A DNA stretch of 64,000 nucleotides, taken from positions 4,359,855 to 4,423,854 of the forward strand of contig NZ_CP074436.1 in the NCBI RefSeq assembly GCF_016858305.2, in the 5' to 3' direction. Below the pieces are notes generated by a model. That model ran no database searches and was not told the DNA's origin. It saw nothing but the letters and a program-made list of their open reading frames with translations. This stretch comes from Polaribacter sp. Q13 (GTDB lineage Bacteria; Bacteroidota; Bacteroidia; Flavobacteriales; Flavobacteriaceae). The position numbers were made by a program, and so were the translations under genes. Positions 1 through 64,000 of the stretch are shown here, piece by piece (the first letter of the stretch is position 1; each line of letters opens with the position of its first letter).

Positions 1-1452
1 TGCCTCTGCAGATTCATATTTTTTAAATTCTTCATTATAAATTACAGCTTCATCATTGGCGTATACATTTAATTCATCTTGTCCTAATCTTGTAAAGTTG
101 CTAAAACGAATTCCGTATTGCAATCTTAATTTGTCGCTAATTTTGTGTTCAGCATCTATATAGGCAGCAAATTCATTGGAGTATTTGTCAATTAATTTTT
201 TAGGAACAATTCCAGAATCTTCTCTATTTGGCAAAATCTCTCCTGGATTAAATTTTGTATAGATATTGTTTATTCCATAACTCAATTTAAATTTATTATT
301 AATGTAATGATTAAAATCGTATTTCAGATTGTAATTTGTAATACCAGAATCCCACTCAAAACCAATAAAATCTAGCGTTAATCCATAGAAATAATCAGAA
401 TAAATTAAAGATAAGTTAGAGAATAATTTATCAGAAAAAAGATGATTCCAACGCAGGTTTCCTACTTTATTTCCATATTCATTTACAAAGCTATCACTAA
501 TTCCAAAAATATCCTTTCCAAAATAACCAGAAAAGAAAATACTATTTCTGTCGTTTATTCGGTAGTTTACCTTTGTGTTTAAATCATAAAAATAAGCGGT
601 GTTATCATTATCAAAAAGCGGTAAGAATAAATGAGCGTAAGAAGATCTTCCGCCAACTAAGAAAGATACTTTTTCTTTTTTTATAGGACCTTCAATTAAT
701 AATCTAGATGAAACCAAACCAATTCCTCCGGTTGCTTTAAACTCTTTACTGTTTCCTTCTTTTTGATAAATATCTAAAACAGACGATAATCTTCCGCCAT
801 ATTTTGCAGGAATTCCTCCTTTATATAGTTTAACATCTTTGATTACATCTGGATTAAAAACAGAGAAAAATCCAAATAAATGAGACGAATTAAAAACAAT
901 TGCTTCGTCTAATAAAATTAAATTCTGATCTGCAGCACCACCTCTTACATTAAAACCAGAAGCGCCTTCTCCCGCACTTGTAACTCCAGGTAATAAGATT
1001 AAAGATTTAATAATATCTGCTTCTCCCAATACAACGGGTATTTGTTTTATAGTTGCAGATGTAAGTCTGTTAACACTCATTTGAGGTGTTCTCACATTCA
1101 AGTTTTCTACATTACCTTCTATAATAATTTCATCTAAATTTTCAGATTCTTCTTTTAAGTAGAAGTTTTTAGATGTTTTTTCTTTTAGGTTGATCGTTTC
1201 CATTATAGTACTAAAACCAATATAACTTACCTGTATTTTGTATATTTCTTTTGGTAGGGTTATAGAAAAGAACCCATATTGATTGGTTGTGGTTCCAGAG
1301 TTTAATTCAGGAAAGTATATGGAAACTCCAATTAAAGTTTCATTATTACTATCGTCATAAACAGTACCACTAATTGTATATCTTTCTTGAGAAAAAGCAG
1401 TAATGCTTAATAATAATAGTGTTACGAAAAGTAGTTTTTTCAAATAAAACAT
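1..1452 (-). CDS. TonB-dependent receptor, N-terminal part (cut by window edge)
   Basis: Outer-membrane TonB-dependent receptor for uptake of a large or scarce substrate; the substrate cannot be told from the sequence. The 484 codons present begin at ATG 1452-1450 with a signal peptide (MFYLKKLLFVTLLLLSITAF, then SQ). A carboxypeptidase-regulatory-like beta domain follows (about residues 25-95), then the plug, including VLGEADIIKSLILLPGV and the hallmark GFNVRGGAADQNLILLDEA, and then the first barrel strands. This plug type is common in Bacteroidetes receptors without an obvious SusD partner. The C-terminal barrel lies beyond the left edge, so length and any operon partner are unknown. Confidence 0.93.
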   Translation of the reverse strand, partial: MFYLKKLLFVTLLLLSITAFSQERYTISGTVYDDSNNETLIGVSIYFPELNSGTTTNQYGFFSITLPKEIYKIQVSYIGFSTIMETINLKEKTSKNFYLKEESENLDEIIIEGNVENLNVRTPQMSVNRLTSATIKQIPVVLGEADIIKSLILLPGVTSAGEGASGFNVRGGAADQNLILLDEAIVFNSSHLFGFFSVFNPDVIKDVKLYKGGIPAKYGGRLSSVLDIYQKEGNSKEFKATGGIGLVSSRLLIEGPIKKEKVSFLVGGRSSYAHLFLPLFDNDNTAYFYDLNTKVNYRINDRNSIFFSGYFGKDIFGISDSFVNEYGNKVGNLRWNHLFSDKLFSNLSLIYSDYFYGLTLDFIGFEWDSGITNYNLKYDFNHYINNKFKLSYGINNIYTKFNPGEILPNREDSGIVPKKLIDKYSNEFAAYIDAEHKISDKLRLQYGIRFSNFTRLGQDELNVYANDEAVIYNEEFKKYESAEA

Positions 1453-1782
1453 TTTGTTTAATGATTTAAAATAAATAATAAACAAAAATACAATACTAAT
1501 TTTTAATATAATGTAAAAAAATAAATATTTTATAGTTTTAGTGTCCGATTATTTTTTTTTAGATTATTAATCCCTTTTAAAATAAGGGGCTTCACGTATT
1601 TTATAAATGATACCCTTGCTTTTTTGAAATAATTTTATTGAGAAAAGGTAGACTAATTTTAGTTTAAGTTAGATTGGTTTTTCAGGTGGTTAGAGTAAAG
1701 TCTTGGTTCTTGATTCTAAAAGCGAAGAGGTCTTATATTTTTTATAGGACACTAATGATTTTATATAAGATTTATAAACAAC
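1453..1782. other. Intergenic, no gene seen
   Basis: AT-rich spacer between the receptor start and the icd terminator. A CAAAAATA at 1483-1490 is, on the minus strand, a possible TAnnTTTG -7 box for the receptor, but no matching -33 TTTG is present. No credible small ORF or RNA was seen. Confidence 0.5.
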
Positions 1783-1810
1783 AAAAGCCGATGTTTATAC
1801 ATCGGCTTTT
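1783..1810 (-). terminator. Rho-independent terminator of icd
   Basis: Stem AAAAGCCGATG / CATCGGCTTTT around the loop TTTATA, with T-runs on both strands. It lies 26 bp past the icd stop codon. It could act in both directions, but no plus-strand gene ends here. Confidence 0.85.
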
Positions 1811-1835
1811 GTTTAAAATATTTGTATTTAGAAAT

Positions 1836-4734
<2,899 letters not shown>

Positions 4735-4769
4735 AAAAAAAGCGTTGTGATTTCTCACAACGCTTTTTA
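4735..4769 (-). terminator. Rho-independent terminator of trmD-rplS
   Basis: Stem AAAAAAGCGTTGTGA / TCACAACGCTTTTT with loop TTTC, 20 bp after the rplS stop codon. The stem is perfect and has U-runs on both strands. Confidence 0.88.
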
Positions 4770-4789
4770 ATACTTTTATGTAAAAGAAA

Positions 4790-5140
4790 TTATCTTCTTT
4801 TTTCAGTAATTCTAGCTTTCTTACCAGTAAGACCTCTAAAGTAGAAAATACGAGCTCTACGTACTTTACCTCTTTTGTTTACTTCAATTTTTTGAATAGA
4901 AGGTAAGTTTACAGGGAAAATTCTTTCTACACCTACAGTACCAGACATTTTTCTGATTGTAAATGTTTCTGAAGCTGCAACTCCTTTTCTTTGAATAACT
5001 ACACCTCTAAAAAACTGAGTACGTACTTTATCTCCCTCTTTAATTTCGTAATAAACAGTGATTGTATCTCCTGCTGCAAATTCTGCAAATTCTTTTCTAG
5101 TTACAAATTCGTCTTGTACAAACTTTACTAAAGCTTCCAT
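4790..5140 (-). CDS. rplS: 50S ribosomal protein L19
   Basis: Large-subunit protein at the 30S-50S interface, 116 aa. The start is placed at ATG 5140-5138 (MEALVKFVQDEF), because L19 proteins of this phylum begin with this helix. The same frame stays open for a further 28 codons to an upstream ATG at 5224, but those residues have no counterpart in L19. Conserved RKMSGTVGVERIFPVNLPSI and RRARIFYFRGLTGKKARI are present. It lies downstream of trmD in one operon, the usual trmD-rplS order, and is closed by the hairpin at 4735. Confidence 0.96.
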   Translation of the reverse strand: MEALVKFVQDEFVTRKEFAEFAAGDTITVYYEIKEGDKVRTQFFRGVVIQRKGVAASETFTIRKMSGTVGVERIFPVNLPSIQKIEVNKRGKVRRARIFYFRGLTGKKARITEKRR

Positions 5141-5298
5141 AATATTATAATTTAATTGATTTTGTAAAGCAACATTCACGATTTTTTCGTCAGAGGTTAA
5201 TTTAGCGGTTGCAAAAGTAGTCATTATTTTTTGTTGATAAAACTAATAACCATTATTTTTTATTGTTTTTAAAAAGTGCTTTTTCTTATATATTACAA

Positions 5299-5973
5299 CT
5301 ACTTTAATAAGTCTGGTCTTATTTTTTCAGTTCTTTCATAAGCTTGGTCGCTTCTCCAATCATCTATTTTAGGGAAATTACCAGACAATAATACATCAGG
5401 AACTTTCATCCCTTCAAATTCTGAAGGTCTTGTATATACTGGTGGCGATAACAAATTGTCTTGAAAAGAGTCTGTAAGTGCAGATTGTTCGTCTCCAATA
5501 ACCCCTGGAATTAAACGTACAACTGCGTCTACTAAAACTGCAGCAGCTAATTCTCCGCCAGTTAAAACATAATCTCCAATAGAAATTTCTTTAGTAATGT
5601 ATTTATCACGAATTCTTTGATCTACACCTTTATAATGTCCTGTTAAAATAAGGATATTCTCTTTTAAAGAAAGTGTGTTTGCTGTTCTTTGATTTAACGT
5701 TTTTGCATCTGGAGTCATATAAATAACTTCATCATACGTTCTTTCTAATTGCAATTTCTTAATACAATTAGCAATCGGTTCTATCATCATTACCATACCA
5801 GCGCCACCACCAAATTGAGTGTCGTCTATTTGTTTGTAATTTCCTAAACCGTATTCACGTAAATCGTGAATAATAATTTCTGCCAAACCTTTTTCTTTTG
5901 CACGTTTAATGATTGAATGATTAAACGGACTTTCTAATAAATTTGGGGCAACTGAGATAATATCTATTCGCAT
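5299..5973 (-). CDS. trmD: tRNA (guanosine(37)-N1)-methyltransferase TrmD
   Basis: Methylates G37 next to the anticodon of tRNAs reading CUN, CCN and CGG, which prevents +1 frameshifting. At 224 aa it has the usual length of the SPOUT (trefoil-knot) enzyme. Visible motifs are the N-terminal [39 protein letters not shown] (YEGID in enterobacteria) and the SAM-binding knot [20 protein letters not shown]. It is first gene of the operon with rplS, with a 158-bp gap to the L19 start. A minus-strand -7 box just upstream suggests a very short leader. Confidence 0.97.
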
Positions 5974-5977
5974 GTGG

Positions 5978-5985
5978 CAAATGTA
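5978..5985 (-). promoter_or_regulatory. Candidate -7 box for trmD
   Basis: On the minus strand the sequence reads TACATTTG, matching the Bacteroidetes TAnnTTTG element, 4 bp upstream of the trmD ATG. No clear TTTG -33 box lies 19 bp farther upstream, so this is half a promoter and implies an almost leaderless mRNA. Confidence 0.35.
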
Positions 5986-6077
5986 CTATTTTTGTTGGGT
6001 TTAGAAATACTAGATTTTTAGTTATCTAAATGATAAAAATTAAAATTTTATTCTTTTACTGGATGTTGATTATTTCT

Positions 6078-6085
6078 TAAATTTG
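6078..6085 (+). promoter_or_regulatory. Candidate -7 box for the DUF2721 gene
   Basis: TAAATTTG matches TAnnTTTG 8 bp before the ATG at 6094. The -33 position is T-rich but has no TTTG. If used, the transcript would be nearly leaderless. Confidence 0.35.
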
Positions 6086-6093
6086 ATCTTTAT

Positions 6094-6498
6094 ATGGAAG
6101 AATTAACATTAACAACACCAGCACTTTTATTTTCTGCAATATCTTTAATTATGTTGGCATATACGAACCGTTTTTTGGCGTATGCAGCAGTGATTAGAAA
6201 TTTACATGATATTTATTTAGAAAAGCAAGATCATTCTTTACTAAGACAAATTAAAAATTTAAAATTGCGTTTAAACTTAACCAGGTGGATGCAAATTTTC
6301 GGGATTTCTAGTTTGTTATTTTGTGTGGTAACCATGTTTTTAATTTATGTACATTTAAAGATATTGGCAGCTTGGGTATTTGGTTTTGCATTAATTTTAT
6401 TAATGATTTCTCTTGGATTATTGATAAAGGAATTACAGATTTCCATACGAGCATTGCAACATCATATTGAAGATATTGAGGAGCATTTAGAAAAATAG
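6094..6498 (+). CDS. DUF2721 family membrane protein
   Basis: Small inner-membrane protein of unknown function, 134 aa, matching the DUF2721 family in length and layout. There is an N-terminal hydrophobic helix (about residues 8-33), a central basic helix with KNLKLRLNLTRWMQ, two more membrane helices (about 70-115), and a charged C-terminal tail IRALQHHIEDIEEHLEK that is probably cytosolic. It stands alone, between trmD transcribed away from it and the convergent DUF2911 gene, with which it shares a terminator. Confidence 0.8.
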   Translation: MEELTLTTPALLFSAISLIMLAYTNRFLAYAAVIRNLHDIYLEKQDHSLLRQIKNLKLRLNLTRWMQIFGISSLLFCVVTMFLIYVHLKILAAWVFGFALILLMISLGLLIKELQISIRALQHHIEDIEEHLEK

Positions 6499-6503
6499 AC
6501 CAT

Positions 6504-6536
6504 AAAAAAAATCTCAAGTGATAACTTGAGATTTTT
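6504..6536. terminator. Shared bidirectional terminator
   Basis: Stem AAAATCTCAAGT / ACTTGAGATTTTT with loop GATA, sitting between the convergent DUF2721 and DUF2911 genes, with A and T runs usable on both strands. Confidence 0.85.
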
Positions 6537-6562
6537 AAAATTTATTAAAATAGGAAATCAAT

Positions 6563-7411
6563 TTACATCGCTCCCCATTCTATTAAAGATGCTTTGTTCA
6601 TTTTTACATAACCAGCATTTCCCGCTTTTTCTGAGTATTTTAAAGATTCTTTAGCCGCTTTAATTGCTCCTTTTTTATCTCCTGCTTTTGCATGAATTAA
6701 TGCTTGTTTGCGTAAAAAATAGAATTTTGGTGCATCAGCAGTCATTTCAATAGCTTTGTCAATCCACGTTTGTGCTTTTTTAATATCTTTATCAGCTTCT
6801 AAATAATAAGATGCAGATGCATAATAATCGTTTGCAGAAGGCCCGTTCATAACAGCGGTAATTTGTTTAGAAACTAAAGATTCTGTTGGTGTTTCAAACT
6901 TTAAACCTACATATGTGTTTTCCCATAAAATACCTAAAACAGCAGAACTATTTGTAATGTTATCAAATGTCATCGTAAAAGTTTCTATTTTCATAGGCAT
7001 TGTTTGTGGAGTCGCTTTTGCTTGTGCAGCTACTTTAGCATCATCCCATTTTGCAGGATTCCCCCAATTGGTTGTATCCGCATAAAAATATACGTTCCAA
7101 GAATCCTTTCCTGGTTTTGTGTATAGTGCATACGTTCCTTTCTTTAAATCTTTACCATTAACGGTTACATCTGTAGAAAAAGTAATTTTAGTGTTTTCAT
7201 TTGCGCCAGTTCTCCATACTTCATTAAAAGGAACTAAATCTCCAAAAATAGTTCTCCCTTTTATTCCAGGTCTAGAGTATTCTAAAGTTACATCTGTCAA
7301 TCCTACTTTTTGTTCTATTTTTTGAGAAGGACTAGGTGCTGGTGTTTTTATTTGTGCATTTACGGTAAAAGTAAAAATGGCTACAAATAATGATAGTATA
7401 ATTTTATTCAT
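6563..7411 (-). CDS. DUF2911 domain-containing secreted protein
   Basis: Exported protein of unknown function, 282 aa. A signal peptide is evident (MNKIILSLFVAIFTFTVNAQ). Residues about 25-180 form the DUF2911 beta domain, with typical segments VTLEYSRPGIKGRTIFGDLV, EVWRTGANENTKITFSTDV and GTYALYTKPGKDSWNVYFY. The C-terminal 90 residues are helical and TPR-like (ASYYLEADKDIKKAQTWIDK, followed by repeated amphipathic helices), which suggests a protein-protein contact. The family is common in Bacteroidetes and has no established biochemical role. It appears to be monocistronic. Confidence 0.88.
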   Translation of the reverse strand: MNKIILSLFVAIFTFTVNAQIKTPAPSPSQKIEQKVGLTDVTLEYSRPGIKGRTIFGDLVPFNEVWRTGANENTKITFSTDVTVNGKDLKKGTYALYTKPGKDSWNVYFYADTTNWGNPAKWDDAKVAAQAKATPQTMPMKIETFTMTFDNITNSSAVLGILWENTYVGLKFETPTESLVSKQITAVMNGPSANDYYASASYYLEADKDIKKAQTWIDKAIEMTADAPKFYFLRKQALIHAKAGDKKGAIKAAKESLKYSEKAGNAGYVKMNKASLIEWGAM

Positions 7412-7500
7412 AATTATAGGTTATTTAGGTTTTAATTGATTTTCAAAATTACAATTTCAAAATACTGTAAACGTTAACAAAACCTTAAAATAAACGGATG

Positions 7501-7508
7501 TATCTTTG
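7501..7508 (+). promoter_or_regulatory. Candidate -7 box for the SDR gene
   Basis: TATCTTTG matches TAnnTTTG 19 bp before ATG 7528. No clear TTTG at the -33 position. Confidence 0.4.
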
Positions 7509-7527
7509 TGTTTATTGATACAGTTTT

Positions 7528-8289
7528 ATGAGGAGAATAAGTGTTTTAGGTTGTGGTTGGTTAGGTAAGTCTTTAGCAATTTCATTGTTAGATGAAGGTT
7601 ATTTTGTAAAAGGGTCTACTACTACAGAAGAGAAATTAGAACTTTTAGAAATGAATAATATTGAACCTTATCTTGTTAATATTTCCGAATTTGAAGAGTT
7701 TGATGATTTCTTGCATACAGATATTTTAATTATTGCTATTACGTCTAAAGATGTGGATGGTTTTGAGAATTTAATTTCACAAATTGAAAATTCTGAAATT
7801 CAAAAAGTAATCTTTATCAGTTCTACTGGTGTCTATGGACGATTGAATAGAGTAATGACAGAAGAAGATGAAGTTTTAAAAACTCCGTTAACAGAAATTG
7901 AAAATTTATTTAGAGAAAATACTTTTTTCGAAACTACAATTATTCGTTTTGCTGGTTTGTTTGGTGATGTAAGACAACCTTGTAATTGGTTTAAAAACGG
8001 ACGAAAAATTCCGCAACCAAAAGGATTTGTAAATATGATTCATAAAGAAGATTGTATTGAAATTATTCATGAAATCATCGCTCAAGATTGTTGGAATGAA
8101 ACTTTTAATGCGTGTTCTAATCACCATCCAACAAGGAGAGAATTTTATACAATAGCAAAATTAAGTAACGATTTTGAAGTACCCGAATTTGAAGAGAATG
8201 AAGTGTACGAATGGAAAATTATCAGCTCTAAAAAAGTCCAGGAGGTTTTAGAGTATGAATTTATTCATGATGATTTGTTGAGTATTTAA
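7528..8289 (+). CDS. NAD(P)-binding sugar-epimerase-like protein (extended SDR, YeeZ-like)
   Basis: Rossmann-fold protein of 253 aa. The glycine-rich NAD(P) motif is at the N-terminus (VLGCGWLGKSLA, residues 6-17), followed by VIFISSTGVYG, where the SDR catalytic Ser and Tyr would be expected, and RFAGLFG. It resembles YeeZ/YbjT-type atypical epimerases, whose substrates are unknown. No YxxxK catalytic lysine is clear, so the enzymatic role is uncertain. It is alone in its transcript; its 3' side runs into a repeat-rich spacer. Confidence 0.8.
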   Translation: MRRISVLGCGWLGKSLAISLLDEGYFVKGSTTTEEKLELLEMNNIEPYLVNISEFEEFDDFLHTDILIIAITSKDVDGFENLISQIENSEIQKVIFISSTGVYGRLNRVMTEEDEVLKTPLTEIENLFRENTFFETTIIRFAGLFGDVRQPCNWFKNGRKIPQPKGFVNMIHKEDCIEIIHEIIAQDCWNETFNACSNHHPTRREFYTIAKLSNDFEVPEFEENEVYEWKIISSKKVQEVLEYEFIHDDLLSI

Positions 8290-8330
8290 GTATCAAATGT
8301 TCATTGTAAAAGGATATTGACGATGTATAT

Positions 8331-8650
8331 GAGGTTTCTCAATCGCAAAAAAGCTCATTTCGAAATAACAAAACGTTTGTCTCTTTTTAGTTTGTAAATT
8401 GCTATGAGACTTCTCCTCATTCTTCGTTTGAAATAACAGTGAGCTGTGATGTGAGTTTGAGTATTTTTTTTGATAAACTAAATTGAAAAATTTTTAGAGT
8501 AACCAGAAATAAGTATAAATTGTCACTTCGACTTTTGGAGAAGTCTCATAGAGTAGATAACACAATACGTTGCACTTTTGTAAATTTTCGCGTGAGTTTA
8601 TCTTGAGCGAAGTCGGAAAGCTAAAAAGCGCTCATTTTGAAATGATAAAA
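8331..8650. repeat. Cluster of degenerate flavobacterial palindromic repeats
   Basis: The 480-bp spacer between the SDR gene and gldG has no gene but several fragments of one repeat type: GAGGTTTCTCAATCGC at 8331, CTATGAGACTTCTCC at 8402-8416, its exact reverse complement GGAGAAGTCTCATAG at 8537-8551, and CTTGAGCGAAGTCGG near 8602. Such words (tgagacttctc, gcgaagtcg, ttcgaaatgac) are typical of dispersed intergenic palindromes in Flavobacteriia. The 15-bp perfect inverted pair could fold into a long hairpin. Confidence 0.6.
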
Positions 8651-8710
8651 GGAGTGTGTTTTCTGTTTTTTTATGGATGAAGATAATTGTATCGAGTAGT
8701 TTTTATTTTT

Positions 8711-8773
8711 GCTAACTGCTAACTGCTAACTGCTAACTGCTAACTGCTAACTGCTAACTGCTAACTGCTAACT
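8711..8773. repeat. Heptanucleotide tandem array (GCTAACT) x9 over the gldG stop codon
   Basis: Nine perfect copies of the 7-mer GCTAACT. The last copy overlaps the gldG stop codon (TAG, 8770-8768 on the minus strand), so the array forms the beginning of the gldG 3' UTR. Because 7 is not a multiple of 3, the array carries a stop in every reading frame on both strands. Confidence 0.97.
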
Positions 8774-10408
8774 ATATTTCCTCTTTCTCAAGTAATTAAA
8801 AACAAATCCGAAAGCAAATAAAAGTATTAGCGGAAGTACAACATTAAAAAACTGCCAAAAAGTACGTTCTTTAAAAGCTTTTTTTTTGTCTAAAGTTCTT
8901 ATCTGTAATGTTTTGTTTCTAAGTTGAATTAAGCCCGCATCATCTAATAAATAATCAACAGTGTTTAATAGGAAATCTTTATTTCCAAATTGTTGATTTG
9001 TCCATTTATCTCTATTTAAATCGAAAGGTTTTTCTTTTAAAATTTGGTTTTTGCCAATATCACCATCAGAAATTATTACCATTTTATTGTTGGTAGCATG
9101 GTCTTTAAATAAAGGTGTTTCAAAAGGTTTTACTCTATTTTTATAAGCCGATTTAAAATCACCTTCTAATAAAACAGCAAACAATTGATTTCCGCCTTTG
9201 TACTCATCTTCAATTACTTCATCAGCAATTGATTGGAGTTCAATAAAACTAGGAGTACCTACTTTTTTTGTTAATGTAGAACTTAGTAATAAAGGTGTTT
9301 TTTTTATGTTATTTTTTAAAGTATCAATCTGATTTGCAAATTGTAAACGAACAGGAGAAGTGTTTTTTGTAATGGCATGATTTGGGTTTCCTCCAACCAA
9401 GGGGTGATAAAACCAGTCTAAGTTTTTAAACTGCGTTTGATTGCCAACTTTACCAGTGGCTAATGGAATTTGAGCAGCATATAAATCTTTAATCAACGTA
9501 GTGTTAATTCTAATTCCGTAAGAAAATAACAGATCTGTTAAGTTTAAATCTCTTGGATATGCCAACATTTTACCGGAAGTAAACAAACTGTCTTGATCTG
9601 CTTGCACATTATCCAACATCCACAATGTTTTTCCGCCATTGGCGATAAATTGATCTAAAGTTAGTTTTTCTTTCTCTGTAAATTTTTGAGTAGGTTTAGC
9701 AATAATAGCCAAATCTAAAGAGGTTAAATCTTTTAATGTTTGCTGCGGATTGGTTGTTACAGAATCTAAGGTAAACTTTGCTAGCTTATATTTCTTAGCA
9801 ACTTCACTTAAAAAACTATATTGATAAATGTCTGGTAATTCTCCATTTCCGGTAATTACGGCAATACTTTTTTGTTTTTTTTGAGTAACGGAATTAATAG
9901 CATTAGAAAAACTATATTCTAAATTTTCAATGGCTTTTTGCAACTGTTCGTCTTGAGATGCCACAATTGCATTTGGAAGCAAAGATACAATGGTGGCTTT
10001 TTTGCCGTAAGTTATTTCTGCCCAAGGAAAAATAATAGCTTCAGATAATTTCCCTTGCTCTTCTACTGTTAGTTGACTTGGCAGCATACCTCGTTTAATT
10101 AGGTTTTCTCGCTGGTTATCTGGAGCTTCAAAATTTATTTTTATGTTTGGGTTTTTAATGGCTAACTCTTCTAAATACTGACGAGTTTCTACCTGAAGTC
10201 TTTTAAATTCTGAAGGAAAATCACCTTCTAAATAAACAGAGATAAATAGTGGTTTATCAACTTTAGAAATAATTTTTTCTGTAGTTTTAGAAAGAGTGTA
10301 ACGTTTATCTGCAGTTAAATCGAAACGTTTATAAAATGATTGATTGATAATATTTAAAAAAATCAATCCAATAATTAATATTGCTATATTTTTTAGTTTC
10401 TTATTCAT
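8768..10408 (-). CDS. gldG: Gliding-motility ABC transporter substrate-binding subunit GldG
   Basis: Component of the Gld ABC transporter (GldA ATPase, GldF and GldG) needed for gliding in Flavobacterium, 546 aa. The N-terminal membrane helix is at residues 9-22 and a C-terminal helix (VVLPLILLFAFGFVFNYL) precedes the basic end RKRKYS. Between them is the large extracytoplasmic ABC-type uncharacterised domain, with FDLTADKRYTLSKTTEKI as the family signature. It overlaps gldF by 8 nt (ATGAATAA), implying translational coupling. The stop codon lies inside a heptamer array. gldA is not in this window. Confidence 0.94.
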   Translation of the reverse strand: MNKKLKNIAILIIGLIFLNIINQSFYKRFDLTADKRYTLSKTTEKIISKVDKPLFISVYLEGDFPSEFKRLQVETRQYLEELAIKNPNIKINFEAPDNQRENLIKRGMLPSQLTVEEQGKLSEAIIFPWAEITYGKKATIVSLLPNAIVASQDEQLQKAIENLEYSFSNAINSVTQKKQKSIAVITGNGELPDIYQYSFLSEVAKKYKLAKFTLDSVTTNPQQTLKDLTSLDLAIIAKPTQKFTEKEKLTLDQFIANGGKTLWMLDNVQADQDSLFTSGKMLAYPRDLNLTDLLFSYGIRINTTLIKDLYAAQIPLATGKVGNQTQFKNLDWFYHPLVGGNPNHAITKNTSPVRLQFANQIDTLKNNIKKTPLLLSSTLTKKVGTPSFIELQSIADEVIEDEYKGGNQLFAVLLEGDFKSAYKNRVKPFETPLFKDHATNNKMVIISDGDIGKNQILKEKPFDLNRDKWTNQQFGNKDFLLNTVDYLLDDAGLIQLRNKTLQIRTLDKKKAFKERTFWQFFNVVLPLILLFAFGFVFNYLRKRKYS

Positions 10409-11117
10409 TGTCTAGACGTATTTTAGTAATGAATAAAAAGAAAATAGTAACACTTAAAAAGTATACAATATCTCTTGAGTCTATAATACCTCTAGAAATA
10501 CTTTTAAAATGTTCGTTTATTCCCATTTTTTTAATGGTTAAGTCATTACCAAGAGAATTGGAAATGGCATCGAAACCATAATACAAAAAGAAGGTAATAA
10601 AAACACCTAAAATAAAAGCGACTATTTGGTTTTTAGAAAGTGTAGATGTAAATAAACCAATAGCAGTATAGGTTGCTGCTAAAAATAATAAGCCAAGATA
10701 AGAGCCAATTGTGCTACCGAAATCTAGGTTTCCAATAGGGTTTCCTAATTGGTATATTGTATAAACATAGGTTAGGGTTGGTATTAAAGCCACTACAACC
10801 AATAGGAGTGAAGCCAAGAATTTTCCCAACACAATTTGCCAGTCGGAAATTGGTTTTGTTTTTAAGAGCTCTATGGTGCCGCTGTTTAATTCGTCTGCAA
10901 AACTTTTCATGGTTATTGCCGGAATTAAAAATAGAAATACCCAAGGAGCAAAAAAGAAAAACGAATTTAAATCTGCAAAACCTGCGTTTAATATATTAAA
11001 GTCTCCTTTAAAAACCCATAAAAATAAACCGTTCATCAACAAGAAAACACCAATAACTAAATAGGCAATAGTACTTGAGAAAAATGAGTTGAATTCTTTT
11101 TTAAGGATTGATATCAA
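10401..11117 (-). CDS. gldF: Gliding-motility ABC transporter permease subunit GldF
   Basis: ABC-2 type permease, 238 aa, with about six membrane helices (first at residues 14-34, LVIGVFLLMNGLFLWVF) and the permease-family stretch MKSFADELNSGTIELLKTKP. It pairs with GldG encoded immediately downstream. It starts at ATG 11117-11115, with palindromic repeats upstream. GldF/G are required for gliding in Flavobacterium johnsoniae, but many non-gliding relatives keep them, so motility cannot be asserted from these two genes. Confidence 0.94.
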   Translation of the reverse strand: MISILKKEFNSFFSSTIAYLVIGVFLLMNGLFLWVFKGDFNILNAGFADLNSFFFFAPWVFLFLIPAITMKSFADELNSGTIELLKTKPISDWQIVLGKFLASLLLVVVALIPTLTYVYTIYQLGNPIGNLDFGSTIGSYLGLLFLAATYTAIGLFTSTLSKNQIVAFILGVFITFFLYYGFDAISNSLGNDLTIKKMGINEHFKSISRGIIDSRDIVYFLSVTIFFLFITKIRLDNE

Positions 11118-11213
11118 TGTAAAATAGTTTATACGTTTACTTGGTTCTTTTTATTTCTAATTTTGTTGATAGAAATACGATTATGTTCATTTTAAATGAT
11201 AATGAATTTATAA

Positions 11214-11380
11214 AATGTCATTCGAGGCTTGTCTAAGACTAATTTTCTTCATCAAAAGCACTTCGACAGGCTCAGTGTGACATTGTTTTTTTTAATTGTT
11301 CTTAGGTTTTAAGATGTTATTAAATTAATTTCAATAACCAATTAATATTTTTGATGTCAGTCTGAGCTTGTCGAAGACTT
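11214..11380. repeat. Dispersed palindromic repeat and a half-copy
   Basis: Positions 11214-11286 form an imperfect palindrome: AATGTCATTCGAGGCTTGTC on the left pairs with CTTCGACAGGCTCAGTGTGA on the right. A second half-unit, GTCAGTCTGAGCTTGTCGAA, is at 11356-11375. The words match the CTGAGCTTGTCGAAG / CTTCGACAGGCTCAG elements scattered through Flavobacteriia genomes. They sit between gldF and the GNAT gene and could act as 3' hairpins for the latter's neighbours. Confidence 0.7.
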
Positions 11381-11407
11381 TTTGATCTTGTCTCTTGGTT
11401 CTAGTTT

Positions 11408-11935
11408 TTATTTCTCTAACTTGTAAATTCTATTATCTTCAAAACCTTCGTCTGTTCTTTCTATTTGCAAGTCAAAATCTAGTTTATGTAATAACGTAAT
11501 AGAAGCAAGATTATTTTTGTGTGTAAAAGCTTCAATAGTTTTTAATTCCATTTTTTCAAAAGCATACTCTAATACTTCTTCAAAAGCCTCCGTCATGTAA
11601 CCTCTTTCTTGATAATCAGGATGAATTTCATACCCAATTTCTGCATAATTATCTGCAACATCAAAATTTCGTAAACCAATTGTACCTAATAATTCAGCAC
11701 TGTTTTTAGATTCTAGAACCCAGAATATACCTTGGTTATCAGTAATTAAATTAGAAATTTCATCGATAAAAGCTCTAGATTCTGAAAGATTTTTTGGTGG
11801 TACTCTTTGTATATATTCATTTACCTCTTTATTTGCTCTTAAACCAAAAATTGCTTTTGCATCATCTAAGTTTAACGCTCTTAATGTTAATCTGTCTGTT
11901 TCTAAAACAGGGAATGTAGTAAAATCGAAATCCAT
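11408..11935 (-). CDS. GNAT N-acetyltransferase (RimJ/RimL type)
   Basis: Acetyl-CoA-dependent N-acetyltransferase, 175 aa, substrate unknown. It has the RimJ/RimL start pattern LETDRLTLRALNLDDAKAIF and the GNAT motif A stretch AEIGYEIHPDYQERGYMTEA, where QERGYM replaces the QxxGxG/A acetyl-CoA loop. The C-terminal THKNNLASITLLHKLDF is typical of motif B. It is upstream of no gene on its strand; the ABM-domain gene lies 26 bp before it, so the two are probably co-transcribed. Confidence 0.88.
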   Translation of the reverse strand: MDFDFTTFPVLETDRLTLRALNLDDAKAIFGLRANKEVNEYIQRVPPKNLSESRAFIDEISNLITDNQGIFWVLESKNSAELLGTIGLRNFDVADNYAEIGYEIHPDYQERGYMTEAFEEVLEYAFEKMELKTIEAFTHKNNLASITLLHKLDFDLQIERTDEGFEDNRIYKLEK

Positions 11936-11961
11936 TATTTATTATTATTTGTCTTTATTGT

Positions 11962-12258
11962 TTATTGTAAGCTAACTTTTTTATCCACACTCCAAGCAAG
12001 AGGTTTCTCATTGAAAAATAATTTTGTTTTTGCCCAAACATCTTTAAAAAGTAGCGAGTTTTTGTAATTTTCTAAATCTTTTTCTTGTTCCCAATAAGAA
12101 TAGGTAAAAAAGATTTCTGGGTTCTTTTTATCTTGATATAATTCTAATAAATTACATCCTTTACTAGCTCTAATCAAAGCTTTTTTTTCTTCAAACAGTA
12201 TTAAAAACTCTTTAATGTTCTTTGTATGAAAACTCATTTTTACTATTCGTACAAACAT
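11962..12258 (-). CDS. Antibiotic-biosynthesis-monooxygenase (ABM) domain protein
   Basis: A single ABM-type dimeric alpha-beta barrel domain, 98 aa. The pattern FVRIVKMSFHTKNIKEFLIL, a charged helix, GCNLLELYQDKKNPEIFFTY, SYWEQEKDLENYKNS and FKDVWAKTK follows the family (quinol monooxygenase YgiN, heme-degrading proteins). No metal or heme ligand can be assigned, so the reaction is unknown. It starts 4 bp after the SAM-hydrolase stop codon, so it is tightly coupled to that gene. Confidence 0.78.
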   Translation of the reverse strand: MFVRIVKMSFHTKNIKEFLILFEEKKALIRASKGCNLLELYQDKKNPEIFFTYSYWEQEKDLENYKNSLLFKDVWAKTKLFFNEKPLAWSVDKKVSLQ

Positions 12259-12262
12259 TCTA

Positions 12263-13123
12263 TTATGTTAAAGGTGTAAAATCAGGTTGAGAATCATTAA
12301 TAAAATCAATGGTAATCGAATCCCTATAATTTAATCCTAATAAGGTAGATGCCCCACCAACCGTTTCTAAATTACTTCTGTATACCGCAATTTCTAAATA
12401 GCCAGCAGAATTAAAAATGGCTAATCTACTTCCATCATATTTTATGTTGTCATGAGCACTATCGCCTGTTACTTCATTATATTTTGTAAATATTTTGGTA
12501 AAATGATAACGACTAGCACTTACTTTAAAACGGCGTCCTTTGCCTATTTCACTAAACATTTTTGTGCTAATATTACTAATTACGTTTCCATAATTATCTA
12601 TATAAACAACGCCACCAATAATTTTATTTTTATCTTGATTTACTTTTGGCTGAATTTCAACTAACTTTTTGTATTCTTTAATTTCTTTGCCAATAACCGT
12701 TAAATTTCCGCCTCTGGCGATAAAACAAGCAACTTGTACAAAAACATCTAATACAGGAAAACTACTTTCTACTCTGTCATGAATATTAATTTCAACAATT
12801 CTTGTTGGATTGATTTCAGAAGCAATCATAGAGATTAATCCGTTATCCGGACACACAAAATAATGATTGTCTAATTCAATAGCAATATGTTTGTTATCAT
12901 CACTTAATTCTGAATCTACACCAACAATGTGTATGGTTCCTTCTGGAAAACTTTTATAAGAATTTTTTAAAATATATGCGGTTTCGGTAATGTTAAAAGG
13001 AGTAACCTCATGTGTAATATCTACAATTTTAGCATCGGGTAGCTCAGAATAAATAGCTCCTTTTACAGCGCCTACAAAGTGGTCTTTTGTTCCAAAATCT
13101 GTTGTTAAGGTGATTATAGGCAT
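12263..13123 (-). CDS. S-adenosyl-L-methionine hydrolase (adenosine-forming), DUF62 family
   Basis: Member of the SAM-dependent chlorinase/fluorinase and SAM hydroxide adenosyltransferase family, 286 aa, full length. Motifs are the N-terminal LTTDFGTKDHFVGAVKGAI (Asp at residue 8 is in the conserved TDFG loop), VDITHEVTPFNI and FVCPDNGLISMI, followed by the C-terminal beta barrel with YIDNYGNVISNI. The ordinary bacterial members hydrolyse SAM to adenosine and methionine; halogenase activity needs a specific loop that is not evident here. First gene of the three-gene minus-strand operon 11408-13123. Confidence 0.9.
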   Translation of the reverse strand: MPIITLTTDFGTKDHFVGAVKGAIYSELPDAKIVDITHEVTPFNITETAYILKNSYKSFPEGTIHIVGVDSELSDDNKHIAIELDNHYFVCPDNGLISMIASEINPTRIVEINIHDRVESSFPVLDVFVQVACFIARGGNLTVIGKEIKEYKKLVEIQPKVNQDKNKIIGGVVYIDNYGNVISNISTKMFSEIGKGRRFKVSASRYHFTKIFTKYNEVTGDSAHDNIKYDGSRLAIFNSAGYLEIAVYRSNLETVGGASTLLGLNYRDSITIDFINDSQPDFTPLT

Positions 13124-13172
13124 TAAAAAAGGGCTGTTAATTAAATGTGTAAAAGTTGTTAATTATTTTACG

Positions 13173-13180
13173 CAAATCTA
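13173..13180 (-). promoter_or_regulatory. Candidate -7 box for the SAM-hydrolase operon
   Basis: On the minus strand the sequence reads TAGATTTG, matching TAnnTTTG, 50 bp before ATG 13123. The -33 box is not recognisable. Confidence 0.4.
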
Positions 13181-13251
13181 ATCATTTTAGAAAATTTATT
13201 AGCTATTTTTAGTTGAAATAAAAATGTAATTTATTAATAAAAATTAATCAT

Positions 13252-14205
13252 TTGAACGAACGCACTATAGAGCTTACAGAAATTAGTCCTAAAGATTTTT
13301 TCGGAGCACAAAACAGTACTATTGAACAGTTAAAAAGATACTTTCCAAAAATTAAAATCGTTGCTAGAGGATCTAAATTAAAAATTTATGGAGACCCAGA
13401 AATTTTAGATGAGTTTGAAACTCGGTTAGAACGTTTGATAAAGTATTTTAATAAATACAATAAGTTAGATGAAAACAGTATAGAACAAATTTTAACATCT
13501 AACGGAAACGAAGAAAAAACAGCTGCTGCTAAAAATGCCAAAGAAGTTTTGGTACATGGTGTTAGCGGCAGGTTAATTAAAGCTCAAACTGAAAACCAGC
13601 GTAAAATGGTTACTTTAATGGCAAAGAATGATATGTTGTTTGCCGTTGGTCCTGCCGGTACAGGAAAAACCTATACAGCGGTTGCTTTGGCAGTAAAAGC
13701 TTTAAAAGAGAAAGAAGTTAGAAGAATAATTTTAACAAGACCCGCAGTAGAGTCTGGTGAAAATTTAGGATTTCTTCCAGGAGATTTAAAAGAAAAATTA
13801 GATCCCTACATGCAACCTTTATATGATGCTTTAAGAGATATGATTACGCATGAACGTTTAGAATCTTATTTAGAAAAAGGGGTGATACAAATTGCACCTT
13901 TGGCATTTATGCGTGGTAGAACTTTAGACAACGCATTTGTAATTTTAGATGAAGCCCAAAATACAACTCATAATCAAATGAAGATGTTTTTAACAAGAAT
14001 GGGAAAAAGTGCAAAGTTTATTATTACGGGAGATCCTGGTCAGATAGATTTACCAAGAAAGCAGGTTTCTGGCTTAAAAGAGTCTTTATTAGCTTTAAAA
14101 GATATTGACGGAATTGCGCAAGTACATTTAGATGACAAAGACGTGGTAAGACACCGATTGGTTAGAAAAATTATTAGTGCTTATAAAAGTATAGAAACAG
14201 AATAG
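13252..14205 (+). CDS. phoH: PhoH family ATPase
   Basis: P-loop NTPase of the PhoH/YbeZ family, linked in other bacteria to RNA metabolism and ribosome maturation; 317 aa. It has an N-terminal KH-like region (to about residue 90), Walker A GPAGTGKT (residues 133-140) and Walker B FVILDEAQNTT (Asp233-Glu234). The start is a TTG: no ATG lies upstream in frame close by, and NERTIELTEISPKDFFGAQN matches the usual N-terminus of flavobacterial homologues. Divergent from the SAM-hydrolase operon, and followed 12 bp later by a small conserved gene. Confidence 0.93.
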   Translation: MNERTIELTEISPKDFFGAQNSTIEQLKRYFPKIKIVARGSKLKIYGDPEILDEFETRLERLIKYFNKYNKLDENSIEQILTSNGNEEKTAAAKNAKEVLVHGVSGRLIKAQTENQRKMVTLMAKNDMLFAVGPAGTGKTYTAVALAVKALKEKEVRRIILTRPAVESGENLGFLPGDLKEKLDPYMQPLYDALRDMITHERLESYLEKGVIQIAPLAFMRGRTLDNAFVILDEAQNTTHNQMKMFLTRMGKSAKFIITGDPGQIDLPRKQVSGLKESLLALKDIDGIAQVHLDDKDVVRHRLVRKIISAYKSIETE

Positions 14206-14217
14206 TTTTTATATGAT

Positions 14218-14619
14218 ATGGAGTATAGAAATGATTTTTTAGAAAGAGAAATACAGAAAATAACCCTATTTTTAAGAAAAACACTCTCTAAAATAGCAAA
14301 AGATGATGATGACGTTTTTTCATTACAATCTTTTAATGAGGATTTAAAGGGGAAATTAGATTTTGGCTTTTATGAATTATTAGATTTAAGTATAGATGAT
14401 TTAAAAACGAAAATAGAAGGATTAAATGTGTTCGTTTTAGAAGAATTATTAAGGGTTTTTTATCAAATTAGTAAAAACGAAATGCTAATTTCAGATAATT
14501 CTAATTTAAAAACAGCAGCATTAATTATCCTTGAAGAGATTGAAAATAATACCAAAGTTTATTCTTTAGAAAGACAACAGATAAAAAACTACTTCAAATC
14601 AGAAAAAAAAAGAAATTGA
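14218..14619 (+). CDS. Conserved hypothetical protein downstream of phoH
   Basis: 133 aa, charged and predicted almost wholly helical (EREIQKITLFLRKTLSKIAK), with a lysine-rich end FKSEKKRN. No family was recognised and there is no signal peptide or membrane segment. It begins 12 bp after the phoH stop codon, so the two are probably co-transcribed. It ends 36 bp before purC. A cytosolic accessory role with PhoH is a guess from position only. Confidence 0.7.
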   Translation: MEYRNDFLEREIQKITLFLRKTLSKIAKDDDDVFSLQSFNEDLKGKLDFGFYELLDLSIDDLKTKIEGLNVFVLEELLRVFYQISKNEMLISDNSNLKTAALIILEEIENNTKVYSLERQQIKNYFKSEKKRN

Positions 14620-14624
14620 AAGCC

Positions 14625-14632
14625 TATTTTTG
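14625..14632 (+). promoter_or_regulatory. Candidate -7 box for purC
   Basis: TATTTTTG fits TAnnTTTG, 23 bp before the purC ATG. No clear -33 TTTG. If active, purC has its own promoter apart from the phoH transcript. Confidence 0.4.
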
Positions 14633-14655
14633 CGCCCACAACAACATAACATATA

Positions 14656-15606
14656 ATGAATACAATTAACAATACTAATTTAAAATTTCCGAACCAAAAG
14701 TCTGTATATATAGGTAAAGTAAGAGAAGTTTATAATATAAATGATGCTCTTTTGGTAATGATTGCAACAGATAGATTGTCTGCTTTCGACGTTGTTTTAC
14801 CACGTCAAATTCCTTTTAAAGGTCAGATTTTAAATCAGATTGCCACAAAAATGATGAATGATACCGCAGATATTGTTCCTAATTGGTTAATTGCAAACCC
14901 AGATGAAAACGTTGCCGTTGGTCATTTATGTGAGCCTTTTAAAGTAGAAATGGTAATTCGTGGTTATATGTCTGGTCATGCAGCTCGTGAATACAAATTA
15001 GGTAAAAGAACTTTGTGTGGAGTTGAAATGGCAGAAGGATTAAAGGAAAACGATAAATTTCCGGAAGCTTTAATTACACCATCTACTAAAGCAGATAATG
15101 GTGAGCATGACGAAGATATTTCTCGTGAAGATATTTTATCAAAAGGAATTGTTTCTGAAGAAGATTATATTGTATTAGAAAACTATACAAGAGCTTTATT
15201 TGCAAGAGGAACTGAAATTGCAGCAAAAAGAGGATTGATTTTAGTAGACACTAAATACGAATTCGGGAAAACAAAAGAAGGTAAAATTGTATTGATTGAT
15301 GAAATTCATACACCAGATTCTTCTCGTTATTTTTATGCTGATGGGTATCAAGAAAGACAAGATAAAGGAGAAGCTCAAAAACAATTGTCTAAAGAATTTG
15401 TACGTCAGTGGTTAATTGAAAACGGTTTTCAAGGAAAAGACGGACAACAAATTCCGGCAATGACAGATGATAAAGTCATCGAAATTTCTAACAGATATAT
15501 AGAATTATACGAACAAATTACTGGAGAAGCTTTTGTAAAAGCGACTACAGATAATGTATTAAATAGAATTGAAGAGAATGTAAATTCTTTTTTAGCACAG
15601 AAATAA
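14656..15606 (+). CDS. purC: Phosphoribosylaminoimidazole-succinocarboxamide synthase
   Basis: SAICAR synthetase: ATP-dependent joining of CAIR and aspartate in purine biosynthesis. At 316 aa it belongs to the longer PurC form found in Bacteroidetes and eukaryotes (E. coli PurC is 237 aa). Visible motifs are [20 protein letters not shown] (nucleotide loop), [36 protein letters not shown] and [14 protein letters not shown] (catalytic Asp/Glu region). Terminated by the hairpin at 15625. Confidence 0.97.
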
Positions 15607-15624
15607 AAGCAAATCGATTAGATT

Positions 15625-15659
15625 AGACCTCACAGGTTTTAAAAACTTGTGAGGTCTTT
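15625..15659 (+). terminator. Terminator of purC
   Basis: Palindrome AGACCTCACAGGTTTT / AAAAACTTGTGAGGTCTTT, 19 bp past the purC stop. The core CCTCACAGGTTTT is shared with a widespread flavobacterial palindrome family; a related form closes fabV. Confidence 0.85.
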
Positions 15660-15683
15660 ATTAGTAGCAAAAAACTAACAACC

Positions 15684-16871
15684 ATGATTATAGAACCAAG
15701 AACAAGAGGATTTATCTGTTTAACATCGCACCCAACAGGATGTGAGCAAAACGTGATCAATCAAATAGAATATGTAAAATCGAAAGGAAAAATAGAAGGC
15801 GCAAAAAAAGTATTAGTAATAGGTGCTTCTACAGGATTTGGATTGGCTTCAAGAATATCTAGCGCATTTGGTTCTGATGCTGCTACAATTGGTGTTTTCT
15901 TTGACAAACCAGCAACAGAAGGAAGACCAGGTTCACCAGGTTTTTACAATACAGCTGCTTTTGAAAAACAAGCAATTGCTGCAGGTTTATATGCAAAAAG
16001 TATTAACGGAGATGCATTTTCTAATGAAATAAAAGAACAAGTTGTAAACTTAATCAAAGAAGATTTAGGTCAGATTGATTTAGTAATTTACAGTTTAGCA
16101 TCACCAGTAAGAACACATCCAGTAACAGGAAAAAGATACAAATCGGTTTTAAAACCAATCGGAGGAGATTTTTCTAACAAAACAGTAGATTTCCATACAG
16201 GTAAAGTTTCAGAAATTTCTATAAAACCTGCAGAAGGAGATGATGTAGAAAATACGATAAACGTAATGGGTGGAGAAGATTGGAAAATGTGGATGGATGC
16301 ATTACAATCTGAAAACTTATTAGCAGAAGGAGCAACAACAGTAGCTTACTCATACATTGGCCCAGAAGTTACAAAACCAGTATATAGAAACGGAACAATT
16401 GGTGCAGCAAAAGATCATTTAGAGGCAACTGCTTTTACAATTACAGACGATTTAAAATCGATTGGTGGAAAAGCGTATGTTTCTGTAAATAAAGCATTAG
16501 TTACACAAGCAAGTTCTGCAATTCCTGTAATTCCTTTATATATTTCTTTATTGTATAAAGTGATGAAAGCAAAAGGAATTCACGAAGGTTGTATCGAACA
16601 AATTCAGCGTTTGTATAGCGAGCGTTTATTTGGAGGTGATTTGGCTTTGGATGAAAAAGGAAGAATTAGAATTGACGATTGGGAAATGAGAGAAGATGTA
16701 CAAGCAGAAGTGAACAAACTTTGGGAAACTGCAACTACAGAAAACTTATCAGAAATTGGAGATTTAGAAGGGTATAGCAACGATTTTTACAACCTTTTTG
16801 GTTTTAAAGTAGCTGGTGTAGATTATGATGCTGATGTAAATGAAGTAGTAAACGTACCAAGTATTCAGTAA
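15684..16871 (+). CDS. fabV: Trans-2-enoyl-ACP/CoA reductase FabV
   Basis: NADH-dependent enoyl-ACP reductase of fatty-acid elongation, 395 aa, the FabV length (FabI is about 260). The start MIIEPRTRGFICLTSHPTGC is the family signature. The dinucleotide loop is GASTGFGLASRI, and the FabV-specific catalytic Y-x8-K is present as Tyr234-Lys243 (YRNGTIGAAK). FabV enzymes are naturally less sensitive to triclosan than FabI. It is a single gene between two hairpins. Confidence 0.96.
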   Translation: MIIEPRTRGFICLTSHPTGCEQNVINQIEYVKSKGKIEGAKKVLVIGASTGFGLASRISSAFGSDAATIGVFFDKPATEGRPGSPGFYNTAAFEKQAIAAGLYAKSINGDAFSNEIKEQVVNLIKEDLGQIDLVIYSLASPVRTHPVTGKRYKSVLKPIGGDFSNKTVDFHTGKVSEISIKPAEGDDVENTINVMGGEDWKMWMDALQSENLLAEGATTVAYSYIGPEVTKPVYRNGTIGAAKDHLEATAFTITDDLKSIGGKAYVSVNKALVTQASSAIPVIPLYISLLYKVMKAKGIHEGCIEQIQRLYSERLFGGDLALDEKGRIRIDDWEMREDVQAEVNKLWETATTENLSEIGDLEGYSNDFYNLFGFKVAGVDYDADVNEVVNVPSIQ

Positions 16872-16905
16872 GATTATTATCCCGCGATAGCGGAAACTTA
16901 AATAC

Positions 16906-16959
16906 AAACCTCACAGTTAATGCTGCATTTATTTCGGCAACTATTGTGAGGTTTTTTTT
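16906..16959 (+). terminator. Terminator of fabV
   Basis: AAACCTCACAG pairs with CTATTGTGAGGTTT around a 24-nt loop and is followed by a T8 run. A small GC hairpin CCGCGATAGCGG precedes it at 16882. The repeat core is the same as in the purC terminator. Confidence 0.8.
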
Positions 16960-16981
16960 ATCTTGTAAAAAATTAAAGTTG

Positions 16982-17461
16982 ATGAAAGCAGTTACCTTAA
17001 AACAATTAAAAGACGAACTTTCTCATAAGTCTGCCAATGAGCTGAAAGAGTTGTGTTTGCATTTATCAAAATTTAAAAAAGAGAATAAAGAATTACTAAC
17101 GTATTTGTTATTCGAATCTCATGATGAAGAGCAATATATACAAAGTGTAAAAGATCAAATGGATGTGCTTTTTTCTGAGATTAATACCAAGAGTTATTTC
17201 TATATTAGAAAAAGTGTAAGAAAGATTTTAACCCTTACTAAAAAGTTTATTCGGTATTCTAAGAAGAAGGAAACCGAGGTAGCTTTATTACTTTATTTTT
17301 GTGTAAAATTAAAGGCATTTAAACCTTCTATAAAAAAGAGTCCAAGGTTAACAAATACTTTTGATAGGCAAGTTGTTCTAATAAAAAAAGCAATTGCAAC
17401 GTTGCATGAAGATTTACAATATGATTATCAATTAGAATTAGATCAATTATTAGATGAATAA
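16982..17461 (+). CDS. Hypothetical protein, helical and basic
   Basis: 159 aa starting at ATG 16982. An in-frame GTG at 16946 lies inside the fabV terminator stem and is not a likely start. The protein is all-helical and lysine-rich, opening MKAVTLKQLKDELSHKSANE, with a central KSVRKILTLTKKFIRYSKKK. No family was recognised with confidence. Its stop codon overlaps the next gene by 8 nt (ATGAATAA), so the two products are probably made together. Confidence 0.75.
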   Translation: MKAVTLKQLKDELSHKSANELKELCLHLSKFKKENKELLTYLLFESHDEEQYIQSVKDQMDVLFSEINTKSYFYIRKSVRKILTLTKKFIRYSKKKETEVALLLYFCVKLKAFKPSIKKSPRLTNTFDRQVVLIKKAIATLHEDLQYDYQLELDQLLDE

Positions 17462-17825
17462 AAAAGAGAGACCAGTATTAACGGATTTAGTGAATGAAGG
17501 AACTTCTGAAATGGAAAAATTTCAGAATGAAGTTTTAAGACCTGTTATAAAAATGCAACATAACTTGTTGATTAGTTTATTTAAGCACCATCTTATAAAA
17601 AGAAAAGTAGATTTTACAGATTTAACGGATAAGAAAAGAAGAAGTAAAATTACTGCTGTTTTTAAAACGGATAATAATTATAAGAACTTTACTTTAGGGA
17701 TAATTATTGGTCATTTTTCTTCGGATGAATTTACTTTTTATGCTGATAAAGCATCAGAAATAAATAGAAGAATTTTGCAAATTGTTACACAAAGATTAAA
17801 AGATAGTATTGCGGAAATAGGATAG
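17454..17825 (+). CDS. Conserved hypothetical protein (flavobacterial glyoxalase-labelled family)
   Basis: 123 aa. The segment EMEKFQNEVLRPVIKMQHNL is characteristic of a small family in Flavobacteriaceae that databases often label glyoxalase, without visible metal-binding residues to support that name. The C-terminal half (FTLGIIIGHFSSDEF, then a helix with INRRILQIVTQRL) looks like a small alpha/beta fold. Translationally coupled to the preceding gene by an 8-nt overlap. Function unknown. Confidence 0.7.
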   Translation: MNKKERPVLTDLVNEGTSEMEKFQNEVLRPVIKMQHNLLISLFKHHLIKRKVDFTDLTDKKRRSKITAVFKTDNNYKNFTLGIIIGHFSSDEFTFYADKASEINRRILQIVTQRLKDSIAEIG

Positions 17826-17901
17826 GAGTTTTAAAATACATTAAGTTAAGTTTTATATGGTTTAATGCCGTTTTCTAGTAATTACACGACAATTAGCAGA
17901 G

Positions 17902-18867
17902 ATGAAAAAATTACGATTTATATTATTAACTTTAATTCCATTATTGAGTTTCGGACAGACAGAAAAAGAGACTTCTAAAAAGGTTTCAGCGGATTTTCAG
18001 AAATTTTATAATATAGACGAATATCACAATGTTTTCGAACTGTTTTCAATAAAAATGAAATCAGCTTTACCAATAGAAAGAACGACTAACTTTCTTGAAA
18101 GACTTAAAAGGCAAGCAGGGAAAATTGAAAAAAGAGAATTTATAAAATATGAAAACGGAACTTATGCTTCTTACAAAACAAATTTTGAGCAAGCTCTATT
18201 TCTTGTAAATATTTCACTTGACAAAAACGGAAAAATAGACGGTTTGTTTGTTAAACCTTTTAAAGAAAGTAATCTACCAAATCTTGAAAGAAATACAACT
18301 GAAATGATTTTACCATTCAAAGAAGAATGGACAATATTTTGGGGTGGAGACACAAAAGATTTAAATTATCACGTTGAAAACGAAGCTCAAAAAAATGCTT
18401 TTGACATTGTGATTACTGGTGAAAATGGAAAGTCTTTTAAAACGGATGGAAAAACAAACGAAGATTATTATGCTTTTGGAAAAGAATTGATTGCACCTTG
18501 TGATGCGGAAGTTGTTCTGGCTGTAAATGGAATAAAAGATAATATTCCTGGTGAATTAAATCCAATTTATATTCCTGGAAATTCAGTTATATTAAGAACC
18601 GAAAATAATGAGTTTTTATTCTTTGAGCATTTCAAGCAAAATTCTATTGCTGTTAAAATGGGGCAAAAAGTAAAGCAAGGGGGATTATTAGGGCTTTGTG
18701 GAAATTCAGGAAACTCATCAGAACCACATTTACATTATCATATTCAAAATATAGAAAATACTAATAAAGCTACTGGAGTAAAAAGCTATTTTTCTGAAAT
18801 ATTTGTAAATGGAGAATTGAAAAAGAATTATTCACCAATAAAAGGAGAGAAAATAAAAAACTACTAA
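17902..18867 (+). CDS. M23 (LytM-type) peptidase with N-terminal DUF3887-like domain
   Basis: Exported 321-aa protein. A signal peptide (MKKLRFILLTLIPLLSFGQ) leads into a DUF3887-like domain (about 30-130), then an M23 peptidoglycan-endopeptidase-like domain from about residue 140. The second zinc motif HLHYH is intact, within GNSSEPHLHYH. The first motif is not the usual HxxxD: QKNAFDIV has Lys where His is expected. A histidine a little upstream (NYHVEN) may serve instead, as in the QRxAxD subfamily, or the enzyme may be inactive. Spacers on both sides look accessory; it may have been acquired horizontally. Confidence 0.8.
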   Translation: MKKLRFILLTLIPLLSFGQTEKETSKKVSADFQKFYNIDEYHNVFELFSIKMKSALPIERTTNFLERLKRQAGKIEKREFIKYENGTYASYKTNFEQALFLVNISLDKNGKIDGLFVKPFKESNLPNLERNTTEMILPFKEEWTIFWGGDTKDLNYHVENEAQKNAFDIVITGENGKSFKTDGKTNEDYYAFGKELIAPCDAEVVLAVNGIKDNIPGELNPIYIPGNSVILRTENNEFLFFEHFKQNSIAVKMGQKVKQGGLLGLCGNSGNSSEPHLHYHIQNIENTNKATGVKSYFSEIFVNGELKKNYSPIKGEKIKNY

Positions 18868-19212
18868 CAATAAAGCATATTTGAAATTGCTGTTTTTATA
18901 TTTGGTATAGGGATTTTCAATTTAGCACACTTCAATTTCCTTAAAAAAAAACCATTCACATAAACCACAACTTTGTAGAACTATAAACCGTTATCTACAT
19001 TTAAATAAAAATGACAGAATTTCTAGTTATAGCTTCTACAATTTCTTAAAAGAACTGACTAATTTTATTACAAATACGTTATATCTTGCATTCTGTTTAT
19101 AAATAAAACATGCTTAACGTTAGAGCAAAATGAGATTACCTCAAAAACAAAACAACGAATAATAATAAACATTGGGTGAAAAACATTATTCCGATTATTA
19201 AAAATAAAATAA
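18868..19212. other. Intergenic, no gene seen
   Basis: 345 bp of AT-rich sequence between the peptidase and scramblase-like genes. It begins CTACTAACAATAAAG, a pattern that often follows cassette-like accessory genes in Flavobacteriia. No ORF, terminator or promoter was recognised. Confidence 0.4.
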
Positions 19213-19806
19213 ATGAATTCAAATTTTTTTGATTTAAAAACATACTTTATAGACGAAAAAGTCAATATTTTTAAGTTTAAAAATTGTTATAAAGTATTTA
19301 ACGATAAAGGAAATGAGGTTGGTTCTGTAAATCAAACACTAACTTCAGGAGAAAAAGCGCTTAGGTTATTATTATTAAACAAGAGTATGTTGCCTTTTCT
19401 GCTAGAAATAAAAGATGTAAAAGGAAATATACTAGCATCTATATCTAGAGGTTGGACTTTCTATATGTCTACAATTCGTATTGATGATCCTAAAGGCAAT
19501 ACTATTGGTACAATCAAACAAAAATTTAAATTATTAAAACCAACTTTTAAAATTTATAATAGATCAGAAGAGCTTTTAGCTGTAATAACTGGAGATATGA
19601 AAGCTTGGAACTTTCAAATAAATGATTCTTCCGATAAACAAATAGGAACAATAAGCAAAAAATGGAATGGACCTCTGAAAGAAGTTTTTACTACAGCAGA
19701 TAAATATAAAGTAGATTTAAATACTGATTTTGCTGATGATTCAAATAAGATTGTAATACTATCAAGTGCAATTACTATAGACATGGTTTGGAGGCAAAGT
19801 AGATAG
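19213..19806 (+). CDS. LURP-one/phospholipid-scramblase-related protein
   Basis: 197 aa without signal peptide. The alternating beta-strand pattern with FKFKNCYKVFNDKGNEVGSV, FLLEIKDVKGNILASISRGW, IRIDDPKGNTIGTIKQKF and FQINDSSDKQIGTISKKW follows the tubby-like fold of LURP-one-related and scramblase-like proteins: repeated D-x-x-G-x-x-[IL]-G-x-[IV] hairpins. The C-terminal helix (AITIDMVW) fits the buried central helix of that fold. In bacteria the role is unknown. It is alone between two spacers. Confidence 0.75.
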   Translation: MNSNFFDLKTYFIDEKVNIFKFKNCYKVFNDKGNEVGSVNQTLTSGEKALRLLLLNKSMLPFLLEIKDVKGNILASISRGWTFYMSTIRIDDPKGNTIGTIKQKFKLLKPTFKIYNRSEELLAVITGDMKAWNFQINDSSDKQIGTISKKWNGPLKEVFTTADKYKVDLNTDFADDSNKIVILSSAITIDMVWRQSR

Positions 19807-19829
19807 TTATTTAGGTAAAAGCAAACATA

Positions 19830-19865
19830 AAAAAAGCCGTTGTATTTAACTACAGCGGCTTTTTA
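19830..19865. terminator. Shared bidirectional terminator
   Basis: AAAAAAGCCGTTGTA / TACAGCGGCTTTTT with loop TTTAAC (one mismatch), between the convergent scramblase-like and TerC genes. Confidence 0.85.
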
Positions 19866-19882
19866 TATGTTTTAATTTGGTG

Positions 19883-20680
19883 TTATTTCTTTGCTTTTGC
19901 TAATAAGTTCTTTTGATATTTTCCTTGCACAACATCTACAATAATTAAAATAGCTAAAACAAAATAGAATGTTGTTTTACTCATTGGTACAATTTCTTCA
20001 CCAAATATTTTAATATGAGCTAAATGTCCGCCTTCTGTTACTAGCATTATTCCTACAATAAAAAGAATAAATAAACCAAGTACTTCGTACATTCTGTTTT
20101 TAGACAAAAAGGTAGAAATTTTATCAGCCATTACAAGCATTAATAAACCACTTATAACAATGGCAATGGCCATTACAATAAAAGCAGTTGTAGCGCTTTC
20201 TATTTCGCTAGTTAGACCAATTGCAGCTAAAATAGAATCGAAAGAGAAAACTAGATTCATAATAACGATACTTGTAATAACGGCATTTGCAGATTTGGTG
20301 CTTTTGCCTGTAGCCATATCAGAAACTTCAAGGCCTTTGGTAGAAATCATGTGCCAAATCTCTTTAATAGCTGTATAGATAATAAATCCTCCACCTAATA
20401 AAACAATGATACTATGTCCGTTAAAAGCAAAATGAATAACATCTTTTATTCCTCCGGATAAAAAAGAAAAAGGATCCTGAAAAAAATCGATAATAGAAAC
20501 TAACACAAAAAGTAAAATAATTCTTAATACAATAGCGATTAAAATACCGACCTTTCTTACTCTTTTTTGATCTGCTTCTGGTGCTTTTTTAGATTCTAAG
20601 GATATGTAAAGTAAATTATCGAAACCAAGAACGGCTTGTAATAAAACCAACATTAATAATGTGAAAAGAATTCCTAACAT
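19883..20680 (-). CDS. TerC family integral membrane protein
   Basis: 265-aa polytopic membrane protein of the TerC family (tellurite resistance / Mn2+ efflux, also metal supply to exported enzymes). The first helix carries the acidic family motif VLGFDNLLYISL (residues 17-28), and a second acidic motif NLVFSFDSILAAIGL is in mid-protein; these buried Asp residues are the presumed metal ligands. About seven helices. Metal efflux is the best-supported function of the family; the substrate here is unknown. No yybP-ykoY-like riboswitch was recognised in the short leader. Confidence 0.9.
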   Translation of the reverse strand: MLGILFTLLMLVLLQAVLGFDNLLYISLESKKAPEADQKRVRKVGILIAIVLRIILLFVLVSIIDFFQDPFSFLSGGIKDVIHFAFNGHSIIVLLGGGFIIYTAIKEIWHMISTKGLEVSDMATGKSTKSANAVITSIVIMNLVFSFDSILAAIGLTSEIESATTAFIVMAIAIVISGLLMLVMADKISTFLSKNRMYEVLGLFILFIVGIMLVTEGGHLAHIKIFGEEIVPMSKTTFYFVLAILIIVDVVQGKYQKNLLAKAKK

Positions 20681-20706
20681 TTTTTATTTTTTATAATTGA
20701 TGAATC

Positions 20707-20737
20707 CAAAGATATTTTGATTGTTGATAATACACAA
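20707..20737 (-). promoter_or_regulatory. Candidate promoter of the TerC gene
   Basis: On the minus strand, ATTG is followed 20 nt later by TATCTTTG (20714-20707), close to the Bacteroidetes TTTG-N19-TAnnTTTG consensus with one mismatch in the -33 box. It lies 26 bp before the ATG. Confidence 0.5.
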
Positions 20738-20869
20738 TTTTTATTGGGTTTAGTTTTTAAAGTTTTAGAAACAAGAAACATGAAAAAGAGACTAAATCTT
20801 ATGATGTAGCGAATGAAAGTTTTTCTCTTTGGTACTCTGCTCTAATTATTCGAGCACTCTGCGGTTATT

Positions 20870-21637
20870 TTAAAAAAGGTATTTCCAAAGAATACGCAAG
20901 CTCACAAAAGCAATTAAAATAGCAGTAGCTTTTTTAAGTTGAATAGGTGTAAAATAGTTATTGCTCATTCTGCTACCTATTTGTCCTCCAATAAAAACCG
21001 TAACTAATAAAATGGAAGTTAAGTTCCAGTCAATTATAAAATCAGGATTTGAATATTGACCCAACAAACCGGCTATAGAATTTACTAAAATGAAAACACT
21101 AGCTGTAGCGGCAATTTTTTTAGGGGTATCCCAGTTAGTAAGATGTAGAAGTGGAGCTAAAAATACGCCTCCACCAATGCCAACCATTCCAGATATAAAA
21201 CCAATAATTCCACCAAAACTAGCATTTTTAATAGGTTTTAGATTGACTTTTTTTTCATCCGAAGAAATAATTTTTTTAGAAATCCACATGGTTATTGCAG
21301 CAAATAATAAGGTGAAGCCCAAAAGAATAAAGAAGAAATGCTGACTAATTTTTAATTTTCCACCTAAAAAAGCAAACGGAATACTAAGTAATATAAGAGG
21401 AATTACTTTTTTCCGATCAATTTTCTTTTGATGATAAAATAAAAATACATTTCCAGAGACTACAACAATATTACACAACAAAGCAGTTGCTCTAATTTGT
21501 GTAAAAACGATTCCTGTTAATGCCAAAATAGCTAAATAGCTAGAGCCACCACCAAAACCTACGGAAGAATATAAAATGGCTACCGTAAAAAATAATAATA
21601 TAATGTGCCAATAAGTAAAAAATGAGTCTATTAACAA
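20870..21637 (-). CDS. TauE/SafE family sulfite/organosulfonate exporter-like protein
   Basis: 255-aa membrane protein with about eight helices in two homologous halves. Each half opens with a glycine-rich motif: VGFGGGSSYLAILAL (residues 26-40) and MVGIGGGVFLAPLLH. Family members export sulfite or organosulfonates, but many have no tested substrate. The start is TTG 21637-21635: a stop codon lies a few codons upstream in frame and no ATG is available near the first helix. It is separated from TerC by about 190 bp without a visible terminator. Confidence 0.88.
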   Translation of the reverse strand: MLIDSFFTYWHIILLFFTVAILYSSVGFGGGSSYLAILALTGIVFTQIRATALLCNIVVVSGNVFLFYHQKKIDRKKVIPLILLSIPFAFLGGKLKISQHFFFILLGFTLLFAAITMWISKKIISSDEKKVNLKPIKNASFGGIIGFISGMVGIGGGVFLAPLLHLTNWDTPKKIAATASVFILVNSIAGLLGQYSNPDFIIDWNLTSILLVTVFIGGQIGSRMSNNYFTPIQLKKATAILIAFVSLRILWKYLF

Positions 21638-21958
21638 ATTGTAAGTTTAGATGTTTCGTAGTTTTTATTTAATTTTAAATAAAAATAAAGGTAGTATAAA
21701 TATTGATGAAATTATTACAGATATTTTTATAAACATTACTAACATTTAAAAAAACTTTGTTTTACTATATGAAGTAGCAGTCGTTGTAAATGTATACAAA
21801 GCTAATTTTCCTGTTTTTTCAATTTAGTAAAATAAGTCTTAGTAATTAGTGATATTCATTATTGTAGGGCTTTTTTTGTTTTAAATAATTAAATTTTTAA
21901 CAAATATGTTGATTTTATATTGCTAAATTACTATATTTATGCTAAATTGATATATGTT
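21638..21958. other. Divergent intergenic region
   Basis: 320 bp between the TauE start (leftward) and the zinc-ribbon gene (rightward). Very AT-rich. No perfect promoter pair and no sigma-54 site (GG-N10-GC) was found. It must hold the promoters of both flanking genes. Confidence 0.4.
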
Positions 21959-22375
21959 ATGATAGATTGTTGTCCAAATTGTAATTCAGATAAATACATT
22001 AAAAGTGGTATTATTAATAATAGACAGCGATATAAATGTAAAAAATGTAATTACTTTTTTACTGTAAATAAGATTGGTAAAAAGATAGACGACTATTATG
22101 TTAACAAATCTTTACAGCTATATCTAGAGGGATTAACCTATCGGGAAATTGAGCGAATTTTAGGAGTTTCTCACGTAAGTATTATGAATTGGGTAAAAAA
22201 ATATAATATTAAAAGACCTTATAATTCTAAATATCATTCAACGTATAAGATTTTAAATGCAAGAGAACTAGGTGTTTATTTTAGTAATTCAGAAAATATA
22301 AAGGGAGCTGGCGTTGTAGTCACCGAGTTAGGGGACAAGTTTATGCTTATTAAATGGGAGCGTTTTAAAGATTAG
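21959..22375 (+). CDS. Free-standing zinc-ribbon/HTH protein, IS1 InsA-like
   Basis: 138 aa from ATG 21959 (a TTG 13 codons earlier is less likely). The N-terminal zinc ribbon has CPNC (residues 5-8) and CKKC with a 22-residue spacing, as in the InsA part of IS1-type transposases. Next is a helix-turn-helix, EGLTYREIERILGVSHVSIM, then a short beta-rich tail ending LIKWERFKD. There is no DDE catalytic domain, no inverted repeats and no second transposase frame. It stands directly ahead of the carboxylate-uptake genes in their direction. A domesticated DNA-binding regulator is the most likely reading (inference). Confidence 0.7.
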   Translation: MIDCCPNCNSDKYIKSGIINNRQRYKCKKCNYFFTVNKIGKKIDDYYVNKSLQLYLEGLTYREIERILGVSHVSIMNWVKKYNIKRPYNSKYHSTYKILNARELGVYFSNSENIKGAGVVVTELGDKFMLIKWERFKD

Positions 22376-22482
22376 TATATAAAATTAACATAAAAATATA
22401 GTAATTTTTTTTAAACAGATTGTTTTTAGGAGTTTAGCAGTGCACACAAAATCAATGATTCACTAACTAAACAATTAATTTC

Positions 22483-23697
22483 ATGAAAAAGCAAAGATTA
22501 CTATTGCTAGGATTTTTTCTAGCCTCCTTTCAGTTTCTTATAGCACAAGGGTCTCCAGACTATAATGGCGGACTAAAAATTAAATTTGATGAGGACGGCA
22601 AAAAATACCTTCGTTTAATTTCTTGGGCGCAAGTACAAGCAACTTATAATAATGATGCACCTGCAACTTCTAGTAAAACAAGTTTTAATTTAAGAAGAGC
22701 GCGTGTTCTCATGTTTTCTCAAATTACAGATAAATTTTTACTCTTAACACATTTTGGTTTAAATAGTTTAAACGCAGGTTCACTCTCACCAACAGGTAAA
22801 GGAGAAGTATCTCAACTTTTCTTACATGCGGCTTGGGCACAATATAATTTAGGTAAAAACCATGCTATAGGTGGAGGTTTGCATTATTTTAATGGTATCT
22901 CTAGATTAAACAATCAAAGTACCTTAAACATGATGACCTTAGATAATAATCGTCAATCTTGGGCTACCATTGGGTTGTCAGATCAATTTGCAAGACATGT
23001 GGGGATTTTTATGAAAGGTAAATTTGGGAAACTACAATATAGAGTTGCCGTAAATGACGCAATAATAAACGGGTTAGACGCTAGACCTGCCGTAAGTGGA
23101 CAAGCGGTGTATGGAGGCGCAAACTTATTGGGCACTAAAGAAGCTGGTAAAACTTTTGCAGGGTATTTTGAATACAACCTATTAGATCAAGAATCTAACT
23201 TTTTACCTTATAAGGTAGGAACGTATCTTGGTGGAAAAAAAGTATTTAATATAGGTGCCGGATTTTTCTTACATCCAAAAGGTACTGTGAAAATAGAAAG
23301 TGGAAATACTGTAGGAGAAGATGTTTCCATTTTTGCTATAGACGCTTTTTATGACGCTCCATTGGGTGATGATGGAAGCGCTTTAACTGCGTACGCTACA
23401 TATCAATCTAATGACTACGGAGAAAATTATTTATACAGTGCTTATGGTACTGGTAATATGGTGTATACACACATAGGATATGTTTTTGCTGGTGATAAAA
23501 CAAAAACAAGATTTCAACCTTATGCTTCTTATGGTAGTAATAGCTACGATGCTACTTCTAACAATAGAAACATTTTAGGATTAGGTATTAATGCCTATAT
23601 GAGCGGACATAATTCTAAATTAACCTTAGAGTATAAAAATCAAGATTTCGGAACTTCAACAAGTGCTGTAACCTTACAAGCAATGATCTATTTATAA
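22483..23697 (+). CDS. Outer-membrane porin (phosphate-selective porin O/P family-like)
   Basis: 404 aa with a clear signal peptide (MKKQRLLLLGFFLASFQFLIAQ) and a beta-barrel composition ending in an aromatic-rich strand (VTLQAMIYL). GLKIKFDEDGKKYLRLISWA and NLRRARVLMFSQITDKFLLL match the OprO/P-like porins of Bacteroidetes. It is 11 bp upstream of the DUF4212 gene and so is probably the outer-membrane entry for the substrate carried by the symporter 24004-25773. Confidence 0.87.
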   Translation: MKKQRLLLLGFFLASFQFLIAQGSPDYNGGLKIKFDEDGKKYLRLISWAQVQATYNNDAPATSSKTSFNLRRARVLMFSQITDKFLLLTHFGLNSLNAGSLSPTGKGEVSQLFLHAAWAQYNLGKNHAIGGGLHYFNGISRLNNQSTLNMMTLDNNRQSWATIGLSDQFARHVGIFMKGKFGKLQYRVAVNDAIINGLDARPAVSGQAVYGGANLLGTKEAGKTFAGYFEYNLLDQESNFLPYKVGTYLGGKKVFNIGAGFFLHPKGTVKIESGNTVGEDVSIFAIDAFYDAPLGDDGSALTAYATYQSNDYGENYLYSAYGTGNMVYTHIGYVFAGDKTKTRFQPYASYGSNSYDATSNNRNILGLGINAYMSGHNSKLTLEYKNQDFGTSTSAVTLQAMIYL

Positions 23698-23708
23698 AAA
23701 CGAACAAT

Positions 23709-23969
23709 ATGAGTGATGAACAAAAAAACGCCTCGGCGTATTGGAAAGAAAATATTAAGTATTTAACAATACTACTTATAATATGGTTTGTAGTATCCTT
23801 CGGATGCGGAATAATATTTAGAGAAGCATTAGATACCATAAGGCTTGGTGGTTTTAAACTAGGTTTCTGGTTTGCCCAACAAGGATCGATTTATGTATTT
23901 GTGATTTTAATTTTCGTTTACATACGATTAATGAATAAGCTAGATAAAAAATACGGTTTCGACGAGTAA
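23709..23969 (+). CDS. DUF4212 small membrane subunit of a sodium:solute symporter
   Basis: 86 aa with two membrane helices. YWKENIKYLTILLIIWFVVS and the C-terminal FWFAQQGSIYVFVILIFVYI are the DUF4212 hallmarks. In Vibrio and other bacteria this family is encoded next to VC_2705-type acetate/solute symporters and is regarded as a small subunit. Here the symporter follows 34 bp later. Confidence 0.9.
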   Translation: MSDEQKNASAYWKENIKYLTILLIIWFVVSFGCGIIFREALDTIRLGGFKLGFWFAQQGSIYVFVILIFVYIRLMNKLDKKYGFDE

Positions 23970-24003
23970 ATCTAATCCTTAACTAAAAATAAAATAAAAT
24001 ATT

Positions 24004-25773
24004 ATGAGTGTACAAACTTGGACATGGATATTAGTAGGGATTTCTTTTACCCTATATTTTGGAATCGCAATTTGGGCTCGAGCGGGCTCAACAAAAGAAT
24101 TTTATGTAGCTGGCGGAGGTGTTTCTCCTTTAGCAAATGGTATGGCAACTGCTGCCGATTGGATGAGTGCCGCCTCATTTATTAGTATGGCAGGTATTAT
24201 TTCCTTTGCAGGGTATGATGGCTCTGTTTATTTAATGGGATGGACCGGTGGATATGTGCTTTTAGCGCTATTGTTAGCTCCCTATTTACGTAAGTTTGGT
24301 AAGTTTACAGTACCAGATTTTATTGGAGATCGGTATTACTCAAACACAGCAAGAACAGTGGCCGTAATATGTGCTTTAATTGTGTCTTTTACCTATGTAG
24401 CAGGACAAATGAGAGGAGTAGGAATTGTTTTTTCTCAGTTCTTACAAGTAGATATTATTTATGGCGTTTTAATTGGTATGACAGTAGTTTTGGTATTTGC
24501 TCTTTTAGGAGGGATGAAAGGAATTACTTATACACAGGTAGCTCAATATTGTGTATTGATTTTTGCTTTTATGGTACCAGCGTTTTTTATCTCTGTACAA
24601 ATGACGGGGAATTTAATTCCGCAAATAGGAATGGGAAGTACTGTAGAAGATGGTACTTATCTTTTAGATAAATTAGATGCTTTACACACACAATTAGGGT
24701 TTAAAGAATATACTTCTGGTTCTAAATCTACTTGGGATGTTTTTGCAATCACATTAGCATTAATGGCCGGTACAGCAGGATTACCGCATGTTATTGTTCG
24801 TTTCTTTACGGTACCTAAAGTAAAAGATGCACGTAAATCTGCAGGATATGCGTTGCTTTTAATCGCTATTTTATATACTACAGCACCTGCAATTGCAGTT
24901 TTTTCTAGAACCAATTTAATAGAAACAGTAAGTGAAAAAGAATATTCAGAAATTCCGGTATGGTTTAAAAACTGGGAAAACACAGGGTTAATTTCTTGGA
25001 CAGATAAAAATGGTGATGGTAAAATTCAATATGTTGCAGGGAATGCCTTAGATGGTAAAAAACCTATATATACTGAAGATAGAGGTACATTTGGAGAAAG
25101 ATTGATTTCAAATTCTAATATGTCTGCTAAAAACGAATTGTATGTAGATAGAGATATTATGGTATTGGCAAATCCGGAAATAGCACAGTTACCAAATTGG
25201 GTAATAGGCTTAGTTGCAGCGGGTGGATTAGCAGCAGCTTTATCTACAGCAGCAGGTTTATTGCTGGTAATTTCAACATCCGTTTCTCATGATTTAATTA
25301 AAAAACAATTAAAACCAGATATTTCAGATAAAGCAGAGTTAATGGCAGCAAGAATAGCAATTTTTGTAGCAATTTTAATTGCAGGGTACTTTGGTATTAA
25401 TCCGCCAGGGTTTGTCGCCGCCGTGGTTGCATTAGCATTTGGTTTGGCAGCCGCTTCTTTCTTTCCAGCGATTGTTTTGGGGATTTTTGATAAAAAAATG
25501 AATAAAGAAGGAGCGATATCAGGAATGATTGTAGGTATTGTATTGATGCTTTTTTACATGATGAAATTTAAATTAGACATGTTTGGCGGCGGTACACAAG
25601 AAGATTGGTGGTTTGGTACTTCTCCTGAAGGTTTTGGAACTATTGCAATGTTTGTTAATGTGGTTATTTCTGTAGTCGTTTCTAGAGTTACGGCAGCGCC
25701 ACCACAAAATGTGCAAGAAATGGTAGAAAGTATAAGAATACCATCTGGAGCAGGAGAAGCTTCTGATCATTAA
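24004..25773 (+). CDS. Sodium:solute symporter, VC_2705/ActP-like (probable acetate uptake)
   Basis: 589-aa SSS-family permease with about 13 membrane helices. Conserved segments are FYVAGGGVSPLANGMATAAD, WMSAASFISMAGIISFAGYD and the sodium-site region around ALMAGTAGLPHVIVRFFTVP. A long soluble loop (about residues 300-390, rich in Asp/Lys) is typical of the VC_2705 subfamily. Relatives carry acetate and similar monocarboxylates. The operon porin-DUF4212-symporter ends at the hairpin at 25836. Acetate as substrate is inferred from family and from the acs gene downstream. Confidence 0.92.
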   Translation: MSVQTWTWILVGISFTLYFGIAIWARAGSTKEFYVAGGGVSPLANGMATAADWMSAASFISMAGIISFAGYDGSVYLMGWTGGYVLLALLLAPYLRKFGKFTVPDFIGDRYYSNTARTVAVICALIVSFTYVAGQMRGVGIVFSQFLQVDIIYGVLIGMTVVLVFALLGGMKGITYTQVAQYCVLIFAFMVPAFFISVQMTGNLIPQIGMGSTVEDGTYLLDKLDALHTQLGFKEYTSGSKSTWDVFAITLALMAGTAGLPHVIVRFFTVPKVKDARKSAGYALLLIAILYTTAPAIAVFSRTNLIETVSEKEYSEIPVWFKNWENTGLISWTDKNGDGKIQYVAGNALDGKKPIYTEDRGTFGERLISNSNMSAKNELYVDRDIMVLANPEIAQLPNWVIGLVAAGGLAAALSTAAGLLLVISTSVSHDLIKKQLKPDISDKAELMAARIAIFVAILIAGYFGINPPGFVAAVVALAFGLAAASFFPAIVLGIFDKKMNKEGAISGMIVGIVLMLFYMMKFKLDMFGGGTQEDWWFGTSPEGFGTIAMFVNVVISVVVSRVTAAPPQNVQEMVESIRIPSGAGEASDH

Positions 25774-25835
25774 ACAGAACCATTTTTATGTTTTCTTTTA
25801 AAATATAAAATATAGTTTTAAATAAGTTAGTTAGA

Positions 25836-25869
25836 AATCAGCATTACAACTTGTAGTGCTGATTTTTTT
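25836..25869 (+). terminator. Terminator of the porin-symporter operon
   Basis: AATCAGCATTACAA / TTGTAGTGCTGATT with a T7 run. It separates the transport operon from the signalling/activation operon that starts at 25897. Confidence 0.88.
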
Positions 25870-25896
25870 ATTATTTTTAAGGTTCAAAGTAAATCA

Positions 25897-26091
25897 ATGA
25901 AAAAAAGACATGAGCAGAAGTTAATTGTATTATCAATTGCATTGTTTTTAATGTTTAATATACCCTTTGTCCTTGTTTTTAATTTTGAAGGAGCAATTTG
26001 GGGGATTCCTACATTTTATTTTTCAATATTTTCTATTTGGTTATTGTCTATTGTAATTTCATTTATCGTCTTAAATCGTCATTATGAATAG
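25897..26091 (+). CDS. Small two-helix membrane protein ahead of the sensor kinase
   Basis: 64 aa: basic N-terminus KKRHEQK, then two hydrophobic helices (residues 9-28 and 36-58). It overlaps the sensor kinase by 8 nt (ATGAATAG), the strict coupling expected for a stoichiometric partner. By analogy with the DUF4212 subunit of the true symporter, it may be the small subunit of the kinase's symporter domain (inference). No family recognised. Confidence 0.8.
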   Translation: MKKRHEQKLIVLSIALFLMFNIPFVLVFNFEGAIWGIPTFYFSIFSIWLLSIVISFIVLNRHYE

Positions 26092-28774
26092 TTTTACTTT
26101 AATAGTCATTATAATTATTTATTTAGCGGTGTTGTTCTACATTGCTTTTCTTGCTGAAAAAAAACGACAAAGTAAGTGGGTAAATAATCCTTATGTCTAT
26201 ACTTTGTCTTTAGCTGTATTTTGTTCTGCATGGACCTATTATGGTAGTGTAGGAATTGCAGCAAATTCCGGAATTAACTTTTTACCAATTTATTTAGGGC
26301 CTGTTATTGCGGCGCCTTTATGGATTATTGTGCTTCGAAAAATTATTAGAATTTCTAAACAGCATAAAATTTCTTCCATTGCAGATTTTATTTCTTTGCG
26401 CTACGGAAACAATCGTTTTTTAGGAGCCTTGGTCACAATTATTTGCCTTTTTGGTACTTTGCCTTACATTTCTTTACAATTAAAAGCAGTTTCTGAAACA
26501 TTTGAAATTATGTCTGATGATACGAGTTATATTTCTACATCAATTATTGACGATTCTACTTTTTACGTTGCTTTATTATTAGCTGTTTTTGCTGCTTTTT
26601 TTGGAACCCAAAATACAGATGCATCAGAAAAACATAAGGGAATTGTTGCTACAGTTGCTTTTGAGTCTGTTTTAAAATTGGTTTTCTTCACCATTATTGG
26701 TGGGTATATTACATTTTACTTGTTTGATGGTACAACAGATATTTATGATAAAATTTCAAATACAGAAAATTTTAAAGAGCTAACTACACTAAGTGGTATA
26801 GAAGATGGTTTTAATTGGTTTTTTATGATTGCTTTATCTTTTATGTCTATATTTTTATTACCACGTCAGTTTCAAGTTATGGTTTTAGAAAACAATAGAG
26901 AAAAACATTTAAAGAAAGCAATTTGGTTGTTTCCATTGTACTTATTGCTTTTTAATATTTTTGTTATTTTTATTGCTTGGGCAGGTAAATTAACCTTTGG
27001 TTCTACTCAAAATGCAGAGTATTATTCTTTATTACTTCCGTTAGAACACGGAAATTCACTTTTAGCAACGCTTGTTTTTTTAGGAGGTTTTTCTGCGGTT
27101 ATTTCTATGGTGGTAGTTTCTACCTTGGCATTATCAACCATGGTTAGTAATAACTTAATTATTCCGTATGGGTTTTTAGATAAATTTATTAAAAATCAAC
27201 CAGAACGAAATTCAAAATATATTAAAAGCATTCGTCGTATTTCTATTTTTACCATTATTATTTCGGCGTATTTCTTCTATGTTTCGTTTTCAAAAGAGCT
27301 TTCTTTGTATTCTATTGGATTAATCTCTTTTGTTATTATAGCGCAATTAGCACCTTCCTTTTTTATTGGTTTATTCTGGAATCGTGGTTCTTCAAAAGCG
27401 GCTATTATCGGAATGATTATTGGTTTTCTTATTGCTATTTACACTTTAGTTTTACCTTTTACATTACAAGCCTATACCGGAACAGATTATTTTACGCAAC
27501 ACGGATTATTTGGTATTGCTGCATTAAAACCAAATGCTTTGTTAGGCATCGATTTTTTAAGTCCGCCTGCTCATGCATTTTTCTGGAGTATTTCGTTTAA
27601 TTTAATGAGTTATTTAGTGTTTTCATTAGTTTCTAAAGGAAATTATAGAGAGCGTAATTATGCAGAAATGTTTGTAGACAGTAAGAGTTTTACCTCACTT
27701 CAAGAAAATGCATTTGTTTGGAAAGGAGAGGCTTATGTTTCAGATGTTAAAAATGTTTTAGTTCGTTTTTTAGGTGAAGAACGCGCTACACGTGCTCTTA
27801 AAATATTTTTCACCAAGCATAAATTGCCTTTAGATACCCAATTGGGAGATGCTAGATTAATTAATTTTTCAGAAAAATTATTAACAGGTAGTATTGGTTC
27901 TGCATCCGCAAAAATATTGATTGCAAGTGTGGTAAAAGAAGAGCAAATTAGTTTGGTTGAGGTGTTAAAAATTTTAGAAGAATCTAAAGAGAACATTGTA
28001 AATAATAAGGTTTTGTTAGAAAAATCGAATGAATTGTCTCAATTGTCATCAAAATTAAAAGATGCAAATAAAGAATTAATAAGTAAAGACAAGCAAAAAG
28101 ATGAATTTTTAGATACGGTTGCTCATGAATTGAAAACACCAATTACAGGGATTCGTGCAGCTACTGAGCTATTGATGGATGAAGATGATGATATGCCTCA
28201 AGAAATGAAAGCCCAGTTTTTAAAGAATATTCTGCAAGATTCTGAGCGTTTAGGGCGTTTAATTCATAATATTTTAGATTTTGAAAAACTAGAAACAGGA
28301 AGATTAAATTTAGACTTAGAATATTTAGACATTCAAAAGACGATTGCGAAGGCAATTGGCAGTATTTCTCAAATTGCTGCGAAAAAAGGAGTGAAAATCG
28401 TTGTGAATAATGTGCATTCTTTTAAAATAAATTATGATGAAGATAGAATTCTACAAGTATTAACCAATTTATTGTCCAATGCCATTAAGTTTTGCCAACC
28501 ACAAACCGGGAAAATTTACATAGATTATAAATTAGGAAATGCCTTGGTAGAAATCTCTGTAACCGATAATGGTAAAGGGATTCCGGAAGAAGATCATGCA
28601 TTTGTTTTTGATAAGTTTTATCAATCTAAACATCAAAACACCATTAAACCACAGGGTAGTGGATTAGGATTGGCAATAACCAAACAAATAGTAGAAAAAC
28701 ACCAAGGAAAAATTTGGGCTAAAAAAGGTATAAAAAATGGTGCAACATTTGTTTTTACCATCCCTTTTAAGTAA
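26084..28774 (+). CDS. Symporter-histidine kinase fusion (CrbS/CbrA-like sensor)
   Basis: 896 aa in one chain. Residues 1 to about 515 form a sodium:solute-symporter domain of roughly 13 helices. A STAC-type linker follows at about 540-640 (VWKGEAYVSDVKNVLVRFLG, then FTKHKLPLDTQLGDARL). A coiled coil leads to the HisKA domain with phosphoacceptor His681 (TVAHELKTP) and HATPase_c with N box LTNLLSNAIKF, G1 DNGKGIP and G2 GSGLGLAITKQIVEKHQG. CrbS and CbrA of gamma-proteobacteria share this architecture; CrbS controls acs. A lone receiver follows 16 bp downstream. Sensing of acetate or its transport is inference. Confidence 0.93.
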   Translation: MNSFTLIVIIIIYLAVLFYIAFLAEKKRQSKWVNNPYVYTLSLAVFCSAWTYYGSVGIAANSGINFLPIYLGPVIAAPLWIIVLRKIIRISKQHKISSIADFISLRYGNNRFLGALVTIICLFGTLPYISLQLKAVSETFEIMSDDTSYISTSIIDDSTFYVALLLAVFAAFFGTQNTDASEKHKGIVATVAFESVLKLVFFTIIGGYITFYLFDGTTDIYDKISNTENFKELTTLSGIEDGFNWFFMIALSFMSIFLLPRQFQVMVLENNREKHLKKAIWLFPLYLLLFNIFVIFIAWAGKLTFGSTQNAEYYSLLLPLEHGNSLLATLVFLGGFSAVISMVVVSTLALSTMVSNNLIIPYGFLDKFIKNQPERNSKYIKSIRRISIFTIIISAYFFYVSFSKELSLYSIGLISFVIIAQLAPSFFIGLFWNRGSSKAAIIGMIIGFLIAIYTLVLPFTLQAYTGTDYFTQHGLFGIAALKPNALLGIDFLSPPAHAFFWSISFNLMSYLVFSLVSKGNYRERNYAEMFVDSKSFTSLQENAFVWKGEAYVSDVKNVLVRFLGEERATRALKIFFTKHKLPLDTQLGDARLINFSEKLLTGSIGSASAKILIASVVKEEQISLVEVLKILEESKENIVNNKVLLEKSNELSQLSSKLKDANKELISKDKQKDEFLDTVAHELKTPITGIRAATELLMDEDDDMPQEMKAQFLKNILQDSERLGRLIHNILDFEKLETGRLNLDLEYLDIQKTIAKAIGSISQIAAKKGVKIVVNNVHSFKINYDEDRILQVLTNLLSNAIKFCQPQTGKIYIDYKLGNALVEISVTDNGKGIPEEDHAFVFDKFYQSKHQNTIKPQGSGLGLAITKQIVEKHQGKIWAKKGIKNGATFVFTIPFK

Positions 28775-28790
28775 ATTGTAGCCTTAAAGT

Positions 28791-29156
28791 ATGAAGAATA
28801 GAATTTTAATTGTTGATGATGAGCCCAATATTGTAATGTCGTTAGAATACGCTTTTAAAAAACAAGATTTTGAAGTGTTTATTGCAAGAGATGGGAGTGA
28901 AGCTTTAGAGATATTAAAACATCAAGTACCTAACATCGTTTTGTTAGATATTATGATGCCGAATGTAGATGGTTATCAGACCTTACAAGAGATCAAAAAA
29001 AATAAAAGTTTAAAAGATACCAAAGTGGTCTTTTTAACTGCAAAAAATAAAGCTTCAGACGTTGAAAAAGGTTTAAAACTTGGAGCAGATAAGTATTTAA
29101 CAAAACCTTTTTCAGTAAAAAAACTAGTTTCAGAAATATTGGAACTTTTAGCTTAA
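28791..29156 (+). CDS. Single-domain response regulator
   Basis: 121-aa CheY-like receiver with no output domain. Acidic pair Asp9-Asp10, phosphoacceptor Asp53 (VLLDIMMP), Thr83 and Lys105 (TKPF) are all present. Directly downstream of the symporter-kinase, hence its probable partner. In Vibrio the cognate CrbR is a full LuxR-type regulator; here the output must pass through another protein, such as the NtrB/NtrC-like pair farther along (inference). Confidence 0.92.
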   Translation: MKNRILIVDDEPNIVMSLEYAFKKQDFEVFIARDGSEALEILKHQVPNIVLLDIMMPNVDGYQTLQEIKKNKSLKDTKVVFLTAKNKASDVEKGLKLGADKYLTKPFSVKKLVSEILELLA

Positions 29157-29228
29157 AAGATAGTCTTTATCGCTATTAAATATTGATTTTGTGTGCAAAC
29201 AAACAATGTTTAATTAAAATTTAAAGAC

Positions 29229-29453
29229 ATGAAATATCAATTGAATGCACTTGCATCAGATGTTTTTATCAGCATTTATGCAATCAGTACCTTGTATTTT
29301 AGGTTTAAGTTTGAAAATAGTGGAAATATAGATCCTATACTATCTGTAGTTTTAGGTCTTTCTTTTGTAACTATTATTTGGGCACTTATAAAACTTAAAA
29401 TATTAAACCCTAATTGGTTTGGCTTATTTAATTCTAAAAAAGCGAGATCATGA
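29229..29453 (+). CDS. Small membrane protein upstream of the PrpE-like gene
   Basis: 74 aa with two hydrophobic stretches (about residues 8-24 and 38-58) and a basic tail ending NSKKARS. Its stop codon overlaps the next start by 4 nt (ATGA), so it is translationally coupled to the acyl-CoA synthetase. No family was recognised. Tethering the soluble synthetase near the membrane transporter is one possible role, without direct evidence. Confidence 0.7.
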   Translation: MKYQLNALASDVFISIYAISTLYFRFKFENSGNIDPILSVVLGLSFVTIIWALIKLKILNPNWFGLFNSKKARS

Positions 29454-31345
29454 AATACCAAGAATTTTATCAAAAAAGTATTCTTCAGCCAGAAAAATTC
29501 TGGAGCAAGCATGCAAATAAATTAGATTGGTTTAAAACACCAACAACTATTTTATCAAAAGATGCCTATAACTACCATCAATGGTTTGCAGATGGCGAAC
29601 TTAATTTAAGTTATTTGTGCATAGACAAACATATTAAAGATGGTTTTGGAGATCAAAATGCCATTATTTATGACTCCCCAGTAACCAATACAAAACAACA
29701 TATTACCTTTCATCAATTACATCACGAAGTTTCTAAACTCGCTGGTGGATTGCAAGATTTAGGTTTAAAAAAAGGGGATACATGTATTATTTATATGCCT
29801 ATGATTCCGCAAGCTTTATTCGCTATGTTGGCTTGTGTTCGGATAGGTGTTATTCATTCTGTGGTATTTGGTGGTTTTGCTCCACATGAGTTGGCCATCA
29901 GAATAGATGATTGTAAACCAAAAGTGATTATTACTGCGTCTAGTGGTGTAGAAATAGAAAAGATAATTCCGTATAAACCTTATGTAGATGAAGCAATAGA
30001 GAAATCTCAAAATAAACCAGAAAAGGTAATTGTTTTCGATAGAGAATTAGGGGTAGAAGTACCAAAGAAAGGCTACGATGTAGACTATATTGATTTGGTT
30101 GAAAAATCTCCTTCTATTGAAGCTGTTTCTTTGGCATCTACAGATCCGTCTTACATTCTATATACTTCGGGAACGACAGGGAAACCAAAAGGAATTATTA
30201 GAGATACTGGTGGTTATGCAACTGCTTTAAAATTTTCTATGAAATATATTTATGGTGTTAAGAAAGGAGATGTATTTTGGGCAGCAAGTGATGTTGGTTG
30301 GGTTGTAGGGCATAGTTATATTGTGTATGCACCTTTATTAAATAGAAATACAACCATTCTTTTTGAAGGAAAACCTATTAGAACTCCAGATGCTTCTACT
30401 TTTTGGCGCGTAATTAGTGAGCATAATGTTAAAGTGATGTTTACTGCTCCAACGGCAATTAGAGCAATTAAAAAAGAAGATCCTAACGGAAGGATGATTA
30501 AAAAATATGATTTATCGAGTTTAAAATATCAATTTTTGGCAGGAGAACGCTGTGATGTAGCGACCTTAACTTGGACTAAAGAGCATTTAAAAGTTCCGGT
30601 GATAGACCATTGGTGGCAAACAGAAAGTGGTTGGCCTATGGTGGCAAATATGGTGGGTGTAGCCTTGCAGGAAGTAAAACCCGGATCTGCAAGTTTTCCG
30701 GTTTGTGGTTATGATATTCGAATTTTAAATGAAGAGGGAGAAGAAGTTGCTTCTAGTGTAGAAGGTTTTGTTGCCGTGAAATTGCCTTTACCTCCCGGAA
30801 CTTTAATGAATCTTTGGGGCAATCCAGAACGTTTTAAAGCGGGTTATTTAAATCGTTTTCCAGGATATTATTTCTCTGGTGATGGAGGATACAAAGATGA
30901 AGATGGTTATGTTTTTATAACAGGGAGAGTAGATGATATTATAAACGTTGCCGGACACCGATTGTCTACCGCAGAAATGGAAGAAGTTGTAGCTTCTCAT
31001 AAAGCAGTAGCAGAATGTGCTGTTTTTGGAGTGCATTGTGATTTAAAAGGTCAGAAACCTTTAGGTTTAGTGGTTTTGAAATCGGGTGACGATTATAATG
31101 AAGAAAAAATTCAGAAAGAAATTTTAAAAGATGTGCGTCATGAAATTGGTGCAGTGGCTTCTTTTAGAGATGTATTAGTTGTTAATCGCTTGCCAAAAAC
31201 TAGAAGTGGAAAAATTCTTCGTAAATTGTTACGAAATATTGCAGATGATCTGCAGTATAATGTACCCTCAACAATTGATGATATCGCAATTATAAACGAA
31301 ATAAAAAGCGTTTACCAGAGGCATCATATAGGTATTCATAAATAA
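29450..31345 (+). CDS. prpE: Propionyl-CoA synthetase-like acyl-CoA ligase (PrpE type)
   Basis: AMP-forming acyl-CoA synthetase, 631 aa, closest in pattern to PrpE. It opens YQEFYQKSILQPEKFW, then shows the P-loop YTSGTTGKPKGIIRD followed by TGGYATAL (PrpE has R-D-x-G-G-Y), DHWWQTESGWP, GRVDDIINVAGHRL and the catalytic lysine motif KTRSGKILRK. It would activate propionate, or another short carboxylate, to the CoA thioester. With the carboxylase genes 39970-43721 it could feed propionate via methylmalonyl-CoA (inference; the mutase is not in this window). It has a 4-nt overlap with the gene before it. Confidence 0.85.
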   Translation: MKYQEFYQKSILQPEKFWSKHANKLDWFKTPTTILSKDAYNYHQWFADGELNLSYLCIDKHIKDGFGDQNAIIYDSPVTNTKQHITFHQLHHEVSKLAGGLQDLGLKKGDTCIIYMPMIPQALFAMLACVRIGVIHSVVFGGFAPHELAIRIDDCKPKVIITASSGVEIEKIIPYKPYVDEAIEKSQNKPEKVIVFDRELGVEVPKKGYDVDYIDLVEKSPSIEAVSLASTDPSYILYTSGTTGKPKGIIRDTGGYATALKFSMKYIYGVKKGDVFWAASDVGWVVGHSYIVYAPLLNRNTTILFEGKPIRTPDASTFWRVISEHNVKVMFTAPTAIRAIKKEDPNGRMIKKYDLSSLKYQFLAGERCDVATLTWTKEHLKVPVIDHWWQTESGWPMVANMVGVALQEVKPGSASFPVCGYDIRILNEEGEEVASSVEGFVAVKLPLPPGTLMNLWGNPERFKAGYLNRFPGYYFSGDGGYKDEDGYVFITGRVDDIINVAGHRLSTAEMEEVVASHKAVAECAVFGVHCDLKGQKPLGLVVLKSGDDYNEEKIQKEILKDVRHEIGAVASFRDVLVVNRLPKTRSGKILRKLLRNIADDLQYNVPSTIDDIAIINEIKSVYQRHHIGIHK

Positions 31346-31376
31346 AGAAAGTATATAAAACCAACTTGTTACACTT

Positions 31377-31396
31377 GGCATTAATAGTAAAATGCC
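31377..31396. promoter_or_regulatory. Inverted repeat upstream of acs
   Basis: GGCATT-N8-AATGCC lies 25 bp before the acs ATG, in the 75-bp gap after the PrpE-like gene. It has no T-run, so it is not a normal terminator; it may be an operator or an mRNA hairpin affecting acs. Confidence 0.35.
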
Positions 31397-31420
31397 TTAT
31401 AAAAATTAAATAAAAATATT

Positions 31421-33328
31421 ATGAGTAATTACCACATAAAACACTTAGAAGAATACTTTAAAGTCTATAGAAAATCTATTAGAGAGCCAGAAGTATTTTG
31501 GGAAGAAATAGCGGAAGAGCATTTTTTATGGAGAAAAAAATGGGATAATGTTTTAGATTGGGATTTTTCTAAACCAGAAATTAAATGGTTTGAAGGGGCA
31601 AAACTAAATATTACAGAAAACTGTATTGATAGACATTTGGCTACGAGAGCAGACAAAACGGCTATTTTATTTGAACCGAATGATCCAAATGAGCCCGCAG
31701 AACATATTAGCTACAAACAATTGTCTGAAAGAGTCAATCAGTTTGCCAATGTTTTAAAAGAACACGGAGTTCAAAAAGGAGATAGAGTTTGTATTTATGT
31801 TCCTATGATTCCAGAATTGGCAATTTCTTTATTGGCTTGTGCTAGAATTGGTGCTATTCATTCTGTGGTTTTTGCAGGTTTTTCATCTACCGCATTATCA
31901 ACAAGAATTAATGATTCTGACTGTAAAATGGTAATTACTGCAGATGGTTCTTATCGAGGGAAAAAATCTATCGATTTAAAAGGAATTGTAGATGAAGCTT
32001 TAGAAAAATGTCCGGGAGTTAATAATGTTTTGGTGGCAAAAAGAACCAATGCAGCTATCAACATGAAAGAAGGAAGAGATAAATGGCTACAACCTTTGTT
32101 AGATGAAGCTTCTAAAGAGTGCAGTGCAGAAATTATGGACGCAGAAGATCCGTTATTTATTTTGTACACTTCTGGTTCTACAGGAAAACCAAAAGGAATG
32201 GTACATACAACTGCAGGATATATGGTGTATACAGCATATACTTTTAAAAATGCATTTCAATATAGAGAAAACGATGTGTATTGGTGTACTGCAGATATCG
32301 GTTGGATTACTGGGCATTCTTATATTGTGTATGGCCCGTTAGCAAACGGAGCAACCACGCTATTGTTTGAAGGTGTACCAAGTTATCCAGATTTTGGACG
32401 TTTTTGGGATATTGTAGATAAACATAAAGTGAGTCAATTTTATACAGCTCCAACCGCCATAAGAGCATTGGCAAAACAAGGAACAGCATTGATAGAAAAA
32501 TATGATTTATCATCTTTAAAAGTGCTAGGTTCTGTAGGAGAACCGATTAATGAGGAAGCATGGCACTGGTATAATGATAATGTAGGGAAAGGAAAAAGTC
32601 CGATTATAGATTCTTGGTGGCAAACAGAAACAGGAGGAATTATGATTACGCCAATCCCTTACGTAACACCAACAAGACCAACGTATGCAACATTACCTTT
32701 TATAGGAATTCAACCAGCTATAATGGATGAAGACGGAGGCGAATTAAAAGGAAATCAAGTAGAAGGAAGGTTGTGTATAAAATATCCTTGGCCAAGTATT
32801 GCTAGAACTATCTGGGGAGATCACCAACGTTATAAGGAAACCTATTTTTCGGCCTATAAAGACATGTATTTTACGGGTGATGGAGCACTTAGAGATGAGG
32901 TTGGATATTACAGAATTACAGGTAGAGTAGATGATGTAATTATTGTATCTGGACACAATTTAGGAACTGCACCAATTGAAGATGCTATTAATGAACATCC
33001 TGCAATTGCAGAATCGGCTATTGTTGGTTTCCCTCATGATATTAAAGGAAGTGCATTGTATGGATATATAACCTTAAAAGATGCCGGTGAATATAGAGAT
33101 CATAATAATTTACAAAAGGAAATTAACCAATTGATAACAGATAGAATTGGGCCAATTGCAAAATTAGATAAAATTCAATTTACAGATGGATTGCCAAAAA
33201 CACGTTCAGGAAAAATTATGAGACGTATTTTACGTAAAATAGCTTGTAATGAAATGGATAATTTAGGAGATACAAGTACACTTTTAAACCCAGAAGTAGT
33301 AAAAGGTATTATTGAGAATCGATTGTAA
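31421..33328 (+). CDS. acs: Acetyl-CoA synthetase
   Basis: AMP-forming acetate-CoA ligase, 635 aa: high-affinity conversion of acetate to acetyl-CoA. Motifs are the nucleotide loop YTSGSTGKPKGMVHTTAGY, the acetate pocket segment DSWWQTETGGIMITPIP, GRVDDVIIVSGHNLGTAPIE and KTRSGKIMRRILRKIA, whose first lysine is the family's catalytic and acetylation-controlled residue. It is downstream of the PrpE-like gene and 15 bp before a histidine kinase gene. Its placement among transporters and sensors marks the locus as acetate-scavenging. Confidence 0.97.
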   Translation: MSNYHIKHLEEYFKVYRKSIREPEVFWEEIAEEHFLWRKKWDNVLDWDFSKPEIKWFEGAKLNITENCIDRHLATRADKTAILFEPNDPNEPAEHISYKQLSERVNQFANVLKEHGVQKGDRVCIYVPMIPELAISLLACARIGAIHSVVFAGFSSTALSTRINDSDCKMVITADGSYRGKKSIDLKGIVDEALEKCPGVNNVLVAKRTNAAINMKEGRDKWLQPLLDEASKECSAEIMDAEDPLFILYTSGSTGKPKGMVHTTAGYMVYTAYTFKNAFQYRENDVYWCTADIGWITGHSYIVYGPLANGATTLLFEGVPSYPDFGRFWDIVDKHKVSQFYTAPTAIRALAKQGTALIEKYDLSSLKVLGSVGEPINEEAWHWYNDNVGKGKSPIIDSWWQTETGGIMITPIPYVTPTRPTYATLPFIGIQPAIMDEDGGELKGNQVEGRLCIKYPWPSIARTIWGDHQRYKETYFSAYKDMYFTGDGALRDEVGYYRITGRVDDVIIVSGHNLGTAPIEDAINEHPAIAESAIVGFPHDIKGSALYGYITLKDAGEYRDHNNLQKEINQLITDRIGPIAKLDKIQFTDGLPKTRSGKIMRRILRKIACNEMDNLGDTSTLLNPEVVKGIIENRL

Positions 33329-33343
33329 AATAAATAATTTTTG

Positions 33344-34453
33344 ATGGGAAGTCACATTACTATTGAAGATAAATTAAAAGAACGTATTAAAGAGCTAACT
33401 TGTTTGTATAAAGTTAGCTCTTTAATTCGTAATAATAATAATAATAATTTTAGTGATATAAACACACTTTTTAAGGAAATTGCAGCAAGTGTAAAGGAGG
33501 CCATAAGATTTCCGGAAGAAGCATTTGTAGAAATTAAAATTGAAGATTTTGTTTTTGTAGAAGGAAGAAAAATACAAGATGCTATTTTTATTATTTCAGC
33601 CGTTAAGGCTTTTGGTAAAATTAAAGGATCTTTAACGGTAGGGTATTCAAAACAAAAGTTTTCTGAAAATTCTTTTTTAGAAGAAGAAAAATTATTGTTG
33701 CATAAAATAGCTACTGAAATTGGGGACTTTTTAGAACGAAAGCAGATAATTGAAAAAGAGGAAATTGCTAAAAGACAAATTGAAAGAGCAGGAAGGCTTA
33801 CTATTTTAGGAGAAATTACTGCAGGAATTGCACATGAATTAAATACGCCTTTAGCAAATATTTTGGGCTTTTCAGAATTGTTAAAAGAACAATATAAAGA
33901 CGATAAAGTAGCAAGTGAAGATTTAAAAAAAATAATTAATAGTGCTATTTATTCTAGAGAGGTGGTAAAGAAATTAATGTTTTTTTCTTGCGAAATGCCT
34001 CAGCAAATGACTTCTGTAAATATCAATTTAATTATTAACGAGGCAATTAGTTTGTTGAATCCTAATTTTAAGAAAAAAAACATTCATTGTACTATTACTT
34101 TTTCTAGTGATGAAATTTACTTAAAAGTTGATAAAATTCAGTTAACCCAAGTAATTTTTAATTTGGTTATCAATGCTATTTATTTTTCACCAGTTAAAGG
34201 GAAAATCAACATTGATGTTTTAGAGAATTCAAAAAAGATTCAAATCAGAATTTCTGATGAAGGAGAAGGAATTCAATCCGTTAATTCAGAAAATATCTTT
34301 AATCCTTTTTTTACGACCAAACCTATTGGAGATGGTTCTGGTTTAGGTTTAAGTGTTGTACATGGAATTATTAAAAGTCATAAAGGGACCATAATTCATC
34401 AACCAAACTCGCCAAAAGGTACTATTTTTGTTGTTAGTTTTCCTAAAAGTTAA
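33344..34453 (+). CDS. NtrB-like sensor histidine kinase
   Basis: 369 aa from ATG 33344 (the TTG just before it is unlikely). No membrane segments, so it is cytosolic. The N-terminal 130 residues look like a GAF/PAS-type input with FPEEAFVEIKIEDFVFVEG. A helix leads into HisKA with His164 (GEITAGIAHELNTPLANI), then HATPase_c with INLIINEAISLL, DEGEGIQ and GDGSGLGLSVVHGIIKSHKG. It is located 3 bp before the sigma-54 activator, its obvious partner. Since it is soluble, it may read an internal signal or be controlled by the single-domain regulator upstream. Confidence 0.9.
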   Translation: MGSHITIEDKLKERIKELTCLYKVSSLIRNNNNNNFSDINTLFKEIAASVKEAIRFPEEAFVEIKIEDFVFVEGRKIQDAIFIISAVKAFGKIKGSLTVGYSKQKFSENSFLEEEKLLLHKIATEIGDFLERKQIIEKEEIAKRQIERAGRLTILGEITAGIAHELNTPLANILGFSELLKEQYKDDKVASEDLKKIINSAIYSREVVKKLMFFSCEMPQQMTSVNINLIINEAISLLNPNFKKKNIHCTITFSSDEIYLKVDKIQLTQVIFNLVINAIYFSPVKGKINIDVLENSKKIQIRISDEGEGIQSVNSENIFNPFFTTKPIGDGSGLGLSVVHGIIKSHKGTIIHQPNSPKGTIFVVSFPKS

Positions 34454-34456
34454 AAG

Positions 34457-35782
34457 ATGCTAAACAAAGAAAATATACTAATTGTAGATGATGATGTTCT
34501 TATTTTAGAACTCATACAAAGACATTTACAGTCCTTAAATTACCATACATACAAAGCAATTTCTGTAAAAGAAGCTTTAGAGATTTTAAAAGATACCTCT
34601 ATAGATTTATTAATTACAGACTTGCAAATGCCCGGAGTAGACGGATTGGAGTTAATTAAATATGCGTCTGCACATTATCCTAAAATACCAAAATTGGTGG
34701 TTACAGGTTTCCCTTCTATACAAGGTGCTTTAGAGGTTATGAAGTCTGGTGCTGCAGATTATATTACAAAGCCTTTTACAAAAGAAGAACTAAAAACGGC
34801 AATTTTAAAATCTTTAGAAATGAAACCTAAAGGTGATAAAATTACCAAAGTAAAAGAAGATAAAATTCATAAGCCTTATGGAGAATTAATAGGTGCATCT
34901 CCTGCAATGAAAAAAGTTACAGACGTTATAGAACGTTTAAAAAATAACAAAGCAACGGTTTTTATTCATGGAGAAAGCGGAACAGGAAAAGAGCTGGTAG
35001 CGCGTTCTATTCATTATATGGGTAAATATTCCTCAGCGCCCTTTGTTGTGGTAAACTGTGGTGCCATTCCAGAAAATTTGTTAGAATCAGAATTGTTTGG
35101 TTATGTTAAAGGAGCTTTTACTGGAGCAGAAAAAGATAGAAAAGGTTTTTTTCAGGCAGCAAATAATGGAACTATTTTTTTAGATGAAATTGGCAATGCA
35201 TCTTTAGCAACCCAATTAAGATTATTACGTGTTTTACAAGAAAAGGAAGTGGTACGAGTTGGTTCTCAAAAAGCAGAAAAAATTGATGTTAGAGTAATTG
35301 CAGCTACCAATATTGAACTAAAAGATTTAATCGAAAAAAAACGGTTTAGAGAAGATTTATATTACAGATTAACAGTTGTAGAAATTAATGTACCAACGTT
35401 ATTAGAAAGAAGTTCAGACATTCCTTTATTGGTAGATAAATTTTTATTTAAATACGGAATAGAATACAAAGACCGATATTTAAAAATGACTCCAGAAGCT
35501 TTACAAATTTTGAAAAATTATTATTGGCCTGGTAATATAAGGGAGTTAGAAAATGTAATACAAAGAGCTATTATTATGTCGGATAGAATTGTGGATGTAG
35601 AGCATTTGCCAGGACATATAAAGTATCAAATTGATTTTACTAAAACGGATAAATTGTTGTCTTTAAAAGAGTTTGAGAAAACCTATATTTTAAAAGTATT
35701 ACAAGCTACCAATAACAACAAAACAAAAGCAGCAGAAATTCTTCAAATTGATAGAAAAACACTTCGAGAGAAATTAAAATAA
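34457..35782 (+). CDS. NtrC-type sigma-54-dependent response regulator
   Basis: 441 aa. The receiver has phosphoacceptor Asp55 (LLITDLQMPG); the AAA+ domain has Walker A GESGTGKE (residues 172-179), the sigma-54-contact loop GAFTGA (219-224) and Walker B GTIFLDEIG; the Fis-type HTH at the C-terminus is NNNKTKAAEILQIDRKTLRE. All parts for transcription activation at RpoN promoters are intact. The gene ends 139 bp before a consensus sigma-54 promoter, preceded by a palindrome, so local regulation is likely. It closes the operon that starts at 25897 or 29229. Confidence 0.95.
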   Translation: MLNKENILIVDDDVLILELIQRHLQSLNYHTYKAISVKEALEILKDTSIDLLITDLQMPGVDGLELIKYASAHYPKIPKLVVTGFPSIQGALEVMKSGAADYITKPFTKEELKTAILKSLEMKPKGDKITKVKEDKIHKPYGELIGASPAMKKVTDVIERLKNNKATVFIHGESGTGKELVARSIHYMGKYSSAPFVVVNCGAIPENLLESELFGYVKGAFTGAEKDRKGFFQAANNGTIFLDEIGNASLATQLRLLRVLQEKEVVRVGSQKAEKIDVRVIAATNIELKDLIEKKRFREDLYYRLTVVEINVPTLLERSSDIPLLVDKFLFKYGIEYKDRYLKMTPEALQILKNYYWPGNIRELENVIQRAIIMSDRIVDVEHLPGHIKYQIDFTKTDKLLSLKEFEKTYILKVLQATNNNKTKAAEILQIDRKTLREKLK

Positions 35783-35808
35783 GTCATTTTTAAAAACGAG
35801 TAAAATAG

Positions 35809-35845
35809 TAGCAGCTGAGGAAATATTCCTCAGCTGTTATTTTTT
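35809..35845 (+). terminator. Terminator after the NtrC-like gene
   Basis: AGCAGCTGAGGAA / TTCCTCAGCTGTT stem around TA, followed by a T-rich run. It isolates the sigma-54 promoter downstream from read-through. Confidence 0.88.
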
Positions 35846-35847
35846 GT

Positions 35848-35881
35848 TATATAAGTAGATTTTGTGTAAGTTACTTATATA
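35848..35881. promoter_or_regulatory. Palindromic candidate enhancer site (UAS) for the NtrC-like activator
   Basis: Perfect 10-bp inverted repeat TATATAAGTA-N14-TACTTATATA, ending 39 bp upstream of the -24 box at 35921 and thus centred roughly 80 bp before the expected transcription start. This is the distance at which bacterial enhancer-binding proteins usually bind. The AT-rich sequence makes chance palindromes more common, so binding is inference. Confidence 0.55.
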
Positions 35882-35920
35882 TAGGTGGTTGTTGTTTATT
35901 TTGTGTCTTTTTGAAAAATA

Positions 35921-35936
35921 TGGCACATGGCTTGCA
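35921..35936 (+). promoter_or_regulatory. Sigma-54 (RpoN) promoter, full consensus
   Basis: TGGCAC-ATGGC-TTGCA matches the -24/-12 consensus TGGCAC-N5-TTGCW at every position, including the GG/GC spacing. The first downstream ATG is 30 bp later (35966). No other sigma-54 site was found in the locus. Confidence 0.88.
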
Positions 35937-35965
35937 TATAGGTAATCGTAATTAAAAATATAATT

Positions 35966-36157
35966 ATGAAAATGAATTGTAATAGTTTATGTACTACTTG
36001 CCTGCACACAAGTGATTGCAGTTTAACATCAAATAAAAGTTTTATTTGGTCATGTAGCGAGTATGAAAAAAGGAGTTTTATAAAAACCAATTCAACACCT
36101 ATTTTAACGCCAAACTTTAGTTTCACAGAAAGTGAAAGAGAGTTTGAAATTATTTAA
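35966..36157 (+). CDS. Small cysteine-rich protein, first gene behind the sigma-54 promoter
   Basis: 63 aa, no signal peptide. The cysteines form C5-x3-C9-x2-C12-x5-C18-x11-C30 with His14, followed by E-Y-E. This pattern, ending W-x-C-x-E-Y, resembles small metal-binding (zinc or iron) peptides known only as hypothetical proteins; the metal is not known. The C-terminal half (TPILTPNFSFTESEREFEII) is polar and probably disordered. It starts 30 bp after the sigma-54 promoter, giving a short leader. Confidence 0.75.
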   Translation: MKMNCNSLCTTCLHTSDCSLTSNKSFIWSCSEYEKRSFIKTNSTPILTPNFSFTESEREFEII

Positions 36158-36159
36158 TT

Positions 36160-36360
36160 ATGGCGACTTTAACAAAAGAATTAAAACAAAAAAAACAGTC
36201 TAAACAAGGCATGTTAGAAAACATATTGAAGTAGTTTGAAAACGCTACGGAATTAGTAAACTTAAATCCGAAGACAAAAAAGATATTATGTGTTACTAAT
36301 AATGAACTAATTATTCATTTTCCTGTAAGTATGGATAATGAATACGTAGAAGTTTTTTAA
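36160..36360 (+). pseudogene. Small ORF interrupted by an in-frame TAG
   Basis: Starts at ATG 36160, 2 bp after the Cys-rich gene. Twenty-four codons (MATLTKELKQKKQSKQGMLE, then NILK) are followed by TAG at 36232-36234. The same frame then stays open for 41 more codons (FENATELVNLNPKTKKILCV ... MDNEYVEVF) to TAA at 36358. A single base change (for example from CAG, AAG, GAG or TTG) would restore a 66-residue protein. Options: a recent nonsense mutation, a sequencing error, stop read-through, or two short peptides. No family recognised. Confidence 0.6.
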
Positions 36361-36485
36361 AGTATTAAATGTTGCTAAAATAAACAAGTAGACATAAGTT
36401 CTGCGGACTTTATTTTGATAATAGAACGATTAAAAAGAACCTAGGTTTAACGTAGTGTTTTTCCTTAGAATAAAATGTATATGAG
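36361..36485. other. Spacer with a possible gene remnant
   Basis: 125 bp between the interrupted ORF and the Rnk-like gene. It contains AAAATAAA ... TTTATTTT, a weak inverted pair, and a 22-codon open stretch without start codon (36384-36449, reading SRHKFCGLYFDNRTIKKNLG) that looks protein-like and may be what is left of a decayed gene. Confidence 0.35.
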
Positions 36486-36896
36486 ATGAAGTATGGTCAA
36501 TTAATTATTGAAGAAAAAGAGTTTTCAATAATAGAAAAACTCTTGAATTTAAATAAAATTATAGAAACCAAAACGGTAAAGAGTCATATTTTAAAACTGC
36601 AAGAAGAGTTAAGAAATGTAACTAAAGTGGTTGCGGAAAAAGATTTCCCTAAAGATGTTGTAAGGCTTAATTCTATTGTAACCGTGAGTTCTTTAGATGG
36701 TTTATGGGAAAAAACTTTTGAGTTGGTTGTGCCTTCTAATGGAAGTGTTTTAGAAAATAAAATTTCATTATTGCTACCAATGGGTACGGCAGTTTTGGGC
36801 TATGCTAAAGGTGATTTGATTTTATGGGATTTTCCGGGAGGAGCAAAAGAATTAAAGGTGTTAGAAGTAATGCAACAAGAAATTGTAACAAAATAA
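36486..36896 (+). CDS. GreA/GreB-fold protein, Rnk-like
   Basis: 136 aa. A short N-terminal helical segment is followed by the GreA/B C-terminal (FKBP-like) domain: VRLNSIVTVSSLDGLWEKTF, SLLLPMGTAVLGYAKGDLIL and GGAKELKVLEV. The long catalytic coiled coil of GreA is missing, which fits the Rnk (regulator of nucleoside diphosphate kinase) group that binds RNA polymerase without cleavage activity. It is in the sigma-54-driven cluster, so it may adjust transcription during a carbon-source switch (inference). Confidence 0.85.
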   Translation: MKYGQLIIEEKEFSIIEKLLNLNKIIETKTVKSHILKLQEELRNVTKVVAEKDFPKDVVRLNSIVTVSSLDGLWEKTFELVVPSNGSVLENKISLLLPMGTAVLGYAKGDLILWDFPGGAKELKVLEVMQQEIVTK

Positions 36897-36905
36897 AAAA
36901 TTATT

Positions 36906-37250
36906 ATGCAGGTAAATAATGAGCAATCTGAAAGTCAAATAATTCAAAATAGAAGTATAAATGAAGTAAAAAGATGGATGTTAGATCTGAGTGAAATCTC
37001 AAGTGAATGCAATGATCTTGAATTAGAACGTCTTAAAGAAATGAATTTAAGGAATGAGTTTTCTACTATTATTGAAAATAATAAGATGATCCGAAACACA
37101 CTTTTAGAATATAAAAATGTCTTAAATAAGCCAACAGAGTGTATTGATTTAGAATGTGATTTGTTTTTTTACAATGAGCATAAAAAAAATAGAAATTTAT
37201 ATATAGAACACCTTAATAATTATAAAAGCTTAAAAAATAATATGGTCTAA
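36906..37250 (+). CDS. Hypothetical coiled-coil protein
   Basis: 114 aa, highly charged and helical (NEVKRWMLDLSEISSECNDL, ERLKEMNLRNEFSTII, HKKNRNLYIEHLNNYKSLKN), probably a coiled coil. No membrane segment, no recognised family. It is 9 bp downstream of the Rnk-like gene and last in the cluster before the hairpin at 37279. Confidence 0.7.
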   Translation: MQVNNEQSESQIIQNRSINEVKRWMLDLSEISSECNDLELERLKEMNLRNEFSTIIENNKMIRNTLLEYKNVLNKPTECIDLECDLFFYNEHKKNRNLYIEHLNNYKSLKNNMV

Positions 37251-37278
37251 TTTGCTAATTGTTAAGTTAGTTTTTTTT

Positions 37279-37317
37279 GTAGGGGCTCCAAATTAGATTT
37301 GGAGCTACCTTTTTTTT
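37279..37317 (+). terminator. Terminator of the sigma-54-driven cluster
   Basis: GTAGGGGCTCCAAAT / ATTTGGAGCTAC stem with a three-base loop and a T8 run. It falls between this cluster and the convergent exonuclease gene. Confidence 0.85.
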
Positions 37318-37340
37318 ATGCTAAAAATAGAATATATGTA

Positions 37341-38006
37341 TTATAATAGTCCAATTCTTTCATTACTTCTTTGCAAGTAGGATAATGAAAGAACGGTATT
37401 CTTTTTCTTTAAAACACAAAGTAGTTTTACAAATAAGATTGCGGTAATATAAGCATCTCCAGAGGCCGTATGTCTATCATGTTGAGGTATGTTAAATCGA
37501 AGTGATAATTCATTTAAACTAAAATGTTTTTTAGAAGTATCTAATTTTGATTTTACAAACAAATGCCCAGTGTCTAACACTTTATTTTTTAGTTTTGGTA
37601 GGTTTAAACGCTTTAAAGCTTGGTTTATCATGGCAACATCAAAAGCGGCATGATGTGCTACTAAAACAGCATTTTTAATATGCTCCAAAAATTGAATGAT
37701 CCCTTCCTGTTCAGTTACTTTATGTATAGTTCCTTGCTTTAGAATACCATGAATTTTTACCGTTTCTACGTTGAATAAATCTTGTGTAAGATAAGATTCT
37801 AAACTGTCAGAAACTTTTATGTTTTTATCAATAACAGCGATGGTTCCAATAGATAATATTCTGTCTTTTTTGATGTCTAAACCTGTCGTTTCTGTGTCAA
37901 AAATCACAAAACGAATTTTTTCAAATTCAGCATTTTGTTTCCCTTTGAAACATTCTTTATAGGTTTCCCAAAATGGTGGATACTTCTTTTTTCTGAACCA
38001 ACTCAT
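37341..38006 (-). CDS. DEDDh 3'-5' exonuclease (DNA polymerase III epsilon-like)
   Basis: 221 aa. Exo I motif FVIFDTETTGLD, Exo II HHAAFDVAMI and Exo III HDRHTASGDA are all present, making it a complete DEDDh exonuclease domain (about residues 30-200) with a basic N-terminus. It starts 2 bp after the DUF294/CBS gene, a pairing found across many bacteria and often beside CrbS-type acetate genes. The biological substrate is unknown. Confidence 0.9.
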   Translation of the reverse strand: MSWFRKKKYPPFWETYKECFKGKQNAEFEKIRFVIFDTETTGLDIKKDRILSIGTIAVIDKNIKVSDSLESYLTQDLFNVETVKIHGILKQGTIHKVTEQEGIIQFLEHIKNAVLVAHHAAFDVAMINQALKRLNLPKLKNKVLDTGHLFVKSKLDTSKKHFSLNELSLRFNIPQHDRHTASGDAYITAILFVKLLCVLKKKNTVLSLSYLQRSNERIGLL

Positions 38007-38007
38007 A

Positions 38008-39900
38008 CTACAAAAATTGAGAAAGTTTAAATCGAGTCTGAATTAAATCTTGCACCTCTTTTACGGCTTTAAAACAGTTTTTTAATTCCAAACGATTGGC
38101 TTTGCTTAATGTTTGTAAGTCTATAAATCTACCCGAATCGTTATGTAGTAAACCTTGTTGTGTTCTAAAATAGAGTAAGTTTTTAAATGCTTCTAAACAG
38201 GCCAAAAAGACCTCTTTATTTTGTGGTTCTAATTCAGCTAATTTTTCATATCTAACAATGGTATTGTTGTGTGTTTTTATATTTTTTGATAAGATTAATA
38301 AACGAGCCGCATCTACCAAAGGCATCATTGCACGTGCTTTAATATCAAACTGATCTTTGTGCTCTCCATCTCGTTCTACTAAAAATTGTCTAAAGAAACT
38401 TAACGGTGGCGGATTTTTTAAAGCATTTAAACCTAAATACGTTAAAAAAATATCACGAGATTCTATAGACTCAAAAATACTTTCTGCTAAAGAGCTGACT
38501 AAATTTTTATCACCATAAACAAATTCAAAATCAAAGAAAATAGAGCACAACATCAAGTTGTCTTGATCTGGCGTTGTAATCCATTTTTTAAATTGTTGTT
38601 CCCATTGAGAAACCGATAAACACCAGGCAGGATTGCTTGCCATCATATTAGCAGGACACAATTCAAAACCAACAATTTCTAATTTTTGATTTATTTTTTG
38701 GGCAAGTGTTAAAAAATACTGTTGTGTTTTTTTATACTCATTTTCATCAACATCATTAAAAACGAGTGCATTATCTTGATCTGTTAATAGTAGTTGTTCC
38801 TCTCTACCTTGACTTCCAATGGCTAACCATGCAAAAGCAGTTGGAGGAGGGGTTGGCATTTCTTTTATCGCTTGATCAATAATTTTTTGCGTAATACTTT
38901 CGTTAATTGCAGAAAGTATTTTTGTTGCAAATGCAATAGGAATTTGCTGTTTTATATACCGTTTTAAAAGTTGTTCTGCGCGTTTTCTAATCTGATGTAA
39001 TTGTTCGGGAGTTGAGGTTCGTTTTACTTCTTTTACCAATGCAGACGCATTATTTTCTCTTACCACAATAATATCATGTTCAGATAAAATACCTGTTAAA
39101 TCGGAATTTGGTGTGCCATCTTTGGTAATACACAAATGCGTAATTTTATATTTTAACATGGCAATTTGTGCTTCTGCAACGGTAATGTTTTCTGGATATG
39201 TAATTATAGGAGAAGACATTATTTTAGTAACAGATTCTTCGATAGAAACCAATCCTGTAGCAATTTTAATCCGTAAATCTTTATCGGTAATAATGCCTAA
39301 AGGTTTGTTGTTTTCGGTAATAATGATAGAACCAACCCGTTTGTGCGTCATAATAATTGCCGCCGCTTTTATGCTCGTTTCTGGAGAACAGTGAATTGGG
39401 TTTTTAGAAAAATCGATGGATTGTTCTTCAAAAAAATCTTGTATCTTCTCTGAAGATTGATGTTGTTTTTGAGAATTGGGTTCTGTATAACGTGTGTTAG
39501 AAACAAAGCTCGTCATTAAAAAAGCACTCGCTTCTGAGTTTGTGGTGATATAATTTTCAAATAATTCAGCAGACAAACTATACACAATACTTTCCTCTAA
39601 GGCTTTTGCAGTTAATTTGTAACTGTCTTTACGTATGAGCGCGCGCAAACCAAAAATATCACCTTCATCGCATTCATCAACTAAGGTATTTGTTTCTTCT
39701 TCAAACAAACCAATGGCACCATCTTTTACTACGTAAAATTGATTTTTTATGGGTGTTCCTGTGATAAATAAATCGGAATCTTTTTCTAAATAAAGAATGT
39801 CCACAGCTTTACTGATTGCCAATAATTCATCTTTTGGCAACATGTTAAAAGGAGGGAAGTCCTTTAAAAAGTCTGAGATGCGTTTTGCAATAGTGTTCAT
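38008..39900 (-). CDS. cNMP-binding/CBS/DUF294 nucleotidyltransferase-like protein
   Basis: 630 aa. Domain order: cyclic-nucleotide-binding-like domain (about 10-130), two CBS repeats (about 165-290; MTHKRVGSIIITENNKPLGI and the next copy), DUF294 nucleotidyltransferase (WLAIGSQGREEQLLLTDQDN, with GSxxR and the DxD acidic pair), then the DUF294_C substrate-binding helical domain. This architecture resembles GlnD-like signalling enzymes and is regularly found beside acetate symporters and CrbS. It probably senses nucleotides and modifies an unknown partner. It is co-transcribed with the exonuclease. Confidence 0.92.
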   Translation of the reverse strand: MNTIAKRISDFLKDFPPFNMLPKDELLAISKAVDILYLEKDSDLFITGTPIKNQFYVVKDGAIGLFEEETNTLVDECDEGDIFGLRALIRKDSYKLTAKALEESIVYSLSAELFENYITTNSEASAFLMTSFVSNTRYTEPNSQKQHQSSEKIQDFFEEQSIDFSKNPIHCSPETSIKAAAIIMTHKRVGSIIITENNKPLGIITDKDLRIKIATGLVSIEESVTKIMSSPIITYPENITVAEAQIAMLKYKITHLCITKDGTPNSDLTGILSEHDIIVVRENNASALVKEVKRTSTPEQLHQIRKRAEQLLKRYIKQQIPIAFATKILSAINESITQKIIDQAIKEMPTPPPTAFAWLAIGSQGREEQLLLTDQDNALVFNDVDENEYKKTQQYFLTLAQKINQKLEIVGFELCPANMMASNPAWCLSVSQWEQQFKKWITTPDQDNLMLCSIFFDFEFVYGDKNLVSSLAESIFESIESRDIFLTYLGLNALKNPPPLSFFRQFLVERDGEHKDQFDIKARAMMPLVDAARLLILSKNIKTHNNTIVRYEKLAELEPQNKEVFLACLEAFKNLLYFRTQQGLLHNDSGRFIDLQTLSKANRLELKNCFKAVKEVQDLIQTRFKLSQFL

Positions 39901-39969
39901 GATTCTTATTTACAAAATCCGATTTAGGTTTTTATGATTCCGCTGTTTTTTGTGCTAAATAGTTGTGGT

Positions 39970-41511
39970 TTATAAAGGTATGTTTCCGTGCTTACGATCT
40001 GGTTTTACTATCTCCTTATTTTCTAGCATAGAAAATGCTTTTATTAACTTTCTTCGGGTATCTTTTGGTGTAATTACTTCATCTATAAAACCACGTTGTG
40101 CAGCGCTGTATGGATTGGTAAAAAGTGCTGCATACTCAGCTTCTTTTTCCTTTAATTTTTTTACTGGGTTTTCAGACGATTTAATTTCTCTTTTAAAAAT
40201 AATTTCGACAGCTCCTTTAGCTCCCATAACGGCAATTTCTGCACCTGGCCATGCAAAATTCATGTCTGCCCCAATATGTTTAGAATTCATAACATCGTAC
40301 GCGCCACCATACGCTTTACGTGTAATTACGGTAACTCTTGGCACGGTAGCTTCGCTAAAAGCGTAGAGTAATTTTGCTCCGTGTACAATAATACCATTCC
40401 ATTCTTGGTCGGTTCCGGGTAAAAATCCTGGAACATCTTCAAGTACTAAAAGAGGAATGTTAAAAGCATCGCAAAAGCGTACAAAACGTGCACCTTTTTT
40501 AGAACTATTTACATCTAATACACCTGCTAAAATTTTTGGCTGATTGGCAACAATACCAATACTTCTTCCACCTAATCTAGCAAAACCTACAATAATATTT
40601 TCAGCATAATCTTTATGGATTTCATAAAAAGAATCTTCATCTATAATTCCGGATATGACTTTGTGCATATCGTACGGCTTATTGGCATCTAAAGGAACAA
40701 TGCTAGTAAGTTCTTCTCTAATTTCATCTTGTAATTTAAAAGGTAATAGGGCAGGAGTTTCTTTATTATTTTGAGGTAGATAACTTAAAAGTTTTTTAAT
40801 ATCTTCTAAACAAGTTACGTCATTAGAAGAAGTTTTGTGTGCCACTCCAGATTTTGTAGCATGTGTACTTGCGCCACCTAGTTCTTCACTTGTTACCTCT
40901 TCATTAGTAACCGTTTTTACTACACTCGGTCCGGTTACAAACATATAACTGGTGTGCTCTACCATAATGGTAAAATCTGTCATGGCCGGCGAATACACTG
41001 CTCCACCAGCACAAGGTCCCATTATGGCAGATAATTGCGGAATGATACCTGAGGATTGTACATTTTTGTAAAAAATATCAGCATATCCACCAAGAGAACG
41101 CACACCTTCTTGAATTCTTGCACCACCAGAATCGTTTAGACCAATTAATGGAGCGCCAACTTTCAGCGCCAAGTCCATAATTTTACAAATTTTCTCTGCA
41201 TGAGTTTCAGATAAAGAGCCACCAAAAACGGTAAAATCTTGCGCAAAAATATAGGTTAATCTTCCGTTTACAGTTCCGTAACCAGTTACAACGCCATCAC
41301 CATAATAAACTTGATATTCCATACCAAATTCTTTTGTTCTGTGTGTAACTAAAGCGCCAATTTCTTCAAAAGAACCGTCATCTAATAAATATAAAACACG
41401 CTCTCTTGCGGTTAATTTTTTCTTTTGATGTTGCTTGTCAATTTTATCTTGTCCACCACCTAAATAGGATTGAGCAAGTTTGTCGTTAAGGATTTTTATT
41501 TTTGATTCCAT
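39970..41511 (-). CDS. Acyl-CoA carboxylase carboxyltransferase (beta) subunit
   Basis: 513 aa from ATG 41511 ([14 protein letters not shown]); an upstream ATG ten codons earlier adds residues foreign to the family. It transfers CO2 from carboxybiotin to acyl-CoA. Typical motifs are [50 protein letters not shown] and [19 protein letters not shown]. It resembles propionyl-CoA/methylmalonyl-CoA-type carboxylases; the true acyl substrate is not decided by sequence alone. Third gene in the order BCCP, biotin carboxylase, carboxyltransferase, with a heptamer array in the gap. Confidence 0.93.
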
Positions 41512-41640
41512 TATTGTATTTGTTTTCTCGCAAAGACGCAAAGGCGCAAGGTTTTGCTGCTAGTGTTTTGTGTTTGTTGACTTTATTTGAATTACTTTTT
41601 TGTAAAATAATAATTTACACATCTAAATTTTATTTTTTCG

Positions 41641-41689
41641 AATACTGAATACTGAATACTGAATACTGAATACTGAATACTGAATACTG
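41641..41689. repeat. Heptanucleotide tandem array (AATACTG) x7 after the biotin-carboxylase stop codon
   Basis: Seven perfect copies of AATACTG, ending one base before the stop codon of the biotin carboxylase gene (TAG, 41692-41690). The related degenerate sequence CTACTGACTACTGCTACTAG next to it encodes the carboxylase tail SSSSSQ. The array lies in the gap between two co-directional genes of one operon. Confidence 0.97.
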
Positions 41690-43147
41690 CTACTGACTAC
41701 TGCTACTAGAAACTGGGATCCTCAATAATTTCTGATCTTCTAAATACTTTTTCACGGCAATAATTGCTGCAATTTTAGCTTCTTGTTGCTGCTTGTTTTT
41801 TATGGCTTCTGCAGAATAATGCTTTTTAACAAAATGCGTATTAAAATTTCCGGAACGAAAAGCATCATGTTCACAGACAAAACTACCGAAAGGCAAAGTG
41901 GTTTCAATACCTTCTATTTGATAATTCTGAATAGCGGTAATCATCAATTCAATAGCTTCTTCTCTTGTTTTTCCGTAGGTGATTAATTTTGATAACATGG
42001 GATCGTAATAAATGGGAATGTCCATGCCTTGTTCAAAACCATTATCTACACGAATGTTTTTACCTTCTGGTAATTTGTAAACCTCTAAATTTCCCACACT
42101 TGGTAAGAAATCATTTAAAGGATCTTCTGCATAGACACGTAACTCTAAAGCGTGTCCATGAATTTTTAAGTTTTCTTGTGTAATTGGTAATACTTCACCA
42201 CGAGCCACACGAATTTGTAATTCTACTAAATCTGTATTTGTAATGAGTTCCGTTACCGGATGCTCTACTTGCAAGCGTGTATTCATTTCTAGAAAGTAGA
42301 AATGATGATGATCATCTAGTAAAAACTCAACCGTACCAGCCCCCACATAATCACAAGATTTTGCAACTTTAATGGCTGCTTCTCCCATATTTTTACGTAA
42401 TTCTGGAGTCAAAACAGTAGAAGGAGCTTCTTCAATTACTTTTTGATGACGCCGTTGAATACTACAATCACGTTCAAAAAGATGTACTACATTGCCAAGT
42501 GTATCTGCCATTATCTGAATTTCGATATGTCTTGGTGAGGCAACATATTTTTCTATAAAAACGGACCCATCACCAAAAGCATTTAACGCTTCGCTGATGG
42601 CTCTTTGCATTTGCGATTCGAATTCCATTTCGTGTTCTACGACACGCATTCCTTTTCCTCCGCCACCGGCGGATGCTTTTATTAGAATAGGAAACCCGAT
42701 TTCTTTTGCTATCATTTTAGCTTTTGGAATGTCTGTAATGGCTTCTTCTGTGCCAGGAACCATCGGAATATTGTATGCTTTTACAGCTTCTTTTGCCGCC
42801 AATTTACTTCCCATTATTTTAATAGCCTTAGATTTCGGACCAATAAAAATGATGTTATTCTTTTCGCAGGCTTCTGCAAAATCGGCATTTTCAGATAAAA
42901 AACCATAACCAGGATGAATGGCATCTACGTTTAGGCTTTTAGCAACTTCAATAATTTTATTTCCTAATAAATAAGATTGATTGGAAGGAGCTTCTCCTAT
43001 TAAAACAGCTTCGTCTGCAAACCGAACATGTGGTGCATTTCTATCTGCAGTAGAATAAACAGCAACGGTTTTTATACCCATTTTTTTTGCGGTTCGCATA
43101 ACACGAATGGCGATTTCTCCTCTGTTTGCTATTAAAAGTTTTTTCAT
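41690..43147 (-). CDS. accC: Biotin carboxylase subunit of acyl-CoA carboxylase
   Basis: 485 aa from ATG 43147 (MKKLLIANRGEIAIRVMRTA, the family's canonical start; a 15-codon upstream extension is not conserved). It carboxylates biotin on the carrier protein using ATP and bicarbonate. ATP-grasp motifs are KASAGGGGKGMRVVEH, FIEKYVASPRHIEIQIM, ERDCSIQRRHQKVIEEAPS and FLEMNTRLQVEHPVTE. It has no fused biotinyl domain; that is encoded separately upstream (43236). The C-terminal SSSSSQ is derived from repeat DNA and is unlikely to be functional. Confidence 0.94.
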   Translation of the reverse strand: MKKLLIANRGEIAIRVMRTAKKMGIKTVAVYSTADRNAPHVRFADEAVLIGEAPSNQSYLLGNKIIEVAKSLNVDAIHPGYGFLSENADFAEACEKNNIIFIGPKSKAIKIMGSKLAAKEAVKAYNIPMVPGTEEAITDIPKAKMIAKEIGFPILIKASAGGGGKGMRVVEHEMEFESQMQRAISEALNAFGDGSVFIEKYVASPRHIEIQIMADTLGNVVHLFERDCSIQRRHQKVIEEAPSTVLTPELRKNMGEAAIKVAKSCDYVGAGTVEFLLDDHHHFYFLEMNTRLQVEHPVTELITNTDLVELQIRVARGEVLPITQENLKIHGHALELRVYAEDPLNDFLPSVGNLEVYKLPEGKNIRVDNGFEQGMDIPIYYDPMLSKLITYGKTREEAIELMITAIQNYQIEGIETTLPFGSFVCEHDAFRSGNFNTHFVKKHYSAEAIKNKQQQEAKIAAIIAVKKYLEDQKLLRIPVSSSSSQ

Positions 43148-43194
43148 ATAAAATTTATTGGTTTTATGAAAGATGGTAAACGTATGTGTCAATA

Positions 43195-43221
43195 CCTACA
43201 AGGTTTTGAAAACCTTGCAGG
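43195..43221. repeat. Palindrome between BCCP and biotin carboxylase genes
   Basis: CCTACAAGGTTTT / AAAACCTTGCAGG, an inverted repeat with one mismatch, of the flavobacterial CAAGGTTTT-type palindrome family. It lies in an intra-operon gap and has no T-run, so it is probably an RNA processing or stability hairpin, not a terminator. Confidence 0.65.
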
Positions 43222-43235
43222 AAGAAATTTCTTAC

Positions 43236-43721
43236 TTATTCAAAGGCTATTAAAAGTTGATCTTTATCAACAGTTTCTCCTTTTGTAACAGAAATCGTTT
43301 TTATAATTCCGGCTCTTGGAGATGTTAACGCGTTTTCCATTTTCATGGCTTCTAAAATTAAAAGGGTATCATGTTCTTTAACTTCCATACCAACAGAAAC
43401 GTTAATATCTAATATTAAACCGGGCATAGGCGCTTTAATTTCGTTGACTTCTTTTGTGATGCCAATTTCGAACCCCATTTCTTTAATAAGGGTATCTAAT
43501 TGATCATGAATGTTCACATCATAAACCGTGTTCTTCACTTTTACGGAATACGATTTCTCATTAAAATTGCTTTTTGTGATTTCAGTTTTGTACGATAGAT
43601 GATTATCTAAAACATGAAATTCGGAATCTGAAACTTGTAAAGTGTCTAGTTTTTTTACAGCTTGTTCGTCAATGTTAAAATCGAAAGTATCGTTTACTTT
43701 TACTTGATAAGAATTTTTCAT
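43236..43721 (-). CDS. Biotin carboxyl carrier protein of acyl-CoA carboxylase
   Basis: 161 aa. The C-terminal biotinyl domain has APMPGLILDINVSVG and the biotinylation site LEAMKMENAL (the Lys between the two Met residues). The N-terminal 90 residues (YQVKVNDTFDFNIDEQAVKK) resemble the linker domain of propionyl-CoA carboxylase-type alpha subunits. First gene of the three-gene carboxylase operon. Confidence 0.93.
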   Translation of the reverse strand: MKNSYQVKVNDTFDFNIDEQAVKKLDTLQVSDSEFHVLDNHLSYKTEITKSNFNEKSYSVKVKNTVYDVNIHDQLDTLIKEMGFEIGITKEVNEIKAPMPGLILDINVSVGMEVKEHDTLLILEAMKMENALTSPRAGIIKTISVTKGETVDKDQLLIAFE

Positions 43722-43941
43722 CCTTTTATATATTTTAATGATTGTAAATATATGTTTTTTAAAGGTTTCTTTTTAAGTGGTTTAGATTAAAGTTGCTAAA
43801 TTGATATAGTTTTAAGTGAAAAAATATTGATTTTATACGGATACCTACTATTTATAAGTAGTGTCTTATAAGTACTTTTTAGTGTTGATAAAACTTTTAA
43901 ATTAAAGAAGAGAAAATTAAAAATAAGGTTGATTTTGTTTT

Positions 43942-44023
43942 GCGTTAGGGATAGTAGCGGCATCCTTTTTTACTTTTTGTAAAAAAGATATAGCGAATAG
44001 CCCGACCCTTTTTGGGAACGCCC
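43942..44023 (+). ncRNA. Flavo-1-like structured RNA candidate
   Basis: A compact structured element: outer pairing GCGTT (43942-43946) with AACGC (44017-44021), an inner hairpin TTTTTTAC / GTAAAAAA, and CCC-TTTTT-GGG near the 3' end, with conserved-looking words GCGTTAGGGATAGTAGCGGC and AGCCCGACCC. Very similar sequences recur in intergenic regions of Flavobacteriaceae. I believe this is the Flavo-1 motif (Rfam), but the name is from memory and not checked. The flanks 43722-43941 are AT-rich, with the small inverted repeat CTACTATTTATAAGTAG. Confidence 0.6.
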
Positions 44024-44083
44024 TAAAAATAGGATACTGAAATAAGAAAAGTAATTGTTTATAATAAAGCCATTAATTTAGAA

Positions 44084-44208
44084 GTTGTCTAAAAAGAGAA
44101 TTTTTTGGCAATCTGAATTTATTTCAGACTCTTATGAAGGTTAAATTTCGATAAGTTAAGATGTTGAAACAAGTTTAGCATAACAATGTTTATTACTTTT
44201 TAGACAGC
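44084..44208. repeat. MITE-like element with 13-bp terminal inverted repeats
   Basis: GTTGTCTAAAAAG at 44084-44096 is mirrored by CTTTTTAGACAGC at 44196-44208 (12 of 13 paired). Inside are CTGAATTTATTTCAG (a small palindrome) and GTTGAAACAAGTTTAGCAT. The element is 125 bp without coding capacity. Similar ends and interior words occur between genes in related genomes, so a non-autonomous transposable or palindromic repeat is likely. Confidence 0.65.
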
Positions 44209-44223
44209 AAATTTTGTTTGTTG

Positions 44224-44231
44224 TAACTTTG
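44224..44231 (+). promoter_or_regulatory. Candidate -7 box for the ABC exporter gene
   Basis: TAACTTTG is an ideal TAnnTTTG element. It would place the transcript start at about 44236-44238, on top of the first possible ATG (44237); this argues for translation from ATG 44303. The -33 box is weak. Confidence 0.45.
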
Positions 44232-44302
44232 TAAATATGTCAGACTTCCACTCAATGGCATATAAATTGACAATTACTAGTATCTACATTTTAAAATATA
44301 TT

Positions 44303-46069
44303 ATGCAACATTATAAAGAATCTAAAAAAGATAAATCTAAACCCAAAGTAACCTTAAAACAAGCTTTTAAAACCATTATTTGGCCAAGAAGAAACTTGGT
44401 GTTTTTAGGTTTGATATTAATAATTATTAGAAGTTTATCTGGGTTTGTTTTACCAATGCAGAGCAAAGTATTGTTAGACGAAGTTATTCCTAATAAAGAT
44501 TATAGTCATTTATACAACTTAATATTTATTGTAATAGGAGCTATTTTAGTGCAAGCAATTACTTCTTTTTTATTGACAAAAGTTTTGAGCATTCAGGCAC
44601 AATATTTAATATCAGAACTAAGAGCGCAAGTACAGAAGAAAGTTTTGTCTTTGCCAATCAGTTTTTTTGATAATCAAAAATCTGGTGCTTTAGTTTCTAG
44701 AATTATGAGTGATGTAGAAGGGGTTAGAAACTTAATTGGTACTGGTTTGGTACAATTAATTGGAGGTTCATTTACGGCAATCTTAACCTTAGTTATTTTG
44801 TTAAGAATGAATGTTTGGATGACGGTTTTTACCTTTGTGCCTCTGTCAATATTCGGAATTATTGCCTTAAAATCTTTCAAATACATTCGCCCGATATTTA
44901 GGGCAAGAGGAAAAATTAATGCAGAAGTAAAAGGACGTTTAACAGAAACGTTAGCGGGTATCCGAGTAATTAAAGCCTTTAATGCCGAGGACCAAGAAAG
45001 TAAAGTATTCGAAAAAGGTGTTGAGGATATTTTTATAAATGTTAAAAAAAGTATGACGGCAACTGCTATCATGACCAGTTCTTCAACCTTTTTAATAGGT
45101 TTGGCAACTACCGGAGTGATGGGAATTGGAGGTTATTATATGATTCAAGGTACTATGACCTTTGGAGATTTTATTCAGTTTACATTTTTATTAGCATTTA
45201 TGGTGGCACCAATTGTACAAATGAGCAATATTGGTAGTCAGTTAACCGAAGCGCTGGCAGGTTTAGATAGAACGGAAGAGTTAATGAATATGACTGCGGA
45301 AGAAGATGATGAAGAAAGAACAATAGTCTTAGAAAAGATTAAAGGAGAGATTGTTTTTGATGATGTTTCTTTTGCGTATGAAGAGGGGAAAGAAGTACTG
45401 AATAATATTAACTTTAAAGTACCTTCTGGTTCTGTAACTGCTTTAGTGGGAAGTTCAGGTTCGGGGAAATCGACCATTGCAGGTTTATCTGCTACCTTTT
45501 TAAATCCTAAATCAGGTACAATTACTGTGGACAATCAAGACATGTCTAAAGTTAATTTATCTAGTTATAGAAAAAACTTAGGTGTTGTTTTACAGGATGA
45601 ATTTTTGTTTGAAGGAAGCATAAAAGAAAATATTATGTTTCCAAGACCAAATGCTACAGAAGCCGAATTACAAAATGCTGTAAAAGCTGCGTATGTAAAC
45701 GAATTTACAGACCGTTTTGAGGATGGTTTAGATACGTTAATAGGAGAAAGAGGAGTGAAGCTATCTGGAGGTCAGCGTCAGCGTTTGGCAATTGCGAGAG
45801 CTATTTTGGCAGACCCAAAAATTATTATTTTAGATGAAGCAACGTCTAGTTTAGATACCGAAAGTGAATCTTTAATTCAGAAAAGTTTGTCTGAATTGGT
45901 AAAAGATAGAACTACCATTGTTATTGCTCACAGGTTGAGTACTATTAAAAAAGCAGACCAGATTTTAGTGATAGAAGCGGGTAGTATTGCAGAAAGAGGA
46001 ACCCATGATGAGTTGATTGCCAAACAAGGTAGGTATTATGACTTGTATACGTATCAATCTAAAATTTAG
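44303..46069 (+). CDS. ABC exporter, MsbA-like permease-ATPase fusion
   Basis: 588 aa from ATG 44303 (610 if ATG 44237 is used; those extra residues lie over the promoter). Six-helix exporter membrane domain, then ATPase with Walker A GSSGSGKST, Q-loop VVLQDEFLFEG, signature LSGGQRQRLAIARA, Walker B IIILDEATSSLD and H-loop IAHRLST. Half-transporter that should work as a homodimer. Substrate unknown: lipid A-core, other lipid or drug are all possible for this group. Ends at a strong hairpin. Confidence 0.9.
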   Translation: MQHYKESKKDKSKPKVTLKQAFKTIIWPRRNLVFLGLILIIIRSLSGFVLPMQSKVLLDEVIPNKDYSHLYNLIFIVIGAILVQAITSFLLTKVLSIQAQYLISELRAQVQKKVLSLPISFFDNQKSGALVSRIMSDVEGVRNLIGTGLVQLIGGSFTAILTLVILLRMNVWMTVFTFVPLSIFGIIALKSFKYIRPIFRARGKINAEVKGRLTETLAGIRVIKAFNAEDQESKVFEKGVEDIFINVKKSMTATAIMTSSSTFLIGLATTGVMGIGGYYMIQGTMTFGDFIQFTFLLAFMVAPIVQMSNIGSQLTEALAGLDRTEELMNMTAEEDDEERTIVLEKIKGEIVFDDVSFAYEEGKEVLNNINFKVPSGSVTALVGSSGSGKSTIAGLSATFLNPKSGTITVDNQDMSKVNLSSYRKNLGVVLQDEFLFEGSIKENIMFPRPNATEAELQNAVKAAYVNEFTDRFEDGLDTLIGERGVKLSGGQRQRLAIARAILADPKIIILDEATSSLDTESESLIQKSLSELVKDRTTIVIAHRLSTIKKADQILVIEAGSIAERGTHDELIAKQGRYYDLYTYQSKI

Positions 46070-46103
46070 TAAAAATTAATTTTTAAAAATTCTTAATTGA
46101 ACT

Positions 46104-46130
46104 AATCCCGCTTTTTTGCGGGATTTTTTT
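46104..46130 (+). terminator. Terminator of the ABC exporter gene
   Basis: ATCCCGC / GCGGGAT with loop TTTTTT and a T7 run, 34 bp after the stop codon. Confidence 0.92.
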
Positions 46131-46229
46131 GCATAAATATTATTTCTTTAATTAGGATTTTATTTTTTGTAATGATAATTTGTAAAAAACGACTTTCTAA
46201 ATTATCGAATTTAAATATATAATCGAATT

Positions 46230-46997
46230 ATGAAAAAAGTACTTTTATTGTTAATTGTAGTCATTGCAATTTCTTGTAATAATGAATCTAAAAAAAAGGT
46301 TAAAGAATCAGAACATAAAGTTGAAGTTAAAAAAGAAAGTTTTCCGGATGAGTTAGGAAAAGTTTTTGAAGCTCACGGAGGAATTGATACTTGGAGAAAT
46401 GCAGAAATTTTATCCTTTAAAAAAGGAGAAGAAGTGTATACGATTGATTTACAATCTCGAATAAATGTAATTAAAGCACCTAATTATGCTGTTGGTTTCG
46501 ACGGAAAAAATGTTTGGTTAGACGAAGCAGAAGAAGGAACTTTTAAAGGGAATCCTGCATTTTATCACAATTTATTCTTCTATTTTTATGCAATGCCTTT
46601 TGTGTTAGCGGATAAAGGAATTACATATGAGAAAATTGCACCTTTAACTTTTGATGGTGTAGATTATCCTGGTTATAAAATGTCTTTTAATTCTAATGTT
46701 GGGAGTTCTCCTGATGATAATTACAAGTTGTATTTTAATGCAGAAACGTATCAAATGGAATGGTTGGCTTACACAGCTACATTTATGTCTAAAAAACGAA
46801 GTGATAAATTTAATATCATAAAATATGGTAAATGGACCGGCGTAAACGGATTGATTTTACCTTCTGAATTGACTTGGTTTAAAGTCGATGAAAACGGAGT
46901 GCCTACAGAACCAGCAAGACCTGCTGTCGTATTTACAGATGCAGCAATCAGTAAAAATAATATATCAGATTCATTTTTTGAAAAGCCAGTAAAATAA
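46230..46997 (+). CDS. Lipoprotein, DUF6503-like
   Basis: 255 aa. A lipoprotein signal peptide is clear (MKKVLLLLIVVIAISCNNES, lipid-anchored Cys at residue 16). The mature part opens with a lysine-rich linker, then a beta-rich domain with FEAHGGIDTWRNAEILSFKK, YAVGFDGKNVWLDEAEEGTF and PSELTWFKVDENG. This resembles DUF6503, a LolA/outer-membrane-lipoprotein-sorting-like fold common in Flavobacteriia. It is periplasm-facing or surface-exposed; function unknown. Confidence 0.78.
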   Translation: MKKVLLLLIVVIAISCNNESKKKVKESEHKVEVKKESFPDELGKVFEAHGGIDTWRNAEILSFKKGEEVYTIDLQSRINVIKAPNYAVGFDGKNVWLDEAEEGTFKGNPAFYHNLFFYFYAMPFVLADKGITYEKIAPLTFDGVDYPGYKMSFNSNVGSSPDDNYKLYFNAETYQMEWLAYTATFMSKKRSDKFNIIKYGKWTGVNGLILPSELTWFKVDENGVPTEPARPAVVFTDAAISKNNISDSFFEKPVK

Positions 46998-47015
46998 ATT
47001 ATAGTATATAAAAAA

Positions 47016-47048
47016 GTAAGCGTCGTTTTTTACAAAACGACGACTTAC
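47016..47048 (-). terminator. Hairpin, probably minus-strand terminator
   Basis: GTAAGCGTCGTTTT / AAAACGACGACTTAC stem around TTAC. A T-run follows on the minus strand only, so it probably ends transcription coming from the NTF2-like gene through the repeat at 47123. It may also protect the 3' end of the lipoprotein mRNA. Confidence 0.6.
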
Positions 47049-47122
47049 AAAGTAAACTAATAAAACCAAGTATTAGTATAAATATTAGAAGTTAGCTTTC
47101 TAATATATTTTTATTCGGAGTA

Positions 47123-47284
47123 ATACCAAATAAACATCAAAATGACTGATTAAATTCGTTTCTTTTACCTTAATATTTCAACATAAAATAGAATCGTAAC
47201 TAAGGCTATGATTAGATTTTCTGTTTCATATTAAGAAAAAATAATTCAAATTTACTATCAATCATTTTAAAATTCATTTGGTAT
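47123..47284. repeat. 162-bp palindromic (MITE-like) element, copy A
   Basis: Terminal inverted repeats ATACCAAATAAACATCAAAA (left) and ATACCAAATGAATTTTAAAA (right end read on the minus strand). The halves are imperfectly complementary along their length, with a central stem GAATCGTAACTAAGGCTATGATT, so the whole folds into one long hairpin. A second copy, in reverse orientation, is at 51784-51947. The right end overlaps the 3' end of the NTF2-like gene and supplies its last codons and stop. Confidence 0.9.
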
Positions 47285-47798
47285 AAGGTTTATGATTATA
47301 ACTCAATACCCTTTTTAATTTCCAAATCTTATTTTTTAAAATCCAAAGGTGTGTAAAATCTGCAATTCCAACAGTTTTTAAAACACCTTTTTGTTTTTGT
47401 TGAAACGTGTGTTTCCCTTTTTGAATAGCACCATAAATAACGCCATTATTATTTAATGGATGTACTTCTAAAGAATTAGCAACCAGTTGTCTGGTGTTGT
47501 TTCCTGGATTGGTACAAAGATTCTTTTTAATAACTTCCATAAATTGTTCTTTATTTTGGATACCAGAAACATCATGATAAAACTCAAAATTATCAGCTAT
47601 AATTGGGCTTAGTTTTTCAATTTCACAATTGTTAAATGCTCTTTCAAATAGAATACTGTCTTTAGATTTTAATGTTTTAAACAAGTTTGAATTTGTATCA
47701 ACTTGTGCATTTAAAACAAAGTTGTAAAACAACATGGCTAAAAATAGTAATACTTTTATTAAAATTGATTTTCTAAAAGGTTCTAAAAAAGAGTCCAT
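47274..47798 (-). CDS. NTF2-like (DUF4440) exported protein
   Basis: 174 aa. The N-terminus has a hydrophobic helix (KVLLFLAMLFYNFVLNAQ) that should act as signal peptide or anchor. The rest is one DUF4440/SnoaL-like cone domain: FERAFNNCEIEKLSPIIADN, FEFYHDVSGIQNKEQFMEVI and DFTHLWILKNKIWKLKRVLS. The final residues Tyr-Thr-Lys and the TGA stop codon are encoded by the terminal repeat of the 162-bp element, so the original C-terminus may have been different. Confidence 0.82.
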   Translation of the reverse strand: MDSFLEPFRKSILIKVLLFLAMLFYNFVLNAQVDTNSNLFKTLKSKDSILFERAFNNCEIEKLSPIIADNFEFYHDVSGIQNKEQFMEVIKKNLCTNPGNNTRQLVANSLEVHPLNNNGVIYGAIQKGKHTFQQKQKGVLKTVGIADFTHLWILKNKIWKLKRVLSYNHKPYTK

Positions 47799-47827
47799 AG
47801 TTTGGTTGCTTAATTTATTAAAGTTGC

Positions 47828-48553
47828 TTATTTCTTAGAAATACTTCCGCCAGAAGTAGTTTTTTTATCGATTGATTTTGGGTTTCCTTTAAAATCAATA
47901 TCGCCACCACTTGTTGCTTTTGCTTCTAATTTTTTTGATGCATAAATATTAATATCAGCTCCACTAGTTACTTTTGCTATAGTGTTTTCACTTTCTAATT
48001 CATATGCATCAATAGAACTTCCGCTTGTTGCGTTAGAAGTATGATTGATTGTATTTCCAGAAATATGAATGTCAGAACCGCTTGTAGAATTGGTTGCTAC
48101 ACTTGTGGCGTCTACTTTTATGTTTATATCTGCACCACTTGTAGCCGAAATAGAAATTTCATCCGTATTTATAATTCCTTTCCCATACACATCACTTCCA
48201 CTTGTAGCTCTTAAAAGCGTTAAATCTTTAAGGGTAACATGTACCTTTTTGGCTGCTGCTCTCCAGATTCCTTTTTCAGCATATACTTTTAATATGCCAT
48301 CTTTAACTTCCGTAATAATAATATCGTGTAAGTTTTCATCAGCTTCTATAGTCACTTTATTCTTAGAACCTTGGGTTATGTAGACATCTAGACCTGTACT
48401 TACTTTTATTCCAGTAAATTGATCTGCAATTTTTCTTGTTTTGGTAATTACATTTTTATTTCCGCTAACTCTATTCATCATGTCTACATTACAAGATGTA
48501 AAAAGAGTTGTTATAAATAGAATTGCGATAATTTTTGAAACTGAATTTTTCAT
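47828..48553 (-). CDS. GIN-domain (DUF2807) lipoprotein
   Basis: 241 aa, lipobox LFTSC with Cys21 in KIIAILFITTLFTSCNVDMM. The DUF2807 head-GIN domain is a right-handed beta-helix; seven regularly spaced TSG-[SAG]-[DS] turns (ATSGSD, ATSGAD, STSGSD and so on) mark its coils. These proteins are often encoded next to PspC genes in Bacteroidetes, as here, and probably sit in the outer membrane. Molecular role unknown; adhesion or envelope-stress roles have been suggested for relatives. Confidence 0.9.
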   Translation of the reverse strand: MKNSVSKIIAILFITTLFTSCNVDMMNRVSGNKNVITKTRKIADQFTGIKVSTGLDVYITQGSKNKVTIEADENLHDIIITEVKDGILKVYAEKGIWRAAAKKVHVTLKDLTLLRATSGSDVYGKGIINTDEISISATSGADINIKVDATSVATNSTSGSDIHISGNTINHTSNATSGSSIDAYELESENTIAKVTSGADINIYASKKLEAKATSGGDIDFKGNPKSIDKKTTSGGSISKK

Positions 48554-48647
48554 GAGTTTGGTTTTAATTAGATTGTAAAAGTCTATGAATAGACCTTTAC
48601 AATCAAAAGTTGGTTACTCAATTGTTGGTTTTTAAGTCTGAATTGTA

Positions 48648-50312
48648 TTAAATTACTTCTTCAAGATCTTCTTCATTTATACAATCTGTACATTGTAAGG
48701 TTTCATTGGTCATTTTAAAGTGATGATTCACCATGTCCTTGTCATAGATATCTGTTTCATTTTTTACATCATCTAAAAAGTTTTTTGTAGAATGATCAAA
48801 ATAAACAGTGTTTCCTTTTGGAATATAAACTGTGATCTTAATTTCTTCATCTTTCCAAATATTTTTAAAGTCAGATAGGTAATAAGCATCTAAAACTATG
48901 GTATTATTGATGATTTCGAATTTATATTCAATTTTTTCAGCATTCTTATTTGCGCTATTTCTAGTTTTTCCAGAAGATTCTTTTTGAAGAATAATGTACC
49001 CTTCATTAGAATTGCTTTTTTTAACATCCACACCAATATTATTAGAGTATATTTTGTTTATTCCATCTATTTCAACTTCCTGTTTACGAGAAGTTCTTCT
49101 TAAATTATGTCTGTAATAAATTTCATCATCATTGATCATTTTTAAGGTGATGGTATCACTTTCCATAATATTTAAAGCTGTTTTCTTTACAAACTGACCG
49201 TCATTTACATGCGAGGTTCCGTATTCTATTCCTGTAAAAACCATGGTAAGTAAAGCGATTACCCAAATACCTAAAAGTGATAATGAGGTTGGTTTACTAA
49301 TTTGTTTTACACTACTAGATAAAATTCTTAATCCTAAAACAAATAAGATTAAAAAAGGAATACCAATTAGTAAAAATGCTGCAAGTGTTAATACCCACTT
49401 AGGTAAAATTGCATCATAGAAAAATGGTGGATATTGTAAAAACTCTCCGTTCACATTTAAAATTTCTAAACTCCCAACTGAAAACCCACCAATAATTAGT
49501 GATAAAATAACCGCACCAGCAATAAATACTAGTAGAATTCCAATAAACTTACCAATCACTTTAAAAAGTACAAGAATAATCTTGCCTATGGTGTTGATGA
49601 AATCTTGTAATCCGTTATTTTTTTTGGTCTTTCCCGAAAAAGTCTGATTCATTTTTTCTGAAAACTCATTGGCACCATCTTTAAATTTCTCTGAAGCTTT
49701 ATTTGCAAAATCGGCTACATTTTCTGAAACATTTGTAAACTCTTCACGAATCTTTTTTTCGATGTTATCGATGTTTACAGGTTCTCCTTCCATTTGAAGT
49801 TTCTCTGCAGTGGTTTTAGCTTCTGGTAATAAAATCCAAAGGATAATGTATAAGATTACTCCAAAACCAGCACCAAAGAAAAGTGCTAATAAACCAAGAC
49901 GAATCCAAATCGTATCAACATCAAAATAATGGGCAATACCAGAAGCAACTCCACCTAAAAATTTATCCTCACCATCTCTAAATAATTTTTTTCCGGTAGT
50001 GTTATTTCTATTGTAAGAATAACTAGCATCACTATATTCTTCTTCAGCGCCTGCATAATCTTCTGGTTGTCCCATAATTTTAATGATATCTTCTATATCA
50101 CCTTCATTAATAACCTGTCTTTCGTCTGTTATTTTTTCTGATAACAATTCGCTAATACGCGCTTCTATATCTGCAATGATTTCGTTTTTTCCTTGCGGAT
50201 CATCGCTTAACGATCTAGAAATAGACTCTAGATATCGTTTTAATTTCTGATAGGCAACTTCATCTATGTGGAAGAAAAATCCGCCTAAATTTATGTTGAT
50301 TGTCTTATTCAT
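48648..50312 (-). CDS. PspC-domain membrane protein
   Basis: 554 aa. N-terminal cytosolic helical region (MNKTININLGGFFFHIDEVA, with IADIEARISELL) is like the Bacteroidetes PspC N-domain. The PspC domain is at about residues 108-165: GGVASGIAHYFDVDTIWIRL, then a glycine-rich membrane helix. There are further membrane helices at about 245-280, 300-335 and 350-370, and a large C-terminal extracytoplasmic part with CTDC near the end. Likely part of an envelope-stress response. It overlaps the PadR gene by 8 nt (ATGAATAA), so the regulator and the membrane protein are made together. Confidence 0.9.
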   Translation of the reverse strand: MNKTININLGGFFFHIDEVAYQKLKRYLESISRSLSDDPQGKNEIIADIEARISELLSEKITDERQVINEGDIEDIIKIMGQPEDYAGAEEEYSDASYSYNRNNTTGKKLFRDGEDKFLGGVASGIAHYFDVDTIWIRLGLLALFFGAGFGVILYIILWILLPEAKTTAEKLQMEGEPVNIDNIEKKIREEFTNVSENVADFANKASEKFKDGANEFSEKMNQTFSGKTKKNNGLQDFINTIGKIILVLFKVIGKFIGILLVFIAGAVILSLIIGGFSVGSLEILNVNGEFLQYPPFFYDAILPKWVLTLAAFLLIGIPFLILFVLGLRILSSSVKQISKPTSLSLLGIWVIALLTMVFTGIEYGTSHVNDGQFVKKTALNIMESDTITLKMINDDEIYYRHNLRRTSRKQEVEIDGINKIYSNNIGVDVKKSNSNEGYIILQKESSGKTRNSANKNAEKIEYKFEIINNTIVLDAYYLSDFKNIWKDEEIKITVYIPKGNTVYFDHSTKNFLDDVKNETDIYDKDMVNHHFKMTNETLQCTDCINEEDLEEVI

Positions 50313-50649
50313 TTGTAGTTGGTTTTTTGCTGATTACTTGGTTTACTGCGCTTACTAAATTGCTCCATGTTTTGTCTAATTCTTTTATAAACATGCCGCC
50401 GTTTTCTGTTAAAACATAATACTTTCTTGGTGGTCCAGAGGTTGATTCTTCCCATCTATAGGTTAATAATCCTGCATTTTTTAAACGGGTTAATAAGGGA
50501 TATATGGTGCCTTCAACCACAATCATTTCAGCACTTTTTAGCGTTTTAAGAATTTCAGAAGTATAGGCATCACCATTTTTTAGGATGGATAAAATGCAAT
50601 ACTCTAAAACACCTTTTCGCATTTGTGCTTTTGTGTTTTCTATCTTCAT
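50305..50649 (-). CDS. PadR family transcriptional regulator
   Basis: 114-aa winged-helix repressor: MRKGVLEYCILSILKNGDAY, EILKTLKSAEMIVVEGTIYP, LLTRLKNAGLLTYRWEES and SGPPRKYYVLTENG are the standard PadR helices, recognition helix and wing. Short C-terminal dimerisation helix (subfamily 2). Located ahead of and overlapping the PspC gene, so probably controls its own operon. The effector is unknown. Confidence 0.94.
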   Translation of the reverse strand: MKIENTKAQMRKGVLEYCILSILKNGDAYTSEILKTLKSAEMIVVEGTIYPLLTRLKNAGLLTYRWEESTSGPPRKYYVLTENGGMFIKELDKTWSNLVSAVNQVISKKPTTNE

Positions 50650-50668
50650 TTATTGTGGTTTTAAATGA

Positions 50669-51103
50669 TTATTTAATAAATTTTATAGTGAAAGGATATT
50701 TATAATTTTCTCCTTCTTTAGCTTTTAATGCGGCTATAATTATCAATGCAATTTTAATGATACCTACAATTCCTGCAAGAGATGCAATACCAAAAACTCC
50801 GAATAAATTAGAAGCATCAAAATTGAAATCTATATGATTAAAGTTGTCAAAATTATCGAAGTTTCTAAAAATAGAACCAATAAAAACAGGAATAAAAGAT
50901 AAAGTCAAAATAAAAATATACAAAGAATAACTGATGTTAAAATTGATAGCTTCTTTGCCTTGTTCATCTAAAAATTTACTTCTATCTTTTAATGTTTGCC
51001 ATGCAATTAATGGTGTAATTATATTACCAAATGGAAATATAAATCCTGCGAATGCAGAAATATGTATTAAAAAGGCATTGGTGTTTTCATTATTTTGTTT
51101 CAT
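50669..51103 (-). CDS. DUF4870 membrane protein (Tic20-like)
   Basis: 144 aa from ATG 51103 (MKQNNENTNAFLIHISAFAG); an ATG 11 codons earlier is less consistent with the family. Four hydrophobic helices and the DUF4870 signature PFGNIITPLIAWQTLKDRSK ... FLDEQGKEAINFNISY are present. It is 19 bp upstream of the PadR gene and first gene of the envelope operon 47828-51103. Function unknown. Confidence 0.9.
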   Translation of the reverse strand: MKQNNENTNAFLIHISAFAGFIFPFGNIITPLIAWQTLKDRSKFLDEQGKEAINFNISYSLYIFILTLSFIPVFIGSIFRNFDNFDNFNHIDFNFDASNLFGVFGIASLAGIVGIIKIALIIIAALKAKEGENYKYPFTIKFIK

Positions 51104-51325
51104 GTTTTCTAAACTATATAATACTTTCTTATGCAAATATATATCTTTAAGAAGGTATCATGTAATGCATAGTACTATAATTAACATTTATTTAACATTA
51201 ATGTTTTTGATAAAAATGCAATCAAAAAGTCTTGTACCCTTTGTTTTTATTGAGTTTAGGTTCCGTTTTTTTTAACTATCTTGTGATCGATAAGATATCT
51301 TGTTAAAATTATTTAAACTTTTATA

Positions 51326-51781
51326 ATGAAATTTACGCCCAAAAAAGTGAACCTTTTTAACCTTGTAAAACTCCCTTTAGCATATTTAGGAGGAGTAAGA
51401 GTACGTAGTATTACAGATGCAGAAGTGGTGGTTTCTATAAAACATAGATGGATGAATCAAAATCCGTTTAGAAGTATGTTTTGGGCAGCACAAGGTATGG
51501 CGGCAGAAATGCCAACCGGTGTTTTGGTGATGAAGGCAATACACGATTCTAAAGTAAAAGTTTCGATGCTAGTTACAAAACAGGAAGCGGAGTTTTTTAA
51601 AAAAGCTACAGGAAGAATTCTTTTTTCTTGTAAAGGAGGGACTGAAATTAGAGAAGCAATTCAAGAATCCATTAAAACGGGAGAAGGGCAAGTTATTGTT
51701 TTAACATCCGAAGGAAAAAATAAAGATGGAGTGGTGGTTTCTAGGTTTCAATTCCATTGGAGTTTACGCGTAAAGAAATAG
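51326..51781 (+). CDS. DUF4442 hotdog-fold protein (thioesterase-like)
   Basis: 151 aa. The hotdog fold is indicated by VVVSIKHRWMNQNPFRSMFW and AAQGMAAEMPTGVLVMKAIH, the DUF4442 signature, with N-x-x-x-S in place of the usual catalytic Asp/Glu loop. It is related to acyl-CoA thioesterases, activity unproven. Its stop codon is 2 bp before the palindromic element copy B. Confidence 0.85.
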   Translation: MKFTPKKVNLFNLVKLPLAYLGGVRVRSITDAEVVVSIKHRWMNQNPFRSMFWAAQGMAAEMPTGVLVMKAIHDSKVKVSMLVTKQEAEFFKKATGRILFSCKGGTEIREAIQESIKTGEGQVIVLTSEGKNKDGVVVSRFQFHWSLRVKK

Positions 51782-51783
51782 AT

Positions 51784-51947
51784 GACACCAAATCAATTTT
51801 AAAATGATTGATACTAAAATTGAATTATTTTTTCTTCATAAGAAATATAAAATTGAATCATAGCCTAAGTTACGATTCTATTTTATATTGAATTAGTCAG
51901 GGAAAAGAAACGAATTTAATCCATCGTTTTGATGTTTATTCAATATA
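51784..51947. repeat. 162-bp palindromic (MITE-like) element, copy B, inverted relative to copy A
   Basis: Read on the minus strand it follows copy A closely across its length, including AATAAACATCAAAA, GATTAAATTCGTTTCTTTT, ATAAAATAGAATCGTAACT and TCAATCATTTTAAAATT. The terminal ACACCAAAT is one base off copy A, and the far end has TATTGAATAAACATC in place of TACCAAATAAACATC. It starts 2 bp after the DUF4442 stop codon and its other end contains the stop codon of the small minus-strand gene 51936-52091. Confidence 0.88.
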
Positions 51948-52091
51948 ATCTTTCTTTTTGTATAATTCAGGTCTTTCTTCATTATAATCACAATCTTGAA
52001 AAATTCCGCAAGATACATTTGTACGTGCTAATGATTTTGAAGTTTCAAATTTCTTGTAAAAAGCTTCTATTTCTGGAGATAAATATTTCAT
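51936..52091 (-). CDS. Small hypothetical protein, 51 aa
   Basis: ATG 52091 opens a 51-codon frame: MKYLSPEIEAFYKKFETSKS, a middle with VSCGIFQDC, and a charged tail ending KKKDYIE. It is polar and mostly helical, with two cysteines; no membrane segment and no family recognised. Its TAA lies within the end of the palindromic element, so the last few residues may be repeat-derived. It is convergent with the DUF4442 gene. The 286 bp upstream of it (52092-52377) hold no other gene. Confidence 0.55.
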   Translation of the reverse strand: MKYLSPEIEAFYKKFETSKSLARTNVSCGIFQDCDYNEERPELYKKKDYIE

Positions 52092-52377
52092 AATTATTTA
52101 TTTTTTTAATTAATAGATAAAATATAGTTTCATTTACTATACATCAAAAGTAATATTTTAGTGAAATCAGAATAAGATCTACGAGTTAATTTTATGTTAT
52201 ATGTAGAGTGTTCAAATTAACTTTATAATAATACAGAAAATAAATTAATATAAATAAGAAATTAAAATCGTTTAGGAGTTAACCTAAAATTCGTCAAATT
52301 TTAAATTAACGTAATTATTGCTGTAACAAAAAGAGACTTAAACCTTCTAATATGTACAACCCTTAAAAAAAGAGATT

Positions 52378-53213
52378 ATGTTTCAAGATAAAATTTCACA
52401 AAATTCATCAAATAGAAATGCACACGAAATAGATTATAAAATCTTTGGAGAAGAAATGCAATTTGTAGAAATAGAGTTAGATCCACAAGAAGGTGTTGTT
52501 GCAGAAGCAGGAACTTTTATGATGATGGATGACAATATTAAAATGAATACTATTTTAGGAGATGGTTCTAATCAAGATACAGGCTTGTTAGGAAAGATAT
52601 TTTCGGCAGGAAAAAGAATTTTAACCGGCGAAAGTTTATTTATGACGGTTTTTACCAATGATGGCTTTGGAAAAAACAAATTTCATTTGCGTCTCCATAT
52701 CCTGGAAAAATTATACCTATAGATTTAACGGAGTTTGGCGGGAAATTTATTTGTCAGAAAGATGCTTTTTTATGCGCTGCAAAGGGCGTTTCTATAGGAA
52801 TAGAATTTTCTAAAAAACTAGGGAGAGGTTTGTTTGGTGGCGAAGGTTTTATCATGCAAAAAATGGAAGGTGATGGTTTAGGCTTTATTCACGCTGGGGG
52901 AACCATGGCAAAAAAAGTATTACAACCCGGTGAAATTTTAAAAGTAGATACCGGTTGTATTGTTGGTTTTACACAAGATATAGCGTATGATATTGAGTTT
53001 GTTGGTGGTATAAAAAATACTGTTTTTGGAGGAGAAGGAATGTTCTTTGCTTCTTTACGCGGACCAGGAACCGTGTATATACAATCTTTACCATTTAGTA
53101 GATTAGCAGGTAGAGTACTTTCTATGGCGCCAAGATCTGGAAGTGGTACTAGAGGAGAAGGAAGTGTTTTAGGAGGACTAGGAGATTTATTGGATGGAGA
53201 TAATCGTTTTTAA
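52378..53213 (+). pseudogene. TIGR00266/AIM24 family gene broken by a 1-base frameshift
   Basis: Two adjacent frames together make one AIM24/TIGR00266 protein of about 278 aa. The first (52378 to about 52680) gives IDYKIFGEEMQFVEIELDPQ and VAEAGTFMMMDDNIKM, then runs off into unrelated residues. The expected continuation, [20 protein letters not shown], is read in the next frame and ends [13 protein letters not shown]. One A missing from an A-run at about 52678-52681 explains the break. It is either a real loss or a homopolymer sequencing error. The family is a beta-sandwich of unknown function. Confidence 0.88.
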
Positions 53214-53325
53214 AAATAAAAAATTCAGCTAGTTTTTTTGAGGATATTTATAGCTTATAATACGAATGAAATATCTGAATTTACGTATATTTCATTTTTT
53301 TATAAACTATAAAAATATATCTTCT

Positions 53326-54657
53326 ATGTCTAATACAGTGCAATCACAAACCAAACTAAAAAATAATACACTTGTACCTATCATAATTATTGCGGGTTTG
53401 TTCTTTATTTTTGGGTTTGTAACTTGGATTAATGGAGCATTAATTCCGTTTATGAAAACCATAAACGAACTTACAGACGCACAATCATATTTTGTGGCAT
53501 CAGCCTCTTATATTTCTTTTGTGGTAATGGCTTTACCAGCCTCTTACATTATCAATAAAATAGGATATAAAAAAGGAATGTCTTTAGGCTTAATTGTAAT
53601 GGCAATTGGTGCTTTATTGTTTATACCTGCGGCTGAAGCAAGAACGTATTGGATGTTTTTAACAGCCATTTTTATACAAGGTATTGGCATGACTTTATTA
53701 CAAACGGCATCTAATCCTTACATTACTATTTTAGGTCCAATTGAAAGTGCTGCAAAACGAATTGCAATTATGGGAATTGCTAACAAAATTGCAGGATCTT
53801 TAGGATCTGTAATCTTTGGAGCAATTTTATTATCAGGAATAAAAGGGATTAAAGAAAAATTAATGGTTGTTGATGAAGTTGAGAAGTCAAATTTATTAAA
53901 CACCATGGCAGATAGTGTTGTTACTCCTTATATTATAATGGCCCTTGTGCTATTTTTATTAGGAGTTTTAATAAGAAAAGCACCTTTGCCTCATGTAGAA
54001 GCAGCTCCTATAGAAGCTTCAGAAACTGGAGAAAAAGCAAAAACAAGTATCTTTCAATTTCCACATTTATGGTTAGGTGTTTTAGCATTGTTTGTATATG
54101 TAGGAGTAGAGGTAATTGCCGGAGATACTATTATTTCTTACGGTATTTCTTTAAATATACCTGTAGAAGAGGCTAAGTTTTTTACAACATATACCTTAAT
54201 GGCAATGGTTGCTACATATGCATTAGGCGTCTTTTTAATTCCGAAATATATAAGTCAATCTTTAGCTTTAAAAGCTAGTGCTTTTTTAGGAATTATATTA
54301 TCATTTTGTATTGTGTTTTCTACCGGATTTACTTCTGTACTTTTTGTAGCAGCTTTAGGAATTGCAAATGCGTTAGTTTGGCCTGCAATTTGGCCATTAG
54401 CATTAACGGGTTTAGGTAAATTTACAGAAAGAGGCTCTGCGTTATTAATTATGGCCATTTCTGGTGGAGCAATTATTCCTCCTTTATATGGTTTTATTGT
54501 AGATATTAAAAAAGAAGATTTAATCGTGTCGGGAGCAAGTGAAGTAAATGCTTTGGCAGAAGCTTCTTCTTTTGGATATTGGATTTTATTGCCATGTTAC
54601 CTCATTATTCTTTATTATGCTTTTGGAGGACATAAAGTAGGTTTAAAAAAAGGATAG
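53326..54657 (+). CDS. FucP/GluP-type sugar:proton symporter (MFS)
   Basis: 443 aa from ATG 53326 (an ATG 20 codons upstream precedes a non-conserved stretch). Twelve membrane helices. LFFIFGFVTWINGALIPFMK and FVASASYISFVVMALPASYI are typical of the fucose/glucose/galactose permease subfamily, and GMTLLQTASNPYITILGP is the conserved central motif. It carries a hexose or 6-deoxyhexose; the exact sugar is not decidable. It is a single gene with no sugar-metabolism genes beside it. Confidence 0.92.
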   Translation: MSNTVQSQTKLKNNTLVPIIIIAGLFFIFGFVTWINGALIPFMKTINELTDAQSYFVASASYISFVVMALPASYIINKIGYKKGMSLGLIVMAIGALLFIPAAEARTYWMFLTAIFIQGIGMTLLQTASNPYITILGPIESAAKRIAIMGIANKIAGSLGSVIFGAILLSGIKGIKEKLMVVDEVEKSNLLNTMADSVVTPYIIMALVLFLLGVLIRKAPLPHVEAAPIEASETGEKAKTSIFQFPHLWLGVLALFVYVGVEVIAGDTIISYGISLNIPVEEAKFFTTYTLMAMVATYALGVFLIPKYISQSLALKASAFLGIILSFCIVFSTGFTSVLFVAALGIANALVWPAIWPLALTGLGKFTERGSALLIMAISGGAIIPPLYGFIVDIKKEDLIVSGASEVNALAEASSFGYWILLPCYLIILYYAFGGHKVGLKKG

Positions 54658-54682
54658 ATTTTTAAATAATAGAAAACTTGTT

Positions 54683-55546
54683 TTAGATATTTGCTTTTAT
54701 CATTCTATCATTACCAAATAGGTCTTTCTTTAATGCTATGTTTTGGAAACCTTTTTCATGAAGCATTTCAACGGTTCCTTTTCCAAGATATTGATTGATT
54801 TCAAAAAATAACAATCCGTTTTTAGTAAGATGTTGTTTAGCTAGGTCTGCAATTTTTTTATAGAAAATTAACGGGTTTTCATCAGCGACAAATAGTGCTA
54901 AATGTGGTTCGTTTTGTAATACATTATTATTGATTTCTACCTTTTCTAATTCTCTAACATAAGGCGGATTAGAAATTATAACATCATATTGTTGCGGTAA
55001 TTCTTTTGCTTTTAAAATATCTATTTCTAAGAAAGTAATGTTAACTTTATTTAAAATTGCATTTTGAGTTGCTACTTTTAAAGCTTTTTTAGAAATATCA
55101 ATAGCAGAAATAGAAACGTTATTTAGGTTCTTAGCTAAAGAAATAGGTATACAACCAGAACCAGTACCAATATCCAGAATTTTTAGTTTTTTGTCTTGAT
55201 TCTTAATTTTTAATTCTTGAATCTCATTGATAATCCACTCCACTAATTCTTCGGTTTCTGGTCTTGGTATTAAGGTGTTTTTATCCACCAAAAAAGGCAA
55301 TCCATAAAACTCCGTTTCACCTAAAATATACTGAATAGGTTCTTCTTTTTGAAGTCTTTTTGTAATGCTTTTTAATACTGATAAAATTTCTGTATCAATT
55401 AAAAAATCAGGTTTTAATACGGTATCAATTCTTTGTAGGTTTAGTTTTGCTTCTATCAACAAAAAAAAGAAAGAATCAATTTCTGTTTTTGGATACATAG
55501 TTGATAATTCACTATTAAAAAAAATACGAAAATTCTGAAGTGTCAT
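54683..55546 (-). CDS. prmC: Peptide chain release factor N5-glutamine methyltransferase
   Basis: Methylates the GGQ glutamine of release factors 1 and 2. 287 aa with an N-terminal helical domain carrying QYILGETEFYGLPFLVDKNT, SAM motif KILDIGTGSGCIPISLA and the catalytic NPPY within DVIISNPPYVRE. Full length. Third gene of a minus-strand group (57474 to 54683), 8 bp after the cardiolipin-synthase stop codon. Confidence 0.95.
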   Translation of the reverse strand: MTLQNFRIFFNSELSTMYPKTEIDSFFFLLIEAKLNLQRIDTVLKPDFLIDTEILSVLKSITKRLQKEEPIQYILGETEFYGLPFLVDKNTLIPRPETEELVEWIINEIQELKIKNQDKKLKILDIGTGSGCIPISLAKNLNNVSISAIDISKKALKVATQNAILNKVNITFLEIDILKAKELPQQYDVIISNPPYVRELEKVEINNNVLQNEPHLALFVADENPLIFYKKIADLAKQHLTKNGLLFFEINQYLGKGTVEMLHEKGFQNIALKKDLFGNDRMIKANI

Positions 55547-55554
55547 AAATATTA

Positions 55555-56976
55555 TTATAATAAAGGGCTTAAAAATCTTGCCAAACGTTCAAATGTTTTT
55601 TGTTTGATAGATCTGTTTAAGAAGTCTTCTAGATTTACTTTTGTGGCTAATTTTATTCTTTCGTTAAATTCATTAGAAATTTCTGAAGTTATTTCTTTGT
55701 CAAAAATTAGTGCATTTAATTCATAATTGTGTTCAAAGCTTCTACAATCAAAGTTTGTAGAACCAATAGAAGTAATTTCATCATCAATAAATATAACTTT
55801 ACTGTGCGAGAAATCGTCTCTTAAATAAATAGTTACTCCGGCTTTTAATAAGCTTTCAAAAAAAGAATACATACCGTATGTTGCAATTTTAGAATCGGTT
55901 ACTTTAGGTAATAACAAGGTTACTTTTACGCCGCTTAAAGCCGCAATTTTAAAAGCTTCTAAAATAGCGTAAGTAGGAATAAAATAAGGGTTTAAAACAC
56001 AAATACTTTTTTCTGCTGAATTAATGAGACTTAAATATTGTTGCATTACAACGGGTTGTTCATAATCTGGTCCGCTAGAAACAATTTGTAATTTAGTGTT
56101 TCCATTTGCGTTATAAGTCTTGTTGTATTTTTCTATTAGATTTAAATCAATGTTTGTTGCGTAGTAATAATCTTTTAAAAATGTGTGGTGTAAATTGGTT
56201 ACAGCAGTACCTGATATTTGTACATGAGTGTCTTGCCAAATGCCTAAATTAGTGTCTTTTGTTATGTATTCATCAGAAATATTTACGCCACCTGTAAAAC
56301 CAATTTCATTATCTATAACTGCAATTTTTCTATGGTTTCTATAATTTAAAGAGAAGAGAAAACTTCCAAATTTAAAAGGAGTTTCTGGGTATATTTCTAC
56401 GCCTATATTCTTAAGTTTTTGTTTGGTTTTCTTTTTTAAGTTAAAGCTTCCGAAAGAATCGTATAAAATACGTACTTCTACATTTTCTTTTCTTTTTTGC
56501 TCTAATAAGGTAATAATATCATTGAAAATTTTTCCATTTTCAATGATGTAATATTGTAAATGAATAAAATATTTAGCGTTTTTAATAGCTTTATAAAGCG
56601 CTTCAAATGTTTCTTTTCCGTTTTTTAAGACAACAACATCATTGTTTAATTGTAAGGGGAAGTTTACATTATTAAAAACTAAGTTAGATATTTTAGAAGC
56701 TTTTTTTTCTTTAAGTGTGTGTACGTTTTTGTTATTTTTATTTTGAAGATGCTCTTGAAGATGTTTTTTTCTTTTCTTCGTTTCTTTAAGTTCAAAGTAT
56801 TTTATTTTTCTTCTGTTAATTCCGAATAGAATAAAAGCAAAAACACCTAAAAAAGGAAATAGAAATGTAATTAACATCCAGCTTAATGATTTCGATGGCT
56901 TTGTACCAAAATATAAGATGTTGTAGAAAGCCCAACTAAATAGTAAAAGGTGAATTGATAAAAGAACAGAGTACAT
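55555..56976 (-). CDS. cls: Cardiolipin synthase (phospholipase D family)
   Basis: 473 aa from ATG 56976 (a TTG immediately before is disregarded). Two N-terminal membrane helices (MYSVLLSIHLLLFSWAFYNI and LSWMLITFLFPFLGVFAFIL) precede two PLD domains with HKD motifs: HRKIAVIDNEIGFTGG and HSKVIFIDDEITSIGSTNFD. Makes cardiolipin from phosphatidylglycerol at the inner membrane. Lies between the GNAT and prmC genes with short spacers (6 and 8 bp). Confidence 0.94.
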   Translation of the reverse strand: MYSVLLSIHLLLFSWAFYNILYFGTKPSKSLSWMLITFLFPFLGVFAFILFGINRRKIKYFELKETKKRKKHLQEHLQNKNNKNVHTLKEKKASKISNLVFNNVNFPLQLNNDVVVLKNGKETFEALYKAIKNAKYFIHLQYYIIENGKIFNDIITLLEQKRKENVEVRILYDSFGSFNLKKKTKQKLKNIGVEIYPETPFKFGSFLFSLNYRNHRKIAVIDNEIGFTGGVNISDEYITKDTNLGIWQDTHVQISGTAVTNLHHTFLKDYYYATNIDLNLIEKYNKTYNANGNTKLQIVSSGPDYEQPVVMQQYLSLINSAEKSICVLNPYFIPTYAILEAFKIAALSGVKVTLLLPKVTDSKIATYGMYSFFESLLKAGVTIYLRDDFSHSKVIFIDDEITSIGSTNFDCRSFEHNYELNALIFDKEITSEISNEFNERIKLATKVNLEDFLNRSIKQKTFERLARFLSPLL

Positions 56977-56982
56977 CAAAGG

Positions 56983-57474
56983 TTATAATTTTTTTAGCAT
57001 CCAAACAGGGCAAGAATAATGACCTGTATTACCTAATGGTTTATCTAGGTTTACAAATCCATTTTTTTTATACAATGCTTGCGCAGCACTCATATAAGGC
57101 ATGGTTTCTAAATAACAGTTTTCAAAACCTAATGTTTTTGCTTTTTCTAAGCAAGTAGTTATCAATTTAGAGCCTAAACCTTTTCCTCTTGTTATTGGTA
57201 AGAAATACATTTTTTGAAGCTCGCTAGTGTTGCCTTCATAATTATCTAATTGGGCAATTCCTGCTCCGCCAACAATCTTTTTATTAAGCTCTATCACATA
57301 ATAAAAAGAGGTGGGTTTTTCAAAATTTTCAAACATTTTATCAGTAGCTTTGTCCTCGTAAGCAGTTCCTATTTTAGGAGCTCCCATTTCCATAAGAACC
57401 TCTCTAATTACAACTGCCATTTGTGCATTGTCTTTAGGCTGAATTTCTCTAATGATAAAATCTGTACTTGTCAT
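56983..57474 (-). CDS. GNAT N-acetyltransferase
   Basis: 163 aa. DNAQMAVVIREVLMEMGAPK at the N-terminus, beta strand with VGGAGIAQLD, and the acetyl-CoA loop motif ITRGKGLGSKLITTCLEKAK (R-G-K-G-L-G) are clear. The C-terminal YKKNGFVNLDKPLGNTGHYS is typical of a common Bacteroidetes GNAT subgroup. Substrate unknown. First gene of the cls-prmC transcript. Confidence 0.9.
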   Translation of the reverse strand: MTSTDFIIREIQPKDNAQMAVVIREVLMEMGAPKIGTAYEDKATDKMFENFEKPTSFYYVIELNKKIVGGAGIAQLDNYEGNTSELQKMYFLPITRGKGLGSKLITTCLEKAKTLGFENCYLETMPYMSAAQALYKKNGFVNLDKPLGNTGHYSCPVWMLKKL

Positions 57475-57483
57475 TTATTACTG

Positions 57484-57491
57484 TATTTTTG
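57484..57491 (+). promoter_or_regulatory. Candidate -7 box for the LEA-like lipoprotein gene
   Basis: TATTTTTG matches TAnnTTTG 35 bp before ATG 57527, in the short divergent gap to the GNAT gene. No clean -33 box. Confidence 0.4.
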
Positions 57492-57526
57492 CAAGAGCAA
57501 TTTACCTAAATTTTTAAAGAATTAAG

Positions 57527-57985
57527 ATGAAAAAACTTTTATATTTTATACTTTTATTTACACTAATTATAAGCTGTTCTGTAAAAGAACAACCCATTTT
57601 TATAAAGGTAGATAACGTAAAAGTATCTTCTTTTAGAGGAGACACTATTCGTTTAAAAGCTGCTGCTTTTTTTGAAAACCCTAATGATGTTGGTGGTAAA
57701 ATTTCTACGGATGAAATAAAGGTAATTGTAAACGGAGCAGAAGTAGCGCAAGTTTCATCAGAAGAATTTGAGGTGCCTGCAAGAAAAGAATTCTCTATTC
57801 CTTTAACGGTGATTATTCCTGCTAAAAAAATATTTGATAATAACAAAAACGGAATATTAGGCGGCTTATTAAATTCGTTCTTAAATAAGTCTATAAAGGT
57901 GCAATTTAAGGGAGATATAAAATACAAAGTTTTTGGATATTCTAGTGTGTATCCTGTGGATGAAATTCAGGAAATTAAATTTTAA
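57527..57985 (+). CDS. LEA type 2 family lipoprotein
   Basis: 152 aa with lipobox LIISC (Cys17). One LEA2/WHy-type beta-sandwich: FIKVDNVKVSSFRGDTIRLK, AAAFFENPNDVGGKISTDEI and ARKEFSIPLTVIIPAKKIF. Such proteins occur widely in Bacteroidetes; no function is established. Begins the transcript that continues into ribD. Confidence 0.85.
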   Translation: MKKLLYFILLFTLIISCSVKEQPIFIKVDNVKVSSFRGDTIRLKAAAFFENPNDVGGKISTDEIKVIVNGAEVAQVSSEEFEVPARKEFSIPLTVIIPAKKIFDNNKNGILGGLLNSFLNKSIKVQFKGDIKYKVFGYSSVYPVDEIQEIKF

Positions 57986-57994
57986 TTTATAGTT

Positions 57995-59062
57995 ATCGAT
58001 CATAAAAATTACATATCACGTTGTTTGCAAATTGCCAAAAATGGAATTGGTTCTGCACGTCCAAACCCTTCTGTTGGTGCAGTTGTGGTATATCAAAATA
58101 AAATTATTGGAGAAGGTTTTACATCTCCTTACGGAGGAAGTCATGCCGAAGTAAATGCAATTAATGCGGTAAAAGATAAATCACTTTTAAAAAAGGCTAC
58201 AATTTATGTAACCTTAGAGCCTTGTTCTCATTTTGGTAAAACACCGCCTTGTGCAGATTTAATTGTAAAACATCAATTTAAAAATGTAGTTATTGGTTGT
58301 GTAGATTCTAATAGTTTGGTGGCTGGTAAAGGAATTGAACGTCTTATAAATGCAGGGATTAATGTTACTGTTGGTGTTTTAGAAGAAGAATGTAAAGCAC
58401 ATCACAAACGTTTTTTTACAGTTCAGAATAAAAAAAGACCTTATATTATTTTAAAATGGGCACAAACTAAAGATGGTTTTGTTGCTCCTTTAACAAAAGA
58501 TGAGCAGAAACCAGTTTGGATTTCTAACACATATTCTCAACAATTAGTTCATAAATGGAGAGCGCAAGAACACGCAATTTTAGTAGGGACTAACACGGTT
58601 ATTGCGGATAATCCGAAGTTAAATGTGAGGAGTTGGTCTGGGCAAAATCCTGTGAGAATTGTTTTAGATCGTTCTTTGAGAATTCCGCAAGACAGCAATG
58701 TTTTAGACGGAAGTGTAAAGACGATTGTTATTTGTGATCATAAAAAATTTGAACTGAATAGCAAGGGGTTTCAACCCCTTGAAAATGTAAATAAAATTAT
58801 TTTTGAAGCAATTAATTTTGAAAATAATCTAGCCCAACAAATCTGCGAAGTTTTACAAAAACACCAAATTCAGTCTGTAATTATTGAAGGAGGAACACAA
58901 ACTTTACAAACCTTTATTGATGAAAATCTTTGGGATGAAGCGCGTGTTTTTGTTGGTGAAACTAAATTTGAAGTAGGAGTGAAGGCACCTATTTTTAATA
59001 AAGTAGTTAAAGAAGAACTAAACATCAAAACAGATGTTTTAAAAATATATACAAATGATTAA
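57995..59062 (+). CDS. ribD: Bifunctional riboflavin biosynthesis deaminase/reductase RibD, with non-standard start codon
   Basis: Second and third steps of riboflavin synthesis: deamination and reduction of the pyrimidine intermediate. Deaminase zinc site GGSHAEVNAI and EPCSHFGKTPPC; the reductase half carries ILKWAQTKDGFVAPLTKDE and IEGGTQTL. The first standard start is TTG 58025, but the frame upstream encodes DHKNYISRCL, the RibD first helix. Open codons there are ATA (57989), GTT and ATC (57995), with a stop just before. Translation from ATC or ATA, or a mutated ATG, must be assumed. A 20-bp palindrome lies inside the gene. Confidence 0.9.
   Translation: MDHKNYISRCLQIAKNGIGSARPNPSVGAVVVYQNKIIGEGFTSPYGGSHAEVNAINAVKDKSLLKKATIYVTLEPCSHFGKTPPCADLIVKHQFKNVVIGCVDSNSLVAGKGIERLINAGINVTVGVLEEECKAHHKRFFTVQNKKRPYIILKWAQTKDGFVAPLTKDEQKPVWISNTYSQQLVHKWRAQEHAILVGTNTVIADNPKLNVRSWSGQNPVRIVLDRSLRIPQDSNVLDGSVKTIVICDHKKFELNSKGFQPLENVNKIIFEAINFENNLAQQICEVLQKHQIQSVIIEGGTQTLQTFIDENLWDEARVFVGETKFEVGVKAPIFNKVVKEELNIKTDVLKIYTND
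58762..58781. repeat. Palindromic insert inside ribD
   Basis: CAAGGGGTT-TC-AACCCCTTG, a perfect 9-bp inverted repeat read in frame as SKGFQPLE in the reductase domain of RibD. The GGGG/CCCC tracts stand out against the AT-rich surroundings, and the form matches dispersed Bacteroidetes palindromes. Confidence 0.7.
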
Positions 59063-59666
59063 AAACATCATTTTCGATTTTGGCGATATTTTTATCAATT
59101 TAGATAAAAAACGTTTTGCAAAAGAGTTACAAGATTTGGGTATTTCACAAGAATCTGAAGCTAATCTACCTATTTTGAATGAGTATGAAATGGGAATGAT
59201 TTTTACGGAAGAATTTGTTGCTTTTTTTGAAACAAAATTGAATGTTCCAAAAGAAAAATTTGTAGAAGCTTGGAATTCTATTCTATTAGATTTTCCAAAA
59301 AAACGATTAAATTTTATTCAGGAATTAGCAAAAAGTAAAAAATATCGTTTGTTTTTATTGAGTAATACCAATGATTTACATATTTCTTGGGTTAAAAATG
59401 AATTTGGTATGGAGTTCTATAATTCCTTTAAAAATTGTTTCGAACAATTTTATTTAACACATGAAATTCATTTAAGAAAACCAAACGTGGATATCTATGA
59501 ATTTGTGTTGAATGAAAATAATTTAATTGCAGAAGAAACTCTTTTTATAGATGATACAAAACAAAATACAGACTCCGCAAATACCATAGGAATTCATACT
59601 TGGAATTTAATTCCTGGAGAAGAAGAGGTAACAGAATTGTTTACTAAAAAGGAAAATTTATTTTGA
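59055..59666 (+). CDS. HAD-superfamily hydrolase (YihX-like)
   Basis: 203 aa. HAD motif I NIIFDFGDIFINLD (Asp nucleophile), motif II LFLLSNTNDLH, motif III Lys near HLRKPNVDIYEF and motif IV LFIDDTKQNTDSA are in order, with a helical cap after motif I as in YihX-type sugar-phosphate phosphatases. It overlaps ribD by 8 nt (ATGATTAA). In several bacteria HAD enzymes provide the missing dephosphorylation step of riboflavin synthesis; the coupling to ribD makes that worth testing here. Confidence 0.9.
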   Translation: MIKNIIFDFGDIFINLDKKRFAKELQDLGISQESEANLPILNEYEMGMIFTEEFVAFFETKLNVPKEKFVEAWNSILLDFPKKRLNFIQELAKSKKYRLFLLSNTNDLHISWVKNEFGMEFYNSFKNCFEQFYLTHEIHLRKPNVDIYEFVLNENNLIAEETLFIDDTKQNTDSANTIGIHTWNLIPGEEEVTELFTKKENLF

Positions 59667-60526
59667 TTTATTTAATTTTTAGCATTCTTTTTTCAACCTC
59701 ACTATTTGTCATATTTAAATATTTTGATATTTATAAAATTGACACTTTAAAAGCAATTGTTGTTAATTATTTGGTTGCTTTCGCTTTTGGTTTCGGTTTG
59801 TCTGAAATTACATTTTCTATTAATGAGATTCCTGAGAAACCATGGTTTTTTGGAGCTATTGTTTTAGGAGCATTATTTGTTGCTATCTTTTTTGTAATGG
59901 CAAATACAGCGCAGCAAAATGGCGTTTCAGTGGCTTCTGTTGCAGGTAAAATGTCTGTAGTTATTCCGGTAGTTTTTGGTGTTTTACTATATGATGAATC
60001 TGTAACATATTTAAAAATTATAGGAATTTTAATTGCGCTAGTTTCTGTGTATTTAGCTTCCGTAAAAGAGGAGCGAAGTACTTTTAATAAAGCAGGGTTA
60101 TTGTTTCCTATATTGCTCTTTTTTGGCTCTGGAGCAATTGATACAACTCTAAAGTTTGTGGAAGTTAATTTTGTTCAGAATAATGAAACTGCTCTTTTTT
60201 CTGGTAGTTTATTTGGTTTTGCAGCTTTTTTTGGATTGCTAATTTTATTAGTTAAAACCATTCAAAAGAGAGAAGCATTTGGTATTAAAAATATAATTGC
60301 AGGTATTGTTTTGGGGATTCCGAATTATTTTACAATTGTATTTTTAATTAAAGCGATGCAAACATCAGGATTTGAAAGTTCTACCTTATTTACCATAAAT
60401 AATGTATCTGTAGTTGTAGTATCCACTTTAGTTGGATTACTTTTATTTAAAGAAAAATTTAGTTTAAAGAATAAAATAGGAGTTGCTTTGGCAATTTTGG
60501 GAATTGTCTTAGTTACCATTGCTTAA
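59663..60526 (+). CDS. EamA/DMT-family transporter
   Basis: 287 aa, ten membrane helices in two EamA repeats (conserved SVAGKMSVVIPVVFGVLLYD in the first, FTINNVSVVVVSTLVGLLLF in the second). Start is TTG 59663, overlapping the HAD stop by 4 nt (TTGA). Direction and substrate are unknown for most of this family. It is in the ribD-HAD transcript, but a riboflavin link would be speculation. Confidence 0.88.
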   Translation: MIYLIFSILFSTSLFVIFKYFDIYKIDTLKAIVVNYLVAFAFGFGLSEITFSINEIPEKPWFFGAIVLGALFVAIFFVMANTAQQNGVSVASVAGKMSVVIPVVFGVLLYDESVTYLKIIGILIALVSVYLASVKEERSTFNKAGLLFPILLFFGSGAIDTTLKFVEVNFVQNNETALFSGSLFGFAAFFGLLILLVKTIQKREAFGIKNIIAGIVLGIPNYFTIVFLIKAMQTSGFESSTLFTINNVSVVVVSTLVGLLLFKEKFSLKNKIGVALAILGIVLVTIA

Positions 60527-60527
60527 T

Positions 60528-61136
60528 ATGTTAGAAGACGTTTATAAAACAATAGAAAAATCATCCGAAGAAACCCTTTTTAAAGAAAAAGGATCTAAAT
60601 TTTTTGGCTATGCTTTTCCTGTTTTATCAGAAGAGGATGTAAAAGAACATTTAGAAGTGTTGAAAAAGAAACATCATTCTGCACGTCATTTCTGTTATGC
60701 TTATCAATTAGGAATAGAAAAAATTAGGTTTAGAGCAAATGATGATGGAGAACCAAACAATTCTGCAGGTTTACCTATCTATGGACAAATTCAGTCTTTT
60801 GAAGTAACCAATATTTTAATTGTTTCTGTTCGATATTTTGGAGGAACAAAGCTAGGTGTTGGAGGCTTAATTTCTGCCTATAAAACATCTGCACAAATTA
60901 CTCTAGAAACTGCTGATATTTTAGAGAAAACCATCAATATTTATTATAAGTTAACTTTTGAGTACGATATGATGAATGCCGTACAAAGAATCATCAAAGA
61001 GAAAAATATTGAAATTACCAATCAGAAATTAGAAATGAATTGTGAATACACCATTTCTATAAGAAAAAAAGAGTCAGAATCAATCTATACTATTTTTGAT
61101 AATTTGTATAAAGTTGATATAAAAATGTTAGCATAA
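60528..61136 (+). CDS. YigZ/IMPACT family protein
   Basis: 202 aa from ATG 60528, 1 bp after the EamA stop codon. N-terminal IMPACT domain with FKEKGSKFFGYAFPV, HHSARHFCYAYQLG, ANDDGEPNNSAGLPIYGQI and VRYFGGTKLGVGGLISAY; small C-terminal DUF1949-like ferredoxin fold. Yeast IMPACT relatives affect translation control; the bacterial role is unknown. Last gene of the run that starts at 57527. Confidence 0.92.
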   Translation: MLEDVYKTIEKSSEETLFKEKGSKFFGYAFPVLSEEDVKEHLEVLKKKHHSARHFCYAYQLGIEKIRFRANDDGEPNNSAGLPIYGQIQSFEVTNILIVSVRYFGGTKLGVGGLISAYKTSAQITLETADILEKTINIYYKLTFEYDMMNAVQRIIKEKNIEITNQKLEMNCEYTISIRKKESESIYTIFDNLYKVDIKMLA

Positions 61137-61143
61137 TTTTGTG

Positions 61144-61174
61144 TTTGATTTAACATTAGAAAGTGATAACTTTG
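61144..61174 (+). promoter_or_regulatory. Bacteroidetes vegetative promoter of eno
   Basis: TTTG (61144-61147), exactly 19 nt, then TAACTTTG (61167-61174): a perfect match to TTTG-N19-TAnnTTTG. The predicted start is at about 61180, giving a leader of about 100 nt to ATG 61279. Confidence 0.85.
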
Positions 61175-61278
61175 TGTATCGACCTATTCTTTTAAAAAGC
61201 TTTTAAACTCAAACAAAAGCGATATAAACTACTTTTAATAGGCCATAATAATAAATTAAATATTTTAATATATATATT

Positions 61279-62553
61279 ATGAAAACTACTATCAAATCAA
61301 TTTCCGCTTTAGAAATTTTAGATTCAAGAGGAAACCCAACCGTTAGAACTTATGTAGAATTAGAAGATGGAAGCAAAGCTTTTTCCTCTGTACCTTCAGG
61401 AGCATCTACAGGAGAAAATGAAGCTATAGAACTAAGGGATGGAGATAAGGAAAGATATCAAGGAAAAGGAGTTCAAAAAGCTGTTGATAACGTAAACAAT
61501 GAAATTGCTAAAGCATTAATAGGAAAATCAGCATCTAATCAAAAAGATATTGATTATACGATGATTGAATTAGATGGAACTGATAATAAATCTAGATTAG
61601 GTGCAAATGCTATTCTTGGAGTTTCAATGGCGGTAGCTAAAGCAGCAGCAATATCTGCAAACTTACCGTTGTATGCTTATTTAGGTGGGCCAAATGCGGT
61701 AAGGATTCCCGTACCTTGTATGAATATTTTAAATGGAGGAGAACATGCAGATAATAGTGTAGATTTTCAGGAGTTTATGTTAGTGCCTCACGGAGCACCC
61801 AGTTTTAAAGAAGGTTTACGTTATGTTGCAGAAACGTTTCATGTATTAAAAGGGTTACTTAAAAACAAAGGATTAGCTACAAGTGTAGGAGATGAAGGTG
61901 GTTTTGCACCAAATTGTGATAGTAATGAAGCTGCAATTGAATTAATTATTGAAGCGATACATAAAGCGGGTTATAAACCAGGCAAAGATTTGTCTATTGC
62001 TATAGATAGTGCTGCAAACTCTATTTCACCAAATATTGATAATAAATATAATTTATTTTGGTCTGGAAGAGGAGAAATGTCTAGTGAAGAGCTAATTAAT
62101 TTGTCTGGAGAATGGTTAGATAAATATCCTATTATTTTATGGGAAGATCCATTATGTGAAGGAGATTGGGATGGTTTTGCTGAGTTTACAAAAAAATATG
62201 GAGATAAAATAGAAGTAGTTGGAGATGATATCTTTGTTACAAATACAAAATACATAACAAAAGGAATTGCAAAAAAAACAGCTAATTCTGTATTGATAAA
62301 ATTAAACCAAATTGGTAGTGTTACAGAAACGATAGAAGCAGTTAGAATGTGTAAAGAAGCTGGTTGGCGTTATTTTTTATCTCATAGATCTGGTGAAACA
62401 GAAGATACTTTTTTAGCAGATTTTGCAGTTGCTATGGATGGAGGTCATTTAAAATCTGGTTCGGCTTGTCGTGGAGAACGTATTGCAAAATACAATCGTT
62501 TGTTAGAAATTGAACACGAGTTAAACGGTCGTTCAGAATATCGTTGGAAATAA
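61279..62553 (+). CDS. eno: Enolase
   Basis: Converts 2-phosphoglycerate to phosphoenolpyruvate; 424 aa, full length. Motifs are LDSRGNPTVRTYVELEDGS, SVPSGASTGENEA, GDEGGFAPN (catalytic Glu), metal-binding segments LWEDPL and VVGDDIFVTN, and the signature LIKLNQIGSVTETIEA, followed by SHRSGETEDTFLADFAVA. Own promoter and terminator, so a single-gene transcript with a long leader. Confidence 0.98.
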   Translation: MKTTIKSISALEILDSRGNPTVRTYVELEDGSKAFSSVPSGASTGENEAIELRDGDKERYQGKGVQKAVDNVNNEIAKALIGKSASNQKDIDYTMIELDGTDNKSRLGANAILGVSMAVAKAAAISANLPLYAYLGGPNAVRIPVPCMNILNGGEHADNSVDFQEFMLVPHGAPSFKEGLRYVAETFHVLKGLLKNKGLATSVGDEGGFAPNCDSNEAAIELIIEAIHKAGYKPGKDLSIAIDSAANSISPNIDNKYNLFWSGRGEMSSEELINLSGEWLDKYPIILWEDPLCEGDWDGFAEFTKKYGDKIEVVGDDIFVTNTKYITKGIAKKTANSVLIKLNQIGSVTETIEAVRMCKEAGWRYFLSHRSGETEDTFLADFAVAMDGGHLKSGSACRGERIAKYNRLLEIEHELNGRSEYRWK

Positions 62554-62577
62554 TAGCTATAACTATTTTGTGTAAAT

Positions 62578-62638
62578 AATGGCAGTAAAGGCAACAATTA
62601 TCAGGGGTTGATATTTGTATACTTTTACTGCCATTTTT
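62578..62638 (+). terminator. Terminator of eno
   Basis: AATGGCAGTAAA pairs with TTTTACTGCCATT at the ends of a 61-nt segment, followed by a T-run. The loop is unusually long (about 35 nt), so a two-part structure is possible. Confidence 0.7.
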
Positions 62639-62821
62639 AATGAAATATGTTATCTATTATTTTTTTAAAATTCAGAACCTTTTATTTCATAAAAAAAAGG
62701 TTTGGTTTTATTGCTTATTTTTTGGAAAAATTAAGCTGTATTTCCTTTTGAAAGCAGTCTGTTAAAATGATTTTTGATGATTTATTTAAGATTGAAATTA
62801 AGATTTTCTAATAACATTTAG

Positions 62822-62853
62822 TTTGATTGTAAATAAAATATAATGTAACTTTA
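62822..62853 (+). promoter_or_regulatory. Candidate promoter of the BLUF gene
   Basis: TTTG (62822-62825), 20 nt, then TAACTTTA (62846-62853), one base off TTTG-N19-TAnnTTTG in the -7 box. The rest of the spacer 62640-62903 is AT-rich without other recognisable features. Confidence 0.6.
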
Positions 62854-62903
62854 TAAAAATTTAGAGTAAATAATAACTCCAATAAAACTTAATTACAATT
62901 TTC

Positions 62904-63359
62904 ATGAAATTACGTCGTATAGTTTATTCAAGTAAAGCCACTATTAAGTTTAATAAGCGAGATTTATTAGATTTACTTCACGATTCAAGAGCGTATAATA
63001 CGATAGATAATATTAGTGGAGTGCTGATTCATAAGGATGGTTATTTTCTTCAGATTCTTGAAGGAGAGCCAAAAGACCTTAACAACCTTTTAAGTCGTTT
63101 GCAAAAAGATTCTAGGCATTCTGAATTTAAAATTATTGATGATCGTTTTGTGAGTAAACGGATGTTTTTAAATTGGGCAATGGGTTGTGCCGATTTTGAT
63201 GACCCTTCTTTAAGTATGATTCCTGGAGTTCTTAGTGGTTTAAACGATCCGAAAGTAATTGAAGAACTTATTAATCGACTTCCTGAAGTGGCCACTTATT
63301 TGCATAATAATTTAACTTATCAGCAAATAAATGGATATAAAGAAGATCAAAATAATTAA
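62904..63359 (+). CDS. Stand-alone BLUF-domain blue-light sensor
   Basis: 151 aa; residues 1-95 form a BLUF (FAD-binding blue-light) domain. The photoactive residues fall at Tyr8 (RIVYSS), Asn32, Gln50 (YFLQILEG), Trp91 and Met93 (NWAMG), the same numbering as the cyanobacterial PixD sensor. The C-terminal 50 residues are helical with no enzymatic domain, as in short BLUF proteins that signal through partner proteins. No partner is adjacent: neighbours are eno and a convergent thioesterase. Confidence 0.93.
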   Translation: MKLRRIVYSSKATIKFNKRDLLDLLHDSRAYNTIDNISGVLIHKDGYFLQILEGEPKDLNNLLSRLQKDSRHSEFKIIDDRFVSKRMFLNWAMGCADFDDPSLSMIPGVLSGLNDPKVIEELINRLPEVATYLHNNLTYQQINGYKEDQNN

Positions 63360-63430
63360 ATTTCTTTTTAATTTGAAAATTCAACTATAACTATAACAGG
63401 ATTTCTTTAAGTTTCTAACTCAAATTATTA

Positions 63431-63829
63431 CTAATAGCCCAAACTTTTTAGTAAATAATCAGGACAACGTGTTGGTTTCATTGTTTTACTGTTTAAAAAA
63501 GCCAAAACAGAACTTCCTGTACAAATCATTTCATTATTTTGGTTTACAATTTCATATTCAAACTCAATTTTAACCATAGGCTTTTTCCTTAGAATAGTTT
63601 TAATGGTTAAAACGTCGTCGTACAAGGCAGATTTAATAAATTTAAAATTTATAGAAATTACAGGAAGCATTATCCCGCTTAATTCCATATCTTTGTATGT
63701 AACCCCCAAGGTACGTAGCCATTCGGTGCGTCCTAGTTCAAAAAATTGAGCATAATTTCCATGATATACAACGCCCATTTGGTCGGTTTCAGAATATCGA
63801 ATGCGTGTTTTCGTAGATGAGTTTTTCAA
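63431..63829 (-). CDS. Acyl-CoA thioesterase, YbgC/4HBT type
   Basis: 132-aa hotdog protein. The active-site pattern RYSETDQMGVVYHGNYAQFF (Asp16 catalytic) is typical of YbgC-like thioesterases. Start is TTG 63829: a stop codon lies a few codons upstream and there is no ATG before the conserved strand TKTRIRYSE. YbgC relatives often act with the Tol-Pal envelope system, but no tol genes are here. Confidence 0.9.
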   Translation of the reverse strand: MKNSSTKTRIRYSETDQMGVVYHGNYAQFFELGRTEWLRTLGVTYKDMELSGIMLPVISINFKFIKSALYDDVLTIKTILRKKPMVKIEFEYEIVNQNNEMICTGSSVLAFLNSKTMKPTRCPDYLLKSLGY

Positions 63830-63912
63830 AAGATGTAAATTTTATATTTTTTACTATTCTACGTAAAAAATAGTTAATAATCAATAGCAAATTGATTTTT
63901 TTATACTGAATT

Positions 63913-63921
63913 TTATTCACA
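63913..63921 (+). other. Single DnaA-box-like 9-mer near the right edge
   Basis: TTATTCACA matches TTATnCACA in the 170-bp spacer between the thioesterase and the window edge. A single box is expected by chance at this AT content. It is noted because a thioesterase of this kind sits next to dnaA in some Flavobacteriaceae (from memory, unverified). Nothing else is recognisable in 63830-64000. Confidence 0.25.
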
Positions 63922-64000
63922 TTTTTGTACTACCTTAAAAAAGGCGTTAAAAGCCATTTTTTAAACCCTAATACTAACAAAAAAAATAGCTAGAATTATA

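Follow-up and report, generated by a model that had tools for sequence, protein, structure and literature searches.

A probable reduced form of a conserved sigma-54 two-component cassette, marked by a Cys box, in Polaribacter sp. Q13

Sigma-54 control of catabolic glutamate dehydrogenase (GDH) is already known for B. subtilis and for Bacillota. The accessible part of one report describes rocG of B. subtilis as the gene of a catabolic GDH that is transcribed from a SigL-dependent promoter with RocR as activator (PMC4348106), and a 2025 survey names sigma-54-dependent GDH for Bacillota, with Bacteroidota not being named in its accessible text (PMC12316311). RocG has also been described as a 'trigger enzyme' with GltC as its target (accessible part of PMC6794564), which is a precedent for a GDH in gene control and serves here only as an analogy. 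The cassette studied here was found in a window of 64,000 nucleotides from Polaribacter sp. Q13, "the window" being this whole stretch, and is like the RocR/SigL/rocG system in its sigma-54-type control of a catabolic GDH (accessible part of PMC4348106). It belongs, however, to another phylum than the rocG system. We know of no kinase partner, Cys box, Rnk-like gene or three-helix gene at rocG of B. subtilis.

Single components of the cassette have described counterparts as well. The window activator has its domain order and the GAFTGA motif in common with the NtrC family (AtoC, ZraR, NtrC). The Rnk-like protein of the window is like E. coli Rnk in having a GreA/B C-terminal domain and a short N-terminal part, but differs from it in falling below the PRK05753 cut-off and in being encoded in a sigma-54 operon. 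The zinc ribbon protein FlgZ (HP0958) of Helicobacter pylori is a Cys-motif protein affecting sigma-54 levels (accessible part of PMC3372290); unlike the Cys box of the window it carries two CXXC motifs, and the two are likened by description only. Neither the Cys box nor the cassette was found described in the literature searched, outside of which much of the subscription literature lies.

We consider it likely that what the window contains is a conserved cassette in reduced form, a sigma-54 two-component system that serves NAD(H)-linked enzymes, is marked by the Cys box and has lost its enzyme in the lineage of the window. The observations behind this reading are the gene order, the conservation of the promoter, the decay of gdh and the distribution of the Cys box. 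The cassette would consist of a soluble NtrB-like kinase, an NtrC-like activator, a -24/-12 promoter and a four-cysteine Cys-box gene in first position. The usual next gene would encode an NAD(H)-linked enzyme, which would be GDH ancestrally in this lineage and GDH or a NuoE/NuoF-type oxidoreductase in other phyla. In the window species and its close relatives gdh has decayed, with the promoter, the Cys peptide, the Rnk-like protein and the three-helix protein being retained.

Regulatory pair, promoter and neighbourhood

The features of the window are, in order of position:

24004-31345: genes ahead of acs2 (symporter-like, large transporter-kinase-like, response regulator, 74-aa, acetate/propionate-CoA-ligase-like)
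31421..33328, plus strand: acs2, acetate--CoA ligase (AcsA; NCBIfam TIGR02188, 959 bits, over cut-off), a non-constant neighbour
33344..34453, plus strand: NtrB-like histidine kinase (HisKA and HATPase_c)
34457..35782, plus strand: NtrC-like sigma-54 activator (receiver PF00072; AAA+ PF00158, 4.7e-70; Fis-type HTH PF02954)
35807..35841, plus strand: terminator after the NtrC-like gene, with a similar stem-loop in close relatives (by eye)
35848..35881, no strand: inverted repeat TATATAAGTA-N14-TACTTATATA with 10-bp arms and a spacer of 14, a possible activator site present only in the window species
35921-35936, plus strand: sigma-54 promoter TGGCAC-ATGGC-TTGCA (TGGCACATGGCTTGCA), 45 bp upstream of the ATG of the Cys peptide
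35966..36157, plus strand: Cys-box peptide of 63 aa, C-x2-C-x5-C-x11-C-S-E-Y (alignment, profile match)
36160..36465, plus strand: gdh remnant, made up of 66 codons from the start of the gene, interrupted by an in-frame stop, and 28 (perhaps 38) codons from its end
36486..36896, plus strand: Rnk-like GreA/GreB-fold protein of 136 aa (PF01272, 2.7e-14; PDB 2pn0 and 3bmb)
36906..37250, plus strand: three-helix protein of 114 aa with a conserved EC-x4-C motif (alignment of 30; predicted model with pLDDT 86.9)
37284..37306, plus strand: operon-closing terminator (terminator search)

The intact NtrB/NtrC-like pair which the original prediction had placed ahead of the promoter is confirmed by its Pfam domains and by the GAFTGA motif that can be read in the NtrC-like activator. 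Against the NtrC (NR-I) equivalog the NtrC-like protein scored 396.5 bits, under the cut-off of 558.6, and it stayed under the cut-off of every NCBIfam model among the 25 listed of 116. By sequence it is an activator of the NtrC type and not NtrC itself. As the NtrB-like kinase of the window exhibits no transmembrane stretch (by eye), it would sense a cytosolic cue, possibly of amino-acid, carbon or reductant supply; it would then phosphorylate the NtrC-like protein, which in its phosphorylated form would open the sigma-54 promoter. The prediction presupposed a sigma-54 gene, and rpoN is indeed present (175 bits) in the genome of 4.42 Mb, which consists of one contig and contains five strong sigma-54 activators among 12 matches to PF00158.

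The full-consensus RpoN site described at 35921 is present. The exact pattern TGGCAC-N5-TTGCW occurs at five sites genome-wide and its reversed control pattern at none. Relaxing the pattern to TGGCAY yielded nine genome sites, again with none for the reversed control. Two of the five exact sites are intergenic and ahead of a gene (the promoter at 35921 and a site at 3409107), two are intragenic and one is intergenic without a gene downstream. The second site ahead of a gene (3409107-3409122, L036) is located about 140 bp ahead of lipoprotein-like and outer-membrane-like genes (by eye). A TGGCAT-N5-TTGCA sequence at 1314759-1314774 (L071) lies immediately 5′ of a cold-shock-like gene, likewise named by eye.

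Relatives of the operon were sought via the 114-aa three-helix protein. Of 117 genomes, 100 had no match and 17 did, counting that of the window. From the latter, 15 regions of 17 kb were taken; a weak match (G084) was left out and an unrelated region (L034) was dropped, which together with the window gives 15 genus loci. As these loci were chosen by the three-helix gene, losses of the whole operon are invisible in the counts. The promoter, in the form GGYAY-N5-TTGC, is kept in all 15 genus loci, 45-49 bp ahead of the ATG of the Cys gene (counted after shifting the starts of L025, L027 and L031 to a conserved Met in the alignment), and GG at -24 with GC at -12, 10 bases apart, is likewise found throughout these 15 loci, and also in 30 of the 49 loci of the wider set. 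Among the eight outer-genus loci (L050-L057) the promoter follows the NtrC-like gene in five (L051, L053, L054, L055 and L057); in L055 and L057 it stands ahead of an extra Gre-like first gene. Conservation of promoter and gene order in relatives, on which the original prediction depended, is thereby borne out, and a sigma-54 operon beside its likely own activator is supported. A small secreted-looking protein of about 120 aa is encoded between the NtrC-like and the Cys gene in L029, L051, L052, L055, L056 and L057, and a second Gre-like gene lies there in L052, L055, L056 and L057.

The perfect 10-bp palindrome described upstream of the promoter is present, but it is not a conserved element, being absent from all 14 genus relatives. 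As inverted repeats with 10-base arms (spacer 0-20) also arose in 2 of 2000 dinucleotide shuffles of a 75-base stretch and in 29 of 2000 shuffles of the entire NtrC-Cys gap, it is only mildly unusual. The inverted repeats upstream of the promoter vary by species, and the palindrome was rejected as a shared activator site. A search for terminators yielded three sites in 4.3 kb, compared to 1.2 expected from shuffles, and the site at 37284-37306 does close the cluster as had been described.

The first interpretation of the locus saw in it an acetate or energy regulon tied to acs, with RNA polymerase control as its own theme. The end of acs2 is indeed only 15 bp ahead of the NtrB-like gene in the window and the Rnk-like gene belongs to the operon. 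However, acs2 directly precedes the NtrB-like gene in just seven of the 15 genus loci, this arrangement is absent from all eight outer-genus loci, and the commoner theme is GDH or an NADH oxidoreductase. The acetate theme is thus not borne out, and we regard this interpretation as improbable. In L029, L050 and L051 the gene immediately 5′ of the NtrB-like gene is antiporter-like (NhaA by eye).

Loss of glutamate dehydrogenase and the genes that remain

The stop-interrupted small ORF reported downstream of the Cys gene is real as an interrupted frame, but is not a small ORF of its own; it is a gdh remnant which matches both ends of the gene. With the GDH of L025 as tblastn query, the window matched residues 1-66 at E 1.6e-29, with a single stop in frame, and residues 405-432 at E 8.7e-6; residues 395-406 gave a weak match (E 1.5), and approximately 330 middle codons are missing. 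An intact GDH was not found at the window operon by this search, which revealed the remnant only. Nine of the 15 genus loci (L024-L028 and L030-L033) contain an intact gdh after the Cys gene, with ORFs of 431-465 aa that match 63-66 residues of the broken stretch in the window. The intact protein of L024 is an ELFV-family GDH (both PF02812 and PF00208 were matched), and every one of the 20 PDB sequences with a match at E <= 1e-100 bears the name glutamate dehydrogenase, with 3k92 and 3k8z being shown as NAD-specific. The latter two we take to be B. subtilis-type entries. The description of the cluster as a mini-operon of unknown proteins is consequently not supported, since its ancestral payload is GDH, intact in these nine loci.

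Other and more decayed gdh remnants than that of the window were found in L020-L022; tblastn of the L025 GDH gave no significant match in L023, and in L029 the Cys and Gre genes are only 68 bases apart. On the NtrC tree of 23 loci the absence of gdh requires three changes, at least two of them on starred branches, so that two or three events are needed on this tree to explain the loss of gdh. All 15 genomes carry one GDH of a common 450-aa type. A second GDH near this type (GDH-B) is present in all six genomes without operon gdh and in two of the nine with it (Fisher p 0.007, kinship uncorrected), from which it appears that the operon GDH was perhaps dispensable and that GDH-B may have made it so. 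The two GDHs of the window genome itself are about 30-35% identical to the operon-type GDH.

The loss of gdh raises the question whether the whole operon is dying, with the leftover genes as passengers. That the remnants in L020-L022 are at differing stages of decay and that L023 retains no significant trace would fit this, as would the three-helix gene being unmatched in 100 of 117 relatives searched and some high dN/dS values of the Cys gene (0.40-0.90 among L020, L021 and L022, on few changes). Nevertheless, the promoter and the three other ORFs are intact in the window and in L020-L023, and dN/dS of the Gre gene is 0.08-0.15 among these five loci. Furthermore, the NtrC tree has at least two independent lineages that lack gdh and retain the other genes, although the loci were themselves chosen by one of those genes. 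Comparing the window with L020-L023, dN/dS amounts to 0.12-0.15 for the Rnk-like, 0.23-0.45 for the three-helix, 0.16-0.33 for the Cys and 0.05-0.09 for the NtrC-like gene, with some of the underlying dS values near saturation. A dying operon is therefore an unlikely explanation, and a reduced cassette that is still maintained is preferred.

Among the retained genes, the assignment of an Rnk-like GreA/B-fold protein is supported by PF01272, with a GreA/B C-terminal domain in a protein of about 136 aa and a match to 3bmb at E 3.6e-9; against NCBIfam PRK05753 it scored 76.7 bits, under the cut-off of 109. No Gre gene was detected between the GDH and three-helix genes in L027 and L028. For the fold of the three-helix protein Foldseek returned nothing usable (best E 0.34). 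A second copy of the module was not found in the window's own genome, where the three-helix protein and the Cys peptide gave one match each. The Rnk-like protein would compete at the secondary channel of RNA polymerase, and by analogy to the E. coli precedent (accessible part of PMC4598747) its gene may adjust transcription in response to the operon's own cue. The outputs that remain after the loss of gdh would then be regulatory ones.

The Cys box and its cassette in other phyla

The Cys-rich 63-aa protein of the original prediction is confirmed, and its Cys motif is conserved. Its family contains a single box, the four Cys of which are invariant in 23 of 23 aligned homologues, and matches the first box of a double-box profile (E 1.9e-9; control against the three-helix alignment 0.86). 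Free peptides from other phyla and from L119-L121 contain double boxes, the eight Cys of which are invariant across all 14 proteins aligned, which come from 13 loci. One box is kept, at the end of the peptide, in Flavobacterium and Salegentibacter loci, and in six loci (L128, L134, L135, L142, L146 and L148) one box is fused to the N-terminus of GDH, where AlphaFold gave no confident structure (residues 1-74, pLDDT under 50). Pfam yielded no match for the window peptide, the L029 peptide and six double-box proteins, NCBIfam none for five double-box proteins, and the PDB no relative of the double-box profile (best E 0.5). This profile matched 1178 proteins at E <= 1e-3, and none of the 120 listed has a Pfam domain. 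Searched in the genomes of 12 loci, the Cys box gave exactly one match in 11 and none in one (L158). The box is uncharacterised and probably metal-binding. In L202 a Cys-box match is located inside a 359-aa ORF (4035-5114), longer than the usual peptide and possibly another fusion.

For the wider distribution, genome contigs were scanned with a profile of the GDH alignment and the best 80 of 587 relatives were taken, a choice which leans towards the query. The succession of kinase, activator, sigma-54 site, Cys box and GDH recurs in other Flavobacteriaceae and in several phyla, so that the system extends beyond the Flavobacteriaceae. HMM counts cover the 71 of these 80 loci that extend 1.5 kb or more upstream. 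In 43 of 47 activator-bearing loci (Bacteroidota 30/33; others, including L119, 13/14) a Cys box was found either in the interval from activator to GDH or as part of the GDH itself, compared to 3 of 24 GDH loci without activator (Bacteroidota 2/8, others 1/16), the HMMs containing proteins from some of the loci counted. An independent Cys pattern was present in 23 of 34 Bacteroidota (L119 included) and 12 of 13 other loci with activator, in 1 of 8 and 1 of 16, respectively, without it, and in 1 of 6173 control ORFs. Records with activator and Cys box are named Spirochaetes, Cloacimonadota, Coatesbacteria and Stahlbacteria/WOR-3, as well as Aminicenantes, Gemmatimonadota, TA06 and Phycisphaerales MAGs. 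Among the best 80 of 587, a sigma-54 site is present in 30 of 49 activator-to-GDH gaps, with 0.3 expected from shuffles and none on the reverse strand; the strict pattern is absent from the other 19. In L119, a record titled Glaciecola amylolytica, the cassette GDH is 67% identical to the flavobacterial query, which could reflect transfer or a mislabelled record.

A search starting from the double box itself matched at least 14 of 294 genomes in the phylum of L138 (Planctomycetota by record), that of L138 included, and at least 5 of 296 in the spirochaete phylum, its centre included; these are lower bounds, only 15 first-look candidates having been scored in many genomes. From the planctomycete phylum 14 regions of 13 other genomes (G838 gave two) were taken. 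An activator is located upstream of the Cys box in ten of them, as a C-terminal fragment in L201 and split over two frames in L193; L190 and L199 have none upstream, and the contig start truncates L197 and L203. The box is followed by NuoE or NuoF domains (Pfam) in L191, L192, L193, L194, L196 and L202 and by GDH in L198. Of the four spirochaete-phylum regions three have the activator upstream. L208 exhibits the order NtrB-NtrC-site-Cys-GDH; in L209 NuoE, NuoF and a NuoG-like ferredoxin protein take the place of GDH. L210 extends no further than the Cys gene; L211 consists of site, Cys gene and GDH (the latter by HMM only) with NtrBC convergent. Ten of the 14 planctomycete-phylum and all four spirochaete-phylum regions carry a sigma-54 pattern near the start of the Cys ORF, either inside its first part or no more than 150 bases ahead of it (no shuffle control). 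Altogether, NuoE/NuoF lies downstream in seven of the 18 regions and GDH in three; neither was identified near the box in eight (L190, L195, L197, L199, L200, L201, L203 and L210), several of which are cut by contig ends. These regions imply that activator, sigma-54 site and Cys box move together, and that the enzyme varies, being NAD(H)-linked where identified. In L191, L194, L196, L202 and L209 the NuoF domains 3′ of the Cys box are joined to a GltD-like flavin domain in one protein.

As for what the box does, it would probably hold a zinc or Fe-S centre and modulate either the kinase/activator branch or the payload enzyme. The fusion to GDH is equally compatible with a signalling role and with that of an enzyme partner. 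For this step alone, a plausible, though not the probable, alternative is that the box partners GDH (and Nuo) as a metal or Fe-S domain which the enzyme needs in order to be assembled or controlled, and that the sigma-54 link is secondary. Such a partner would agree with the six fusions and with the position of the Cys gene directly 5′ of GDH in most of the non-fused activator-bearing GDH loci. It agrees less with the retention of the box without gdh in the window, L020-L023 and L029, with the box having gone undetected at 21 of the 24 GDH loci of the same type that lack the activator, and with its position ahead of NuoE/NuoF rather than GDH in seven loci. A bolder and rather doubtful version of the preferred cassette reading is that the box senses metal or redox state as the adaptor of a sigma-54 two-component system of wide occurrence, which would gauge NAD(H) or reductant and fire GDH or NuoEF in several phyla; Polaribacter-like lineages would have dropped the enzyme, and the sensor would now drive an RNA polymerase-binding factor.

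The reduced cassette of the window ties an unannotated Cys-motif family to a testable function, sigma-54 control of glutamate or reductant catabolism, in groups whose sigma-54 regulons are little known. The lineages without gdh represent a natural separation of the enzyme from its regulators.
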